Part shown: one piece after another, positions 1-62,777 of the stretch
Layout: every line of letters begins with the position of its first letter
How positions within the stretch are numbered: position 1 is the first letter of the stretch
Assembly: GCA_937944385.1 (NCBI GenBank)
Contig: CALDYQ010000010.1
Coordinates: 1-62,777, forward strand
Origin: an uncultured Burkholderiales bacterium
Lineage (GTDB): Bacteria; Pseudomonadota; Gammaproteobacteria; Burkholderiales; Casimicrobiaceae
DNA: 62,777 nt
Reading direction: 5' to 3'
The notes under the pieces: model-generated
Seen by the model: only the letters and a program-made list of their open reading frames with translations
Told to the model about the DNA's origin: nothing
Database searches by the model: none
Program-made: the position numbers and the translations under genes

Positions 1-1197
<1,197 letters not shown>

Positions 1198-1350
1198 TCC
1201 TATAACCTTGCCGCCTTCGCCTCATTGCCTTGGGCGGCGGTCATGGAGCGACCGCGTTGCCGTTCTCAGTTGCTGAGAGCTTGAATGCAATCACAACCCG
1301 GCACCAGCGCCGCTGATACTTGGGCGCTGGTGCGCTTTGCTTCTTCCGAA

Positions 1351-1362
1351 TTGTTAAAGATC
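1351..1362 (-). promoter_or_regulatory. boxA-like antitermination site upstream of 23S
   Basis: On the minus strand the spacer between tRNA-Ala and 23S contains GATCTTTAACAATT, which matches the boxA element recognised by NusB/S10 in rRNA antitermination complexes. A similar copy lies in the 16S leader. The rest of the 240-nt spacer contains GC-rich complementary segments, presumably part of the 23S processing stem. Confidence 0.75.
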
Positions 1363-1436
1363 GAAACAGCCTGGCCGAAAGGCCAGATGGAAGCGAGCGC
1401 CGGCGCGCTGGCGCTTTCATCTGGTCTCGCGAACGG

Positions 1437-1512
1437 TGGTGGAGGTGAACGGGATCGAACCGATGACCTCCTGCTTGCAAAGCAGGCGCTCTCCCAACTG
1501 AGCTACACCCCC
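1437..1512 (-). tRNA. alaT: tRNA-Ala (anticodon TGC)
   Basis: A 76-nt cloverleaf on the minus strand begins GGGGGTGTAGCTCAG, has the anticodon loop TTTGCAA and ends with an encoded CCA. Placement between 16S and 23S, after tRNA-Ile, is the usual proteobacterial rrn arrangement. Confidence 0.98.
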
Positions 1513-1525
1513 GATTGAGAATCGC

Positions 1526-1602
1526 TGGTGGGTCTGGTTGGATTCGAACCAACGACCCCCGCCTTATCAAGACGGTGCTCTAACCGACTGAGCTACAGAC
1601 CC
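1526..1602 (-). tRNA. ileT: tRNA-Ile (anticodon GAT)
   Basis: A 77-nt cloverleaf on the minus strand begins GGGTCTGTAGCTCAG, has GAT as anticodon (loop TTGATAA) and an encoded CCA end. It sits 13 nt upstream of tRNA-Ala in the same transcript and about 135 nt downstream of 16S. Confidence 0.98.
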
Positions 1603-1737
1603 GGGCAGTCCAGTTGTTCTGGCCTGTCGGCCCGGCCGCGCCAGGCGGATGCGGACGATCGCGCCACCCTGCGCACTCGCTGCTTGCGAGAAACGAACCG
1701 ATAAGTGTGGGCGCGAGAATCTCGACGCGCTCTCGTG

Positions 1738-3270
<1,533 letters not shown>

Positions 3271-3692
3271 TCTCTGCCAATTTCACAAATCACTCAAATA
3301 CACTGAACGGTTCTTCGACAAAGCTTCCACTCACGGAACATTCGCATCACCTTGGCGGCCTGGCAGGGCCGGGCAACACGCTCCCGAAAGCTTCAACTTC
3401 GTCTCCCCATCTTCGTGTTGACGCTCGCTCCGATCAGTCACCCCACCCAGACAGCACACCAACAGCCCGACTCTCGCCAGACCGTAGCCACTACCCGAGT
3501 ACAGGACCTCGCCAGCAAGGCGCCCACACGATTCGGTTGTCCTACTTGTTAAAGAGCATCGCCCCGAGAAACACGTCCTCGAGACCGCGGGCGCAGCACC
3601 AGAGCACACCCGACTTTGAGTTCGACCCAGCAGACACCGAGCTCAGCGCCCAACGTCAGCCGCAATCGCAACACAATCGCAACGCAATCGCT
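3271..3692 (-). other. rRNA operon leader between tRNA-fMet and 16S
   Basis: This 422-nt stretch has no protein gene. Read on the minus strand it starts right after tRNA-fMet with short TTGCGATTG-type repeats (3661-3690). It then holds boxA at 3546-3558 and runs into 16S. I see no TTGACA/TATAAT-like promoter pair and no hairpin with a T-run. This suggests that the region is transcribed leader of one fMet-16S-23S transcript rather than a promoter region. GC-rich rrn P1 promoters can be hard to see by eye, so an internal promoter is not excluded. Confidence 0.6.
3546..3558 (-). promoter_or_regulatory. boxA antitermination site in the 16S leader
   Basis: The minus strand reads TGCTCTTTAACAA, identical to the classic rrn boxA core. 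It lies 276 nt upstream of the mature 16S 5' end and 135 nt downstream of tRNA-fMet, so antitermination would be set up after the tRNA is transcribed. Confidence 0.88.
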
Positions 3693-3769
3693 TGGTTGCG
3701 GGGGAAGGATTTGAACCTTCGACCTTCGGGTTATGAGCCCGACGAGCTGCCAGACTGCTCCACCCCGCG
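3693..3769 (-). tRNA. metY: Initiator tRNA-fMet (anticodon CAT)
   Basis: A 77-nt cloverleaf on the minus strand starts CGCGGGGTGGAGCAG and ends CCCCGCAACCA with the CCA encoded. It shows both hallmarks of the initiator: a C1:A72 mismatch at the acceptor end, and three G:C pairs (GGG/CCC) beside the CAT anticodon loop. It is the first gene downstream of the promoter at 3922-3951. No terminator separates it from the rRNA genes. Confidence 0.97.
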
Positions 3770-3921
3770 GCCGTCAATCAATCCGAGCCTCCGAAGGCAA
3801 CTGTCGCAACTGTCGCTACCCCGCCGGCTCCTCGCCCCAACCGATCCAGACCACCCAAACTTCGATGCGATCTTCGATGCGGTCGCATCGCGTCGTTCGT
3901 GTCTGATCAGCGAAGACCGAA

Positions 3922-3951
3922 ATTATGACACAGCAAATTTCCGCTTGTCAA
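3922..3951 (-). promoter_or_regulatory. Strong sigma70 promoter for tRNA-fMet and probably the rrn operon
   Basis: On the minus strand a perfect -35 (TTGACA, 3946-3951) is followed after 18 nt by the -10 CATAAT (3922-3927). Transcription would start near 3914. The 145-nt leader before tRNA-fMet contains the hairpin CGATGC-GACC-GCATCG (3875-3890) and two copies of CTTCGATGCG. It is the only near-consensus promoter I see upstream of the rRNA genes. Confidence 0.8.
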
Positions 3952-4040
3952 ATCGATTCGGGAAACAGCCCAACAACAGAGACACAAAGGCCACGAGAGG
4001 CAACGAGGCCAACCACTCCCGCGCTTGAATCGGTCCTTCC

Positions 4041-5420
4041 TCAGGAAGCGGTGCGTGGCCACACCGAACGCGGCTTGCGCGGGGCCGACCGCGCGCGGTT
4101 GGGCGCTAGCGGGGCTGCCTTGGTCATGTTCGCGCCTCTCGCAGCTTCCCCCGCTTCGGCCGCAGACTGGTTTGCGGCGCGCGGCTTCGGCTGTTCTGCC
4201 CGTGTGCGTTGTGTCGCAACGAACTCGCGGATGCGCGGATAGACGATATTGCGCCACTTGCTGCCGGAGAAGATGCCGTAGTGCCCGCAATCCGGCACGA
4301 GGAGGTGTCCGCGCTCCGACTCGGGGATGTTTGCGCAGAGCCTGTGCGCAGCCTGCGTCTGGCCAGGACACGAGATGTCGTCCGCGCCGCCTTCGATCGT
4401 GAGCAGTCCGACGTCGCGGATCGCCTCGGGACGCACGCGGCGACCATCGACATCCATGATGCCGCGTGGCAGCCGTTGCTCCTGGAACACCTGCTGCACG
4501 GTCTCGAGGTAATAGGCTGCGTCGAGATCCAGCACGCTGTTGTATTCGTCATAGAAGCGACGGTGTGCCTCGGTGCTGGCACCGTCGCCGCGACAGAGGT
4601 CCAAAAAGAATTGCCAGTGCGACTTGGCGTGATGACCCGGGTTCATGGCTACGAAGCCGTAGTGCTGCAGAAAGCCCGGATAGACGCGTCGCCCATGGCC
4701 GGGATACTTGGCCGGCACCTGCGCGATCACGTGACGCTCGAACCAATCAAGCGAGTGTTTGGTCGCATAGTCGTTGACGCTCGAAGGATTGACACGCGTG
4801 TCGATCGGGCCGCCCATCATGATCATCGCAACCGGTCGATAGGGATCATCGTCTTCGGCCATGAGGCTCACCGCGCAGAGCACCGGCACGGTGGGTTGAC
4901 AGACCGACATCACGAATACGCCAGGGCCGATATGACGCAGAAAGTCCCGGACGTAGGCCACGTAGTCGTAGAGGTGAAAGATGCCCTCGGACAGGGGAAC
5001 GAGACGTGCATCGCGCCAGTCGGTGATGAACACCTCGTGGTGCTGCACGAGCGAGCGGACCGTGTCCCGAAGCAAGGTGGCGTGATGCCCCGACAAGGGG
5101 GCCACGAGCAGGATGCGCGGTTCGTCGCGCGCGCCGATCTTGGTGAAGCGGCGCAGCTGGCAGAAGGGCTTTTCGCGCACAACCGTTTCTTCGATGGCGT
5201 GCGTGTGACCATCGACCACGACGGAGTGGATGCCGAAGGGTTGCTTCGGATAGTCCTGCGTGAGCCGGACGGTCATCTCGCTCGCAGCAAGCAGCAGGTC
5301 ATTCGGTGGCGTCGATTTCCATGGATTGCCGTCCGACTGGGCCCATGTCATGCCCATTTGGGCTGCGAACCGCATGGGTGCACCCAGCGATTTCTGAACT
5401 TCGTGAAACGCGTACAACAT
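4041..5420 (-). CDS. phaZ: Intracellular poly(3-hydroxybutyrate) depolymerase (PhaZ1 type)
   Basis: This is a predicted depolymerase that breaks down stored polyhydroxybutyrate granules in the cytoplasm. The 459-aa product matches the intracellular PhaZ family whose nucleophile is cysteine. The lipase-box-like motif is SVCQP with Cys174. The probable charge-relay Asp lies in GGADDIS (347/348), and His380 lies in DCGHYGIFSG. ATG at 5420 is preceded by GAGGGG. The family is usually near 410-420 aa. Here about 55 extra residues after position 402 form a low-complexity tail rich in Ala, Arg, Lys and Pro. The gene is alone, between metZ and the rrn promoter, and no clear terminator follows it. Confidence 0.93.
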   Translation of the reverse strand: MLYAFHEVQKSLGAPMRFAAQMGMTWAQSDGNPWKSTPPNDLLLAASEMTVRLTQDYPKQPFGIHSVVVDGHTHAIEETVVREKPFCQLRRFTKIGARDEPRILLVAPLSGHHATLLRDTVRSLVQHHEVFITDWRDARLVPLSEGIFHLYDYVAYVRDFLRHIGPGVFVMSVCQPTVPVLCAVSLMAEDDDPYRPVAMIMMGGPIDTRVNPSSVNDYATKHSLDWFERHVIAQVPAKYPGHGRRVYPGFLQHYGFVAMNPGHHAKSHWQFFLDLCRGDGASTEAHRRFYDEYNSVLDLDAAYYLETVQQVFQEQRLPRGIMDVDGRRVRPEAIRDVGLLTIEGGADDISCPGQTQAAHRLCANIPESERGHLLVPDCGHYGIFSGSKWRNIVYPRIREFVATQRTRAEQPKPRAANQSAAEAGEAARGANMTKAAPLAPNRARSAPRKPRSVWPRTAS

Positions 5421-5483
5421 CTCTTTAGTCCCCTCGGTCCTTGCCAGCCATCTCAGGCACGCTTGCCGGTCTATCTCCGGCGT

Positions 5484-6704
5484 TCAAATGAGATCCAACC
5501 CGCGCGCAAGGTCCTCGCGCAGATCCTCCTGCGCCTCCAAGCCGACGGCAACGCGAATCAGAGTATCGTGGATTCCTGCCCGAGCCCGCGCTTCCGGGGT
5601 CATTCGCGAGTGCGTCGTGCTGGCAGGATGCGTGATCGTGGTCTTGACATCACCCAAGTTGCCAGTGATCGACATGGTGCGCGTCGCATCGATCACGCGC
5701 CACGCGGCGGCGCGGTCCCCCTTGACCTCGAACGACAGCACGGCACCGCCACCCGACTGCTGGCGCCTGGCGAGCGCATGCGCGGCATGCGATGGCAAGA
5801 AAGAGTAATTGACCCGCGCGACCTTGGGCTGCTCCGCGAGCCACGTGGCTAGCGCAAGCGCATTCTCGCTGTGGGCGCGCATGCGGATCGGCAGCGTCTC
5901 GAGCCCCTTGAGGATCACCCAAGCGTTGAACGGCGCCATGCTGGCTCCGGTGGTTCGCAGGAAGTTGTAGACGGTCTCCTTGCACAGCGCACGCGAGCCA
6001 ACGATTGCGCCACCCATGACGCGCCCCTGGCCATCGAGATGCTTTGAGGCGGAATGGATGACACAGTCTGCGCCCAGCTCGAGCGGGCGCTGCAAGATGG
6101 GGGTGCAGAAGCAGTTGTCGACCGCGAACAACGCGCCCACCGACCGTGTCATCTCGGCGATGGCGGCGATGTCGAACACCTCGGCGGTGGGGTTCGACGG
6201 CGTCTCGAGAAACACGAGCCGCGTACGTGGCGTGATGGCTGCTCGCCACGCGTCGAGCGAGGTGCCCTGCACGACCGTGGTGTCGACGCCGAACTTGCCC
6301 ATGACCTGCGGCCCGAACACGTTGAGCGTGGAGCCGAAGACGCTTCCGCTCGTCACGATGTGATCGCCGGTCTTGCAGACCGCCATCGCCAGCGCACTGA
6401 TGGCCGCCATGCCCGTCGCCGTCGCGATGGCGGCCTCGCCCCCCTCGAGTGCGGCCAGGCGCTGCTCGAACATGTCGACCGTCGGATTGGTGAAGCGCGA
6501 GTAGATGTAGCCGGGCTCCTCCCCGGCGAAACGCCGTGCAGCCATCTCGGCCGACTCGTGGACGAAGCTCACGGTCGGAAAGAGCGCCTCGGAGTGCTCT
6601 AGGAAGGGCGTCCGCAGACCGCCCGCTCGGATCGCGAGCGTGTCGAGATGTGCCCTCTGCTTGCCTGGTTCTTGCGCCTCGAGCGCGGGATCCTGCTCGC
6701 TCAT
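5484..6704 (-). CDS. metZ: O-succinylhomoserine sulfhydrylase
   Basis: A 406-aa cytoplasmic PLP enzyme of the Cys/Met-metabolism family, predicted to make homocysteine from O-succinyl- or O-acetylhomoserine and sulfide in methionine synthesis. The PLP lysine is Lys221 in SASKHLDGQGR. The substrate-side motif YIYSRFTNPT is at 66-75, and LETPSNPT at 166-173 is typical of the family. Length is normal. The ATG overlaps the purF stop as ATGA, so translation is probably coupled. It is the last gene of the purF run. MetZ is preferred over MetB or MetC on context and the SASKHLDGQGR motif. Confidence 0.93.
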   Translation of the reverse strand: MSEQDPALEAQEPGKQRAHLDTLAIRAGGLRTPFLEHSEALFPTVSFVHESAEMAARRFAGEEPGYIYSRFTNPTVDMFEQRLAALEGGEAAIATATGMAAISALAMAVCKTGDHIVTSGSVFGSTLNVFGPQVMGKFGVDTTVVQGTSLDAWRAAITPRTRLVFLETPSNPTAEVFDIAAIAEMTRSVGALFAVDNCFCTPILQRPLELGADCVIHSASKHLDGQGRVMGGAIVGSRALCKETVYNFLRTTGASMAPFNAWVILKGLETLPIRMRAHSENALALATWLAEQPKVARVNYSFLPSHAAHALARRQQSGGGAVLSFEVKGDRAAAWRVIDATRTMSITGNLGDVKTTITHPASTTHSRMTPEARARAGIHDTLIRVAVGLEAQEDLREDLARGLDLI

Positions 6705-8197
6705 TCGTCCGCCGACACTGCCTCGCCGCGCGACGCATCGCGCGACCGGGCCAATCCATGCAGAAAGTCGACTGTGATGTCGCCGGTCACATAGCAGCCG
6801 TCAAAGCAGGAGGCGTCGAAATCTACGATCGCCGGATTGCCTGCACGGATCGCGCGCTTCATGCCTTCGATCGACTGATAGACCACGCGATCGGCGCCGA
6901 TTGCGTCGGCGATCTCCTCATCGGTCTTCCCGACGGCGATCAGTTCACTCGGCGTGGGCATGTCGATGCCGTAGACGTTCGGATACTTCACCGGCGGTGC
7001 AGCGCTCGCGAAGATGACTTTCTTCGCACCGGCCTCGCGCGCCATCTGCACGATCTCGCGGCTGGTCGTGCCGCGGACGATCGAGTCGTCGACGAGAAGC
7101 ACCGTCTTGCCGCGGAACTCGCTCGCGATCGGATTGAGTTTCTGACGCACGCTCTTCTTGCGCATCGCCTGGCCGGGCATGATGAACGTGCGGCCAACGT
7201 AGCGGTTCTTCACGAAGCCCTCGCGGTACGGGCGCACAAGACGCGTCGCCAATTCGAGCGCACTCGGGCGTGAGGAATCGGGTATGGGAATGACCACGTC
7301 GATTTCGCGCGCCTCGGGCAGCGCGAGCACCACCCGCGAGAGCTCCTCGCCGAGGCGGACACGGGCGTCGTACACGCTGACGCCATCGATCACCGAATCG
7401 GGCCGTGCAAGATAGACATACTCGAAGATGCAGGGGTTGAGACTCGGTGCCGCAGCGCACTGCTCGGCGTGGAGATGGCCCGCGAAGTCGATGAAGATCG
7501 CCTCGCCGGGCGCCACATCCCGCTCGAGAGCGAAGCCGAGGACGTCGAGCGCAACTGTCTCGCTGGCGACCGCGTACTCCGGACCGGCCATGCTTTCATT
7601 CATGCCGTAGACGAGCGGCCGGATTCCAAAGGGGTCGCGAAACGCGAGCAACCCGTAGCCCGCAATCATCACCACGACGGCATAGGCACCGCGGCAGCGC
7701 TCGTGCACGCCACGGACGGCGCGGAAGATGCGCTCGGGTGTCAGGCGGTGGCCGGGCACGTCGGCCACGGCGCGCTCGAGTTCAAGCGCAAACACGTTCA
7801 GGAGCACCTCGCTGTCGCTGTTGGTGTTGATGTGCCGCGCGTCGATCTCGAACAGCTCCTGCTTCAACTGTTCGCTGTTGGTCAGATTGCCGTTGTGTGC
7901 GAGTGCGAGACCGAAGGGTGAATTGACGTAGAACGGCTGCGACTCGTGCACCGAGCTGGCCGATCCCGCGGTCGGGTAGCGCACATGGCCGATGCCGGCG
8001 TTACCGAGCAGGTCACGCATGTTGCGGGTGCGGAAGATGTCGCGCACCATGCCCTGGGCCTTGTGCATGTGGAACATGGCCCCGTCCGCAGTCATGATGC
8101 CGGCCGCATCCTGCCCTCGGTGCTGGAGGGTCAAGAGCCCGTCATAGATCATCTGGTTGACCGGGCCGTGACTGACGATGCCGATGATGCCGCACAT
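6701..8197 (-). CDS. purF: Amidophosphoribosyltransferase
   Basis: A 498-aa enzyme for the first committed step of purine synthesis: PRPP plus glutamine gives phosphoribosylamine. The N-terminal Ntn-type glutaminase domain starts MCGIIGIV, with Cys2 as nucleophile after Met removal. The C-terminal phosphoribosyltransferase domain has the PRPP loop VLLVDDSIVRGTT at about 366-378. There is no propeptide and no iron-sulfur cluster motif, as in the E. coli-type enzyme. It lies 11 nt downstream of cvpA and overlaps metZ by 4 nt. The cvpA-purF pairing is conserved across proteobacteria. Confidence 0.98.
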   Translation of the reverse strand: MCGIIGIVSHGPVNQMIYDGLLTLQHRGQDAAGIMTADGAMFHMHKAQGMVRDIFRTRNMRDLLGNAGIGHVRYPTAGSASSVHESQPFYVNSPFGLALAHNGNLTNSEQLKQELFEIDARHINTNSDSEVLLNVFALELERAVADVPGHRLTPERIFRAVRGVHERCRGAYAVVVMIAGYGLLAFRDPFGIRPLVYGMNESMAGPEYAVASETVALDVLGFALERDVAPGEAIFIDFAGHLHAEQCAAAPSLNPCIFEYVYLARPDSVIDGVSVYDARVRLGEELSRVVLALPEAREIDVVIPIPDSSRPSALELATRLVRPYREGFVKNRYVGRTFIMPGQAMRKKSVRQKLNPIASEFRGKTVLLVDDSIVRGTTSREIVQMAREAGAKKVIFASAAPPVKYPNVYGIDMPTPSELIAVGKTDEEIADAIGADRVVYQSIEGMKRAIRAGNPAIVDFDASCFDGCYVTGDITVDFLHGLARSRDASRGEAVSADE

Positions 8198-8208
8198 GGA
8201 AGGGCTCC

Positions 8209-8739
8209 TCAGAGGGTCGGGGCAAGCGCTGTCGTGGCCGGCGGCTGGTACCGGAGGTGTCGCGCCAGATCATCGGGCAGCCGCGACCGAAGGAGCGCGG
8301 CTGCCGTCTCGATCGGACGCGCGGTGATGCTTTCGCGCCACCACGCTGCGCCCGGCAAGGCCGTGGCCCCCGCGAGCAGCACGAACAGGACGACGATCAG
8401 CCCGCCGCGGACGATACCGAACATCATGCCGAGCGAGCGATCGATGAACCCGAGACCCACCGCATGCGTGAGCTTCGTGAAGAGATGACCGACGAGCGAA
8501 AGCGCAACGAATACCGCCACGAACACGAGGGCATGCCCCGAGAGCTGCGTGAGCCAGAGCGGCGCCTCTCGGAGCGGCAGCAGGCGGGCGACCGCCTCGC
8601 CGTAGAGAAATGCGATCACCACCGCTGCAACCCAGGCCGCGAGCGAAAACACCTCGCGAATCACGCCACGCCACAGACCGAGCGCCGCCGAGAGCAGCAC
8701 GACCGAGAACACAATCACGTCAAACGCTGTGCAGTTCAT
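8209..8739 (-). CDS. cvpA: CvpA family membrane protein
   Basis: This 176-aa inner-membrane protein of the CvpA (colicin V production) family has four hydrophobic segments, at about 5-25, 30-45, 60-85 and 100-125. The GLWRGVIREVF and GFIDRSLGMMFGIVRG motifs are typical of the family. Its exact function is unknown; in E. coli it is linked to colicin V export and envelope stress. I chose ATG at 8739 because the hydrophobic core begins there. A GTG at 8760 would add seven residues. It is in one run with the SPOR gene upstream and purF downstream. Confidence 0.92.
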   Translation of the reverse strand: MNCTAFDVIVFSVVLLSAALGLWRGVIREVFSLAAWVAAVVIAFLYGEAVARLLPLREAPLWLTQLSGHALVFVAVFVALSLVGHLFTKLTHAVGLGFIDRSLGMMFGIVRGGLIVVLFVLLAGATALPGAAWWRESITARPIETAAALLRSRLPDDLARHLRYQPPATTALAPTL

Positions 8740-8770
8740 CGAAAGGCGTCTACCGTGCACCTGAGCGACG

Positions 8771-9553
8771 CTACTGGAGCGTCACCACCTTCGCTTCGAA
8801 ACCATCGCGCGCGAGACGTGCCCGGGCGGCCTCCGCCGCCTGCTTCGTGTCGTAAGGTCCGACCCGGACCCGTGTCACCACGCCGTTGGCCACGTCGATG
8901 CGCTCGGTGTAGACAGGGTACTTGAGCCCCCGAGCGCGATCCGCCACCATCTTGGCCGCGGCCGGATCGCGTACGGCGATGATCTGCACGGCCAGTTGAC
9001 CCACCTTTCGGGGCGTCGCGGCCTCGGCGGGTGCCGCGGGCGCGGTGGCGGCTTTCGCTGCGGCCTTGGGCAGGGTCTCTGGCGCGGTTGCGGGCGCGGT
9101 TACGGGCGCGTTTGCGGGCGCGGTTGCAGGCGGGTTTGCGTTGACGGCGGTAGACGCCACGGGCGCGGGCGGGACGCCTGCGGGAGGCGTCGGCGCGGGC
9201 GTGGTGGGAGCAGCGGGTATCGCTGGCGCGGCGGCCCGCTCTCCCGAGGGCTCCTGGATCGCTGGGGGCTCGGGGGGCTTGCCCGGAGCCGCTTGCCCCG
9301 CTTGGGATGAATCCCTCGCCGTCGCCTTGGCGGACTTGTTTGCGTCCAGCTTGTGCTCGAAGGACGTGCCTTCGATCGGCGGGATGCGCACCTCGACCGT
9401 CTCCGGCAGGAGCGGCGGTTCGCGCTCGAGCAGAAGCGGCACGGCGATGATGGCTACAAGCAGCAGCACTGCGGCGCCCAACAGCCGCCGATTCGCTCGG
9501 CGCCGAAGCCGGTCGAGATCGCCGTCTGCCACGTTACGCCGGGTCTCCGCCAT
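8771..9553 (-). CDS. SPOR-domain protein, DedD-like
   Basis: A 260-aa single-pass inner-membrane protein. A short cytoplasmic part (1-22) is followed by one membrane segment (about 23-41) and an Ala/Pro-rich periplasmic linker (about 60-180). A C-terminal SPOR domain (about 183-260) begins VGQLAVQI. SPOR domains bind denuded septal peptidoglycan, so a role at the division site is likely. Position between folC and cvpA matches dedD in E. coli, which supports a DedD-like assignment although sequence outside SPOR is poorly conserved. The start overlaps or abuts the folC stop. Confidence 0.9.
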   Translation of the reverse strand: MAETRRNVADGDLDRLRRRANRRLLGAAVLLLVAIIAVPLLLEREPPLLPETVEVRIPPIEGTSFEHKLDANKSAKATARDSSQAGQAAPGKPPEPPAIQEPSGERAAAPAIPAAPTTPAPTPPAGVPPAPVASTAVNANPPATAPANAPVTAPATAPETLPKAAAKAATAPAAPAEAATPRKVGQLAVQIIAVRDPAAAKMVADRARGLKYPVYTERIDVANGVVTRVRVGPYDTKQAAEAARARLARDGFEAKVVTLQ

Positions 9554-10852
9554 TCATTCGCTCACGGCAGGGACCGCATGTGCGGCTGACACCGTGAGAA
9601 AGGATCCAAAGACCGCGATTCTATCGGCGAGGCCCGCAGCCGCCCGTGCTCCACGCAGTGCCGCCTCGATCGATGGGTAGCGGTCGATGGCCCGCTCGGG
9701 GACCCCTGCGGCCACGAGGGCGTCGAGCAGGCGATCCAGGGGCGCAGCACGGGCCCCGGTCAACGCCGCCACGTGCCAGTGATCGATCCGCGGCGCAACG
9801 ATGCGCACGACCTCGGTTATGTTCTTGTCGGCAAGCATCGAGAACACCGCGTGGGTGCAGGGAAAGAACGGCATCTCGCCGAGCGCCTCGGCCAGCACGC
9901 GCGCGGCATGCGGGTTGTGGGCGACATCGAGCACCGTGACCGGCTGCCCGGGCAGCACCTGAAAGCGCCCGGGCCAGTCGACCCCAACGAGGCCACTACG
10001 GATCGCGCCGGCCGAAACCGGGAGCCGGTCCGAAACGGCGTCGAGCGCCGCGAGCGCGACCGCCGCATTGTCGAGCTGAAAGCGACCGCGGAGCGTGGGT
10101 AGCGGCAGTCCGTGGCGGCTGCAGATCGCTCCATCCGTGCCGCGTCGCCAGTAACGCCATTGCGAGGGCGTCTCCGGGCTGCGCTGCCAGCCGAAATCCC
10201 GGCCGATCCAGCGCGCCGTGGCACCTTGCGCATCCACCGCCTGCCGAAGCGTCGCGGGCGGGTCCGGCTCGCCGATGACCGCGGGCCGTTCGGCGCGCAG
10301 GATGCCGGCCTTCTCGCGCGCGATGTCCTCGCGCGTGCGCCCGAGCCATTCGGTGTGGTCGAGCCCGATCGTCGTGATGATTGCACAGTCGGCATCGAGC
10401 ACATTGGTGGCATCGAGCCGACCGCCCATGCCAACCTCGATCACCCAGGCATCGAGTTGCGCCTCGGCGAAACACGAGAACGCGGCGAGCGTGGTGTATT
10501 CGAAGAAGCTGAGCGCTGGCCCGCCGGCCGCCTGCCGCGCGGCCTCGACACGCTCGAAGGCTTGGAGGAGTGCGTCATCTCCGACTTCCCGTCCGCCGAT
10601 CACCACACGTTCGTTGAAGCGCGCGAGATGCGGCGAGGTGTAGCGTGCCGTGCGATAACCCTGGGCCCTGAGGATTGCATCGAGGAAAGCGACCGTCGAG
10701 CCCTTGCCGTTGGTGCCCCCCACGAGGAACACGGGGCAGCGCGGATAGGTGCCGAGGGTATCGAACACCGGCCGCACGCGCTCCAGGCCGAGCACGATCT
10801 CGGGGCCGCTTCGGAGCGCGGCGATTCGTTCGATCCAGGCCGAGAGTGTCAT
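9554..10852 (-). CDS. folC: Bifunctional dihydrofolate synthase/folylpolyglutamate synthase
   Basis: This Mur-ligase-family enzyme of about 432 aa adds glutamate to dihydropteroate and to folates. The ATP loop GTNGKGST is at 46-53. The Mur-type GLDHTEWLG segment and the C-terminal domain with DVAHNPHAAR are present. I chose ATG at 10852, just before the conserved LSAWIERI start. A GTG at 10888 would add 12 residues. It lies between accD and the SPOR gene in the conserved accD-folC-dedD-cvpA-purF order. Confidence 0.95.
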   Translation of the reverse strand: MTLSAWIERIAALRSGPEIVLGLERVRPVFDTLGTYPRCPVFLVGGTNGKGSTVAFLDAILRAQGYRTARYTSPHLARFNERVVIGGREVGDDALLQAFERVEAARQAAGGPALSFFEYTTLAAFSCFAEAQLDAWVIEVGMGGRLDATNVLDADCAIITTIGLDHTEWLGRTREDIAREKAGILRAERPAVIGEPDPPATLRQAVDAQGATARWIGRDFGWQRSPETPSQWRYWRRGTDGAICSRHGLPLPTLRGRFQLDNAAVALAALDAVSDRLPVSAGAIRSGLVGVDWPGRFQVLPGQPVTVLDVAHNPHAARVLAEALGEMPFFPCTHAVFSMLADKNITEVVRIVAPRIDHWHVAALTGARAAPLDRLLDALVAAGVPERAIDRYPSIEAALRGARAAAGLADRIAVFGSFLTVSAAHAVPAVSE

Positions 10853-10905
10853 CGCACCGTGCGGGCGGGCTTCGCGCGGTTCAACCACGACGGCTCGATG
10901 TGACC

Positions 10906-11754
10906 TCAGGTTGACCGCAGCGCGCGCAGCAGGCTCGCGAGCGTCGATTTCAGTTCTCGACGGTCGCAGATCAGATCGATCGCACCCTTTTCGAGCAAAA
11001 ACTCGGCGCGCTGGAACCCCTCAGGCAGCTTCTCGCGCACCGTCTGCTCGATCACGCGCGGCCCGGCAAAGCCCACGAGTGCGCCCGGCTCGGCGATCAC
11101 GACATCGCCCACGAAGGCAAAGCTCGCCGAGACACCACCCATGGTCGGATCCGTGAGCACGGAGAGATAGGGCAGCTTCTTCTCGGCCAGCTCGGCGAGC
11201 CGAGCCGTGGTCTTGGCCATCTGCATGAGCGAGGCGAGGCCCTCCTGCATTCGCGCACCGCCCGAGGCCGCCACCGAGATAAAGCCACACCTGGCTCGGA
11301 TCGCGGCATCCACGCCCCGGGCGAAGCGCTCGCCCACGACAGAGCCCATCGAGCCGCCCATGAATTCGAACTCGAAGGCGGCAACGACTGCGGGCACGCG
11401 CTCGATCGTGCCCTGCATCACGACGAGCGCATCGGTCTCGCCGGTCGCCTCGCGCGCCTGCTTGAGACGTTCTGGGTAGCGCTTGCTGTCCTTGAACTTG
11501 AGCAAATCGACCGGCTGCACCTCGGCGCCGATCTCGCGCGTGCCGCCGTCATCGAGCAGACTCGCGATCCGGGCCCGGGCACCGATCCGCATGTGATGCC
11601 CGCACTTCATGCAGACATTCATGTTCTTGGCCAAGTCCTCCGCGTAGAGTACGGCGCTGCAGGCGTCGCACTTCTGCCAGAGCCCCTCGGGCACACCGCG
11701 CTTGGCGGTCGTGTCACCTTTGACGTTGGGAGAGTCGCGTTGGATCCAAGACAT
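10906..11754 (-). CDS. accD: Acetyl-CoA carboxylase carboxyltransferase subunit beta
   Basis: A 282-aa subunit that, with AccA, transfers the carboxyl group from carboxybiotin to acetyl-CoA to give malonyl-CoA, the first step of fatty acid synthesis. The N-terminal zinc ribbon has Cys29, Cys32, Cys48 and Cys51. The crotonase-fold carboxyltransferase core follows, with [15 protein letters not shown] and [14 protein letters not shown]. Length is normal for the family. It starts 86 nt after the trpA stop and is followed by folC. Confidence 0.98.
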
Positions 11755-11840
11755 CGAGGAGCGGCGCCCGGCCCGTTTGCGAGCCCTCGCCGAGTTCTGA
11801 AAGTGGCGTGATTGTCGCGGATTGACCGCTCAGGCGCGCC

Positions 11841-12650
11841 TCAGTCGTACCGAGGCGCGTCGAGCGCCGCCCGAATCTCGGCGAGCCAGTGGCCACTCAC
11901 CTCCGGCGCGCGATCTGGCTGATCGGCGAGCGCCTGCACAAGCGCTGAGCCGATGACCACGGCATCGGCCACCTCGGCCACGCGGCGGGCGGTCGCGCCA
12001 TCGCGGATGCCAAAGCCCACACCGACGGACACGTTGACGCGACGGCGGATCTCGGCCACGTTCTTCGCCACCTCGCCTACATCGAGATGCCCGGCTCCGG
12101 TGACGCCGCGCAGGCTCACGTAGTACACGTAGCCGCGGGCCAGCCGACCGACGGCTGCGATGCGTTCGGCACTCGAGGTCGGCGCAAGGAGGAAGATCGG
12201 GTGGAGCCCGCGCGCAGCGAGCAGCGCCGCGAAGTCCTCCGCCTCTTCCGGCGGGTAATCGACCACGAGCACGCCGTCGACACCGGCCTCCGCCGCCTGG
12301 GCGACGAAGCCTTCGCGGCCGCGCGCTTCGATTGGATTCGCGTAGCCCATGAGCACGACCGGCGTGTCGCTGTCGGTGCCGCGAAATTCGGCCACGGTGG
12401 CGAGCGTCTTGCCGAGCGTCATGCCGCGAGCGAGCGCGCGTTCGGACGAGCGCTGAATCACAGGGCCGTCGGCCATCGGGTCCGAAAAGGGCACGCCGAG
12501 TTCGATCACGTCCGCACCGGCGCGGGCGAGCGCGTGCATCACGGGCAGCGTCGATTCGATCGACGGATCACCGGCGGTCACGAACGGGATGAGCGCCTTC
12601 CGGCCCTCGGCGCGCAGGCGCTCGAAGCGGGTATCGATGCGGTTGGCCAT
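11841..12650 (-). CDS. trpA: Tryptophan synthase alpha chain
   Basis: A 269-aa TIM-barrel subunit that cleaves indole-3-glycerol phosphate and passes indole to TrpB. The catalytic Glu and Asp are in [14 protein letters not shown] near residues 48-60. The phosphate-binding [10 protein letters not shown] motif lies towards the end. ATG at 12650 overlaps the trpB stop as TGATG, which favours it over a GTG at 12659. It is coupled to trpB and followed by accD. Confidence 0.98.
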
Positions 12651-13852
12651 CACTGCCACTCCATGCCCGAGCGCTCCGCCACCGTGTGCATGTCCTTGTC
12701 GCCGCGGCCGGAGAGATTGACGAGCAGGATTTGGTCGCGCCCGAGCGTCGGGGCGAGCTTCGTGGCGTACGCGATCGCGTGGCTCGATTCGAGCGCCGGG
12801 ATGATGCCTTCGATCCGGCAGCAGTCGTGGAACGCTCGAAGCGCCTCCTCGTCGGTGATACCGACGTATTCAGCACGGCCAATATCCTTGAGCCACGCGT
12901 GCTCGGGGCCGACGCCGGGGTAATCCAGCCCGGCCGAGACCGAGTGCGTCTCGATGATCTGGCCATCCGAATCCTGAAGCAGGTAGGTGCGGTTGCCGTG
13001 CAGCACGCCCGGCACACCGCGCGAGAGTGAGGCAGCGTGACGCCCGCTGTCGAGGCCATCGCCTGCTGCCTCGACGCCGATCAGGCGCACCTGCTCGTGC
13101 GGGATGTAGGGATGGAAGATCCCCATCGCGTTCGAGCCGCCTCCGACGCAGGCGATCACTGCGTCCGGCTGACGGCCGGCGACCTCGGGCATCTGCCAGA
13201 GGCATTCCTTGCCGATTACGCTCTGGAAATCGCGAACGAGCATCGGATAAGGGTGCGGCCCCGCAACCGTGCCGATGATGTAGAAGGTGTCCTCCACGTT
13301 GGTCACCCAGTCCCGGAGCGCTTCGTTCAACGCATCCTTGAGCGTCTTCGACCCGCTCTCGACGGGGACTACGGTCGCGCCGAGGAGCTTCATGCGATAG
13401 ACGTTCTGTGCCTGGCGCTTGACGTCCTCGCTGCCCATGTAGACCACGCACTCGAGGCCGTAGCGGGCAGCCACCGTCGCGGTCGCCACCCCATGCTGGC
13501 CAGCGCCTGTCTCCGCGATCACGCGTGGCTTGCCCAGGCGGCGCGCGAGCAGCGCCTGCCCGATGCAGTTGTTCACCTTGTGTGCGCCGGTGTGGTTCAG
13601 GTCTTCGCGCTTGAAGTAGATCTGCGCGCCACCGAGCTGTTCGCTCCAACGCCGCGCGTGATAGATGGGGCTCGGGCGACCGACGAAGTGCTTGAGCTCG
13701 CGTTCGAACTCGGCGATGAACTCCGGGTCGTGTTGGTAGCGAGCGTATTGGGCCTTGAGTTCATCGAGCGCAGCAATCAGGGTTTCGGCAACGAAGATGC
13801 CACCGTAAGGGCCGAAATGGCCCCGCGCATCGGGCAGGTCATAGGGTTTCAT
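12650..13852 (-). CDS. trpB: Tryptophan synthase beta chain
   Basis: A 400-aa PLP enzyme joining indole and serine to tryptophan, in a complex with TrpA. The PLP lysine is Lys92 in [10 protein letters not shown]. The catalytic Glu lies in AETGAGQHG. The glycine-rich phosphate loop is GGGSNAMG, and the C-terminal serine-pyridine contact is in LSGRGDKD. Length is normal. It ends in a TGATG overlap with trpA and starts 50 nt after trpF. Only the late tryptophan genes trpF, trpB and trpA are here; trpE, D and C are elsewhere. Confidence 0.98.
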
Positions 13853-13902
13853 GGCGTGATCACGGAGAGTGCGCTCCGACAGACGTGTGCCGTGGGCAAG
13901 GA

Positions 13903-14607
13903 TCAGCCGAGCCGCTGATCCGCCTCACGCACCGCCCGACAGAACGCGTGGATGAGTTCGGATGACTTCTTGCCGCGCGTGATTTCCACGCCGCTCGAGA
14001 CATCCACCGCGTAGGGTCGGACGCTCGCGATCGCCTCAGCCACGTTTTGCGCGGTCAAGCCACCAGACAAAACGAGCCGAGGCGCGGGCACGGCGGGCGA
14101 ACCCGACGCCGACGCATCGCGAAGAGGTCGTGCGTGCGGGTCGGGTTGTCGGATCGGTTGTCGGATCAATCGCCAATCGAAGCTCCGGCCACTGCCGCCA
14201 TGCCCGCTCGACGGGGTATCGAGCAGAAGTGCTGCGGCATTCATGTAGCTTCCCCCGAATTCTAGGACGTCGATCGGGCCGGCAACAGAGGTGGCCTTGA
14301 TGTAGGGGCGACCGAACTGCGCACACCAAGCCGCCGTTTCATGCGTCGTCGATCCGTGGAACTGCAGCACGTCCACACGCGCATGCTCGATGACCTCGCG
14401 AACCGCCTCGGCGGATGCATCGACGAACAACGCGACCGTGGTGACGAAGGCGGGTACTCGGGCGGCCAGCTTGGCGGCCTGCGCGGGTGACACGGCACGA
14501 ACCGAGGGCGGGTAGAAAACGAATCCGATCGCATCCGCGCCTGCGTCCACTGCTGCATCGACGTGTTCGGCCGTGGAGAGGCCGCAAATCTTTATGCGGG
14601 TCCGCAT
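13903..14607 (-). CDS. trpF: Phosphoribosylanthranilate isomerase with an unusual insertion
   Basis: A 234-aa TIM-barrel enzyme of tryptophan synthesis. The catalytic Cys is in KICGLS near the start, and the catalytic Asp is in [13 protein letters not shown]. The phosphate-binding [10 protein letters not shown] and DVSSGVE motifs are intact, so it should be active. Between FDWRLI and LVLSGGLT there are about 25 extra residues rich in Arg, Pro and Ala, partly built from a 12-bp tandem duplication (14144-14167). ATG at 14607 overlaps truA by 16 nt. A TTG at 14619 is less likely. Confidence 0.95.
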
Positions 14608-15443
14608 GACGGAACGCAACCGGGCAGGGGATCGACGTAGGTCTCGGGCAGGCTACTGTCGACATCGTATTCGATGCCGCAGAGGTAGAGCCCATCGGGC
14701 GAGAAGGTCGGAGCGGCCGCACTCCGGTCCCGCGCCTCGATCAGCCGGGCGAGCCAGTCCACGTCCTCTCGGCCGCTGCCGATATAGACGAGCGCACCGA
14801 TGATGTTGCGGATCATGTGGTGCAGGAAAGCGTCGGCATGAAAGTCGAAGCGCAGGAGCGTGCCGCGTCGTTCGACCTGTGCGCCGTGGACGGTCTTGAT
14901 CGGTGATTTCGCTTGGCATTCCGCCGCGCGAAAGCTCGTGAAGTCATGCTGGCCGATCAACGCGGGCAGCGCCGCCTCGATGCGCGGGAGATCGAGCGGC
15001 CAATGCGTCCAGCCGACCCGCCCCGCAAGCAAACCCGGCCGGGTGGGCGTGCTCTGCAACAGGTAGCAGTATCGTCGCGAGCGGGCCGAGAACCGGGCAT
15101 GAAAATCGGCAGCAACCGGCACGGCCCAGCGCACCGCGATGTCCTCGGGGAGGAAGCGCGCGCTGCCGCGGACCCACGCGCTCGCAGGGCGCTCGACCGG
15201 CGCATCGAAATGCACGACCTGCAGGCTCGCATGAACGCCGGCGTCGGTGCGCCCCGCGGCGATCACAGTCACCGGTGTCTGGGCCACCTCACGCAGGGCG
15301 GCCTCGAGGCGAGCCTGCACCGTGTCCCCGCTGGCTTGGCGTTGCCAGCCGAGATAGCGCCGGCCGCAGTAATCGATGCCGAGGGCCCAGCGGCCCGTGG
15401 CACGAGGCTCTGTGGACGAGCCGGTGCCGGACTCGGACGTCAT
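14592..15443 (-). CDS. truA: tRNA pseudouridine(38-40) synthase
   Basis: A 283-aa enzyme that makes pseudouridine at positions 38-40 of the tRNA anticodon arm. The catalytic Asp is in AAGRTDAGVHA (Asp67). The conserved HHMIRNIIG motif near residue 220 and the C-terminal APTFSPDGLYL segment are present. ATG at 15443 forms a TGATG overlap with the fimV stop. The 3' end overlaps trpF by 16 nt. The fimV-truA-trpF order is typical of betaproteobacteria. Confidence 0.97.
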   Translation of the reverse strand: MTSESGTGSSTEPRATGRWALGIDYCGRRYLGWQRQASGDTVQARLEAALREVAQTPVTVIAAGRTDAGVHASLQVVHFDAPVERPASAWVRGSARFLPEDIAVRWAVPVAADFHARFSARSRRYCYLLQSTPTRPGLLAGRVGWTHWPLDLPRIEAALPALIGQHDFTSFRAAECQAKSPIKTVHGAQVERRGTLLRFDFHADAFLHHMIRNIIGALVYIGSGREDVDWLARLIEARDRSAAAPTFSPDGLYLCGIEYDVDSSLPETYVDPLPGCVPSCGPA

Positions 15444-18154
15444 CAACCACCGAGCTTGGCAAGCAGACTCCGAGCTTCCTTCTGCTGGCTCTCATCGCCG
15501 TCGCGGATGACTTCCTGCAGGATTTCCCTGGCGCCTTCGCGGTCGCCCATTTCCTCGTAGGCCTTGGCCAGATCGAGCTTGGTCGCGGCGTCATGCCACT
15601 GGCCATCGAGGATGGACGGCGTCGGCTCCGAGAATCCCTTGCGTCCGGCGTCGAACGAGAGGTCGAGCATCTCGGGGCGCATCGCCGGTCCGACCGCGCC
15701 CAGATTCGTGGGCGTGGAAGTGGAGAAATCGGTGAAGTCGGACGCAGGGTCAGGCAGCTGACCCGCGGCAGTCGCCTTCTTGAGCGAGGCCTCGAGCTGC
15801 GCGAGATCGTCCTCGAGCGACTTTTTCTTGCCTCCAGTCGCGGGGGCTGCGATGGGGGGCATCGTGTCACCGAATGTGGTCGATGTCGCGGCCGCCGCCG
15901 CGCCCGCGGCTGTGGCGGCCAGTGCAACCGGCGGGCTGGCCACCGGAACCGGTGCGGCGACTGCGGGCGCTACAGGTTCGAGCGCAAAATTCGGCATCGC
16001 TGCCGGCGCGGGCGCGGGCGCCTTCGGCGGTGCCGCAATCGTCATGCCATCGAGAACGAAATCGAGGCCGCCATCGCCCGGTGCAGGTGCTGCACGGGGC
16101 GCGGCGGTTGGCGGCTGCGTGGGCGGAGCCGGCGTGAAGGTCGGCTTCTCCGGAATTCCCGGGGGCGGTGCAGCCACGCCGGGCATCACCGAAGGCGCGC
16201 TGCCACCGAAGTGCGTCGCCTCGAGTTCTTTCAGCTTGCCAGCGAAATCGGCGCCGCGCTCCATCGCACGGACGTCGCCCGCGAGGCGGTTGAAGGTGTC
16301 GCGGTCGCCGCGCAGCGCCGCGAGTTCCGCAAGCTTCGTTGCAATGTCGGGCCGCTGCGGATCGCGTTCGAGGGCTTCCTTGAGGATCTCTTCGGCCTGT
16401 GCCTCACGGCCGTAGGCAATGTAGACCTCGGCTTCAGCGATCGGATCGACTTCCGTGGAATCGATCGTGCCCATGCCGGAGCGGCTGAACTGGCTCTTGA
16501 CCGGCGCGTCATTGGTCTTCACGACTCCCAGACCCGAGGTGCCGAACACGGTATCAGGCGCGCTGGTGATCGGACCGGGTTCGGCAGCAATGCGCGCAGC
16601 GGTGTCGACGCCGCGGGCATCGTCGTTGGCGCGACGACGGCGGAGCCAGGCGAGCGCTCCCAAGCCGCCGAGGAGCGCCAGGGCAGCGCCGGCCAAGGGC
16701 AGCGGGTTGTCCCCGAGCATCGCGAGGATGCCGTCATCCTGCGGAGCCGGGGCGGGCGCAGGCGCCGGTTTCGGAGCCGCCGGCGGAACCGCGGGCGCGG
16801 GTGGCGGCGCGGCCGGTGCCGGGGGAGGCGGCGGCGGTGCAGGTTCGGCCGGAGGCGGCGGCGGGGGTGTCACTGGCGCGGCGGCCGGCACGACAGGTGC
16901 CGGTGGTGGCGCCACAGGGGCTTGCGCGACCTGGGGCGCAGGCGCCGGTGCCGGGGCAGGCGTCGGCGCGGGTACAGCCGGTGCGGCTGCCGGAGCGGGA
17001 GCCGCCTTGGCGGCTACGGACGCCTCCTTCGCTGCAGTCTGCGCGTTGGCCAGTGTCTGGTTCTTGAGGGCCAGCGCCTTCTCGAGATCCTGCTTGGTAC
17101 GCTCGAGCTGCTTGGCGCGAGACTCCTGTTCCGCGAGCGCTTTGGTTGCCGCCACCGCATCTTCCTTGGCCGCCTGCTTCGCGCGCTCGCCCTGCGACAG
17201 GCGGAGGCGATCGCCCGACGTGGGCGGTGCGGCTGAATCGGTCACGGCACCGGTGATCTGTCCGCCGGTACGGCCCTGAGGTGCGTCTGCGGCGACCGTG
17301 GGAATGTTGTCACTGACGCGGGCGGCGTAGCTGCGCCAACTCGAGGCCTGCGCCCGGACCTCGGACGACGCGGCGATCGGATCGACCGCGCGCGCCTCCG
17401 CCTCGGTGGGCAGTGACAGCGTGACTCCGCTCCGCAATCGATTGATGTTGCCGCCAATGAACGCCTCGGGGTTCGCCCGCTGGATGGCGATCATCAACTG
17501 ATCGAGCGAGATGCCGGGCCGTTCATTGCGCCGGGCAATAGCGGAGAGCGTGTCGCCCGACCGCACGGTGTAGCGGTCAGCCGAAGCACTTGCCTGCAGA
17601 GGCTCTTGGCGACGCGGAGCAGTGACCGACGTCGCGCCCGCCGCAGGCACCGCGGCGACCGCTGGCGCAGGGGGCGCCACCGGGACGGCGGCAGGTGCAG
17701 GCGCAGGTGCGGCGAAGGGCGCGGGCGTCACCGGATCGATGGCCTGGGCCGTGGCCACTCCGGGCGGATCGAGCAGGAACACGAACTCGCGCACCAGTCG
17801 ACCGGTACTCGAGTTGACCTCGATGAGCAGATCGATGTACGGCTCGTTGATCGGCTGGGTGCTGGTGACGCGAAGCACAGTGCGTCCATCGGGCTTGCGC
17901 TGGGGCGTGACCTGGATCGCCGCAAGCACGGGCTGATAGTCGATGCGCGCAGTAGCGTAGGTCGCGCGCGAGGCGACCGCTGCCCGCACGCTCGAGAAAT
18001 CATCACCCGCCGCGAGGTTGAGATCGACCTCGGCCACCAAGGGCTGCCCCAGCGCCGACGAGACGTTGAGCCTTCCCAGTCCGAGCGCCGAGACATCCGT
18101 CGTCGCAACCAAGCCCGCCAATGCGAGCGCGACCACAATGGGTTTTTGGCGCAC
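15443..18154 (-). CDS. fimV: FimV-family peptidoglycan-binding polar protein
   Basis: A protein of about 903 aa related to FimV, the polar inner-membrane organiser of type IV pili and twitching motility. A signal peptide begins fMet-RQKPIVV and ends near SALG. Then come the FimV N-terminal domain (about 25-135), a LysM domain (about 194-249) and a coiled coil rich in Lys/Glu/Ala (about 305-370). A long Pro/Ala linker and one membrane segment (about 485-505) follow. The cytoplasmic part has TPR-like helices and the conserved FimV C-terminal module, ending LLAKLGG. I chose GTG at 18154 because GAGGGCGGC precedes it and the signal peptide starts there. An in-frame ATG at 18196 would add 14 hydrophobic residues. 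It is followed by truA and preceded by leuB. Confidence 0.92.
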   Translation of the reverse strand: MRQKPIVVALALAGLVATTDVSALGLGRLNVSSALGQPLVAEVDLNLAAGDDFSSVRAAVASRATYATARIDYQPVLAAIQVTPQRKPDGRTVLRVTSTQPINEPYIDLLIEVNSSTGRLVREFVFLLDPPGVATAQAIDPVTPAPFAAPAPAPAAVPVAPPAPAVAAVPAAGATSVTAPRRQEPLQASASADRYTVRSGDTLSAIARRNERPGISLDQLMIAIQRANPEAFIGGNINRLRSGVTLSLPTEAEARAVDPIAASSEVRAQASSWRSYAARVSDNIPTVAADAPQGRTGGQITGAVTDSAAPPTSGDRLRLSQGERAKQAAKEDAVAATKALAEQESRAKQLERTKQDLEKALALKNQTLANAQTAAKEASVAAKAAPAPAAAPAVPAPTPAPAPAPAPQVAQAPVAPPPAPVVPAAAPVTPPPPPPAEPAPPPPPPAPAAPPPAPAVPPAAPKPAPAPAPAPQDDGILAMLGDNPLPLAGAALALLGGLGALAWLRRRRANDDARGVDTAARIAAEPGPITSAPDTVFGTSGLGVVKTNDAPVKSQFSRSGMGTIDSTEVDPIAEAEVYIAYGREAQAEEILKEALERDPQRPDIATKLAELAALRGDRDTFNRLAGDVRAMERGADFAGKLKELEATHFGGSAPSVMPGVAAPPPGIPEKPTFTPAPPTQPPTAAPRAAPAPGDGGLDFVLDGMTIAAPPKAPAPAPAAMPNFALEPVAPAVAAPVPVASPPVALAATAAGAAAAATSTTFGDTMPPIAAPATGGKKKSLEDDLAQLEASLKKATAAGQLPDPASDFTDFSTSTPTNLGAVGPAMRPEMLDLSFDAGRKGFSEPTPSILDGQWHDAATKLDLAKAYEEMGDREGAREILQEVIRDGDESQQKEARSLLAKLGG

Positions 18155-18412
18155 GATGCCGCCCTCAGTGAATTCCTTGGGGAAGAAAAATAACATCAGG
18201 GACTTACAGCCGCAAGCTCAATCAACCTGTTAACTGTACCGTGGAGTTTGTGGGCACTCACATTAGGATGATGCCTATGACTCGACGTCGCAACATCTTG
18301 TGGTGACCATGGGACGAAACCCCAAGATGTAGTGAAACGCTCACACGGACACCCCATGTCGGCGTCATGCAACACCGAACGGCGTGCGGGCCGAGCCGAC
18401 AGAGCGCGCGTC

Positions 18413-19480
18413 TCAGATGGCGTCCACGAGGGCATCCCCCATCGCACGCGTCCCGATCGCGTTCGGGTGCAACGGGTCTGTGATGTCTGCGGTGCGCAGG
18501 CCTTGCGCGAGCACCTGCCGGACACCGCGCTCGATGCGCTCGGCCAGATCCGCCCGGCCGAAGCTGTAGCGCATCATCATCGCGAGCGAAAGCACCGTGG
18601 CTATCGGATTGGCGCGGTCCTGCCCGGCGATGTCGGGCGCTGAGCCATGAATCGGCTCGTACATACCCTTCTGGTTCGCGTCGAGGGAGGCCGACGGTAG
18701 CATCCCGATCGATCCAGCCAGCATAGACGCCTCGTCCGAAAGGATATCGCCGAAGATGTTGCCAGTGACGATCACGTCGAACTGCTTGGGTGCCCGCACG
18801 AGTTGCATCGCGGCGTTGTCCACATACATATGCGTGAGCTCGACGTCCGGGTAGTCACGTCCGACGCGTGTCACGACCTCGCGCCAAAGGATCGAGGTGT
18901 CGAGCACATTCGCCTTGTCGACACTGGTCAGTCGCCGCGAGCGCTTGCGTGCGGTCTCGAAACCCACGCGTGCGATCCGCTCGATTTCGCTCACCGCGTA
19001 GTGCATCGTGTCGAAGCCCTCCTCCTCGCCGGCCGCGTTCACGCGACGACCGCGCGGCTGCCCGAAGTAAATGTCGCCCGTGAGCTCGCGGATGATCATG
19101 AGATCGAGCCCGGCGACCACCTCGGGCTTGAGCGACGAGGCGCTCGCAAGCTCCGGATACAGGAGGGCAGGCCGGAGGTTGGCGAACAGCCCGAGGTCGC
19201 GCCGGATCGCGAGCAGCCCTTGCTCCGGCCGCAGTGCACGCGGCAGCGTGTCGTACTTCGGGCCACCGACACAGCCGAGCAGGATCGCCTGCGCCGCACG
19301 CGCCTGCTGCTGGGTGCGCTCGGGAAACGGATGGCCGTACTGGTCGTAGGCGGCACCGCCCAGCACCCCGGACTCCATCCGGATGGGCACCCCCTCGCGT
19401 TGAAACTTTTCGAGGATGCGCACGGCCTGGCCCACGATTTCGGGACCGATGCCATCGCCGGGGAGGATGAGGATGTTCAC
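18413..19480 (-). CDS. leuB: 3-isopropylmalate dehydrogenase
   Basis: A 355-aa NAD-dependent enzyme that oxidises and decarboxylates 3-isopropylmalate in leucine synthesis. The protein starts at GTG with [13 protein letters not shown], the usual N-terminus of the family. The substrate-binding Arg residues lie in [12 protein letters not shown]. The NAD/Mg2+ side shows [15 protein letters not shown] and the adenine-binding GSAPDIAGQ. The much longer open frame upstream is antisense-type extension and not part of the gene. It lies 44 nt after leuD. A 258-nt gap without the expected asd gene follows before the fimV start. Confidence 0.97.
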
Positions 19481-19524
19481 GTGCAGAGGGAGAGATGGTT
19501 GAAACGAGATTCGGTTGCGGCTTC

Positions 19525-20166
19525 TCAGGCGACGAGCCAAGGCCGCGCAGCAAAATGCTGCGCCTCGAAGTCGCGGATCGCATCCGCGTGCTTGAGCGTG
19601 AGCGCAATATCGTCCCAGCCGTGGAGCAGACGATCCTTGCGTGAGGGCTCGACATCGAACGAGGCGACGACCGCCCCATCGGTGGTGCTCACCGTCTGCG
19701 CGGCGAGATCGACCGTCAGGCGGAAGCCCGGGAACGCCGCGCAGTCCGCGAAAAGCCGATCGATCACCGGGTCCGGCAGCCTCAGGGCAAGCAGCCCGTT
19801 GTTGAGCGCATTCGAATGGAAGATGTCGCCGAAGGAGGGCGCCAGCACGACGCGGAAGCCGTACTGCAGAAGCGCCCAGGGCGCATGCTCGCGTGACGAG
19901 CCGCAGCCGAAGTTCTGCCGCGCGAGCAGAATGCTCGCCCCGGCATACCTCGGCTGGTTCAGGACGAAGTCCGGGTTGCGCGGGCGCGCCGCGTTGTCCA
20001 TGCCGGGCTGGCCGACATCGAGGTAGCGCCATTCGTCGAAGCAGTTCTCGCCGTAGCCGGTGCGCTTGATCGACTTCAAAAACTGCTTCGGGATGATCGC
20101 GTCGGTGTCGACGTTGGCCCGGTCGAGCGGCGCGACGAGCCCGGTGTGAACGGTAAATGGTTCCAC
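19525..20166 (-). CDS. leuD: 3-isopropylmalate dehydratase small subunit
   Basis: A 213-aa subunit that pairs with LeuC to isomerise 2- to 3-isopropylmalate. The family motifs [12 protein letters not shown] (about 22-33) and [14 protein letters not shown] are intact. I chose GTG at 20166 because AGGA precedes it and the family N-terminus (EPFTVHTG) follows at once. It starts 2 nt after the stop of the small entericidin-type gene, so the leuC-lipoprotein-leuD order is probably one transcript. Confidence 0.97.
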
Positions 20167-20168
20167 GA

Positions 20169-20300
20169 CTACTTTTTCCTGGCCGCGTCTTCGATCTTCT
20201 CGCCGGCCTTCTGCATGTCCTTGCCGATCCCCTGGATCGTGTTGCAACCCGCAAGCGAGATCAGGCCGAGCACCGCAAGCACTGCCGCGATGGTCTTCAT
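20169..20300 (-). CDS. Entericidin-type small lipoprotein
   Basis: This 43-aa gene starts with ATG at 20300 after a strong GGGAGGAG site. The product has a short signal peptide ([18 protein letters not shown]) ending in the lipobox LAGC, then [18 protein letters not shown] and a basic tail (AARKK). This layout matches the entericidin A/B family of tiny cell-envelope lipoproteins. Entericidins are described as a toxin/antidote pair in E. coli, but only one member is seen here and its role is unknown. It fits exactly between leuC and leuD, an arrangement I recall from other betaproteobacteria. Confidence 0.9.
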
Positions 20301-20318
20301 AAAACTCCTCCCACTCGG

Positions 20319-21725
20319 TCAAACGAGTCGACGTACGTCGACGAAGTGCCCAGCGATACCGGCTGCAGCGGCCATCGCCGGACTCACGAGATGCGTTCGA
20401 CCGCCGGCGCCCTGACGGCCCTCGAAATTGCGGTTCGAGGTGGACGCACAACGCTCGCCAGGCTCGAGCCGGTCGTCGTTCATCGCAAGGCACATCGAGC
20501 AGCCCGGCTCGCGCCACTCGAAGCCGGCGGTGCGGAAGATCTGATCCAGCCCCTCGCTTTCGGCCTGCGCCTTGACGAGTCCCGACCCGGGCACCACCAT
20601 GGCGAGCTTCACGTTGTCGGCGACCCGTCGCCCCCGCACCACGGCCGCCGCTGCACGCAAGTCCTCGATGCGCGAGTTCGTGCAGGAGCCGATGAAGACC
20701 TTATCGATTTTGATCTCCGAGATCGGTGTGCTGGGTCGCAGTCCCATGTAATCGAGCGCACGCGCCATGCCCTCGCGGCGCGTGGCGTCGGGCTCACGGT
20801 CGGGGTCAGGCACCCGATCCTCGATCGAGACGACCATCTCCGGCGACGTGCCCCAGGTCACTTGGGGCGCGAGCGCGCTCGAGTCGATCGTCACTGTCCG
20901 ATCGAACACGGCCCCGGGGTCGGAGACGAGCGTGCGCCAGTAGGCTACGGCCTGCTGCCAGTATTCGCCCTTCGGCGCGAACGGACGGCCAGCGATGTAG
21001 CGCTCGGTCGTCTCGTCATAGGCCACGAGGCCGGCGCGTGCGCCCGCTTCGATCGCCATGTTGCAGAGCGTCATGCGCCCCTCCATCGACAGCGCACGCA
21101 CCGCTTCGCCCGCGAATTCGATGGCGTGCCCCGTCCCCCCTGCCGTGCCGATCCGGCCGATGATCGCGAGCACGAGGTCCTTGGCCGTCACGCCACGTGG
21201 CAGCCGCCCGTCGGCACGGATGAGAAGCGTCTTCGACTTCTTCTGCACGAGGCACTGCGTGGCCATCACGTGCTCGACCTCGCTCGTGCCGATACCGAAG
21301 GCGAGCGCCGCAAAGGCGCCATGGGTCGATGTATGCGAGTCGCCGCAGACGACGGTCATGCCCGGCAAGGTGGCGCCCTGCTCCGGCCCGACCACGTGCA
21401 CGATGCCACGGCGCACGTCGCCGATCGGAAAATAGGTCAGCCCGAGCGCACGCGCGTTCTGGTCGAGTGTCTCGACCTGCGTGCGGGAAATCGGGTCTTC
21501 GATCTCGCGGAAGCCTGGCGTCGTGGGCGTGTTGTGATCCGGCATGGCCACCATCGACGCGCGCCGCCACGGTGCGCGTCCGGCCAGCTTCAGGCCTTCG
21601 AACGCCTGGGGCGAGGTCACCTCGTGCACGAGGTGCCGATCGATGTAGATGAGCGCGCTGCCGTCCGGATCGGACCGCACCACATGGGAGTCGAACAGCT
21701 TGTCGTAGAGCGTCTGGCCAGGCAT
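20319..21725 (-). CDS. leuC: 3-isopropylmalate dehydratase large subunit
   Basis: A 468-aa aconitase-family subunit with a [4Fe-4S] cluster. The cluster ligands are Cys348 (GSCTNSR), Cys409 and Cys412 (GCSMC). Other family motifs are [16 protein letters not shown]-like ([18 protein letters not shown]) and NRNFEGRQG near the C-terminus. It is the first gene of the leuC-lipoprotein-leuD-leuB run. The gap to plsB upstream is only 47 nt, so it may be read from further upstream. Confidence 0.98.
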
Positions 21726-21772
21726 CGGAGGAACATCCCTCGCGTGGCCGATAGGCCACGCAAACCCTGATT

Positions 21773-24343
21773 TTAGGGGTCGGAGGACCGGGTCGCCTGC
21801 CGCTCCGCCGTCCGCCGGACGGCCACGCGCGTGTCCGGCGGCAGCAGAAACGCCGCCGTCTCTGTGAGTTCGGGAAGCCGCTCGCCGCGCACGATCTGGC
21901 CTTGGGCATCAATGCGCACGACCGCCGCGGCCGCCAGGGCGTCCATGGCCAGGCGGAACTGCGTGCGGTCCGAAAACTCCGGCGCATCGAAGAGATGCGT
22001 GAGCGCGAGGTGGCGCGCCGCCTCCTGCGCGAGCGCCTCGGCCTCCTCGCGGGGCACGGCCGGTCGCGGGTCGCGCACGAGCACCCCGAGGAGGAGCGCG
22101 TGCCGCACGAGCGCGGGGCGCACACCGCCGGCGAGCCAGTCGAGCCGTTGCGCCTCCAGGCTCGCGGCGGGCGGGGGCGAGAACACGCTCGCCGTATCAT
22201 CGGCCGCGAGCCAACCGCCATCGACGAGGCTCGCGAGCGTGGCCTCGAACGGATCGAACCGCGGCGGGGCGGACGCCTCGTCGGTATCGCCCTCGCCGCC
22301 CTCGGTCGCCGGGCCCCAGCGCGGCAGGTAGAACTCGGCCGCGAGCACCGCGTAGAGGTCGTGCGCAAGCCGCGCGAGCTTCGTGCGCCCGAGTGCACCA
22401 TGCTGCTGGACGAGGCAGGCGATGAGGCCGGGCAGCGCGAGCAGATGCTGGATGTTGTTGCGGAAATAGGTGAGCAGCACCGCCGCGCCCCGCGGCGCGG
22501 AGACGATCTCGCCGAACACATGGGCCCGACGTTCGAGATAGCCGAGCTCCGCCAACCGCATGACGGACGCCGTGCCCGAGAGCGGGGTCACTGTGCTCTC
22601 GGTGGCGATCTGGGTGCGCGGCAGGAGTGCGGCGAGCCGCTCACAGTAGGTCACGAGCTGATCGAGATCGGCTGCATGACGCGGGGTCGCGAGAAGCCCC
22701 GAGGCCACGAGCGCCACGGGATTGGCGCGCGCGGCGCGGTTGATGCCGCCGGCGATGCGGCGCGAGAGCTCGGTGAGCACCTCGCGCCGGAGGGTCTTGC
22801 TCTCGAGCCACTGCGGCATCGATTCCACCGCGTAGTCATCGAGCAGCTGCTGCAGGAACACCGGCGCTCCAAAGGTCACGCCCACTTCGCCGTAGCGCTC
22901 GCGCCGTAGTTCGAGCACCGTGCGGATCAGGCCCCGAAGCGACTCGCGCCGCTTGGCCACGCCCGAAAGTTCCCGGGAGTAGCTCGCGCCCTCGATCAGC
23001 TTCTCATAGCCGATGTAGACCGGCACGAAAGCGAGCGGCCGGTCATGCTCTCGAAGGTAGCTTTGCACGGTCATCGAGATGAGCCCCGCCTTGGGCGGCA
23101 GCATCCGACCGGTGCGCGAGCGCCCGCCCTCGACGAAGTATTCGATCGGGAACCCGCGCTTCAGCATCTCGTGCACGTAGGCCGCGAACACTTCACCGTA
23201 GAGCGCGTCGTCCTTGAACGAGCGGCGCAGGAAGAACGCGCCACCGCCGCGCAGGATGCGGCCGATCACCGGCAGATTCAGGTTCTCGCCGGCTGCGATG
23301 TGCGGGACGGTGAGCCCGGCCTTGTGCACGACGTAGGAAAGCAGGAGATAGTCGATGTGGCTTCGGTGACACGGCACGTAGACCAGCGTGTGATCGCGGG
23401 CGAGCGCCTGCAGCCGCTCGACTCCGCTCACCGCGATCCCCTCATAGATGCGCTGCCAGAGGAGCGTGAGGAGGCGATCGAGCAGCCGGATCGTGAGGTA
23501 CGAGTAGTCGGCTGCGATTTCGAAGGCGACCTTGGCCGCACGCGCCTCGACACGCTCGATCGACTGCCGGTGCGCCTCGGCCTCGGCGGCGATTGCGTCG
23601 CGCACCCGCGGTTCGCGCAGGATCGCCTCGACAAGCGTGCGGCGGTGCGAGAGGTCGGGGCCGACGACCGCCTCGCGGTCCTCGCGCAGCGCTGCCCGCA
23701 CGATCCGCGCGACGCGCAGCCCGAGCCGTTCGTCCTCGATCCCCCCGGCGCGCGCGGCCTCCACGAGGGGCACGAGCGTGATCGGCTCGGCGAATTTCAC
23801 GAGCACGTCGCGGCGAAAGAACACGATCGCGAACAACTTGCGCAGCCGCGAGCGCCCACCCCAGCCCTCCGCGGCCCAGAGCCGGAGCCAGCGCAGGCGC
23901 GCGGCCGCGGCCTCGCGCTCGGGCGCACGGCCCCAGAACACGTTGACGGGGCAAAGCAGCGTCGGCTGGACCGTACCGCGTCCGGCCTCTGCGATCAGGC
24001 GCTCGAGCCAGGCCGGCACCCGCGGCGCAAGCGGATCATCGCGGAGCGTGACGAGCGTGCCCGAGGGCGTGGCCTCATCGCGGCGGCCCGCCACGACGAG
24101 CGGGGGCAGGCGGTGCGCAGCCGCGACTGCATCGAGCAGCGCCGCGTCTGCGAGGGAGGCGCGCGCCAGCACGTAGACGAGCCGCGTGTCGTAGGCCACC
24201 GTGGGCAGACCGAGTGCCTGCACCGTACTCCAGCGCCCGAGCCCCCGTCCGAGCAGACGTCGGGGGGCGGCGCGAAGGCGCGCCCAGAGCCCCGGCGGAC
24301 CCGAGGCACCCGCGAGGCCGGGTGCAGTCCGCTCATCGGCCAT
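21773..24343 (-). CDS. plsB: Glycerol-3-phosphate 1-O-acyltransferase (PlsB type)
   Basis: An 856-aa membrane-associated enzyme making lysophosphatidic acid, the first step of phospholipid synthesis. The acyltransferase motif HX4D is His326-Asp331 (CHRSHIDYL). The glycerol-phosphate block [11 protein letters not shown] and the [11 protein letters not shown] block follow. The long N- and C-terminal helical parts fit PlsB and not PlsC or PlsY. The 5' end overlaps miaA by 11 nt. PlsB is most familiar from gammaproteobacteria; many bacteria use only PlsX/PlsY, and whether those are also present cannot be judged here. Confidence 0.95.
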
Positions 24344-25295
24344 CCGGCAACCTCATGAGCCAGGCCTCGACCTGCGCGAGCGCATCGGCCCGCATGCAAT
24401 CGACGCTCATGGCATCGGTGGCGTCGGCGAGCGAGCGCAACCACGTGATCTGCCGCTTGGCGAGTTGCCGTGTGGCGTAAAGCGCTCGCGCCTTCATCGT
24501 CGCCTCGTCCTCGCCCGCAAGAAGCCCTTCGAGGATCTGCCGGTAGCCCACCGCCCGCAGGGCAGGATGCTCGAACGTGAGGGCGAAGCGCTCGCGCACG
24601 GCGCGCACTTCCTCGACGAAGCCGGCGCGCCACATGGCGTCGAGCCTGAGCGCGCAGCGCGCGTGCAGCCAGGCGCGATCGGCGGGCCACCAGACGAGCG
24701 GCCGAAAGCGCACGTCGGGGATGAGCGCGCGCCGCTGCCCCTGAAGCGCGGAGAGGGGTCGGCCGGTCATGCGGTGGACCTCGATCCCGCGCAGGATGCG
24801 CTGGCGATCGGTGGGCGGCAGGCGGGCCGCGAGCGCCGGATCGACCCGCGCGAGCACCTCATGCATCGCGGACAGCCCGCGCTCGGCGGCTTCGGCCGCA
24901 ACGGCTGCGCGAACCGCCGAGTCGGTCGGAGGCACCGCGCTCATGCCGTGCAGAAGCAGATCGGCATACATCATGGTGCCGCCGACCACCAACGCCCGAC
25001 GGCCGCGAGCCTCGATGTCCTCGAGCACCGCGCGGCAATCCACCGCGAAGCGCGCGATCGAATAAGTGGCATCCGGGTCGATCAGATCGATCAGGTGGTG
25101 CCGCACGCGGGCACGGGTGGCGACATCCGGTTTCGCGGTGCCGATGTCGAGCGCACGGTAGACCTGCGCGGAGTCGATCGAGACGATTTCGAAGCCCAAG
25201 CGCTCGGCAAGCGCGAGCGCCGCGTCGCTCTTGCCGCTCGCGGTCGGCCCGAGCCAGAGCGGCACCGAACGCAGGGGCTCAGGGACTTCAGTCAC
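24333..25295 (-). CDS. miaA: tRNA dimethylallyltransferase
   Basis: A 320-aa enzyme that isopentenylates A37 of tRNAs reading UNN codons. The P-loop is GPTASGKS at 16-23. SIDSAQVYR and DIGTAKP are family motifs, and RAVGYRQILEGL lies near residue 230. I chose GTG at 25295, which overlaps the mutL stop by 8 nt and gives the normal family length. The longer open frame upstream lies within mutL. The mutL-miaA order is common in proteobacteria. Confidence 0.95.
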   Translation of the reverse strand: MTEVPEPLRSVPLWLGPTASGKSDAALALAERLGFEIVSIDSAQVYRALDIGTAKPDVATRARVRHHLIDLIDPDATYSIARFAVDCRAVLEDIEARGRRALVVGGTMMYADLLLHGMSAVPPTDSAVRAAVAAEAAERGLSAMHEVLARVDPALAARLPPTDRQRILRGIEVHRMTGRPLSALQGQRRALIPDVRFRPLVWWPADRAWLHARCALRLDAMWRAGFVEEVRAVRERFALTFEHPALRAVGYRQILEGLLAGEDEATMKARALYATRQLAKRQITWLRSLADATDAMSVDCMRADALAQVEAWLMRLPDGR

Positions 25296-27123
25296 CGCGG
25301 TGGAAGAGTCGGTCGAGGTCGGCGAGACTGAGCTGGTAGAAGGTGGGCCGACCGTGATTGCAGCTGCCGGCGCGTTCAGTGGCCTCCATGTCACGCAGGA
25401 GTGCGTTCATCTCGGGCAGGCTCAGGCGCCGGTTCGCGCGCACCGCGCCGTGGCAGGCCATCGTGGAGAGGAGCCGGTCGCGGAACGCGGCGACCTCGTG
25501 CGAGACGCCGAAGTCCGCGAGCTCGCGGAGCACGCTTCGGAAGAGCCGCTCGGGCTCGGCGTCGGCGAGCAGTGCGGGCACGCTGCGCAGCGTGAGGCTC
25601 GCCGGGCCCGACGCACTCAGGTCGAAGCCGAGCGCTTCGAGGAACGCGCGATGTTCGAGGGCGGTCGCCACCTCGCGCTCGGTCACTGCGAGCGCGTGCG
25701 GCAGCAGGAGCTGCTGCGCCTCGACGCGGTCGATGGCCTGGGCACGCAGGCGTTCGAGCACGATTCGCTCGTGCGCTGCGTGCATGTCCACGAGCACGAG
25801 CCCGGTGCGGTTCTGCGCGAGGATGTAGATGCCATGCAACTGCGCAAGTGCGAAGCCCAGCGGCGGGTCGGCGTCTGAGTCAGCCCAAGGCTCGGCACCC
25901 GAAGCAGGCAAAGCGAAGGCGTAGCGTAGAGCAGCTTCGGCGATCCCGGGCGCCGGGCGATCGCGCGAAAGATCACCTGGCGCATATCGCGGCACATGAG
26001 GCGGGATCGCCGACTGAGGAGGCGGGAAGCCCTGCAGCGCACCACCTCCCGCCGTTGTGACCGGAGCCGCGCGACCGAGAAGGGCTTCGGCCGCGGAGGC
26101 GGGCTCGGTCTGCGCGGCCGTGAGCGCGAAAGCCTCCGTGATCACCCGGCGCACGAGCTGGTGTACGGCCTGAGCATCGCGAAAGCGGATCTCGGTCTTC
26201 GCCGGATGGACGTTTACGTCCACGGCGAGCGGATCGAGCGTGAGCCAAAGCACGAACGACGGTGCCGCGCCACCGTGAAGCTGATCGCGGAGCGCATCAC
26301 GCAGCGCATGAAGCACCACGCGGTCGCGTACCCAGCGGCCGTTCACGAAGAGATGCTGATGGTCGCGGCCCGGCACTTGGGCCTGCGGGCTGAGCACATG
26401 ACCTTCGAGCCGGGCCGGGCCGGCCTCGGCAAGCACAGTTCGCGCAGCCCCCATCCAAGCCTCGCCCGTGATCTCACTCACGCGCTGCACGCGATCGACG
26501 GTCGCGGCGAGCCGAAGCGTCACGCGCTCGTTGTGGCCGAGCTCGAAGGCGACCTCGGGATTGGCGAGCGCGAGCCTCCGGACGACCTCGAGGCAGTGCG
26601 CGTACTCGGTTGCCTCGCTCTTGAGAAAGCGGCGTCTTGCCGGCGTGTTGAAGAAGAGCTCCGCGACGGTGATGCGCGTGCCTTCGCTTCCGGCACAGGG
26701 TTCGACGTCACCGACCGCGCCGCCGTCCACGCTGATGCGATGCGCGCTTGCCGCACCCGCCGGCCGCGAGACGATCTGCACGCGCGCGACCGAGGCGATC
26801 GAGGCGAGCGCCTCTCCACGAAAGCCATAGCTCGCCACGCGCTCGAGATCGTCGAGGCTCACGATCTTCGAGGTCGCATGTCGCGCGATCGCGAGCGGCA
26901 AGTCGCTCGCTGGGATACCTGCACCATCGTCGGCGACCGAGATCCGATGCGTGCCACCGGCGCGAAGTTCGACCGTGATGGAGCGCGCACCCGCATCGAG
27001 GGCGTTTTCGATCAGTTCTTTGAGTGCCGAGGCCGGACGGTCGATGACCTCGCCTGCGGCAATCTGGTTGACGAGGTGATCCGGCAGCGAACGAATGGAA
27101 CGTGCCGGGGTCCTGGTCGTCAC
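25288..27123 (-). CDS. mutL: DNA mismatch repair protein MutL, endonuclease type
   Basis: A 611-aa mismatch-repair ATPase that links MutS to strand incision. The GHKL ATPase motifs are KELIENALDAG (Glu36, Asn40), DDGAGI, TSKI and GFRGEAL. The C-terminal dimerisation domain contains DMHAAHERIVLE, which fits the D-[QM]-HA-x2-E-x4-E metal site of endonuclease-active MutL, plus ACHGAVRA and CNHGRPT. I chose GTG at 27123. It begins just before the family core and leaves 141 nt for promoters between it and the divergent peptidase gene. Starts at 27225 or 27252 are possible. It is coupled to miaA. Confidence 0.94.
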   Translation of the reverse strand: MTTRTPARSIRSLPDHLVNQIAAGEVIDRPASALKELIENALDAGARSITVELRAGGTHRISVADDGAGIPASDLPLAIARHATSKIVSLDDLERVASYGFRGEALASIASVARVQIVSRPAGAASAHRISVDGGAVGDVEPCAGSEGTRITVAELFFNTPARRRFLKSEATEYAHCLEVVRRLALANPEVAFELGHNERVTLRLAATVDRVQRVSEITGEAWMGAARTVLAEAGPARLEGHVLSPQAQVPGRDHQHLFVNGRWVRDRVVLHALRDALRDQLHGGAAPSFVLWLTLDPLAVDVNVHPAKTEIRFRDAQAVHQLVRRVITEAFALTAAQTEPASAAEALLGRAAPVTTAGGGALQGFPPPQSAIPPHVPRYAPGDLSRDRPAPGIAEAALRYAFALPASGAEPWADSDADPPLGFALAQLHGIYILAQNRTGLVLVDMHAAHERIVLERLRAQAIDRVEAQQLLLPHALAVTEREVATALEHRAFLEALGFDLSASGPASLTLRSVPALLADAEPERLFRSVLRELADFGVSHEVAAFRDRLLSTMACHGAVRANRRLSLPEMNALLRDMEATERAGSCNHGRPTFYQLSLADLDRLFHRGD

Positions 27124-27264
27124 GAATGCAGGCGGATTTCCCTCTGGCACAATCAGCGTCGCATTTTTCGGGCTCGGCCACCGGGCCTCGGTTTCTGCCA
27201 AGGATTCAAGCGACCCCTCGGCCATCCCCTCTGCGGCACGCTTTTCATTCACACCCGGGATTCT

Positions 27265-29274
27265 ATGTGTCGCCTTGCGGCTCCCCGCGCCGCCTGGATC
27301 ACGCGCCTCGCGTTGCGTAGGGCGTGGCCTTGCGCGTTGCTTTGCGCCCTGATGGCAATGCAGCCCCTCGCCGCGGCGATGCTCACGCCGCCGTCAGCGC
27401 TGCGCATCGACGGTGCGCCGGGCGTTCCGCAGCAGCTCGCCACCGACATGGCACCGTATGGCGACTACACCCCCACCCGCTTCGTGGCCTGGCATCCGAC
27501 AGAGCAGGACATGCTGATCCTGCGCCGTGCGGGGGGTGTGCCGCAGCTCTTTCTGCTGCGTGATCCGCTTGCGACACCGCAACAACTGACGCGCGGCCGG
27601 GATGCGGTGCGCGGTGCCGTGTTCGAGCCCCGACGCGGCGCCTACGTGATCCTCGCTCGGGATACCGCGGGCGACGAGGCGACCCAGCTCTACCGGCTCG
27701 ACCCGAAGACGCTCGAAGAGAAACCGCTCATGGTGGGGCCAGAGCAATACACGCTCGGCCCCTGGAACCAGGCCCAGGACCGCGTGCTGGTCATCGCCCG
27801 CAGTCTCGATCGCAATCGCGTCGCTCGCCGCGATCCGCCCTTGGCCGATGTCTACATCGTTGACCCCCTGGCACCGGACCAGCGCATCCGACTGACGGCG
27901 CTGCCAGGCGCGCACTGGCGCGTCATACGCTGGCTCGACCGCGAGCAGCGCCTGATCGTGAACGAACCCGTCTCGGCCACGACGAGTCGGCTCTGGTCGA
28001 TCGATCTCGCAACAGGACGGCGAACCGAGCTCGGCGACGGCGATGCCACCCCCGACCTGCGCGAGGGCGACCCCTGGCTGTACCGCAAGCGCTACGACGG
28101 CGATCTGGCCAAGCTCTCGCGCATCGACATCCGCACCGGCGAACGTGAATGGGTGACACGCACGGTCGAGCACGAGGTGGACCTCTGGGCCGTCTCCCGC
28201 GACGGGCGGCGCATCGCGGTGCTCTACAACGTCGAAGGCAAGAGCGCGCTCCGGCTGATCGACCGCGACCTCACGGTTCGCGCTGTACCGCAGTTGCCCC
28301 CCGGCGTGGTGACTGCCCTCGCCTGGCACCGAAACGGCCGGGATCTCGCCCTCACGATCGAAGCGGCGGATTCACCCGGGGAGATCTACTCGATCGACGT
28401 CGAGACGCGCCAGGTCGTGCGCTGGACGCGCCATCCGCGCGTCCCGGGAACCAAGCGGCCCTTCGTCGAAGCCGAGCTCATCCAGTGGCCCAGTTTCGAC
28501 GGCACACTCATCAGTGGTTTCATCCACCGACCCGCACCCATACCCGCCATCAATGCCGGCACCGTACGCGGCAAGCGGCGCCCCGTGGTGATCGATATCC
28601 ACGGCGGGCCTGCCAGTCAGGCGCGCCCAGGCTTCCGCGGCCAGGTCAACTACTGGATCAACGAACTCGGCTGGGCCGTGATCTATCCGAATGTGCGTGG
28701 CTCGACCGGATTTGGTCGGCGCTTCGTGGATGCCGACAATGGCATGAAGCGCGAGGATGCGCTCAAGGACTTGGGCAGCCTGCTCGACTGGATTGCCACC
28801 CAGCCGGACCTTGACAGCTCGCGCGTGGCGGTGATCGGTTCGAGCTACGGCGGCTACCTCGCGCTCGCGAGCGGCGCGCGCTTTGGCGCACGACTTGCCG
28901 CGGTTTACAGCAATGCCGGCATCTCGCACTTCGTGAGTTTTCTCGAAGGCACCGAGAGCCACCGCCGCGACCTGCGACGCGCAGAATACGGTGATGAACG
29001 CGATCCGGCGATGCGGCGCTTTCTCGACAGCATCTCTCCGCTCACCCACGCCGAGTCGATCCGCGTCCCCCTCATGGTGGCACACGGGCGCAACGACCCG
29101 CGGGTGCCGCTTTCCGAGGCCGAACAGATCGTGCGCCGCGTGCGCGCGAACGGCACGCAGGTGTGGTTCCTGCTCGCCGAGGACGAAGGCCACGGATTCG
29201 TGAAGAAGCCCAACGCGGAATATCAATTCGCGCTCTTGACGCTGTTTCTCGAACGGCACCTCGGCCGACGTTGA
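27265..29274 (+). CDS. S9-family serine peptidase (acyl-peptide hydrolase / prolyl oligopeptidase type)
   Basis: A 669-aa probably periplasmic peptidase. A signal-like N-terminus with Arg residues and a hydrophobic stretch ends near QPLAAA. A beta-propeller follows (about 60-400). The C-terminal alpha/beta-hydrolase domain has Ser527 (GSSYGGY), Asp611 (GRNDPRVP) and His643 (DEGHGF) as triad. The domain order and the GSSYGG motif place it in S9C or related subgroups. Substrates cannot be told. It is divergent from mutL. Confidence 0.92.
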   Translation: MCRLAAPRAAWITRLALRRAWPCALLCALMAMQPLAAAMLTPPSALRIDGAPGVPQQLATDMAPYGDYTPTRFVAWHPTEQDMLILRRAGGVPQLFLLRDPLATPQQLTRGRDAVRGAVFEPRRGAYVILARDTAGDEATQLYRLDPKTLEEKPLMVGPEQYTLGPWNQAQDRVLVIARSLDRNRVARRDPPLADVYIVDPLAPDQRIRLTALPGAHWRVIRWLDREQRLIVNEPVSATTSRLWSIDLATGRRTELGDGDATPDLREGDPWLYRKRYDGDLAKLSRIDIRTGEREWVTRTVEHEVDLWAVSRDGRRIAVLYNVEGKSALRLIDRDLTVRAVPQLPPGVVTALAWHRNGRDLALTIEAADSPGEIYSIDVETRQVVRWTRHPRVPGTKRPFVEAELIQWPSFDGTLISGFIHRPAPIPAINAGTVRGKRRPVVIDIHGGPASQARPGFRGQVNYWINELGWAVIYPNVRGSTGFGRRFVDADNGMKREDALKDLGSLLDWIATQPDLDSSRVAVIGSSYGGYLALASGARFGARLAAVYSNAGISHFVSFLEGTESHRRDLRRAEYGDERDPAMRRFLDSISPLTHAESIRVPLMVAHGRNDPRVPLSEAEQIVRRVRANGTQVWFLLAEDEGHGFVKKPNAEYQFALLTLFLERHLGRR

Positions 29275-29465
29275 GGGGCGCGCTGAGGGGCGGCGAAGCC
29301 GGGCATGCTGCCGCTTTGTGGACGGCGCTTGTCTCCTGGCTGCTGCTCGCGACCGCGGTGCCGGCGCGGCTCGCGCTCGCCCTCGCGCTCGCCACGATCG
29401 GCATCGGCTTCGGTATCCGGCCGGTGACGCCGCGCGTCCTACCCGTTGCGGTGAAGTCGTCGTGA
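29271..29465 (+). CDS. Possible small membrane protein downstream of the S9 peptidase
   Basis: This is a weak candidate. A frame starting with TTG that overlaps the peptidase stop encodes about 64 residues. It has one long hydrophobic stretch (ALVSWLLLATAVPARLALA and onward) and then GFGIRPVTPR. It has no ribosome-binding site that I can see and no recognised family. The rest of the 286-nt gap up to uppP looks empty. The hydrophobic composition is unlike random out-of-frame translation in this GC-rich DNA, but chance cannot be excluded. Confidence 0.3.
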   Translation: MRGALRGGEAGHAAALWTALVSWLLLATAVPARLALALALATIGIGFGIRPVTPRVLPVAVKSS

Positions 29466-29560
29466 CGCCCCGCGCCAACCGGGCGCGATCGCCTCAGCGA
29501 AGCGACCTGCTGAGGGGTCGGGTCCATGCCGAGCTGAAGTGGCGCCGGGATCGGTTCGCC

Positions 29561-30382
29561 CTACCAGCGCACCCAGCCGAGCGCCGAGACGAGCAGGATC
29601 GCGCCGCCGAAGGCGATGCGATACCAGGCGAAGGCGATGAGTGTGTGGCTTGCGACGAAGCGGATGAGCCAGCGGATGACCGCGAGCGCGACGACGAAGG
29701 AGACCCCGGTGCCCAGTGCGAAATGCGGCAGATCGCCAAGCGAGAGCAGATCGCGATCCTTCCAGAGCGAATAGAGACTGGCCGCCGTGAGGGTGGGCAC
29801 GCCAAGGAAGAACGAGAACTCGGTGGCCGACTTCCGGTTCATGCCGAAGAGCATGCCGCCCACGAGCGTGGCCCCCGAGCGCGACATGCCCGGGATGAGG
29901 CTCGCGCACTGCGCGATGCCGACCTTGAAGGCATCGAGCGCGCTCATCCCATCGACGTCCTTAACACGGGCGCGCGCCTCGCGCTCCTCCGGCCTGCGCT
30001 CGACCCAGAAGATCACGAGCGCGCCCACCACCGAGGCGAGCGCGACCCCGACGGGGTTGAACAGCAAAGCCTTGATGTACTTGGCGAAGGCGAGCCCGAT
30101 CAGAGCGGCGGGCAGGAAGGCAATCGCGAGATTGCGCACGAAACGCTGCGCCTGGCGGTCGGTCGCGAGCCCGGTCACCACGCCGCGGAAGCGCCCCCAG
30201 TAGGCCCAGAGCACGGCAATGATCGCACCCGCCTGGATCGCGATCTCGAAGGTCTTGGCTTTCTCGCTGCCGTGGACGCCGAGCAGCGAGGCCGTGACGA
30301 TCAGATGCCCGGTCGAGGAAATCGGAAGGAACTCGGTGATGCCCTCGACGATGCCGAGGGCCGCGGCGTCAAACAGGTTCAA
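29561..30382 (-). CDS. uppP: Undecaprenyl-diphosphatase
   Basis: A 273-aa polytopic inner-membrane enzyme that dephosphorylates undecaprenyl pyrophosphate and so recycles the lipid carrier for peptidoglycan and other envelope glycans. It confers bacitracin resistance when overproduced in other species. The catalytic motifs are EGITEFLPISSTGHL near the N-terminus and PGMSRSGAT in the middle. Seven to eight hydrophobic segments are visible. It stands alone on the minus strand, downstream of the terminator of the YidB-like gene. Confidence 0.97.
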   Translation of the reverse strand: MNLFDAAALGIVEGITEFLPISSTGHLIVTASLLGVHGSEKAKTFEIAIQAGAIIAVLWAYWGRFRGVVTGLATDRQAQRFVRNLAIAFLPAALIGLAFAKYIKALLFNPVGVALASVVGALVIFWVERRPEEREARARVKDVDGMSALDAFKVGIAQCASLIPGMSRSGATLVGGMLFGMNRKSATEFSFFLGVPTLTAASLYSLWKDRDLLSLGDLPHFALGTGVSFVVALAVIRWLIRFVASHTLIAFAWYRIAFGGAILLVSALGWVRW

Positions 30383-30392
30383 GCGGAAAACG

Positions 30393-30416
30393 AAAAGGCG
30401 GCCGAAGCCGCCTTTT
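30393..30416 (-). terminator. Intrinsic terminator with TTCG loop after the YidB-like gene
   Basis: On the minus strand a perfect GGCGGC-TTCG-GCCGCC stem is extended by A-T pairs and followed by TTTT. It lies between the stop of the YidB-like gene and the uppP start. The A-run on the other side makes it potentially bidirectional. Confidence 0.9.
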
Positions 30417-30448
30417 TAGCCGAGGGCCGGATGAGCCCCACCAGGGCA

Positions 30449-31009
30449 TCAACCGAATAGCCCGCGGCCACTTTGCCCGCCGCCCAGGTTCTTCATGACT
30501 TCGCCGAGCACGCTCTGCAGCATGTCCGGGGATTCGTTCTGCGGCAACTGGCCACCGGGCGTCATCTTGTCGATGACCTGCGGCAGCGCCTGCGCGAGCA
30601 ACCCGAAGAGCTGATTCGTATCCGCACCGCTGCCGCCGCTGCTGCTGCCCCCGCCAAGCAGCGCACCGAGCCCGCCCGCGGAACCGCCGCCCCGCCCCAT
30701 GCCGGACATCACCTGCCCGAGCAGATCACCCATGCCGCCGCTCCCGCTCTGCCCACCCGCCTGACCGCCGCCACCGAGGCCTCCCAGCACACGCATCAGA
30801 TCGTTCGGGTCGATCGGCAGATTGGACCCGGTGCCCTGCCAGCTGTCGGCCTGCTGGCCGAGGCCAGCCTGACGAAACTTGTCGAGCAATCCGCCCACGC
30901 CGCCCGATTGCTGGATCAGCCCGCCGATCAGGCTGCCCAAAAGATCCTGCTGACCGCCGCTGCGACCACTGTTCAATACCGCACCCAGCACGCTGTCCAA
31001 GAGGCCCAT
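30449..31009 (-). CDS. YidB-like protein (DUF937)
   Basis: A 186-aa glycine-rich protein of the YidB/DUF937 family, whose function is unknown. It starts MGLLDSVLGAVL, has repeated Leu-Leu-Gly segments and Gly/Ser-rich linkers at about 75-130, and ends with a helix pair around ALPQVIDKMTPGG. ATG at 31009 is preceded by GGGAGC, and residues upstream of it in the same frame are not family-like. It is a single-gene unit ended by the terminator at 30393-30416. Confidence 0.88.
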   Translation of the reverse strand: MGLLDSVLGAVLNSGRSGGQQDLLGSLIGGLIQQSGGVGGLLDKFRQAGLGQQADSWQGTGSNLPIDPNDLMRVLGGLGGGGQAGGQSGSGGMGDLLGQVMSGMGRGGGSAGGLGALLGGGSSSGGSGADTNQLFGLLAQALPQVIDKMTPGGQLPQNESPDMLQSVLGEVMKNLGGGQSGRGLFG

Positions 31010-31154
31010 CGTTTGCTCCCTTTGCAAGAAAAAGCCATACGGCTCAAAAGCACGACCGCAAGACGACGCCGCGATCCACGAACTGGACCTTAGCACAGGC
31101 CCGTGACGACGCGGCATCGGATTCGGCTGCAAGTGCAAACGCGCGGGCGCCCAC

Positions 31155-31904
31155 TCAGCCGCAGATCGTGCCCGGTCGCGTGGGCTCGATTTGACACGCG
31201 ACGACGCGCCGGCACAGTCGATCAAGATAGGGATCGACGATGCCTACCGCGCGCAGTGCTGCGTCGGTCTGCACGAGGTACTCGGCACCCGAGCCATATC
31301 GTCCGGCGCAGCCGATGAGCCGATCCACCACGACCTCGTCCGGCAGACGTCCGGCATAGGACGGGGCTTCACGGTTGATGACGAACCCGATCGCCGGCAC
31401 CGTTCGTGGCGCGTCCGTCTCCGCGTCGGCGTCATCGAGCCGCGCCTTGAACCAGCACGCGCGGTAGCTGCCGCCGGTCATCTCACGCCGCCAGAGCAGT
31501 CGCAGTTCGTCGCGAACCGCTTCGGGAGCCAGGCGAAACACCATGCCGCGCACCGATCCTCCGCGGTCGAGCGCGAGCACGAGCCCCGGTCGCTCGGGCG
31601 TGCCGCGATAGACGCTGCTCCACAGGCAGAACTGGCGATGCCAGCCGTGCACCCGCGCCGGGTGCCGTCCGCGATGGCGAAGGCAAGGGTTCCAGATGAG
31701 CGACCCATAGCCAAAGACGAAGACGTCATCCCGGCCATTCCAGCGCGCGAGCATCGCATCGAGCGAGCGCTCGATGTCGGCATCGCTCATGAGCCGTCCC
31801 CGGGCGAACGGCGAGCGAGCGAAATCGGCCCACGCGGAATTGGTTTCGATGTCCTCTCGCGAGATGCCAGTGGCGACCCCCACGAGGGTGGATCGGTTGC
31901 TCAT
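31155..31904 (-). CDS. Glutathione-specific gamma-glutamylcyclotransferase (ChaC family)
   Basis: A 249-aa cytosolic enzyme predicted to split glutathione into 5-oxoproline and Cys-Gly. The nucleotide-like loop YGSL is at 66-69 in [11 protein letters not shown]. The likely catalytic Glu is Glu141 in RREMTGGSY, and PSYAGRLP is a further ChaC motif. About 55 residues precede the core. The ATG overlaps the fbp stop as ATGA, so both are probably one operon; the link with gluconeogenesis is not obvious. The ChaC call is firm; in vivo substrate is inference. Confidence 0.9.
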
Positions 31905-32917
31905 GGCGCGGGCGCCACCTCGTTGTGGTAGCCGGTGACCCGTTCCACCTCGTTGCGGCTGCCCAGGATGACTGCCACGCGCTCATGCAGCTTGGTCGGC
32001 ATGAGCTCGAGGATCCGCGTGTGGCCGTTGGTCGCAGCCCCGCCTGCCTGCTCGACGAGGAAGGCCATCGGGTTCGCCTCGTACATGAGCCGCAGCTTGC
32101 CGGGCTTGTCCGGCTCGCGCGCATCCCAGGGGTACATGAAGATACCGCCGCGCGTCAGGATGCGATGCACATCCGCCACCATGGAGGCGACCCAGCGCAT
32201 GTTGAAGTCCCGCCCGCGCGGCCCGTCCCTGCCTGCGAGCAACTCGTCGACATAGCGTCGTACCGGCGGCGCCCAGTGCCGAAAGTTGCTCATGTTGATC
32301 GCGAACTCGCGCGTGTCCGCCGGAATCGTCAGATTCGACTGCGTGAGCACCCAAGAGCCCATCTCCCGATCGAGCGTGAAGCAGTGCACGCCAGTGCCGA
32401 CCGTGAGCACGAGCACGGTGGACGGCCCGTAGACCGCGTAGCCCGCGGCGACTTGCGCGCCTCCGGGCTGGAGGAAGGACGCCTCGCTCACCGCGTGTCC
32501 GTCATCGGGCTTTCGAAGCACCGAGAAGATCGTGCCGACGGAGACGTTGACATCGATGTTCGAGCTGCCGTCGAGCGGATCGAACAGAAGCAGGTACTCG
32601 CCCTTTGGATAGCGATTGGGCGTCTCGTGGATGGTCTCCATCTCCTCGCTTGCCATCGCAGCGAGGTGCCCGCCCCACTCGTTTGCCTGCATGAGGATCT
32701 CGTTCGAGATCACGTCGAGCTTTTTCTGTGCCTCGCCCTGCACGTTGTCGCCGCCCGCCTCGCCAAGCACCCCGGCGAGCGCGCCCTTGCCCACGTTCAC
32801 CGCGATCGCCTTGCAGGCGCGGGCGACGACTTCGATCAAAAGCCGAAGCTCTGGCGTGATCGCCTGCGCGGCGCGCTCTTGTTCGACCAGGAACTGGGTG
32901 AGGGTTGTGCGGGGCAT
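31901..32917 (-). CDS. fbp: Fructose-1,6-bisphosphatase class I
   Basis: A 338-aa cytoplasmic enzyme of gluconeogenesis and, in autotrophs, the Calvin cycle. The metal and phosphate motif [13 protein letters not shown] starts at residue 112, the Glu91-Glu92 pair lies upstream, and GRIFMYPWD-like (GGIFMYPWD) is near residue 255. Length is normal. It is divergent from the CoA-transferase gene with only 42 nt between them; TAGAAT on the minus strand in that gap could be a -10. It overlaps the ChaC gene by 4 nt. Confidence 0.97.
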
Positions 32918-32959
32918 CTCGGCGAGCCATGCGCGTAGGAGTCAGCGTAAATTCTAGGG

Positions 32960-34222
32960 ATGCCTTCCCGCCAGCCCCGCTCCCCCTCGCTGCATGCAGC
33001 CCAAGCCACCACGACTGCGCCGGCGCCGCTCTCAGGCATCCGCGTGGTCGAATTCACCCACATGGTCATGGGGCCGATGGCCGGGCTCGTTCTCGCCGAC
33101 CTCGGTGCCGACGTGCTCAAGATCGAGCCGGTCGAAGGCGACCGCACACGGCACCTGCTGGGCGCGGGCATCGGTTTCTTCCCGCTCTTCAACCGCAACA
33201 AAGCCTCGCTCGGCATCGATCTCAAGCACCCCGAGGGTGCGGCTGTCGCCCGGCGGCTGGCACTTTCGGCCGACGTCGTGATCGAGAACTTCAAGCCCGG
33301 CGCGCTCGAAAAGCTCGGCCTCGGCTTCGAGGCGCTCGCCGCCGAGAACCCACGGCTCATCTACGTCTCCTGCAAAGGCTTTCTGCCGGGGCCTTACGAG
33401 CACCGCACCGCGCTCGATGAGGTGGTCCAGATGATGGGCGGGCTCGCCTACATGACCGGCCGACCCGGCGACCCGCTCCGCGCCGGCTCGAGCGTGAACG
33501 ACATCATGGGCGGAATGTGGGCGGCGATCGGCGTGCTCGCCGCACTGCGCGAGCGCGAGACGACCGGCCGCGGCCGCCTCGTGACCTCGGCGCTCTTCGA
33601 GAACAACATCTGGCTCGTCGCACAGCACATGTTGCAGGCGCAGATCACCGATCGCGCGGTCGACCCGATGCCCAACCGCATCTCGCCCTGGGCGATCTAC
33701 GACGTGTTCACGGTCGCGGACGGCGAGCAGATCTTCCTCTCGGCCGTCTCGGATGCGCAGTGGCAGACCTTCTGCCGCGCGCTCGGTTTCGAGGACCTGC
33801 TCGATGTGCCCGAGTATGCGACCAACAACGATCGTGTCCGCGCGCGGCCCGTGCTCATGCCGCTCCTGCGTGAGCGGCTTGCGAAGCGAAGCGCCCGCGA
33901 ACTCGCCGCGCTCTGCGAAGCGCACGGTCTGCCCTACGCCCCGATCCGCGCGCCGCATGAACTGGTCGAGGATCCGCACCTTACGGCGACCGGCGGACTC
34001 GTGCCGATGCGTGTGTCCGACGGCCCGAAAGCCGGCCAGACGGTCAAGACCGCACTCGCCCCGCTCGCCTTCGACGGCGAACGGCTGCCGCTTCGCACCG
34101 ACCCGCCGTACCTCGGCGAGGGCGCGATCGACTGGCTCGAAGCAAGTGGGATCGACGCCGCGAGCCGCGCGCGTTTGCAAACGGGCGGCGTGATCGCAAT
34201 CGCTGGCAGCTCGGCCGGCTGA
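32960..34222 (+). CDS. CaiB/BaiF-type (class III) CoA-transferase
   Basis: A 420-aa enzyme predicted to move CoA between carboxylic acids. The N-terminal fold starts PLSGIRVVEFTHMVMGPM at about residue 23. The likely catalytic Asp is Asp181 in SSVNDIMGGMWAA, followed by TTGRGRLV. Length is in the family range. The first 20 residues are low complexity and may not all be translated. Substrates cannot be told: no dehydrogenase, hydratase or transporter is next to it. It is convergent with the YkgJ gene. Confidence 0.9.
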   Translation: MPSRQPRSPSLHAAQATTTAPAPLSGIRVVEFTHMVMGPMAGLVLADLGADVLKIEPVEGDRTRHLLGAGIGFFPLFNRNKASLGIDLKHPEGAAVARRLALSADVVIENFKPGALEKLGLGFEALAAENPRLIYVSCKGFLPGPYEHRTALDEVVQMMGGLAYMTGRPGDPLRAGSSVNDIMGGMWAAIGVLAALRERETTGRGRLVTSALFENNIWLVAQHMLQAQITDRAVDPMPNRISPWAIYDVFTVADGEQIFLSAVSDAQWQTFCRALGFEDLLDVPEYATNNDRVRARPVLMPLLRERLAKRSARELAALCEAHGLPYAPIRAPHELVEDPHLTATGGLVPMRVSDGPKAGQTVKTALAPLAFDGERLPLRTDPPYLGEGAIDWLEASGIDAASRARLQTGGVIAIAGSSAG

Positions 34223-34231
34223 GCGGCCAAT

Positions 34232-34525
34232 TCAGCGCGTCGCCCGCTCGAGCCAGGTGAGGTACGCCATCGCCCGCGCCCGCGTCGTCTCGACGGACGG
34301 ATCGGTGCCGCACATCTCGACGCTGGGCTGAAGCCCCGCGCAGAACGCGGGCCGCTCGGGACGCCCGAACAGCCGGCAGCGGTTCGTCTCGTCGAGCTCT
34401 ACGCAGCGCACGCCGGCCGGTTTGCCGTTGGGCATACCCGGAATCGGTGAGGCAATCGAAGGTGCGATGCAGCACGCGCCGCAGCCGGCGCGGCAGGCGA
34501 CCGATGCTGCAGATTCCGCGTTCAC
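34232..34525 (-). CDS. YkgJ-family cysteine-cluster protein
   Basis: A 97-aa protein of the YkgJ family (putative zinc- or iron-binding cysteine cluster). Visible Cys motifs are CRAGCGACC near the N-terminus, then CVELD, NRCRLFG and AFCAGLQPS. Function is unknown in this family. It starts with GTG, overlapping the NUDIX stop as GTGA, and so belongs to the pdxH-NUDIX-ykgJ operon. All Cys expected for the cluster seem present. Confidence 0.88.
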
Positions 34526-34995
34526 GGCGGATCGATCGTGGTCGCGAGATGGGCACGGGCAAGCGCCGCTGCCCTCGCGAAGGCGCCGTTCGAGAACGCC
34601 CCCTCGTCGGGAAACGGCTCGTCGATCGGGTGCCAGAAATAATCGAAGACGAGCCCGTCTTCTTCGGGCGAGCCGCGGGCGACGTGCGCCCAGCGCTCGG
34701 GCAGCGGAGCCTCGGGCAGAATCACAAACACATGCCAGCGCTGCCGTTCCGGTGTCTCGCCCGGGATGAAGCCATTCGCGAGGCGTTCGATCTCGAAGGC
34801 GCCGACCGCGATCGGCGCGACATCGAGCACGAGTCCGGATTCCTCGGCCAGCTCGCGCAGCACCGCTTGGGCGGGCGTCTCGGCCGGGTCGATCGTGCCC
34901 TTGGGCAGCTGCACGCCGGCGAGCGGGTGGCGAAACACGAGCAACCGCTCCGCCTGCACGACGCAGGCGCAGGCCTTGCCGATCGGCTCGGTCAC
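34522..34995 (-). CDS. NUDIX hydrolase
   Basis: A 157-aa pyrophosphohydrolase. The Nudix box fits G-x5-E-x7-RELxEE-xG: it starts at [13 protein letters not shown] and ends RELAEESGL. The substrate is not predictable. I chose GTG at 34995 because it overlaps the pdxH stop as GTGA and gives a compact domain; the much longer open frame upstream lies inside pdxH. The neighbours pdxH and the YkgJ gene are probably co-translated. Confidence 0.9.
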
Positions 34996-35663
34996 GGTGC
35001 GAGCCGCTCGATATGCCAGCCGCCAAACTGCTTCATGTAGACGAGCCGGTCGTGCAGACGCGAGCGGCGACCCTGCCAGAACTCGACGCGCTCGGGCAGC
35101 ACCCGGTAGCCGCCCCAGTGTGCAGGGCGCGGCGGGCCGCCAGGCAATGCGCCGTAACGTGCGGTGACCGCGGCCACCTTGAGCAGAAGCGCCTCGCGCG
35201 AGGCGATCGGCTCGCTTTGCGGCGAAGCATGCGCACCCAGCCGCGAGGCGAGCGGCCGCGAGGCGTAGTACGCGTCGGATTCCTCGGCCGAGACCTTTTC
35301 GACCGCACCCTCGATGCGCACCTGCCGCTCGAGCTCCACCCAGTGGAAGGTCAGCGCGGCATAGGGCGACGCGGCCAGTTCTCGGCCCTTGCGGCTCTCG
35401 TAGTTCGTATAGAAGACGAAGCCGCGCTCGTCCAAGCCCTTGAGCAGGACGATGCGGCCGGACGGACGACCGTGCGCATTGACGGTGGCGAGGTTCATGG
35501 CCGTCGGTTCGGGCAACCGGGCATGGATGGCCTCGTCGAGCCACTTGCGGAACTGCGTGATCGGATCGGCCGCCAGGTCTCGCTTGCCGAGGGCGGCGAG
35601 CTTGTAGTCCTTGCGCAGGTTGGCGATGTCGTCGGCAGAAGGGGTGACGGTTGCTGTGCTCAT
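34992..35663 (-). CDS. pdxH: Pyridoxamine 5'-phosphate oxidase
   Basis: A 223-aa FMN enzyme that oxidises pyridoxine or pyridoxamine phosphate to PLP. The FMN/substrate motifs [20 protein letters not shown] and ESRKGREL lie in the middle. The conserved C-terminal RLHDRLVY segment and the final WHIERLAP are intact. It is first in a three-gene minus-strand operon and is divergent from the MoxR gene. Only 43 nt separate the two starts, with CTATGATAG in between as a possible shared -10 region. Confidence 0.97.
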
Positions 35664-35706
35664 GCGCCCCTATGATAGGCGGCTTCCTTTCGCTCCCCGC
35701 CCGCTC

Positions 35707-36546
35707 ATGCGCTTCGAAGGCTCCGACAGTTACATCGCCACCCCCGACCTGTTGCTCGCGGTGAATGCGGCGCTTACGCTCGAACGGCCGCTACTCATCA
35801 AGGGCGAGCCGGGCACCGGCAAGACGCTGCTCGCCGAAGAGGTGGCGCGCGCGCTCGGCCGGCCTCTCTTTCAGTGGCATGTGAAGAGCACCACCAAGGC
35901 GCAGCACGGCCTCTACGAGTACGACGCGGTGAGTCGGCTGCGCGACTCGCAGCTCGGTGATCCGCGTGTGCACGACATCGCCCACTACATTCGCCGTGGG
36001 GTGCTCTGGCAGGCCTTCGATAGCCCGATCGCCTCGGTGGTGCTGATCGACGAGATCGACAAGGCGGACATCGAGTTTCCCAATGACCTGCTCCGGGAGC
36101 TCGACCGGATGCGTTTCGATGTGCATGAGACCGGCGAGACGGTCGTTGCACGGTTGCGGCCGCTCTTCGTGATCACGAGCAACAGCGAGAAGGAACTCCC
36201 AGACGCCTTCCTGCGCCGGTGCTTCTTCCACTACATCCGCTTTCCCGATCGCGAGACGATGCGTCGCATCGTCGAGGTGCATTTCCGCGGCATCAAGCAG
36301 GAGCTCGTGAGCGCAGCGCTCGAGGCATTCTTCGACCTGCGCGAATTGCCGGGGCTCAAGAAGAAGCCGTCCACGAGCGAGCTCATCGACTGGCTCAAGC
36401 TCCTGCTCGCCGAAGACATCGACCCGACGGTGCTGCGCGAGCGCGACAGCCGGAAGACCCTGATGCCGCTCTACGGCGCGCTGCTCAAGAACGAGCAGGA
36501 CATGGAGCTGTTCCAGAAGCTCCTGTTCATGGCGCGCCGCGGATGA
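35707..36546 (+). CDS. MoxR-family AAA+ ATPase
   Basis: A 279-aa AAA+ ATPase of the MoxR group. Walker A is GEPGTGKT and Walker B is VVLIDEIDKAD. Sensor 1 is in VITSNSEKELPDAFLRRC, which also carries the arginine finger. MoxR ATPases usually work with VWA-domain proteins as metal-insertion or assembly chaperones. No VWA gene follows here: ATG at 36543, overlapping the stop, opens only an 11-codon frame. ATG at 35707 was chosen because the conserved MRFEGSDSYIATP start follows. Confidence 0.92.
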   Translation: MRFEGSDSYIATPDLLLAVNAALTLERPLLIKGEPGTGKTLLAEEVARALGRPLFQWHVKSTTKAQHGLYEYDAVSRLRDSQLGDPRVHDIAHYIRRGVLWQAFDSPIASVVLIDEIDKADIEFPNDLLRELDRMRFDVHETGETVVARLRPLFVITSNSEKELPDAFLRRCFFHYIRFPDRETMRRIVEVHFRGIKQELVSAALEAFFDLRELPGLKKKPSTSELIDWLKLLLAEDIDPTVLRERDSRKTLMPLYGALLKNEQDMELFQKLLFMARRG

Positions 36547-36576
36547 GTGCAGCAGCAAAGAGGATCAGAGGGCAGT

Positions 36577-36700
36577 GAAAATTCGTGGCAAGCGCAGCCG
36601 AGACGAGGCGCAAGCGAGCGAAACGCGAGACATTTCTCGCAGGTCGGCGACGCCTCGAGCGAGCGCGCAACGATGTATCGGCAAGCGCAGCAGAATTTTC
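36577..36700. repeat. Palindromic intergenic element between the MoxR and DUF465 genes
   Basis: The outer ends are a perfect 8-bp inverted repeat (GAAAATTC at 36577-36584, GAATTTTC at 36693-36700). The centre is a perfect hairpin GCGAGA-CATT-TCTCGC (36625-36640). In addition GGCAAGCGCAG occurs as a direct repeat at 36587-36597 and 36680-36690. The element fills most of the gap between two convergent genes. It may act as a two-way terminator or be a small repetitive (REP/MITE-like) element. I cannot tell its copy number. Confidence 0.55.
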
Positions 36701-36708
36701 TCGCGCTC

Positions 36709-36939
36709 TCAGCCTTGCTTGCGTGCCGTATCCGCCTTTCGCAGCATCGCGTACATCTCGTCCTTCAGGTGCAGCTTCTCCTTCTTGAGCGTTTCGATCG
36801 CCTCGTGCGTGGCAGGCTCCTCTCCCGCTTCCATCCGCTTGACGCGGTGGTCGAGCTCGTTGTGCCGGTCGAACAGCCTGGCGAAGTGGTGATCCCGGGT
36901 CTTCAGGTCGTGAATCAGGTCGCGGTATTCAGGGAACAT
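36709..36939 (-). CDS. YdcH-like DUF465 small coiled-coil protein
   Basis: A 76-aa helical protein starting MFPEYRDLIHDLK and containing LKKEKLHLKDEMYAML, the conserved core of DUF465 (YdcH, SlyX-like). It should form one alpha-helical hairpin or coiled coil. Function is unknown. It is convergent with the MoxR gene and divergent from the YHS lipoprotein gene. Confidence 0.9.
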   Translation of the reverse strand: MFPEYRDLIHDLKTRDHHFARLFDRHNELDHRVKRMEAGEEPATHEAIETLKKEKLHLKDEMYAMLRKADTARKQG

Positions 36940-37049
36940 GACGCCTCCAGCGTTGAAATCCCTTCATGCTACGGGGACCGGTCCATTCGATGGCCCGAAG
37001 CGGATCAAGACTCGCGCGAAAATTGTGTTCCCACTTCCGGGCTCGTCCC

Positions 37050-37637
37050 ATGCATCTGCGCCCATCCCCCGTCATTGCCAGCCTCTTGGGCGTGCTCGCC
37101 CTTGCGGGCTGTGCACCACTGCTGACCCAGAATCCGGGCGGCAAGCTCTCTCCGGCAAACGTGGTGTCGATGGACGATCATGATCGCGTCCTGCTCAAGG
37201 GCGCCGATGTGGTGGCCTACTTCACCGAAGGCCGCCATCGTCAGGGAGAGCCACAGTGGTCAAGCACGTGGGAGGGCATCACGTTTCAGTTCTCGAGCGC
37301 GGAGAACAAGGCGCGTTTCGATGCCGCGCCCGAAAAATATCTCCCGGAATTCGGCGGCTACTGCGCCAACGGAATCGTCTACGGGATCCCGTGGGGCGGC
37401 GATGCCGACAGCTTCGCGCTGATCGACGGCAAGCTCTACATCTTCGGTGGGGCGGGTTCGAAAGCGGCCTTCATGCTCGATCCGGTGCGCAACCTTTCGC
37501 TGGCGCGCCAGTATTGGGAGAACGAGATCAAGGGCGCCAACGCGCTCGTGCAGCGCGTGCGCCGACTCCTATGGCGAGTGCCTCACTACAAGAGCGGCGC
37601 TGAGCTGGCGGCCGAGGTCGAGCAGCGTCGGCGCTGA
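37050..37637 (+). CDS. YHS-domain lipoprotein
   Basis: A 195-aa envelope lipoprotein. The signal peptide ends in a lipobox LALAGC. The mature part has a YHS-like domain: KGADVVAYFTEGRHRQG, then FQFSSAENKARFDAAPEKY and FGGYCANGI. YHS domains often bind metal through Cys, and one Cys is present in the GGYCANG motif. ATG at 37050 was chosen because the signal peptide starts there. Role unknown. It lies 25 nt upstream of the transporter-acyltransferase fusion, perhaps in one transcript. Confidence 0.88.
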   Translation: MHLRPSPVIASLLGVLALAGCAPLLTQNPGGKLSPANVVSMDDHDRVLLKGADVVAYFTEGRHRQGEPQWSSTWEGITFQFSSAENKARFDAAPEKYLPEFGGYCANGIVYGIPWGGDADSFALIDGKLYIFGGAGSKAAFMLDPVRNLSLARQYWENEIKGANALVQRVRRLLWRVPHYKSGAELAAEVEQRRR

Positions 37638-37662
37638 TGGCTTGCGTGCGTGTGTATCGATC

Positions 37663-39423
37663 GTGGTGATTAGTGCACCGCAAGCACTCCTGCCCCGCCT
37701 GCTCCTTCTCGGTGCGCTCTGGGGTGCGGCGTTCATGTTCCTCCGCCTCGCGGCGCCCGAGTTCGGGGCCTTTGCGCTCGCCGGCGTGCGGGTGGGCCTG
37801 GCTGCGCTCTTGATGCTCGCTTTTGCCCTGGCCACCGGCCGTGCGCTCCACTGGCGGGAGCGCTGGATGCGCTACGTGCTCGTCGGCGGCGTGAACACGG
37901 CGCTACCGTTCCTGCTCTACAGCTTCGCGGCGCTGCACATCCCCGCCGGATACAGCGCAATTGCCAACGCGACTGTACCGGTGTGGAGTGCGCTGATCGC
38001 GTGGCGCGTCTATCGCCAGCAACTGGGGCGCAGCGTGTGGCTCGGGATCGCCATCGCCTTCGTCGGTGTCTACGTGCTCGTCGGACTGCAGCCGGTGGCG
38101 GTCACCGCGCTTTCGGCTCTCGGCATGATGGCCGCCCTCGCCGGTGCGTCGCTCTACGCGGTGTCGGGCTATCTCATCAACCGCCATTTCGCGGGCGGCG
38201 ACGGTGTGGCCGGGGCGACCGGCATGGTGCTCGGTGCCCTCGTCTGGCTCGTCCTTCCTGCGTTGGTCAACGCACCGTCTACACTGCCTTCGGTCAGCGC
38301 ATGGGCTGCGGTGGCGCTGCTCGCCGTCTTTTGCACGGCAATGGGCTACATCCTCTTCTTTGGTTTGATCCGCGACTACGGACCGCAGCGCGCGGCGACC
38401 GTGGCCTTTCTTTTTCCGGCGTTTGCCGCGCTCTGGGGGTTTGTCGTGCTCGGCGAGCCGATCACGCTGAACATGCTCTCCGGCATGGCGATGGTGTTCC
38501 TCGGCACGGCGATGGTTTCTGGCGCTCATCGTGACGTGTTGAGGGCCCTGTGGCGCGGCTGGGAACAGGTAGTGCTGCCGTTCATGTTCGTCCTCGCACC
38601 GGCGTGGCTCAAGCGGCGCATCCTCCATGCCGTGATGCACGCCCCGGGCCATTTCGAAATCGAGGTGGCAGGCGCAAGCAGGGCGATCGCGCGGCATTTG
38701 CCCGAGGCCGACCTCGCACGCGCGGCGCGCGAGCATCGGTTGACGCGATTCATCGACGCGGTCGACCCGCTTCGTTCGGCCTGGGCCGAGACCCGCACCC
38801 TTCGGCAGAGTGTTGTCGTCGAGGTTGCGGCGCTGCCCCCGGGCCCTGTGCTGCTCCTCGGAGCCCATCATGGCGGCGCGTGGTGGGTCCTCCCGTGGCT
38901 CAGAGTGCACCGAGGCGCGGTCCGGTTCGTTGCGGCCAGCATTCCACCGGATGCAGACGATGCACCGTGGCGTGCACGCCTCTGGCGACGCTTTAGGCTC
39001 TGGCGGTGGAGGGAGCTCAATCGCATCGGCGGCAAGCCAGTCATACCGATGCGGGGTGCGCTCGCACAGGCGACCGCCGAGTTCGAACAAGGGGGCGTCG
39101 TCGTCGCGCTGCTCGACGTTCCTGCCTGCCTCACAAGGAAAGCGTCAGCGGTGTCGTTCTTTGGCCGTGAGGCCTGGTTGCCGCGACAACTCATCGATCT
39201 AGGCGTGGCGGCCGGAGCGCATCTGGCCTATCTGCGCGGTCACTTCGACCCGGACGTGCTGCGCTACCAAATCGAGATCACGCCGTTCGCCGTGCAAACC
39301 GATCCCGTGGCCGCGTTCGCTGAATACGCAGCGCGGCTTGAAGCCGATGTGCGCGCCGCGCCGGGTCGCTGGCACTGCTGGGGAGAGTTTGACCTCTTCT
39401 TCGACCCACCGCCGGCGCGCTAG
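37663..39423 (+). CDS. Fusion of an EamA/DMT transporter with a LpxL-like acyltransferase domain
   Basis: A 586-aa two-part membrane protein. Residues 1-290 form a complete EamA-type drug/metabolite transporter with about ten hydrophobic segments in two repeats (LLLLGALWGAAFMFLRLA starts the first, ALGMMAALAGASLYAVSGY the second). Residues 300-586 resemble the LpxL/HtrB lysophospholipid acyltransferase fold: LLLGAHHGGAWW, GKPVIPMRGALAQATAEF, VSFFGREAWLP and a C-terminal PGRWHCWGEFD. In LpxL-type enzymes the motif is HX4E; here the position five after His402 is Trp407, so the usual acid is missing. Start GTG 37663 or 37666 is uncertain. The two halves are in one frame without a stop. Convergent with phoR. 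Confidence 0.8.
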   Translation: MVISAPQALLPRLLLLGALWGAAFMFLRLAAPEFGAFALAGVRVGLAALLMLAFALATGRALHWRERWMRYVLVGGVNTALPFLLYSFAALHIPAGYSAIANATVPVWSALIAWRVYRQQLGRSVWLGIAIAFVGVYVLVGLQPVAVTALSALGMMAALAGASLYAVSGYLINRHFAGGDGVAGATGMVLGALVWLVLPALVNAPSTLPSVSAWAAVALLAVFCTAMGYILFFGLIRDYGPQRAATVAFLFPAFAALWGFVVLGEPITLNMLSGMAMVFLGTAMVSGAHRDVLRALWRGWEQVVLPFMFVLAPAWLKRRILHAVMHAPGHFEIEVAGASRAIARHLPEADLARAAREHRLTRFIDAVDPLRSAWAETRTLRQSVVVEVAALPPGPVLLLGAHHGGAWWVLPWLRVHRGAVRFVAASIPPDADDAPWRARLWRRFRLWRWRELNRIGGKPVIPMRGALAQATAEFEQGGVVVALLDVPACLTRKASAVSFFGREAWLPRQLIDLGVAAGAHLAYLRGHFDPDVLRYQIEITPFAVQTDPVAAFAEYAARLEADVRAAPGRWHCWGEFDLFFDPPPAR

Positions 39424-39429
39424 TGCGCC

Positions 39430-40677
39430 TCATGCGACCGGCAACACGAGCCTGAAGGTCGATCCATGCCCGAGCGTGCTCTCGATCTCGAGTTGGCCGC
39501 GGTGCCGCTGTACGACGTGCTTGACGATCGCCAAGCCGAGGCCCGTGCCCCCGGTTTCGCGTGACCGGGAGCGGTCCACGCGATAGAACCGCTCGGTGAG
39601 CCGGGGGATGTGTTCTGCCGCAATGCCGATACCACTGTCCCTGACTTCCACCACGACCCGCGGCGGGCTCTCCTCGGTTCGCCCGAGGCGCACGGCGATC
39701 GTCCCGCCGGCAGGCGTGTAGCGCACGGCGTTCGTGAGCAAGTTGCCGATCGCCGAGCGCAGCTCCGAGGCGCTGCCGCGTACGGTGGCGGGCTCGATCT
39801 CTGCGCTGAAGCGATGGGCTTGGGCCGACAGCGCCTGGGCATCGGCCAAGGCATCGCGCACGATCGGGGCCAGTTCGACTGTCGCGCTTTCGATCGGTAC
39901 CTGGTCGTTCTCGAGACGCGCGAGGGTGAGTAAATCCTCAACCAGACGGCGCATGTTGCCGGTCTGCGTGGCGATCGTTGCCAGGTAGCGGTTGCGGTCG
40001 GCCTCGGTCAGCGGCAGATCGGTCAGTGTCTCGATCAGACCGCTTACTACCGTCAGCGGCGTGCGCAGTTCATGCGAAACATTGGCCACGAAGTCACGCC
40101 GCATCCGATCGAGCCGCTCACGCTCGGTGACATCGCGCGTGAGGAGCAGCCGGTCACCGTTCTCGGAGGGCTCGAGATGAAAGGCAAAGGTTCGACCGTT
40201 CTGCGTCACGACGGGCGCGGGCAAGTCCGGATCGGCCAGATAGGCGAGCACCTCGGGCGCACGGATCAGCTGGTTGATGGGGCGGCCCATGTCGCGGAAC
40301 GCGTCGAGCTCGTGCATCTCGAGCGCTGCACGGTTGCACCAGACGATGCGACTGTCCCGGTCGAGCAGGAACAGACCGTCGGGAATCGCATTCGTGATCT
40401 GACGGCGCTGCGCAATCTCGGCGTCGCGCGCCTTGATGCCTTCCTCCCCGACCTTCAGGCGTTCCCGAATGCGGGCAACGTTTTCGGCGAAGGGGCGGTT
40501 GCGCGCGACCGGGTCACGCAGCAGGTCGATCACGCTCGCACGCGCGTTGCGCCAGAGCGTGTGGCTGACGATGGCAGCGACCGCGAGCCCGATGGCGGTG
40601 AGCCACGGCGTGAGCCACCAGCCCAGGGCGAACAGAAGGAGCAGGCCGAGGGCGAGCGCAGCGGTAGGGTATGACAT
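39430..40677 (-). CDS. phoR: Phosphate regulon sensor histidine kinase PhoR
   Basis: A 415-aa inner-membrane sensor kinase. Two membrane segments at the N-terminus (about 5-22, 25-42) lack a large periplasmic domain, as in PhoR. A PAS domain (about 92-185) follows, then the HisKA domain with His202 (VSHELRTPL) and an ATPase domain with N-, G1- and G2-boxes (NLLTNAVRYT, DSGIGI, GTGLGLAIV). It would phosphorylate PhoB when phosphate is low. It lies 53 nt downstream of phoB. No pst-phoU or ppk gene is in the window. Confidence 0.95.
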   Translation of the reverse strand: MSYPTAALALGLLLLFALGWWLTPWLTAIGLAVAAIVSHTLWRNARASVIDLLRDPVARNRPFAENVARIRERLKVGEEGIKARDAEIAQRRQITNAIPDGLFLLDRDSRIVWCNRAALEMHELDAFRDMGRPINQLIRAPEVLAYLADPDLPAPVVTQNGRTFAFHLEPSENGDRLLLTRDVTERERLDRMRRDFVANVSHELRTPLTVVSGLIETLTDLPLTEADRNRYLATIATQTGNMRRLVEDLLTLARLENDQVPIESATVELAPIVRDALADAQALSAQAHRFSAEIEPATVRGSASELRSAIGNLLTNAVRYTPAGGTIAVRLGRTEESPPRVVVEVRDSGIGIAAEHIPRLTERFYRVDRSRSRETGGTGLGLAIVKHVVQRHRGQLEIESTLGHGSTFRLVLPVA

Positions 40678-40730
40678 GCGCTCAATCTAGTGGGGCGTCG
40701 CGCGGAAAGCCGTAGAAGGCTGAGTCTCGC

Positions 40731-41417
40731 TCAGTACTTGCGGAGACGGTAACCGCCGCCGCGCACCGTCTCGATCATCGTGTCGAGACCGGCCGGCTCG
40801 AGCGCCACACGCAGCCGTCGCACATGGACATCGACTGTGCGCTCCTCGATGAACACATGGTCACCCCAGACGCCATCGAGCAGCGCCTGCCGCGTGAGCA
40901 CGCGGTCGGGACGGGCGAGCAGGAAACGCAGGAGGCGGAATTCGGTCGGTCCCACCTTGAGTTCCTTGCCATGACCGGTGACGCGGTGCGCGATCGGGTC
41001 GAGCGACAGCGGACCGACCGAGAGCACCTGATCGCTCGTCTCCGGCGCGGCACGTCGCAGTAGCGCCTTGATCCGCGCGACCAGCTCCCTGGTCGAGAAC
41101 GGCTTGGTGAGGTAGTCATCCACGCCGGTCTCGAAACCGCGTACCTTGTCGTCTTCTTCGGCACGCGCCGTGAGCATGAGGATCGGCACGTCGCGTGTGC
41201 GCTCGTCGCGCCGGAGCTCGCGCGCGAAGTCGATGCCCGGCTTGTCGGGCAACATCCAGTCGAGCACGATTAGATCGGGCAACTTTTCATCGACGATGTC
41301 GCGTGCGTCGAGTACAGCATGCACGACCTGCGGGGCGAGGCCGGCGTGCGTGCAGTGCAGCGAGACCAGTTCAGCAATGGCGGGTTCGTCTTCGACGATC
41401 AGGATGGAGGCAGGCAT
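40731..41417 (-). CDS. phoB: Phosphate regulon response regulator PhoB
   Basis: A 228-aa OmpR-family regulator. The receiver domain (1-120) has phosphoacceptor Asp53 (LIVLDWMLP) and Lys in LTKPFSTRELVARIKALLRR. The winged-helix domain (about 130-228) has EFRLLRFLLARPDRVLTR and DVHVRRLRVALE. It should bind Pho boxes as a phosphorylated dimer. A Pho-box-like direct repeat lies just upstream of its start (41427-41455), in line with autoregulation. Upstream of phoR. Confidence 0.96.
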   Translation of the reverse strand: MPASILIVEDEPAIAELVSLHCTHAGLAPQVVHAVLDARDIVDEKLPDLIVLDWMLPDKPGIDFARELRRDERTRDVPILMLTARAEEDDKVRGFETGVDDYLTKPFSTRELVARIKALLRRAAPETSDQVLSVGPLSLDPIAHRVTGHGKELKVGPTEFRLLRFLLARPDRVLTRQALLDGVWGDHVFIEERTVDVHVRRLRVALEPAGLDTMIETVRGGGYRLRKY

Positions 41418-41426
41418 GATACTTTT

Positions 41427-41455
41427 TTATGACGCCTTTGTTACGGGTTCATGAA
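41427..41455 (-). promoter_or_regulatory. Candidate Pho box upstream of phoB
   Basis: On the minus strand three 7-bp half-sites are spaced exactly 11 bp apart: TTCATGA (41449-41455), GTAACAA (41438-41444) and GTCATAA (41427-41433). The spacing and the GTCATAA/GTAACA-like units resemble the tandem PhoB sites (TGTCATA, 4-bp AT-rich spacer). It ends 10 nt before the phoB start codon, so it would overlap the promoter. Confidence 0.5.
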
Positions 41456-41502
41456 GACCGCTCCGTATCATCCGCGTCCGGCCCGTCACGTTGCAACCCG
41501 CC

Positions 41503-42543
41503 ATGGAACGCCGCCCGCTCTTTCACGCCCGCCTCGAAGTCTCGGTCATCGGTCTGGGCACCATGACTTGGGGCGAGCAGAACAGCGAGGCCGAGGCCCA
41601 CGCCCAACTTGACTGGGCGGTGGATCACGGGATCAATTTCGTCGATACGGCTGAGATGTATCCCGTGCCGCCGCGGGCCGAGACCGGTATGCGCACCGAG
41701 ACGATCCTCGGCCACTGGCTCGCCCGCCCCGGAAACCGGCAGAAGGTGGTGCTCGCGAGCAAGGTTGCAGGCCCCGGCCGCTATGGCTGGATTCGCAACG
41801 GTGAGACGCGTCTGACTCGGGCCAATATCATCGCCGCCTGCGACGGCTCGCTCCGGCGCCTGAGGACCGATGTGATCGACCTCTATCAGCTGCACTGGCC
41901 CGACCGAAACGTTGCCGCCTTCGGAACCTGGCAGTTCAATTCGGCAACCGAGCGCGACCACGTGCCGATCGCCGAGCAGATCGAGGCGCTGGAAACCCTG
42001 CGCCGCGCGGGCAAGATCCGCGGCTACGGGCTCTCGAATGAATCGACCTGGGGGCTCACCATGTTTTGCCGAGAAGCGGAGCGGCTCGGTGCCGCAAAGC
42101 CCGCCTCGATCCAGAATCCGTTCAGTCTGTTGAACCGTCACTTCGAGGGTGACCTCGCCGAGGCGAGCTACCGCGAGCAGGTGCCGCTTCTTGCCTACAG
42201 CCCGCTCGCGATGGGTGTCCTCACCGGCAAGTATGTGCGCGGCGCGATGCCCGCGGGCTCCCGCTTCCAGCGCTTCGCAGACTTCGGCGGCCGCTATCGA
42301 CGGCCCCTCGCCTTTCTCGCGGCCGAGGAATACGCATCGCTCGCTCGAAGGCACGGTCTTTCGCCCATCGCTCTTTCGCTCGCCTTCGTGATGAATCGGT
42401 GGTTCGTCGCCAGCGCACTGGTCGGCGCGACCTCGGTTGCGCAGCTCGAGGAGCAACGCCGCGCGCTCACGGTCAAGCTTTCGCCCGAGATCCTGGGCGA
42501 GATCGAAGCGATCAGCGCTCGCTATCTGCATCCGGCGGCATGA
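41503..42543 (+). CDS. Aldo/keto reductase, Tas-like
   Basis: A 346-aa NADPH-dependent oxidoreductase with a TIM barrel. The catalytic tetrad is Asp48, Tyr53, Lys87 and His131 (DTAEMY, LASKVAG, YQLHWPD). The LARPGNRQKVVLASK segment and the AFG.WQ loop match the Tas/YajO subgroup. ATG at 41503 was preferred over TTG at 41491. It is divergent from phoB. Substrate unknown. Confidence 0.92.
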   Translation: MERRPLFHARLEVSVIGLGTMTWGEQNSEAEAHAQLDWAVDHGINFVDTAEMYPVPPRAETGMRTETILGHWLARPGNRQKVVLASKVAGPGRYGWIRNGETRLTRANIIAACDGSLRRLRTDVIDLYQLHWPDRNVAAFGTWQFNSATERDHVPIAEQIEALETLRRAGKIRGYGLSNESTWGLTMFCREAERLGAAKPASIQNPFSLLNRHFEGDLAEASYREQVPLLAYSPLAMGVLTGKYVRGAMPAGSRFQRFADFGGRYRRPLAFLAAEEYASLARRHGLSPIALSLAFVMNRWFVASALVGATSVAQLEEQRRALTVKLSPEILGEIEAISARYLHPAA

Positions 42544-42968
42544 ACTCCTCGGACGGGGCTCGGTCGCTGATCGGCCGCCTTCGCACTCGATTGATTCGGC
42601 GTTTCCCTCGTCGTGGCTTGCCGGGCGGTTAGCCCATGCCGTATGGCCGGCCCGGACGAGGCCGGCGTGACCGCCGCGCAGCAGGCGCTCACCTGCGCTC
42701 GTGTCTTCGGGGTGCGCGCCTTGAGTGCCTTCGTGCGCGAAGGTGATGAAGCGGTCGGCTGCGATGCCCCGCGCGGCTTGGGCTTGTGCGAGCGCTTCGT
42801 CGCTCGTCGAGCACCGATCGGCGTAGCTGAAGGTGCGCCCGTTCACCCCGAAGGGCACGGCGCGCGTCCGCGTCGAAGGCGATCGGGACGGCCGCGTCGG
42901 CGTTTACGCTTGCTCCTGACCCCCGGGGACCAGGTTCAGCGGACCACGCGTCGGCGGCTCGCCCTCGC
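42544..42968. other. 425-nt gap without a confident gene
   Basis: Nothing convincing is coded here. Frames are open on both strands, but none shows a family I recognise. The plus-strand frames have Arg-rich, low-quality composition. On the minus strand a frame from 42858 reads PFGVNGRTFSYADR and is fairly balanced in composition, so it might be a decayed gene remnant, but it runs antisense into the reductase gene. A near-palindrome CCTGACCCCCGGGGACCAGG lies at 42915-42934, shortly after the yqeY stop. Confidence 0.5.
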
Positions 42969-43430
42969 TCAGCCCAGCGCCGCCTTTACGCGTGCCGAAA
43001 GCGCCGCCATGTCGGCCCGTCCGGCGAGCTTGCCCTTGACGATGGCCATCACCTTGCCCATCGCGGCGCCACCTTTTACGCCGGATGCGTGAACTTCGGC
43101 GACGGCGGCTTCGATCACCGCCGCGATCTCCGCCTCGTCTGCCTGAGCGGGGAGGTAGGCGCGAAGCACGTCGATCTCGGCCTGCTCCTTCGCGGCCAGC
43201 TCCGGCCGGTTGCCGGCTTGGTACTGCGCGATCGATTCCTTGCGTTGCTTGATGAGTTTCTCGACGACACCCACGATGTCCGGATCGGTCAGCGTAATCC
43301 GCTCGTCGACCTCGCGTTGCTTCAGGGCAGCGAGCAGCAGGCGGATCGTGCCAAGACGGGTGGCATCGCCCGCCTTCATGGCCGCCTTCATGTCATCGGT
43401 GATGGTCTGTTTGAGGCCGGCGGTGCTCAT
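42969..43430 (-). CDS. yqeY: GatB/YqeY domain protein
   Basis: A 153-aa protein of the YqeY family, related to the C-terminal tRNA-binding domain of GatB. It starts MSTAGLKQTITDDMKAAMK, then RLGTIRLLLAALKQREVDER, and ends with the GGAAMGKVMAIVKGKLAGRA domain. Function is unknown, but its place directly after rpsU is conserved in proteobacteria. dnaG and rpoD, which often follow, are not present downstream in this window. Confidence 0.95.
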   Translation of the reverse strand: MSTAGLKQTITDDMKAAMKAGDATRLGTIRLLLAALKQREVDERITLTDPDIVGVVEKLIKQRKESIAQYQAGNRPELAAKEQAEIDVLRAYLPAQADEAEIAAVIEAAVAEVHASGVKGGAAMGKVMAIVKGKLAGRADMAALSARVKAALG

Positions 43431-43492
43431 GGTGTGAAAGGTGCTGGCAGATGCGGACAGAAATCGGAATGCCGCCGAAGGAGCTCGGAGAG

Positions 43493-43524
43493 CCCGAAAA
43501 CGAAAACGGCTCCCGTGGGAGCCG
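43493..43524 (-). terminator. Intrinsic terminator after rpsU
   Basis: On the minus strand a perfect 8-bp stem CGGCTCCC-AC-GGGAGCCG (43507-43524) is followed by TTTTCGTTTTCGGG. It lies 33 nt after the rpsU stop and 63 nt before yqeY. It may reduce rather than abolish read-through into yqeY. Confidence 0.85.
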
Positions 43525-43557
43525 CGTGCAGAGCCCGGGGCCGGGATCGGCTGCGGA

Positions 43558-43767
43558 TCAGTAGAGCTTCGGCGGGAGCTGCATCGAGCGGAGGCGCTTG
43601 AAGTGCCGCTTGCAGGCGGCGGCGTGCTTGCGCTTCCTCTCGGCCGTTGGTTTCTCGTACGACTCGCGAGCGCGAAGCTCGGGGAGGAGGCCCGACTTTT
43701 CGATTGCCCGCTTGAAGCGGCGCATGGCGGCCTCGAAGGGCTCGTTTTCGCGAACTTTGATGATCAT
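43558..43767 (-). CDS. rpsU: 30S ribosomal protein S21
   Basis: A 69-aa basic ribosomal protein of the small subunit, important for translation initiation. The conserved start [20 protein letters not shown] and the [14 protein letters not shown] motif are intact, and it ends PPKLY. The leader contains GGCCAC-G-GTGGCC (43790-43802). It is divergent from tsaD and followed by an attenuator-like terminator and yqeY; this tsaD/rpsU-yqeY layout is conserved. Confidence 0.97.
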
Positions 43768-43871
43768 GACGACGCTGTTGCGGAAAAGTGGCCACGGTGG
43801 CCTTCGTCATTACGACGGCGGGGCACCCGTGGACCCAAAAGGTTTTGGTGAGCCGAGTAATATAGCGGGAA

Positions 43872-45044
43872 ATGATGCGCGTGTCCAGTACCGACATGAA
43901 GCCGCGGTCCGCCGCGCCGCCGCGCGGCGCATCCGGTCGTCCGCGACTCGTACTCGGCATTGAATCGTCATGTGACGAGACGGGTGTAGCGGTGTTCGAT
44001 CCCGCCTTGGGCTGCGTGATCGCCGAGCGGCTTCACTCCCAGGTGGCCCGGCATGCGCCCTACGGCGGCGTCGTGCCCGAAATTGCGAGTCGGGACCATA
44101 TCCGATACGGGCTGCGGCTCGTCGCCGACACACTTGCAGCCTGCGGTGCAGCCCGGGACGACATCGCACTCATCGCCTACACCCAGGGTCCGGGGCTGGC
44201 GGGTGCCCTCCTGGTGGGCGCGCAGCTGGCCGCAGCGCTCGGGCTCGCGTGGTCCCGTCCCGTGCTCCCTGTGCATCACATGGAGGCGCATCTGCTCTCG
44301 CCACTCCTCGCCGAGACGCGCCCGAGCTTTCCGTTTCTCGCGCTGCTCGTCTCCGGCGGGCATACTCAGCTCCTCAGGGTGGATGCCATCGGCTCTTACA
44401 CCCTGCTGGGCGAAACGATAGACGACGCTGCCGGCGAGGCGTTCGACAAGACCGCCAAGCTGCTCGGGCTCGATTATCCGGGCGGGGCGCTTCTGTCGAA
44501 GCTCGCGGAAGCGGGACGTGCGGACGCCTTCGAGCTGCCGCGTCCGCTCATCCGCTCGGGCGATCTGAACTTTTCGTTTGCCGGTTTGAAGACGGCGGTG
44601 GCCAACGAGGTGCGGGCCCTGTGCGGCGTGGCGCTTCCGCGTCGGGGGGCGGTGTCGACCCCCGCGCCAACGCTGCCGCGGGATCACCCACGCCGCGCTG
44701 ATCTTGCCGCATCGATCGAGTCGGCGATCGTCGACGTGCTGGTCGCGAAGTGCGCCGCTGCGCTCGCTCGCGAAGGTCTCGACCAGGTGGTCGTGGCGGG
44801 TGGCGTGGGCGCCAATGCAAGGTTGCGCTCACGACTCGCCACGATGGCGGACGCGCGTGGGGCGCGCGTGTTCCATCCGCCGGTCGCGCTGTGCACCGAC
44901 AACGGGGCGATGATTGCGCATGTGGGCGCGTTGCGTGCGGCGGATGCTGGCTTCGATTACGCCGTGCGCGTGCGGCCCCGCTGGGACCTCTCCGCGCTCG
45001 CGCCGGTTCAGCCGGCGTCCGTAGCCGATGGATCGGCAGCTTGA
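43872..45044 (+). CDS. tsaD: tRNA N6-threonylcarbamoyladenosine transferase TsaD
   Basis: A 390-aa enzyme that, with TsaB, TsaC and TsaE, makes t6A37 in ANN-decoding tRNAs. The family fold starts [15 protein letters not shown] at about 27. The metal-binding HHMEAH motif gives His136 and His140, and SGGHTQLL and [13 protein letters not shown] follow. [12 protein letters not shown] is near residue 310. The first 25 residues are an Arg/Pro-rich extension; ATG 43872, 43875 or 43896 are all possible. The 3' end overlaps the convergent cca gene by 37 nt. Confidence 0.96.
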
Positions 45045-46315
45045 GCTGGGCGATCTGCGGCGAGGACGGCGCGGATGGCCTCGACACGGAGGCGCCGGAG
45101 CTCTTCGCGGATTCGGCGCTGCTGACCCTTGGCCGCCAACTGTTGGGCGATCCCTCCGGCATCGACAGATCGCATGGCCGCCGCAGCGCGTTCGGCGAGT
45201 GGGCGGGCAGTGAACTTCGGGCCTTCGGATTCGGGCCGGCCGACCGGACGGCGGGATTCGCAATCGGCCTGACACGCGTCGAGGACGGCGGCGAAGCGTT
45301 CGGGGCGACGCAGCACGTCGCAGCGATGGAGCACATCGTGGATGGTGGCCGGCCGCATTTCGTGCAAGCGACCGAGGTTGCCATGCTCGGCGGCCACCAA
45401 AGCGGCCAGCTCTGCCGCATCACGCGGCACACGCCAGCGTTCTGCAAGCGCCTTGGCCAGCCGGACGCTCCGCGCTTCGTGTGCGTGGTGCGCGGGCAGG
45501 ACATCGGCGGGCGTCTCGCCCTTCCCGAGGTCGTGCGTCAGCACGGCGAAGCAGGTTGCTAGGGGCCAGTGTCGCGCCGCTGCGTAGTCGATCGCCTGCA
45601 TCACGTGAATGCCGGTGTCGATTTCCGGGTGATAGTCGGCACGCTGCGGCACGCCCCAAAGCCGATCGATTTCCGGCGCCAGGCGGGCGAGCGCGCCGAC
45701 CGATCGGAGCACCTCGAAGAAACGCGACGGGCGCTCGGCGACGAGGGCACGCGCGACCTCATTCCAGACGCGTTCGGGGGGCAGTGTGGCCAGTTCCCCA
45801 GCGTCGACGATTCGGCGACATAGGATCTCGGTCTCGGGGGCGACGGTGAAGTCGGGGAAGCGGGCTGCAAAGCGTGCGAGACGCAGAACGCGAAGCGGGT
45901 CTTCGCTGAAGGCAGCGCTGACATGCCGGAGGATGCGCTGTTTCAGGTCGTCGAGCCCGCCCCAGGGATCGATCAGGGCACCTTGCGCGTCCCGGGCGAT
46001 GGCATTGATGGTCAGGTCCCGCCGCCGCAGGTCTTCCTCGAGTGTCACATCGGGTGCCGCATGCACCTGAAAACCGAGATATCCCGGTGCGACTTTTCGT
46101 TCGGTCCGGGCCAGGGCGTACTCTTCCCGCGTCTCTGGATGAAGAAACACCGGGAAGTCGCGCCCGACTTGCTGGAAGCCGCGCGCGCGCATGTCCTCGG
46201 GTGTGGCGCCGACCACCACCCAATCGCGATCACCCTCGGTTCGGCCAAGGAGCTGATCGCGAACGGCGCCACCGACGAGGTAGACGTCGAGCTCAGTGCT
46301 GGAGGGGACCGCCAT
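45008..46315 (-). CDS. cca: CCA-adding tRNA nucleotidyltransferase (multifunctional CCA protein)
   Basis: A 435-aa class II CCA enzyme that builds or repairs the 3' CCA end of tRNAs. The head domain has [14 protein letters not shown] and DRDWVVVG (metal Asp pair). The [11 protein letters not shown] motif and [11 protein letters not shown] follow. An HD phosphohydrolase domain with THDLGKG sits at about 250. The tail overlaps the convergent tsaD 3' end. The start overlaps rdgC by 23 nt. Confidence 0.95.
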
Positions 46316-47186
46316 GGGCGTCGATCAATTCATCGAGCAGCGGTGTGAGTTCTCCCGCGGCAAGCGTGGCGTTTGTGTCGAAGGCGTCGTCGTCGCGGTC
46401 GGTCGTCTCCTCGTCAGCGACGAGCTCGAGAAAGCGAATCCTCTTGAGGTGCAGGGCGTCGGTCAACACACAGGACACTCGCCCAGCGAAGGTGAGCCCG
46501 ACTTGCCTTGGCATTTTCCCGGCCTGGATGTGTCGGCGAACCTCATCGCTCTCGATGGAATGCCGCGTGTAACGCACGGTCGCCTGGGTCTCGTCGAGGG
46601 CACGCAGCTCGCATTCGCGGTCGAGCGCAAGGTTGCCTGGAAGGTCGAACGAGGTCAGCCATTCCGCCATGACTGCAGCGCTCGTGCGCTGAGTGGCGAG
46701 CGGAATCAGTTCCAGACCGTCGAAGGTGGCGAGCAGCAGAGCAACAGCCTCGTCGGCCGCCTTGGGGCTGCCCGCCTCAATCAGGACGCGTCGATCGGCA
46801 CGATCGATCCAGATGCGCCGGGAATCGACCTTGGTGAAGGCTCGAGGCAAGAGCTCCAGTCGTGTCTCCTCGCGGATATCGCGCCGATTTGAGCGGCTGC
46901 GCTTTCCGCCTGCCTGCTCGATTCGCTCCATGCGCTCCTTCGCAATGCGATTGACGACGCTCGCGGGCAGGAGCTTCGATTCGGTCTTGAGGCGGAGCCA
47001 GAGATGGCCAGCGACGACTTCGGCCAGCGCCTCATGCTCGTCTCCCCGCGGCGGTGCCCAGCCAAGCGTGCGCTCATCGTGCGCGCCGCAGGGCATGAAG
47101 CGCTTCTTCGCGAGTGCGGCCTCCAGTGCATCCGTGGCGTGCTCGAAGGGTGAAAGAAGCGTGTACGCGATGAGGCTCTTGAGCAC
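46293..47186 (-). CDS. rdgC: Recombination-associated protein RdgC
   Basis: A 297-aa DNA-binding protein that forms rings on duplex DNA and restrains RecA. Family features are [32 protein letters not shown], the MAEWLTS segment and the [12 protein letters not shown] region near the C-terminus. It begins at GTG with LKSLIAYTL, aligned with the usual FKNLQIYR start, so the N-terminus is likely complete. Divergent from the RraA-like gene and overlapping cca. Confidence 0.93.
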
Positions 47187-47272
47187 GTGTCGGTAGTCGG
47201 CAGTCGAGGGGCGGGCGAAGATAACATGCGTGTGACAGGTGATTTGGCCGTGCGTGAGGAGGAGGTTCGGTC

Positions 47273-47773
47273 ATGCAGGACTTTGCAACCACCGATCTGT
47301 GCGACGCGAACGAGGACCGCATCGAGATCGGCGTGGTCCGCATCCTCACGCCAGGGATGCTCGCCTTCGGTCGGCGACGCCGATTCTTTGGCAAGGTGAC
47401 CACGCTCTCAGTCTTCGAGGACAACACGCTCGTGCGGGCGATGGTGGAGAAGCCCGGTCAGGGTCGTGTGCTCTTCGTCGACGGGGGCGGATCGCGCCGA
47501 GTGGCGCTGCTCGGCGGCAATTTGGCCGCGCTCGCCGCGCAGAACGGCTGGCAAGGCATCGTCATCAATGGCGCGGTACGCGACTCCGACGAGCTCGATG
47601 CCTGTGACATCGGCATTCGCGCATGGAGCGTGGTTCCGCTCCGCAGCAAGAAGCTCGGCGCAGGATCGGCGCATGTGACGCTCAGTCTTCAGGGGATAGA
47701 GGTGCGTCCCGAGGACTGGTGTTACGCCGACCGCGATGGCATCATCGTCTCCTCGACGCCGCTCTTGCCATGA
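47273..47773 (+). CDS. RraA-like protein (HMG/CHA-aldolase or RNase E regulator family)
   Basis: A 166-aa protein of the RraA family. The conserved block GGNLAALAAQNGWQGIVING and the RDSDEL motif are complete. Members are either 4-hydroxy-4-methyl-2-oxoglutarate/oxaloacetate aldolases or regulators of RNase E. The family acid-sugar motif is intact, so aldolase activity cannot be excluded. A strong GGAGGAGG site precedes the ATG. The stop overlaps the next gene as ATGA. Confidence 0.9.
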   Translation: MQDFATTDLCDANEDRIEIGVVRILTPGMLAFGRRRRFFGKVTTLSVFEDNTLVRAMVEKPGQGRVLFVDGGGSRRVALLGGNLAALAAQNGWQGIVINGAVRDSDELDACDIGIRAWSVVPLRSKKLGAGSAHVTLSLQGIEVRPEDWCYADRDGIIVSSTPLLP

Positions 47774-48648
47774 TTCCCTCGCCCCCGCGTGGTTTTCGGG
47801 TACCTGTCGCTGTCGGTGAGTCCGAGCGGGTCATGCATGTGCATGACTGGGGCGACGTCCGGACCGGTCACGTCGTGGTCTGTGTTCACGGCCTCACACG
47901 TAACGGTCGTGACTTCGACGTGCTTGCGGCAGCCCTTTCCGCGCACGCGCGCGTGCTGTGTCCGGACGTGCCCGGCCGAGGGATGAGCGACTGGCTCGGG
48001 CGAACGGAAGACTACGCAATCCCGGTTTATGCACGGTTCATGCTGGCCATGCTCGAGCACTGTGGCGTGACTCGGTGCGATTGGGTCGGCACGTCGATGG
48101 GCGGCCTGATCGGGTTGGCCATCGCCGCTCTCCCTCAGACGCCCGTTGCGCGTTTCGTGATCAATGACGTCGGGCCGGTAATCGAGCCCGAGGCGCTTGC
48201 ACGCATCGGTTCATACGTGGTCCGTCAGGAGGTGTTCTCAAGCTTTCCTGAGATCATCGCCGCGACGGCAGCAGCGCTTGCGCCGTTCGGCCCGCTAACC
48301 GAGGAACAGCGTCAACATCTGCTGATGACTTCGTACGAGCGTCGGGCAGATGGTCGCTGGCATTCGCGCATCGACCCGAAGGTCGGCGAGGCGTTTGTGG
48401 CGGCGTTGCAGGCGCCCGCGGTCGACTTGTGGCCGCTCTGGCATGCTGCAGCCACTCGGGGCGAGCGGACGCTGGTGCTTCGGGGCGAGCATTCCGACTT
48501 GCTTTCGCGTTCGACTGCCGAGGCGATGTTGGCGTCTGATGCGCAGGCTCGGCTGCTCGAAGTGCCCGATACGGGGCATGCCCCGATGTTGATGGATACA
48601 GCGACGGTCGAGGCGGTCGTGCAATTTCTAACCGAGGATCGTGGGTAA
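47770..48648 (+). CDS. Alpha/beta hydrolase
   Basis: A 292-aa alpha/beta-fold hydrolase. HGLTRNGRDFD (His40-Gly41) forms the oxyanion-side loop. The nucleophile elbow is GTSMGG with Ser109. The likely acid lies in LRGEHSDLL and the catalytic His in DTGHAPMLMD. The substrate is unknown. Overlap with the RraA-like gene suggests joint expression. It ends before a 129-nt convergent gap that has a 15-bp tandem duplication (48731-48760). Confidence 0.88.
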   Translation: MIPSPPRGFRVPVAVGESERVMHVHDWGDVRTGHVVVCVHGLTRNGRDFDVLAAALSAHARVLCPDVPGRGMSDWLGRTEDYAIPVYARFMLAMLEHCGVTRCDWVGTSMGGLIGLAIAALPQTPVARFVINDVGPVIEPEALARIGSYVVRQEVFSSFPEIIAATAAALAPFGPLTEEQRQHLLMTSYERRADGRWHSRIDPKVGEAFVAALQAPAVDLWPLWHAAATRGERTLVLRGEHSDLLSRSTAEAMLASDAQARLLEVPDTGHAPMLMDTATVEAVVQFLTEDRG

Positions 48649-48730
48649 AGGCGATCCGGCGCGCGTTGAAGCGGCGTCACAAAGCCGCTCGCAGCAAAAC
48701 GCTCGCAGCGGAAGACGGGTAGCGTCGCTT

Positions 48731-48760
48731 GTACGGGTGTGACGAGTACGGGTGTGACGA
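48731..48760. repeat. 15-bp perfect tandem duplication
   Basis: GTACGGGTGTGACGA is repeated exactly twice, back to back, in the gap between the convergent hydrolase and coq7 genes. The same gap contains a hairpin AGCGGC-GTCACAAA-GCCGCT (48670-48689 region) and a repeated CGCTCGCAGC. No gene is visible here. Confidence 0.85.
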
Positions 48761-48777
48761 CGCGCTGAGGTTGTAAT

Positions 48778-49416
48778 TCAGACTCGTGCCGCGACCGTGG
48801 TCATCACGCGAGCAGCTGCCCGCATCGCTGTTTGTACGAGCCACGGCATCGGTTCGGCGCCGAGCTTTCGAGCAGTCTGAGCATGGGCCGCCTCGTCGGC
48901 TTTCATTTGCGCGACGATCGCGCGGGACACGGCATCGCCCTCCGGCAGACGATCGAGATGTCCGCTGAGATGCGCCTCGACCTGCTCCTCTGTGACCTGG
49001 AGGAAGGCCAGCGACTTTCCGTCGCCGAGGGCAGCAGCAGCGGCACCCAGGGCGACCGCGCCTGCATACCAAAACGGATCCAACAGGCTCGTACGACCGC
49101 CGAGGGCTTCCACACGCTCACGCGTCCAGGCGAGGTGATCGAGTTCCTCGTTAGCAGCGGCCGCCAGTTCCTTTTGGACGGCGGGATGCCGGGCAAAAAG
49201 CGCCTGACCTTGATAGAGCCCCTGAGCGGCGACTTCGCCTGCGTGGTTTACGCGCATCAGGGCGATCGAGCGCGCCTGTTCTTCTGGAGTGAGTTCGACG
49301 CTGGGGACGGTTGCGCCGGGCGTAGGCCGGCGGGCGTCCACCGCACCCGTCACCGCACGCAATCCCCGATCGGCCATGCGAATGAGTACATCGGTGATTG
49401 AAGCAGGCGAAGCCAT
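48778..49416 (-). CDS. coq7: 2-octaprenyl-3-methyl-6-methoxy-benzoquinol hydroxylase, Coq7 type
   Basis: A 212-aa diiron hydroxylase of ubiquinone synthesis. The iron-binding motifs are NHAGEVAAQ, NEELDHLAW, TEEQVEAHL and KADEAAHAQTA. It belongs to the short bacterial Coq7 type. I chose ATG at 49416; a GTG at 49431 is also possible but abuts the terminator U-tract of the porin gene. No other ubi gene is near. Confidence 0.95.
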   Translation of the reverse strand: MASPASITDVLIRMADRGLRAVTGAVDARRPTPGATVPSVELTPEEQARSIALMRVNHAGEVAAQGLYQGQALFARHPAVQKELAAAANEELDHLAWTRERVEALGGRTSLLDPFWYAGAVALGAAAAALGDGKSLAFLQVTEEQVEAHLSGHLDRLPEGDAVSRAIVAQMKADEAAHAQTARKLGAEPMPWLVQTAMRAAARVMTTVAARV

Positions 49417-49432
49417 CAGACGGAAACTCACG

Positions 49433-49464
49433 GAAAAGAAAGAAAAGGGGCGCCGAAGCGCCCC
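49433..49464 (-). terminator. Intrinsic terminator after the first porin gene
   Basis: On the minus strand a perfect stem GGGGCGC-TTCG-GCGCCCC (49447-49464) is followed by TTTTCTTTCTTTT. It ends porin transcription 25 nt after its stop. The U-tract runs almost into the coq7 start, so coq7 must have its own promoter or depend on read-through. Confidence 0.92.
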
Positions 49465-49488
49465 CAGTCTAGAACCTTCTGACGATGA

Positions 49489-50619
49489 TCAGAAGCTGTG
49501 CCAGAGGCCCAGCGCGAAGGCGTTGATCTTGGTCTTGCCGCCGAGGTTGTTCGGGTTGATGATGGTACGCTCGTTCTCGAGCGTCGTGTAGTAGCCGCGA
49601 AGCAGGGTTCGCTTCGAGAGCGCATAGTCCGCGGTGAGCGACAGGTGCTTACCGCCACCGTTGTTCCATTGCGCAAGTGTCGCTGCGTTGACGGCAAGCG
49701 TTTGTGTGAGCGGATTGTATCCGGCAGCTAGGCCCTTGTCGCGTGTCGAGTACTGAACGCCGAGCGTCCACGGGCCCATCGGTGCGAGCGCGCCGATTTC
49801 CCAGTAGCGATACTTAAGCGCGACGGGAAGCTTGTAACGCGCCTGTTCGATCGTGCCGTCGATCATGACCGGCCCCGCATTGAACGATGCGTAAGCACGC
49901 ATCGCCTGCTGGTCATGCAGGGCGACGACAGAGCCGAGGCCCGTGAAATTGTTGTGTTGGGCGAAAGCCACGCCAAGACGGAACGGACCCTGCGTAAAAC
50001 GCACCGAGGTGTCCCAGCCAGTGCACCGGGTGCCGGCGGTCTCGCCGATGATCCCGTAATGCGTACGCAGCGTCAGACCGCCGACGGTGGGCGTCTGGTA
50101 GCTGATCGAGTTGGAATACCGCGCGTCGAATGCGCTGCTCGTGCAGTTCGCGGGCGAAGAGTAGGTCGAAAACAAGTCACGCTTAGCAAAGCCCGCGCCA
50201 CCGGAGAGACCGTTATTGCGGTTTTCCCAGCTGTTCGCGCCTTGGTGGTGCGCCCAACCAAGCACATCGTCATAGGCGGTCAGCCCATGACCCAGCCGCA
50301 GCGTCCCGAAGCCCCCCTGGAGTCCCACCCAGCTTTCGCGCGTGAAGCCGCCCCCGGCACCGGTGTCGCTGGCAAACGCGCCTTCCATCTGGAAGATGGC
50401 GGTCAAACCGCCACCAAGATTCTCGCTGCCGCGGAAGCCAAAGCGCGAGGAGATGTTTTCCTGCGAGATGATACGCGCGGAACCCTGCGGGCCCTTGTAC
50501 TGCGCGACTTCCATCGCGGTGCGGATGCCACCATAGAGCGTGACGTTGGCCGTTTGCGCGAACGCAGCGGACGACGCAAGCGCGATCGCGGCGGCGATGA
50601 GGGTTCTTTGAAACTTCAT
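49489..50619 (-). CDS. General porin (betaproteobacterial OmpC-like), first copy
   Basis: A 376-aa outer-membrane beta-barrel of the gram-negative porin family. A signal peptide MKFQRTLIAAAIALASSAAF ends with an AQ cut site, and TANVTLYGGIRTAME begins the first strand. SRFGFRGSENLGGGL and WVGLQGGFGTLRLGHG are family motifs, and it ends LWHSF with a terminal Phe for assembly. It would allow diffusion of small solutes. It lies downstream of a related porin gene and has its own terminator. Confidence 0.95.
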   Translation of the reverse strand: MKFQRTLIAAAIALASSAAFAQTANVTLYGGIRTAMEVAQYKGPQGSARIISQENISSRFGFRGSENLGGGLTAIFQMEGAFASDTGAGGGFTRESWVGLQGGFGTLRLGHGLTAYDDVLGWAHHQGANSWENRNNGLSGGAGFAKRDLFSTYSSPANCTSSAFDARYSNSISYQTPTVGGLTLRTHYGIIGETAGTRCTGWDTSVRFTQGPFRLGVAFAQHNNFTGLGSVVALHDQQAMRAYASFNAGPVMIDGTIEQARYKLPVALKYRYWEIGALAPMGPWTLGVQYSTRDKGLAAGYNPLTQTLAVNAATLAQWNNGGGKHLSLTADYALSKRTLLRGYYTTLENERTIINPNNLGGKTKINAFALGLWHSF

Positions 50620-50666
50620 GAGGAGCTCCGATGATGTAGAGGTTTGTGAAAACGGTTCACGGAAGA

Positions 50667-50682
50667 GGGGACCCGAGTCCCC
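50667..50682. terminator. Weak terminator-like hairpin between the porins
   Basis: A 6-bp stem GGGGAC-CCGA-GTCCCC lies between the porin genes but has no clear U-tract on either strand. A second small inverted repeat GTGAA-AACGG-TTCAC is at 50646-50660. They may be partial terminators for the upstream porin or part of the promoter region of the downstream porin. Confidence 0.35.
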
Positions 50683-50757
50683 CCTTACGTAAGCGTCTAC
50701 ACCGAGACGGCCGCTTTGAGGCGCATCAGCAGAAGCGCTTCGCGACGGCCACGTCCG

Positions 50758-51792
50758 TTAGAAGCGGTGACGCATACCGACCGCGATGATGCGCTTGTCG
50801 GAGCCGAACTGCTGCGTCACACCACCGAAGCCACCGGCGTTGATGTTGCTGGCCGCGTTGTTGTCGGCATTCGCAAAACGGAAGTACAGGTTGCTGCGCT
50901 TCGACAGGTTGTAGTCGGCGCCCACGTCAAACAGCGTCTGCTTGGCCGCACCGACCTTGCCCTGGCCAAACTGGGCAACGAGCCCGATGTTACCCATCGG
51001 GACGTTCACACCAAGGTGCCAGCCCTTGAACGTGGTGGGGAAGACATACTTGGCGTCGACATAGGTGCCCGAAACCGTGGCGACACCCGCATCGAACTTG
51101 CCGCCCAGCGTCATGTGACGGCCGGCGTTATTGCCGTTTTGGTCCTTGACGTCGACCCAAGCCGCGCCGACGTACAGCGGACCGTTTTTGAATTCGCCGT
51201 TGAAGCCGATGAGGCGTTTAGCCGACGTACTGACTGCGGACTCGCCGAAGCCGTACATCGCAGCCATCGTGAAGCCGCCCATGTTGGCCGACTTCCAGTT
51301 GATGCTGTTGTCGATGCGCAAGGCGCCTGGCAGGCCGAGGTAGTGGTTGCTCTCGACGGAGAAGCTGGTGCAGCCCTCTGCCGAAGCCGTGCAGAAGACG
51401 TGGAACGACGGCGAGTACTGGCGGCCGAGCGTGACCGCACCGAAGCCGCCCGACAGACCCACGACCGCCTGACGACCAAAGATACGGCCACCCTGACCCG
51501 TCATACCCGTGTCGCTCGCAAAACCACCTTCGAGCGTAAAGATAGCGTTCAGGCCACCACCCAGCGACTCCGAGCCGCGCAGGCCCCAACGGGAGCCGGA
51601 CAGACCACCCGCTTCCACTGCGCTAATCGACGCACTGGGGGTCGGCGCACCCGTGGCCGTGCGGCCGGCGCTTGTACGGATGTTGGCGATGTACGTATCC
51701 ACGACGCCGTAGAGCGTCACGTTTGCGGTCTGCGCAGAAGCTGCGCCAGCTGCGATGGCGCTGACGGCCAAAGCAATCAATTTCACTTTCAT
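50758..51792 (-). CDS. General porin (betaproteobacterial OmpC-like), second copy
   Basis: A 344-aa outer-membrane porin. The signal peptide MKVKLIALAVSAIAAGAASA is followed by QTANVTLYGVVDTYI. SRWGLRGSESLGGGLNAIF and the GRQYSPSF segment are typical, and the protein ends GMRHRF with terminal Phe. It shares N-terminal and barrel motifs with the porin downstream, so the pair is probably a tandem duplication that has diverged. The upstream region has tandem 14-bp repeats. Confidence 0.95.
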   Translation of the reverse strand: MKVKLIALAVSAIAAGAASAQTANVTLYGVVDTYIANIRTSAGRTATGAPTPSASISAVEAGGLSGSRWGLRGSESLGGGLNAIFTLEGGFASDTGMTGQGGRIFGRQAVVGLSGGFGAVTLGRQYSPSFHVFCTASAEGCTSFSVESNHYLGLPGALRIDNSINWKSANMGGFTMAAMYGFGESAVSTSAKRLIGFNGEFKNGPLYVGAAWVDVKDQNGNNAGRHMTLGGKFDAGVATVSGTYVDAKYVFPTTFKGWHLGVNVPMGNIGLVAQFGQGKVGAAKQTLFDVGADYNLSKRSNLYFRFANADNNAASNINAGGFGGVTQQFGSDKRIIAVGMRHRF

Positions 51793-51836
51793 TCAGTCTC
51801 TCCTCAGTAATTAAACGCCAATCAGCCAAGGCACGC

Positions 51837-51877
51837 GGACGTGCGATGACGGACGTGCAATGACCATTGGCACCAAT
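51837..51877. promoter_or_regulatory. Tandem 14-bp repeats and palindrome in the porin upstream region
   Basis: GGACGTGCGATGAC (51837-51850) is followed at once by GGACGTGCAATGAC (51851-51864), one mismatch. The palindrome ATTGG-CA-CCAAT (51866-51877) follows. They lie 45-85 nt upstream of the second porin start (51792), in the 276-nt region between it and the divergent sugar-enzyme fusion. They are reasonable candidates for regulator-binding sites. A TTGACA occurs at 51974-51990 on the minus strand, without a good -10. Confidence 0.45.
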
Positions 51878-52068
51878 CTTCCAACCACAGATTCGGAAGC
51901 TGTGTCGGATTTTGCCAAAGGGCAGGGGAGCCCCCCTAAGGCGATCGGATGACAGCACAACGCCGGAGGCTACGCATGTTGTCAAATTGCAACAGCACGG
52001 GCGTGCTCCAAGTACGTTCCTAGGGCTCTCCCGCGTCTGGGGCGAGCGACATAACCAATTGAAATTGC

Positions 52069-54906
52069 ATGCTATTTCCTGATCGCCTCGTCGAATCGGG
52101 GGCGCTGATCGTCCTGGCTGCGCTGGTGACCTCGACGATTGGCTTCCTGATGTTGCGGGGCATCCTGCCGACCCCGCTCAGCGCGCCCTCGCCGCGGTCG
52201 CTGCATGCCGCCCCGGTCCCGCGCGGCGGCGGCTTGGGCATCGCGGCGTCTCTCCTTGCCTGCGCTGCGGCGTATGGCCTGGTGCCCGCCGAGAACGGGA
52301 GCAGGCTGACTCTGGTCATCGCGCTGGCTGCGGTCTGGGCCGTCTCCGCATTGGACGATTGGATCGGCGTGGCGGCGCGCTGGAGGCTGGTCGTCCATGC
52401 CGCCGCCGCAGCCGCGCTGACCCGAGCTCTCTTGCCTTCCGAAACGTTTCCGATCTTCACTTTGTTGTCGGCTATTGCGCTGATCTGGGCTGTCAATTTC
52501 TACAACTTCATGGATGGCGCCGATGGAGTCGCCGCCGGTTCAGCCGTCACTATTGGGGCGACTTTCCTGGTGCTGGCGTCGGCAGCGCCAGCCCCTGCGA
52601 GCGTGCTGGATGTGCGTTCGCTCTGCCTCGTCGTGCTGGGCGCAGCGGCCGCGTTTCTCGTCTTCAATCGGCCGCCAGCGCGCATTTTCATGGGCGACGG
52701 CGGCTCCACCCTGCTCGGACTCACCCTCGGCGTCGTCGCCCTGGCCGGCGCGGCTGATGGGCGGTGGTCCCTCGGTGCCGCGGTCCTGCCGTTCACGCCG
52801 CTCTGGGCGGATGCAACCTTCACGCTCCTCCGCCGGTTGCGGCAGGGGCATCACCCTGCGGTCGCGCATCGCGATCACCTCTATCAACGCTTCGTTCTCG
52901 CGGGCGCCGGCCATGGCGGTCTGCTCGCCTGGATCACCGCTTGGAACATGCTCTCCGGGGTCGCCGCGTGGGTAGTGCGTGATGCGTCGGCGCTTGCGAG
53001 TGTGGCGACCGCGCTCGGTCTGGCCGCTCTGTACCTTGTCTCGACTCACGAGGCGATCCGACGGCAGCCGCATTGGGTGATCAACCCGCGCGCCTTGTTC
53101 GCGCTGCTCTACGACGTCGGCGCGGCCGCGGCGCTCTGGGTGGCGCTGTTCTGGGTGCGCTTCAATATTGCCATCGACGAGCGAGATTTCACCCCTCAGG
53201 ACGTGCTCCTGTCGCTCGCGTGGATGCTGCCCATCCACATCGGCGTGTTCGTGGGCTTTGGTCTCTACCGGGGCCTCTGGCGGTACGCGTCGATCACTGA
53301 CCTTCTGCGCATCATCTACGCCACGCTCACGGCGACGGCAGTCACCGTGATCTCGCTCGCCCTGATCCGTCCGGAGTCGTTCATCTGGCCACGGTCTGTG
53401 GTGCTGCTGCATCCGTTCCTGCTCATCGTGCTGATGGGTGGCGCGCGCATGGCCTACCGCAGCTGGAAGGAACACACGCTGTTCGGGCTCAACGCCGCGC
53501 GCGGCGAACCCGTCATCGTGCTCGGCGCGGGCGACACCGGCGCACGCCTCGTCAACGAACTGAAGCGCACGCCCGAGTGGCGCGTGGTCGCGCTCCTCGA
53601 CGACGACCCGACGACGTTCGGCGCGCGCCTGCATGACGTCCCGGTCGTAGGCTCGCTCGCACGCCTACAGGAGGTGGCCGAGACCTTTGGTGCCCGTCAT
53701 GCCATCGTGGCGATGCCGCGCGCCGGGGCGGCCGCCCGCAAACGTGCGGCCGAGCTTGCGACCGCGGCCGGGATGCGTCTCTTGACCATGCCTTCCTACG
53801 AGCAACTCCTGAGCGGCACCGCCCATGTCGGTCAACTCCGAGCAGTCGAACTCGAAGATCTGCTCGGGCGGGAGCCGGTCAGCCTGGACCAGGCCGGTCT
53901 TGAGGACTGGTTGGGCGGGCAATGCGTGCTCGTGACCGGGGCCGGAGGGTCGATCGGCACCGAACTCGCCCACCAGATCGCCCGCTTCGGGCCCGCCCGT
54001 CTGGTGCTTCTCGATCTCTCGGAGTTCGCAGCCCACACGGTGACCGAGCGGATGATTGCGCTACTTGGCCAGGAGCGTGTGGAGACCTATGTTGCGGACG
54101 TCCGCGATGCAACCCGAATGCGGAGGATCCTCGGCCGAGAGCGACCGCGCGCCGTCTTCCATGCGGCGGCCTACAAGCATGTGCCGCTCACGGAGACGGT
54201 CAATGCCTGGGAGGCGCTTCGCAACAACGCGCTGGGTACCCTCGTGGCCGGTCAGGCGGCCATCGCGGCCGGCGTCGAGAAGTTCGTGCTCATCTCCACC
54301 GACAAGGCCGTCCGTCCGGCAAGCATCATGGGCGCGAGCAAGCGTCTCGCAGAGATGATCTGCGCAAACATCGACACGGCCGGAGCGCGCACCCAGTTCA
54401 TGGCGGTGCGCTTTGGCAACGTCCTGGGTAGCAATGGCAGCGTGATTCCGAAGTTCCGTGCCCAAATCGCCACAGGCGGACCCGTCACCGTGACGCACCC
54501 GGAGATGACGCGTTACTTCATGTCGATCCCGGAGGCCACCCAGCTCGTGCTGCAGGCCGGGTTGCTGGGCCGACAGGGTGACCTGTTCGTGCTCGACATG
54601 GGCGAGCCGATGTCGATTCTTGAGCTTGCGCGTTCGTTGATCCGGCTCGCCCACGGCCAGCCCGATGCGGTGCCCATCGTCTTCACCGGACTACGCCCCG
54701 GCGAAAAACTCCACGAGGAGCTGCTCGCGGAGCATGAGACGTTCGTGGCGACCGATCACCCGAAGCTACGGCGCGTCCGTGCGGAGCTGGTCCGCACGAT
54801 CGACGTCGCTGCCCTGGCCGAGTGGCTCGCCGGCCCCGAGCCCGAAGATTTGCGGGCATCGCTCAAACGATGGGTGCCAGACTTCAGCCCGCCTGCAGCG
54901 CACTGA
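52069..54906 (+). CDS. Fusion: WecA/WbpL-type phosphoglycosyl transferase plus WbpM/FlaA1-type UDP-sugar dehydratase
   Basis: A 945-aa membrane protein. Residues 1-325 are a polytopic polyprenyl-phosphate sugar-1-phosphate transferase with LDDWIG (95-100), NFMDGADG (146-153), FMGDGGS (207-213) and HRDHLYQR (267-274). Residues 340-460 form the four-helix membrane part of WbpM/PglF-type proteins. Then comes a Rossmann domain (VIVLGAGDTGA, about 482-492) and the dehydratase: GAGGSIG (624-630), ISTDKA (742-747) and the atypical Met-x3-Lys site (Met754, Lys758) found in WbpM instead of Tyr-Lys. All motifs of both activities are intact. Predicted to make a UDP-4-keto-6-deoxy sugar and start an envelope glycan on undecaprenyl phosphate. 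Convergent with msbA; no other glycan genes adjoin. Confidence 0.92.
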   Translation: MLFPDRLVESGALIVLAALVTSTIGFLMLRGILPTPLSAPSPRSLHAAPVPRGGGLGIAASLLACAAAYGLVPAENGSRLTLVIALAAVWAVSALDDWIGVAARWRLVVHAAAAAALTRALLPSETFPIFTLLSAIALIWAVNFYNFMDGADGVAAGSAVTIGATFLVLASAAPAPASVLDVRSLCLVVLGAAAAFLVFNRPPARIFMGDGGSTLLGLTLGVVALAGAADGRWSLGAAVLPFTPLWADATFTLLRRLRQGHHPAVAHRDHLYQRFVLAGAGHGGLLAWITAWNMLSGVAAWVVRDASALASVATALGLAALYLVSTHEAIRRQPHWVINPRALFALLYDVGAAAALWVALFWVRFNIAIDERDFTPQDVLLSLAWMLPIHIGVFVGFGLYRGLWRYASITDLLRIIYATLTATAVTVISLALIRPESFIWPRSVVLLHPFLLIVLMGGARMAYRSWKEHTLFGLNAARGEPVIVLGAGDTGARLVNELKRTPEWRVVALLDDDPTTFGARLHDVPVVGSLARLQEVAETFGARHAIVAMPRAGAAARKRAAELATAAGMRLLTMPSYEQLLSGTAHVGQLRAVELEDLLGREPVSLDQAGLEDWLGGQCVLVTGAGGSIGTELAHQIARFGPARLVLLDLSEFAAHTVTERMIALLGQERVETYVADVRDATRMRRILGRERPRAVFHAAAYKHVPLTETVNAWEALRNNALGTLVAGQAAIAAGVEKFVLISTDKAVRPASIMGASKRLAEMICANIDTAGARTQFMAVRFGNVLGSNGSVIPKFRAQIATGGPVTVTHPEMTRYFMSIPEATQLVLQAGLLGRQGDLFVLDMGEPMSILELARSLIRLAHGQPDAVPIVFTGLRPGEKLHEELLAEHETFVATDHPKLRRVRAELVRTIDVAALAEWLAGPEPEDLRASLKRWVPDFSPPAAH

Positions 54907-56755
54907 GGCGCGCGTAGACCCCGCCCTGGGCCAGCAACTCGTCGTGCGTTCCCGCCTCGACCAACCGCCCCCCGTGCATGACGTAGATGCGGTCCGCATC
55001 GCGCACGGTCGACAGGCGATGCGCCACATGCACGAGAGTGCGCCGCTCGGGCAGGCGTCGGAGTGCCTCGACCACCGCCGCTTCGGACGCGCTGTCGAGC
55101 GCCGAGGTCGCCTCGTCAAAGAGCAGAATCGGTGCCGGCCGATAGAGCGCACGAGCGATCGCGATGCGCTGTCGTTGCCCGCCCGAGAGAAGACTACCGC
55201 CTTCACCGACCCGGGTCTCGTACCCTGCGGGCAAGGCTGCGATGAACTCCGCTGCGGCGGCGGCCTCGGCCGCCCAGCGCACGCGGTCCATGTCGACGGC
55301 CTCCGCGCCAAACGCGATATTGGCGGCGACTGTGTCGTTGAGCAGCAGGACATCCTGTGACACGAGCGTGACCGCGCGCCTCAGGACCACCGCCGTGGCC
55401 TCCGAGGCGATGACGCCACCCACCTCCACCCGTCCCGACTGCGGCGGGTAGAAACCCGCGATGAGCGCAATCACGCTCGACTTGCCGCCGCCGGAGGCAC
55501 CAACGAAAGCCACCCGCTCGCCGGGCGCAATCATGAAGCTCACCTCGACGAGCGCCGCCTCCTCGCGCGTCGGATAAGCAAATGAGACCCGCTCGAAACG
55601 GATCGCGCCCTCTGCGCTCATCGGCAGCGTCTCGCCGGAGTGACCCGGGGAGGATGGCTCAGCGCGTGTGTCGGCGATCGCAAAAAGCGACCCCGCCGCC
55701 GCGAGGCCGCGTTGGAGCACCGCATTGACCGAGGAGAGCGCCTTGAGCGGCGGCAGCACTGAAAGCAGCGCCGTGAAGAACACGAAGAACTCGCCCGCGG
55801 TCATGCGCCCCTGCTGACCTTCGACGATCGCAAGCGCGACGATTCCAGCGATGGCAAAAGAGACCGAGAGATGAATGAGCGGGGCAGCAAGCGCGTTGGC
55901 CCGCTCCTGCTTCATGTACGACTGCCTCACGGCGTTCGCGCGCATACCGAACCGCTCCTCCAGCATGGCAAAGGCAGAAAACACCTTCACCGTGCGCTGG
56001 TTGCGCAGCCCCTCGTCGGTGAAGCGCGCGAGCTCGCCCATCTGCGTCTGCATTGCCTCGCTCGCCGAGCGCAGCCTTCGGGTGATGCTCCGCACGACGA
56101 TCGCCACGAGCGGCGCCACCACGAACACGACGAGCATGAGCCGCCAGCTCACTGCCGCCATGAGCATGAGCGCAGCGATGAGCTTCAGGCTGTCCTGCAC
56201 GAGGGCGGTCAGCGCCTGCGAGGTGGCCTGACCGACCTGCTGGGCGTCATAGGTGATGCGTGAGGTCAGCTCGGCCGGCGGATGGCGGTCGAACCACGCC
56301 ACGGGCAAGCGCAGCAGATGCGCAAACGTGTCGCGGCGAATGTCGTAGACCACACGACTTGCGACCCAGTGCAGCCCCGTGTCCCCGGCAAAGTTGGCCG
56401 CACCACGCAGGACGAACACGGCCACGAGCAAGAGCGGAAACCAAAGAATCGGGATCTCCGAAAGCAAAGCCGTGACCGGTGCGAGGAAGGACTGCGAAAG
56501 CCCGCCGCTCATGGCGGCACCCGATGCCGATGTGCTTGTGCCGACTGTCTGCGCGGCGTCGGGCGACGAGGTCGCTGCGAAACCGCGATCGACGATCTGC
56601 GCGAAGGACAGCGTGATCAGCGGCTCGACGAGCGAAACCAGCGCCAGAGCGAGCGCGGCAGCCATGAGGCGCCCGCGATACGGGCGCGCATAGCCCAACA
56701 GGCGCCGATAGCGCGCCACGTCGCCGGTGGTCACCAGTCGAGGCTTGGGCTCCAT
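54884..56755 (-). CDS. msbA: MsbA-like ABC transporter (lipid A / lipid flippase type)
   Basis: A 623-aa half-transporter with a six-helix membrane domain (about 1-340) fused to an ATPase. Walker A is GASGGGKSS, the signature is LLSGGQRQR, Walker B is ILLFDEATSALD and the H-loop is in VAHRLSTV. It is most like MsbA-type exporters that flip lipid A core to the periplasmic face, but related type I exporters cannot be excluded. A Thr/Ser/Ala-rich loop follows the first membrane segment. ATG 56755 was chosen over a GTG at 56788. The 3' end overlaps the convergent fusion gene by 23 nt. Confidence 0.85.
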   Translation of the reverse strand: MEPKPRLVTTGDVARYRRLLGYARPYRGRLMAAALALALVSLVEPLITLSFAQIVDRGFAATSSPDAAQTVGTSTSASGAAMSGGLSQSFLAPVTALLSEIPILWFPLLLVAVFVLRGAANFAGDTGLHWVASRVVYDIRRDTFAHLLRLPVAWFDRHPPAELTSRITYDAQQVGQATSQALTALVQDSLKLIAALMLMAAVSWRLMLVVFVVAPLVAIVVRSITRRLRSASEAMQTQMGELARFTDEGLRNQRTVKVFSAFAMLEERFGMRANAVRQSYMKQERANALAAPLIHLSVSFAIAGIVALAIVEGQQGRMTAGEFFVFFTALLSVLPPLKALSSVNAVLQRGLAAAGSLFAIADTRAEPSSPGHSGETLPMSAEGAIRFERVSFAYPTREEAALVEVSFMIAPGERVAFVGASGGGKSSVIALIAGFYPPQSGRVEVGGVIASEATAVVLRRAVTLVSQDVLLLNDTVAANIAFGAEAVDMDRVRWAAEAAAAAEFIAALPAGYETRVGEGGSLLSGGQRQRIAIARALYRPAPILLFDEATSALDSASEAAVVEALRRLPERRTLVHVAHRLSTVRDADRIYVMHGGRLVEAGTHDELLAQGGVYARLSALQAG

Positions 56756-56792
56756 CGTGGGGATTGTTCCACGCCCTGATATCCTCACCAGA

Positions 56793-57023
56793 GTGCGAGG
56801 TGCCGCCGCGGCCCGTCTGGCTGCGGTGGATGATCGGGAATGCGGTGCCGCGCGTGAATTGCTTCACACGCCATGCCGCAACTGCCCCCGCAACGGTAGT
56901 CTGCCGCATCACGCGCGCTCGGCGCGCGATGCCGGCTGGATGAAACAAGTCACTGTGCCCTCGACGGAAGGTGTGGGAAGGCTCATCCAGTTCGCGCAGA
57001 AAGTCCGGAGACCGGCCTCGCAC
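56793..57023 (+). ncRNA. Cobalamin riboswitch
   Basis: This is a leader element upstream of btuB. The basal stem P1 is perfect: GTGCGAGG (56793-56800) pairs with CCTCGCAC (57016-57023). The conserved core has GGGAATGCGGTG, then TGCCCCCGCAACGGTA, GGGAAGGC (56975-56982) and the B12-box sequence AGTCCGGAGACCGGCC (57002-57017). It should bind adenosyl- or methylcobalamin and lower expression of the receptor genes when B12 is plentiful. No T-run terminator follows, so control is probably at translation or through Rho. Confidence 0.95.
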
Positions 57024-57201
57024 CCGAAGTGGCGCTGCCCAGGCGCCGCTCCGGCTCAAGTGCCGGCGTCGCGGGGCGCGATGATGGGGCGTGTTCGCTT
57101 GTGCTCTCTCGCGTTCTCTCGTCACGCCTGATCGTTGCTTCCCTGACGACGGATTCGTCCATCTGCAGCGCGGAGGGCGCTGCATCGACCGTTCGTCCAT
57201 C
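57024..57201 (+). promoter_or_regulatory. Long expression platform between B12 riboswitch and btuB
   Basis: A 178-nt untranslated leader follows the aptamer. It holds GGCGC-TGCCCAG-GCGCC and CCGGC-TCAAGT-GCCGG hairpins. Near the gene it has GCAGCGC-GGAGG-GCGCTGC (57165-57183), where a Shine-Dalgarno-like GGAGG sits in the loop, 25 nt before the ATG. TTCGTCCATC occurs on both sides of that hairpin (57154-57163 and 57192-57201). Regulation by masking a ribosome entry site is plausible. Confidence 0.5.
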
Positions 57202-59040
57202 ATGTTCAAAGAAAACCCACCCACCCGATTGCGCCGCCTCGCTGCCGCGCTCCTGAGCCTTTCGGCCGCAACGCTCCCAGCCATCAGCTCCGCCCAGACC
57301 CTGATTGAGCCGGTGATCGTCACCGCAACCCGCGCCATCGCACCGGCAGAACCGGCACGCGATACCCTGCGCGATGTCAGCGTGCTCACAGCCGAGGACA
57401 TCGCTGCCTCGGGCGCGGCCGATCTTGCCCAACTGCTCGCCCGCGTACCCGGGGTACAGGTCGCACAGCCCGGTCCGTTTGGCACGCCCTCGTTTTTCCT
57501 GCGCGGCCACAACGCAAACCAGACGCTCGTGCTCATCGACGGCCAGCGTATCGCCTCGGCCTTCAATGGTCTTGCGGCACTCCAGAACCTGGGCCTCGCC
57601 GAGATCGAGCGTATCGAGATCGTGCGCGGCCCGCATGCCAGCCTCTTCGGGGCCGATGCCCTCGGCGGCGTCATCAACGTGATCACGCGGCGGCATGCCG
57701 CGCGTGGTTTCACCGCGACCGTCGGCACGGGGGCCAACGCGCTCATCCGTGCGGCTGCCCAGGGCAGCTCTGCCTTCGGCGACACACGCCTCTCGGCGAG
57801 CGCGAGCCATGAGCGGAGCGACGGCTGGAATGCGATCGTTGATGCGCGCGCTTTCAACTACAACCCCGACCGCGACGGCTGGCGCGTGACGCGTGGCAGC
57901 CTCGACATCGACCATCGGATCGATCGCAAGTGGAATGCTTTCGCCCGCGCGCTCGTCACACGCAGCAACAGCCAGTACGACGGTGGGCCAACCCGGGACG
58001 ATCGCGCGCTCGTCGATCTCTCGGCGCTCTCGGGCGGGGCACGCTACGTCTCCGATCGCTTCTCGAGCGAGCTCACGCTTGCCCAAAGCCGCGAGGCGTC
58101 CGAATTTCTCTCGGCGTTCCCTGGCCGCTACGTGACCCGTAACGAACAGGCGCACGCGCAGGTGCAGGCCGCGCTCGCCCCGGGACTGCGCGGCCAGGCA
58201 CTCATCGAATGGCGCCGCGAGCGGATCGAGGACACCGACCGGCTGCCCGTGAAATCGCGCACGACGACGAGCGGCGTGCTCGGCGCCGACTGGCAGCAGG
58301 GCCCGGCGCGGCTTGCGGGACACCTGCGGCTTGATGACTCCAATCAATTTGGCAGCCGCACGACCGGGAGTCTTTCGGCGGGCTGGCAGGTCACGCCCAC
58401 GCTTCGCGTCGCTGTCAACGGGGGCACGGCGTTCAAGGTGCCGACCTTCAATGACCTTTACTACCCAGGATTCGCCAACCCGAATCTCTTGCCCGAGACA
58501 AGCCGAAGCATCGACGCGAGGATCGTCTGGCAAAGCGGATCCATCCAGTTGACGCTTGCGGGTTATCGCTCCGACGCGCGCGATCTCATTCAGTTCGTTT
58601 GTGACTCGAACTTCAATTGCGCGCCGCAGAACGTCGCGCGGGCGCGGCTCACGGGTGCCACGGCGAGCGCGAGCGCCACGATCGGCGCGATGCGCATCGA
58701 GGCCGCCTTCGATGCGCTCGACCCGAAGAACCGCATCACCGGCAAGCTTCTGCCCAGGCGCGCACGCGAAACCGGGCAACTCACCGTGTCGGGGCCGCTT
58801 GCGACCGGGCTCGAGGTGAGCGGCGCCCTGCGCGCCGTCGGCCGACGCTTCGACGATGCGGCCAACCGAAACCGCCTCCCGGCGTATGAGGTCCTCGACG
58901 TCTCGGCCCGCTGGTCATTCGCGCCGGGATGGCAGCTCGCCGCTGCAGTCGACAACGTGTTCGATCGTGACTATCAGACTGCCCGCGGCTACTCGACTGG
59001 CGGTCGACTCTGGCGGCTCGAGATCACCGGTCGTCTCTGA
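57202..59040 (+). CDS. btuB: TonB-dependent vitamin B12 receptor (BtuB-like)
   Basis: A 612-aa outer-membrane receptor. The signal peptide ends near ISSA (31). The TonB box is EPVIVTAT (36-43). The plug domain (about 55-165) contains GVQVAQPG, FFLRGHNANQTLVLIDG and RIEIVRGPHASLFGADALGG. A beta-barrel with about 22 strands follows. The C-terminus ends LEITGRL. The upstream cobalamin riboswitch and the downstream BtuF-like gene make B12 the likely ligand. ATG 57202 was chosen because the signal peptide begins there. Confidence 0.93.
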   Translation: MFKENPPTRLRRLAAALLSLSAATLPAISSAQTLIEPVIVTATRAIAPAEPARDTLRDVSVLTAEDIAASGAADLAQLLARVPGVQVAQPGPFGTPSFFLRGHNANQTLVLIDGQRIASAFNGLAALQNLGLAEIERIEIVRGPHASLFGADALGGVINVITRRHAARGFTATVGTGANALIRAAAQGSSAFGDTRLSASASHERSDGWNAIVDARAFNYNPDRDGWRVTRGSLDIDHRIDRKWNAFARALVTRSNSQYDGGPTRDDRALVDLSALSGGARYVSDRFSSELTLAQSREASEFLSAFPGRYVTRNEQAHAQVQAALAPGLRGQALIEWRRERIEDTDRLPVKSRTTTSGVLGADWQQGPARLAGHLRLDDSNQFGSRTTGSLSAGWQVTPTLRVAVNGGTAFKVPTFNDLYYPGFANPNLLPETSRSIDARIVWQSGSIQLTLAGYRSDARDLIQFVCDSNFNCAPQNVARARLTGATASASATIGAMRIEAAFDALDPKNRITGKLLPRRARETGQLTVSGPLATGLEVSGALRAVGRRFDDAANRNRLPAYEVLDVSARWSFAPGWQLAAAVDNVFDRDYQTARGYSTGGRLWRLEITGRL

Positions 59041-59063
59041 CGGTGCTCGAGGGGGGCGTGCCA

Positions 59064-59918
59064 GTGGTTCGGCGACTCCGGCTGCGGCGACTCGTGTGGC
59101 TTGCCGTCACGCTGGCGGCTCTGCTGCCTGTGGCTGCCGCTGCAGGTGCGGCTGCGCCCATGCGCATCGTGAGCCTCGCACCGCACATCACCGAACTGCT
59201 GTTCGAAGCCGGCCTCGGTGATCGCCTCGTGGGCGTGACCGAAGCCTGCGACACGCCACTGGCGGCGCGACGCCTGCCGCGGGTGGCGAACCACCTGGGC
59301 GCGAGTGTCGAGGCGATCGTCGCGCTCCAGCCCGATCTCGTGCTGGCCTGGCCTGCGGGCAATCGGGCGGCCGACCTCGAGCAGCTGCGTCGACTCGGCC
59401 TTCGGGTAGAGACGAGCGATCCCGCGAACCTGCAGCAGATCTTTGCCGAGGTTCGCCGCTTCGCGGCGTGGGCCAGCCCGGATGCCCGCGCCCGCGTGAT
59501 GCGCCGGTTGAGCGCGCTCGAGCTGCGGCTCGCCCGCCTCGAGCGCGCGCATACCCGGGCTTCAAGGCTCCGCGTCTTCTACCAACTCGGCGCCGATCGG
59601 TTGTTCACGCTCTCCAATCGCCACTTCGTAGGTCATGCGCTTTCGCTCTGCGGCGCAGAGAATCTCTACGGTGAGGCCGCGCTGCCCGCGCCCGAGGCCT
59701 CGCGCGAAGCGGTGCTCGCGGCGCGCCCGCAAGCAATCCTCGTCGCGGATGCATCCGGGCTCGAAGCCGCCACGCGGGGCTGGCGCGCCGCAGGGCTACC
59801 CGGCGCTACGCCGATCGTTGCGGTGGACGGCGCACGGCTTCATCGACCGACGCTCGCGAGCTTTGAGGCCGTCGAAGGGCTCTGCGCGACACTCGATCGG
59901 CTTCGTGGCGCGCCCTGA
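59064..59918 (+). CDS. btuF: Periplasmic cobalamin-binding protein (BtuF-like)
   Basis: A 284-aa periplasmic binding protein of the helical-backbone (type III) class. The signal peptide MVRRLRLRRLVWLAVTLA ends near GAAA. The mature protein begins PMRIVSLAPHITELLFEAG, a hallmark of BtuF-like proteins, followed by DTPLAA, LQPDLVLAW and VFYQLGADRLFTLS. It would hand B12 to an inner-membrane BtuCD, which is not in the window. GTG 59064 was chosen because GAGGGGGG precedes it by seven bases and the Arg-rich signal start follows. It is 23 nt after btuB. Confidence 0.9.
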   Translation: MVRRLRLRRLVWLAVTLAALLPVAAAAGAAAPMRIVSLAPHITELLFEAGLGDRLVGVTEACDTPLAARRLPRVANHLGASVEAIVALQPDLVLAWPAGNRAADLEQLRRLGLRVETSDPANLQQIFAEVRRFAAWASPDARARVMRRLSALELRLARLERAHTRASRLRVFYQLGADRLFTLSNRHFVGHALSLCGAENLYGEAALPAPEASREAVLAARPQAILVADASGLEAATRGWRAAGLPGATPIVAVDGARLHRPTLASFEAVEGLCATLDRLRGAP

Positions 59919-59990
59919 GTCCGGTCACGCCGTGCGGCGATAAACTCACCTGCCCGTTTTCCGGCAGTTTTCCCGGCAGGTCAGACAACC

Positions 59991-60581
59991 ATGAGCAAAG
60001 CCTTCACACGGGAGCCCGAGGCGGACGATCCGGCCGACGACGACGAAGTGCGCCTGCCGCCCCTGCCGCCCGGAACCCGCAACTACATGACGCCCGGCGG
60101 TCACGTCCGGCTGAAGGCCGAACTGCACCAGCTGCAGATGGTCGAGCGGCCCGAGGTCACGCGTGTGGTCGCCTGGGCAGCGGGCAACGGCGACCGGAGC
60201 GAGAACGGTGATTATCTCTACGGCAAGCGTCGGCTGCGCGAGATCGACCGCCGCATCCGCTATCTCATCAAGCGGCTCGATGCGGCCGAGGTCGTCGATC
60301 CCGAAACGCGCGACACCGATCAGGTGTTCTTTGGTGCGACGGTGGACTTCGCGGGCGCAGACGGTCACATTCGCACGATCTCGATCGTGGGCATCGATGA
60401 AGTCGATCCGGCGCGGGGGTACGTGAGTTGGCTCTCGCCGATCGCACGGGCGCTCACCAAGCATCGTGAGGGCGACATCGTGCGTGTTCCGACCCCTTCG
60501 GGCGTGGAAGAAGTCGAAATCCTTGCCGTACGCTACGTGCGGCTCGCCACCGACACCCCGATGACCGCTGAGGCGGTATAG
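59991..60581 (+). CDS. greB: Transcription elongation factor GreB
   Basis: A 196-aa factor that enters the RNA polymerase secondary channel and triggers cleavage of back-tracked RNA. The coiled-coil tip carries the acidic residues in NGDRSENGDYLYG. The C-terminal FKBP-like domain spans about 105-185. It is longer than E. coli GreB (158 aa) by an acidic N-terminal extension (about 1-28). The leader has an inverted repeat ACCTGCC/GGCAGGT (59948-59954, 59975-59981). Confidence 0.94.
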   Translation: MSKAFTREPEADDPADDDEVRLPPLPPGTRNYMTPGGHVRLKAELHQLQMVERPEVTRVVAWAAGNGDRSENGDYLYGKRRLREIDRRIRYLIKRLDAAEVVDPETRDTDQVFFGATVDFAGADGHIRTISIVGIDEVDPARGYVSWLSPIARALTKHREGDIVRVPTPSGVEEVEILAVRYVRLATDTPMTAEAV

Positions 60582-60763
60582 TGCAGAGCGTGAACCCTGC
60601 CCTGGACGCTCTGGAAAAGTCCCTCGATGCGGCGCTCGATCGCCTCGGGCAGCTGGCCGCCGAGAATGCGCGGCTTCGAGCTGAACTCGCCGACCGCGAG
60701 GAACGGATCGCACTCGCGCGGGCTCGGCTCCGCGCGCTCGCGGACCGCCTTCCCCTGGATTGA
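60581..60763 (+). CDS. Small coiled-coil protein, ZapB-like (TIGR02449 type)
   Basis: A 60-aa helical protein with heptad repeats (LGQLAAENARLRAELADREE), predicted as one coiled coil. Its place directly upstream of zapA, together with its size, matches the TIGR02449 small proteins that are treated as ZapB-like division proteins in betaproteobacteria. The GTG shares one base with the greB stop; a second GTG at 60590 is also possible. Confidence 0.82.
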   Translation: MQSVNPALDALEKSLDAALDRLGQLAAENARLRAELADREERIALARARLRALADRLPLD

Positions 60764-60772
60764 GGGAAGACG

Positions 60773-61102
60773 ATGAGTGCCCAGAATACCGTCTCCCTCA
60801 CCCTGCTCGGCCGCCCCTTCCGACTTGCCGCACCGGCCGGCGACGAAGAGCGGCTCCGTCGGGCGGCAGAGATCGTCGAACGCCAATGCGAGCGACTTGC
60901 CGCAGGCATGTCGCGCCCGGAGCTCGAGCGCGTTCTGCTGCTCGTCGCGCTCGAGCTCGCGGCGAGTACCGTGCCCGGCGGCTCGGGCGCCTCAGTCGAT
61001 GCTGACCGCCTCGATCCGCCGCTCGAGGCGCGGCTGTCCGCCCTGCGTGCGCGTGTAGAGCGTGCGCTCGCCGATACCGCTGTGATCTCGCCAGCCCGCT
61101 AA
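60773..61102 (+). CDS. zapA: Cell division protein ZapA
   Basis: A 109-aa protein that bundles FtsZ filaments at midcell. The domain starts NTVSLTLLGRPFRLAAPAGD and continues with EERLRRAAEIVERQ; a C-terminal helix (about 70-105) would make the dimer coiled coil. It lies 9 nt after the ZapB-like gene and is followed by 6S RNA, a layout conserved in many proteobacteria. Confidence 0.93.
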   Translation: MSAQNTVSLTLLGRPFRLAAPAGDEERLRRAAEIVERQCERLAAGMSRPELERVLLLVALELAASTVPGGSGASVDADRLDPPLEARLSALRARVERALADTAVISPAR

Positions 61103-61159
61103 GTGGGGGGCGTAGAATCTGGATTGCTCCTGCGACGCTCGTGGCGGTCATATAGTTCT

Positions 61160-61340
61160 TTGAACCAATGCGCATCGCGCAAGGATGCCTTGACTACGTG
61201 CGGCAATGTGCGCGGCTCCTGCGACGCCTCCTGCGTCCTTGCCAGCTGTACCTACGCCGCCCGTGCAGGCAACCACTCTTGAACCCCGGTTCAAGATGCC
61301 GGCCGTCACGGCGCTGCGGGGCACCCCGGACACCTTGAAG
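61160..61340 (+). ncRNA. ssrS: 6S RNA
   Basis: The zapA-ssrS order is conserved. The 3' half has the signature inverted repeat CTTGAACC/GGTTCAAG (61269-61292) and downstream GCCGGCCGTCACGGCGCTGC-like segment with GGCACC, as in other proteobacterial 6S RNAs. A possible -10 TCATAT/TATAGT lies near 61150 with a weak -35 about 17 nt upstream. The RNA would bind sigma70-RNA polymerase as an open-complex mimic. End points are approximate to about 10 nt. Confidence 0.78.
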
Positions 61341-61368
61341 GGAGCGCCACGCGCTCCCTTTCTTTTTC
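61340..61368 (+). terminator. Intrinsic terminator after 6S RNA
   Basis: A perfect stem GGGAGCG-CCACG-CGCTCCC (61340-61358) is followed by TTTCTTTTTC. It lies directly after the 6S RNA and 28 nt before the EVE gene, so that gene has its own start signals or depends on read-through. Confidence 0.9.
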
Positions 61369-61395
61369 CTTGCATCGACCGCTCTCGATCCTGCC

Positions 61396-61896
61396 ATGTA
61401 CTGGCTCATGAAGTCCGAACCCGACGAGTATTCGATCGATGACCTCGCGCGTGACGGCCGCTCGAGTTGGTTCGGTGTGCGCAACTACCAGGCCCGCAAC
61501 TTCATGCGGGACCAGATGCGCGTCGGTGAGCTCGCCTTCTTCTATCACTCGTCCTGCCCCGAGCCCGGCATCGCTGGCATCTGCCGTATCGCGAGCGTTG
61601 CGAAACCCGACGAGTCCCAATTCGATCCGAAGGGAGATTACTTCGACCCCAAGGCCACGCGCGAGCGCCCGATCTGGTTCTGCGTGGACGTCGAGTTCGT
61701 CGAGCGCTTCCCGCTGATTCCGCTCGCTGCGTTGCGCGCTGCACCGGAGCTCGCCGAGATGACCATCCTCAAGCGCGGCAACCGGCTCTCGATCACACCG
61801 GTCACCGAGGCCGAGTGGCGATTTGTCACCTCCCGGCTTGCCACACGGCCGGCCCCGCAACCCACCCCGGGGCCGCAGGCCAAGGCGCAGGGCTGA
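61396..61896 (+). CDS. EVE-domain protein
   Basis: A 166-aa protein of the EVE/PUA-like family, which bind modified nucleobases or RNA. It starts MYWLMKSEPDEYSIDDL, followed by WFGVRNYQARNFMR and ELAFFYHSSC, GIAGICRIAS; these are strong matches to the family. The last 20 residues are Pro/Ala-rich. Function is not known. It follows the 6S RNA, a position that is frequent in betaproteobacteria. Confidence 0.92.
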   Translation: MYWLMKSEPDEYSIDDLARDGRSSWFGVRNYQARNFMRDQMRVGELAFFYHSSCPEPGIAGICRIASVAKPDESQFDPKGDYFDPKATRERPIWFCVDVEFVERFPLIPLAALRAAPELAEMTILKRGNRLSITPVTEAEWRFVTSRLATRPAPQPTPGPQAKAQG

Positions 61897-61900
61897 CCTC

Positions 61901-62719
61901 GTGCTCGAAGCCTTTCTCACCCCCTGGTTCTTCGCCTATCTCGCGCTCGGTGTGCTGGTCGGCTTTCTCGCCGGCCTGCTCGGCATCGGTGGCGGCATGA
62001 CGATGGTGCCGATCCTCGCGATGATCTTCCCGGCGCAGGGCTTCCCGTTCGAGACCAAGATGCAGGTGATCCTTGCCACCTCGATGGCCACGATCATCCT
62101 GACCTCCGTCTCTTCGGTGCGCGCGCACCACGCCCGCGGCACGGTCGACTGGCGCGCGGTCGCCCTGATGAGCCCCGGCATTCTCGCGGGCAGCTTCCTG
62201 GGCACACGACTCGTGGCAAGCCTCTCGACCGTGTTTCTCGGTGTCGTCTTCACCACGTTTCTCTTCTACACGGCAACCCAGATGCTCGCCAATTTCAAGC
62301 CCAAGCCCTCACGCACGCTGCCAGGGCCCTTCGGCCTGTTCGTTGTTGGCGCCATCGTCGGCGTGCTCTCCGCCATGGTCGGCGCCGGCGGCGGCTTTTT
62401 CTCCGTGCCTTTCCTCACTTGGTCGAACGTTCCGATCCACGGCGCGGTGGGCACCTCGGCGGCGCTGGGCTTTCCGATTGCCGTGTTCACGACGCTCGGC
62501 AACATCTGGAACGGCTGGGGCGTGCCGAACGTCCCTCAGCCTGCGCTTGGCTTCGTCTACCTGCCCGCACTCGTCGGCATCTGTGGCACGAGCGTCCTGA
62601 TGGCGCCGGTGGGCGCCCGTCTCGCGCATCGGCTGCCCGTAGCGACGCTCAAGCGCATCTTCGCGATCCTGCTCTACCTGCTCGCCTTCAAGATGCTGCA
62701 CACAGTGCTGACCGCCTGA
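61901..62719 (+). CDS. TSUP-family permease (TauE/SafE)
   Basis: A 272-aa inner-membrane permease of the sulfite exporter TauE/SafE family with about eight hydrophobic segments. GFLAGLLGIGGGMTMVPIL near the N-terminus and GVLSAMVGAGGGFFSVPFL in the middle are the two repeated family motifs. The substrate is unknown; sulfur compounds or organic anions are usual. GTG at 61901 was chosen because it lies 4 nt after the EVE stop and gives the family start. The window ends 58 nt after its stop. Confidence 0.9.
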   Translation: MLEAFLTPWFFAYLALGVLVGFLAGLLGIGGGMTMVPILAMIFPAQGFPFETKMQVILATSMATIILTSVSSVRAHHARGTVDWRAVALMSPGILAGSFLGTRLVASLSTVFLGVVFTTFLFYTATQMLANFKPKPSRTLPGPFGLFVVGAIVGVLSAMVGAGGGFFSVPFLTWSNVPIHGAVGTSAALGFPIAVFTTLGNIWNGWGVPNVPQPALGFVYLPALVGICGTSVLMAPVGARLAHRLPVATLKRIFAILLYLLAFKMLHTVLTA

Positions 62720-62777
62720 TCGAACGCGCCGGGCGAAAGACCGCACGATCGTCATACAGCGCAGCATCCTCGCTCTC

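Follow-up and report, generated by a model that had tools for sequence, protein, structure and literature searches.

Results

Organization of the locus

The window, that is the whole stretch of 62,777 nucleotides that was analysed, contains an open reading frame (ORF) of 945 amino acids which starts with ATG and, in the ORF listing and its translation, has no internal stop codon. The frame joins a polytopic phosphoglycosyl transferase (PGT) to a sugar dehydratase (Table 1). All the motifs quoted for the two enzymes in the initial annotation were located within this one frame. Those of the dehydratase half are GAGGSIG (residues 624-630), STDKA (residues 743-747, with T744-D745-K746), M754 and K758.

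Table 1. Features of the fusion gene and its neighbours (positions are those of the window)
Feature	Position	Strand	Basis and occurrence
COQ7	48778-49431	-	Pfam; divergent from the fusion gene; cluster in 9/13 genus loci
Two porins	49489-50619, 50758-51792	-	Pfam; divergent from the fusion gene; cluster in 13/13 genus loci
Fusion gene, stop included	52069..54906	+	ORF, genus alignment
Polytopic PGT half, residues 1-331, 11 predicted membrane helices	52069..53061	+	Pfam PF00953, AlphaFold2, Foldseek
Loop-1 residues 38-41 (S38, S41), cytosolic loop 1	52180..52191	+	Comparison of fused and split PGT rows
D96-D97	52354..52359	+	Invariant or nearly so in PGT alignment
NFMDGADG, residues 146-153	52504..52527	+	N146, F147, M148, D149, G150 and G153 invariant in alignment
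FMGDGGS, residues 207-213	52687..52707	+	Motif placement, PGT alignment
HRDHLYQR, residues 267-274	52867..52890	+	Motif placement, PGT alignment
Linker between predicted helices, residues 332-339 (about 8 residues)	53062..53085	+	AlphaFold2 model, motif placement
Dehydratase membrane anchor, residues 340-470, four predicted helices	53086..53478	+	AlphaFold2 model
CoA_binding_3-like region (PF13727), residues 397-550	53257..53718	+	Pfam, 25.4 bits (cut-off 25), marginal
Dehydratase catalytic domain, residues 620-903	53926..54777	+	Pfam Polysacc_synt_2; PglF structures by sequence and fold
MsbA-like ABC exporter	54884..56788	-	TIGR02203; convergent; in 12/13 genus loci
BtuB-like vitamin B12 receptor, beyond the exporter	57091-59040	+	TIGR01779, 427.9 bits (under the 599.7 cut-off); cluster in 9/13 genus loci

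The neighbour counts in Table 1 refer to 13 loci of the genus, namely the window and loci L149-L160; in L158 the ORF next to the fusion does not match the MsbA-like exporter. The exporter of the window scored 580.7 bits with TIGR02203 (cut-off 602) and 200.3 bits with the model for the glycan flippase PglK (cut-off 1000), scores which place it nearer to MsbA than to PglK. Its 3′ end overlaps that of the fusion gene by 23 bases and, the two genes being convergent, it lies outside the transcription unit of the fusion. No glycan cluster adjoining the fusion gene was seen in the window. The porins, COQ7, the exporter and the BtuB-like receptor thus bear out the earlier description of a gene standing outside any visible glycan cluster and next to an MsbA-like exporter.

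Family assignment of the two halves

Pfam matched Glycos_transf_4 (PF00953) to residues 81-227 with 95.2 bits (cut-off 27) and Polysacc_synt_2 to residues 620-903 with 356.6 bits (cut-off 20.2). The N-terminal half has the domain, the fold and the conserved cytosolic motifs of the polytopic PGT superfamily (MraY/WecA/WbpL): residues D96, D97, N143, N146, D149, G209, D210, H267 and H270 are all present and are invariant, or conserved in at least 90% of rows, in alignment A5. The HRDHLYQR motif is like that of WbpL-type proteins. The Asp and Asn of loop 1, which are usual in polytopic PGTs without defining them, are absent from the fused PGT. With the ECA_wecA model of NCBIfam this half scored 52.7 bits against a cut-off of 326.05, which falls short of an assignment to WecA itself.

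The C-terminal half combines Polysacc_synt_2 with the TDK...Mx3K motif, preceded by N-terminal helices and the marginal CoA_binding_3-like domain. In the class table of PMC8987622, TDK...Mx3K characterizes the WbpM/PglF class and Yx3K the FlaA1/PseB class. Here M754 replaces the Tyr, and the PseB model gave 163.5 bits against a cut-off of 407.75. Of the former designation "WbpM/FlaA1-type", the WbpM part is therefore retained and the FlaA1 part dropped. Among the nine Pfam matches of the fused protein there is no monotopic sugar-transferase catalytic domain of the Bi-PGT or Lg-PGT kind; the EPS_sugtrans, WcaJ and WbaP models match residues 351-595 only, with their own N-terminal part. Judged by domains and motifs, the fused protein is a WecA/WbpL-type polytopic PGT followed by a complete WbpM/PglF-type UDP-GlcNAc 4,6-dehydratase. 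Transfer of a sugar-1-phosphate to polyprenyl phosphate and dehydration of UDP-GlcNAc are the putative roles of the respective halves.

Predicted fold and topology

AlphaFold2 modelled the whole protein (42 rows, alignment A3) with a pLDDT of 90.7 and a pTM of 0.61, and the PGT half alone with 91.9 and 0.91. The predicted fold of the PGT half matched Escherichia coli MraY in Foldseek (E 2.8e-9, TM-score 0.69 over the query) and also human DPAGT1, and a profile search matched this half to 5jnq with an E value of 8.2e-29. For the catalytic domain of the dehydratase, PglF was the best PDB match by sequence and was also matched by fold. The helices read from the model add up to 15. The N terminus of WecA is outside; starting from the same side, the helices of the PGT and of the dehydratase anchor would bring the motifs, the linker and the dehydratase onto one, inner, side of the membrane, with both active sites predicted to be cytosolic. 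The distribution of Lys and Arg, 10 on inner loops and five on outer loops, lends this topology weak support.

Conservation and distribution of the fusion

The whole-protein search of 60 relatives included 17 genomes from the betaproteobacterial genus of the window and 19 from other genera of the same family. An uninterrupted frame runs across the junction in 16 of the 17 genus genomes. Fourteen of these matches are nearly full length, that of G006 starts at residue 125 and that of G003 spans residues 10 to 359 and ends with the contig; the seventeenth genome, G008, has a fragment comprising residues 807-944 only, with the junction outside it. A seamless junction is common to the 15 aligned fused proteins (G003 left out). 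Non-synonymous change was lower than synonymous change in five of five pairs, for both halves as well as for residues 300-360, with synonymous sites near saturation. Since the junction is unbroken in 16 of the 17 genomes, sequencing or assembly error and chance were rejected as the source of the fusion; an error joining two genes was among the objections anticipated in the initial annotation. Together, this junction and the Pfam domains of both enzymes confirmed that two normally separate proteins are fused.

Outside the genus, the whole-protein search gave a full-length single-frame match in none of the 19 same-family genomes. Among the matches listed, stop-free full-length matches from other genera were likewise absent from a scan of the order (399 genomes, 168 of them matching at 1e-140) and from one of the class (369 genomes, 184 matching at 1e-100). 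In the genome_contigs search 80 of 583 confirmed relatives were examined: the only fused one, L040, is on a contig equal in length to that of the genus genome G011 and is apparently a duplicate of that record; the other 79 loci comprised 41 with PGT and dehydratase in separate ORFs and 38 with no PGT in the locus by the PGT query. None of 19 further loci hand-picked for dehydratase frames of at least 918 residues was fused (18 had a separate PGT, one had no PGT nearby). The tblastn matches that spanned both halves, in Nitrosomonas and others, turned out to be separate adjacent genes. A reductase-PGT fusion suspected in L277 was also rejected, the two being on one ORF in none of the fetched loci. 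A widespread fusion can thus be rejected within the genomes searched, and the fusion is apparently restricted to one genus, although a fused protein with a diverged PGT half could escape such searches. Titles and abstracts in the open-licence part of PubMed Central yielded no description of a WecA/WbpL-WbpM fusion, which is weak evidence of absence. Another anticipated objection, that the fusion is already described and widespread, therefore found no support in these searches.

Proposed function

The reading that we prefer, and to which we give about an even chance, takes the protein to be a bifunctional inner-membrane enzyme that loads the 4-keto sugar directly for finishing on the lipid, and that originated by a single stop codon loss. 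The C-terminal dehydratase would make the 4-keto sugar only. The PGT half would take this sugar directly and transfer the sugar-1-phosphate to undecaprenyl phosphate, starting a lipid-linked glycan. A separate enzyme would then finish the sugar on the lipid, either a WbpV-like reductase, such as that found on contig C21 of the window's genome, or an aminotransferase, which is an alternative route for finishing a 4-keto sugar. The earlier proposal was that a single membrane enzyme both makes the sugar and loads it. Both motif sets and the predicted cytosolic sites agree with this, but the account was incomplete, since the dehydratase yields only the 4-keto sugar.

The fusion itself, its conservation, the single clade and the motifs are observed, and the topology and folds are computed predictions; we infer both activities, the order of the steps, the channelling, the stop loss and the final sugar. 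Rhizobium etli reportedly loads the 4-keto precursor of QuiNAc on its carrier lipid before finishing it, an order by which the two fused enzymes would be direct pathway neighbours. Fusions of pathway neighbours are reported for unstable intermediates in a passage of PMC4921024. A narrower version of the preferred reading, which we advance tentatively and rate as less likely than not, pictures a self-contained lipid-linked 4-keto-6-deoxy-GlcNAc synthase: the labile sugar would be handed from the dehydratase to the PGT, and the undecaprenyl-PP-4-keto sugar would be a branch point, finished by a reductase in certain species of the genus and by an aminotransferase in others. Against direct loading counts the low pTM of the whole protein, by which the model does not establish that the two sites face each other.

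The classical order, in which the reductase acts on the nucleotide sugar before the PGT (given in parts of PMC4514872, PMC11320575 and PMC6804347), also counts against the preferred reading, as do reductase genes close to split PGTs, found within 400 bases in 10 of 49 loci and beside the PGT in 8 of 19 loci of the long-dehydratase-frame set. These data count for an alternative, an enzyme that performs the first and the last step, with a soluble WbpK/WbpV-type reductase acting between; the PGT would load UDP-QuiNAc or UDP-FucNAc, and the fusion would merely hold two membrane enzymes together. The pathway would then be as given for Pseudomonas and Accumulibacter (sections of PMC6804347 and PMC11320575), and C21 carries such a reductase. 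However, at 1e-20 members of the reductase family turned up in no more than 7 of the 17 genus genomes, a profile search at 1e-25 recovered them from 4 of 12, and neither search detected one in the one-contig genus genome G005; joining the first and last steps without the middle one is, moreover, a less obvious gain. We consider this explanation possible but rather unlikely.

A reductase is still needed after the dehydratase in the accounts of WbpK/WbpV found in parts of PMC8987622, PMC6804347 and PMC11320575; none was seen near the fusion in the 13 fused loci examined. That of C21, a WbpV/WbpK-like SDR protein (L202:2079-3020, minus strand), is flanked by genes encoding formyl-transferase and RNase PH domains and is 34% identical to the reductase beside the split PGT of L166. 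A DegT-type aminotransferase was found in 16 of the 17 genus genomes at 1e-60. The genes listed are 33-44% identical to the window genome's own, except that of G016 (80.5%), and since such low identity does not support orthology, one aminotransferase as the universal next enzyme was rejected. The window genome's own gene, on C24, has thiolase and dehydroquinate synthase genes in its vicinity; by these neighbours, neither the reductase nor the aminotransferase is in an evident glycan cluster.

The two halves could also have independent jobs, the PGT loading plain GlcNAc like WecA and the sugar made by the dehydratase being used elsewhere in the glycan, with a tether that is neutral or fixes the ratio of the two. 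UDP-GlcNAc could serve both enzymes, and the family match is WecA-like, although at an ECA_wecA score far below the cut-off. The WbpL-like character of HRDHLYQR speaks against it, as does another WecA-like PGT on C17, whose ECA_wecA score (85.6 bits) is also below the cut-off, and we find it improbable.

The PGT of C17 (L198:8404-9726, minus strand) is polytopic and matches PF00953 with 102 bits; two strong matches to the NAD-dependent epimerase family lie a few kb from it. Three genes of the Wzy_C family (O-antigen ligase- or polymerase-like) occur on contigs C6, C45 and C7 (L223-L225), so that glycan genes are dispersed in the window's genome.

Divergence of the fused PGT

Of the PGT positions, 47 show at least 85% constancy across 80 split rows; the fused group differs at three of them, D38 and N41 included. 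D38 is present in 95% and N41 in 89% of the split rows and neither in any of the 14 readable fused rows, the window having S38 and S41. In the dehydratase half, compared over 140 split rows, 10 of 153 constant positions differ in the fused group. The catalytic motifs of both halves are retained. The fused PGT also sits on a long branch (0.95) of the PGT tree. The loop-1 loss and the long branch could mean changed or weakened PGT function, which counts against the preferred reading and, in the extreme, would leave the PGT half without catalysis, serving only as membrane anchor or partner of the dehydratase. We regard so complete a loss as very unlikely, given the purifying selection on this half and the lack of departure at the other 44 highly constant positions.

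Origin of the fusion

The fused proteins form one clade, 14 of 77 rows, in the PGT tree and in the dehydratase tree. Support for this clade was 100/100 in the former, with 100% of 200 bootstraps, and SH-aLRT 100 in the latter, which was built by a quick method. One clade in both trees fits a single origin. In split relatives the dehydratase gene often comes directly after the PGT gene, the two being slightly apart or overlapping. Among the matches listed in the order scan, at least eight genomes carry the two halves in the same frame, parted by a single stop, and one more has two stops. Some split dehydratases start with MNPR. The split pair of L226 reads ...FST*QPFMNPRS (...FST*QPFMNPRSFLAI), where the fused protein of L151 reads ...RRQPNLLMNPRA (...RRQPNLLMNPRAFLALLYD); the Met of MNPR is also retained in the fused proteins of L153, L158 and L022. 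Loss of the stop between such in-frame neighbours would explain the birth of the fusion and is, from these alignments, the simplest account. The fusion would have arisen once, in the ancestor of the genus. Single-stop, one-frame pairs occur in several other families of the order (L226-L231, L025 and others), so that repeated fusion would be expected, yet it was found in one genus only.

A porin is near the split pair in all four same-family loci (L162-L165), with an 803-residue ORF in between in L162. Thus, the locus probably predates the fusion, whose birthplace would be an orphan locus beside a porin gene. The ORF of L162 (11055-13463, minus strand) is strongly hydrophobic and overlaps the start of the split PGT. 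Searches with Pfam at 1e-5 and NCBIfam at 1e-20 gave no match for it; by eye, it could join a flippase-like part to a ligase- or polymerase-like part.

A further alternative is that translation of the dehydratase begins, additionally or exclusively, at an internal codon close to residue 337. Of 15 fused genes, 11 have ATG, GTG or TTG at residues 336-338; in four of these it is an ATG at 338, the place at which some split genes begin with MNPR. TTG is, however, an ordinary leucine codon too, no such codon exists at these residues in L154, L155, L159 and L019, and no ribosome-binding site is evident by eye before the GTG of the window, making an internal start extremely unlikely. That the fusion is an artefact of an assembly in 98 contigs has a negligible probability, the same junction being present in 15 other genomes of the genus.

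Discussion

Both halves belong to known families; the novelty lies in their union in one protein, in the apparent confinement of this form to one genus and in the change in loop 1. A close parallel is WbpL and WbpM of Pseudomonas, the same two enzyme types, which are separate proteins there and one polypeptide here, with a PGT lacking D38 and N41 of loop 1. According to a passage of PMC6804347, plant-associated Pseudomonas retain this pair even when they lack most of the O-antigen cluster. PglF of Campylobacter jejuni resembles the dehydratase half in sequence, fold and the TDK...Mx3K motif but, unlike the fusion, has no PGT attached. The enzymes that initiate with QuiNAc in Rhizobium etli are likewise separate proteins. 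As far as the title of Li and Noel (2017) tells, loading before finishing would there make the joined steps consecutive.

MraY, WecA and DPAGT1 share their fold and conserved residues with the PGT half; Table 1 of PMC10942596 classes them as "PGT only", whereas the fusion carries a second enzyme. It is thus an exception to that published summary for polytopic PGTs. Bi-PGTs, as described in the same source, join a PGT to another functional domain as the fusion does, but their catalytic domain is monotopic and of unrelated fold, that of the fusion being polytopic. A section of PMC10942596 calls the role of the membrane and Rossmann-like domains of full-length WbpM-type dehydratases unclear; with a polytopic PGT and such a dehydratase in one polypeptide, the two could be studied together. 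The fusion points to joint action of the dehydratase and the initiating PGT as a unit and makes the loading of a 4-keto sugar on undecaprenyl phosphate before finishing testable. For the bacteria of this genus, it perhaps lets an unstable sugar be made and fixed to the lipid carrier in one place.
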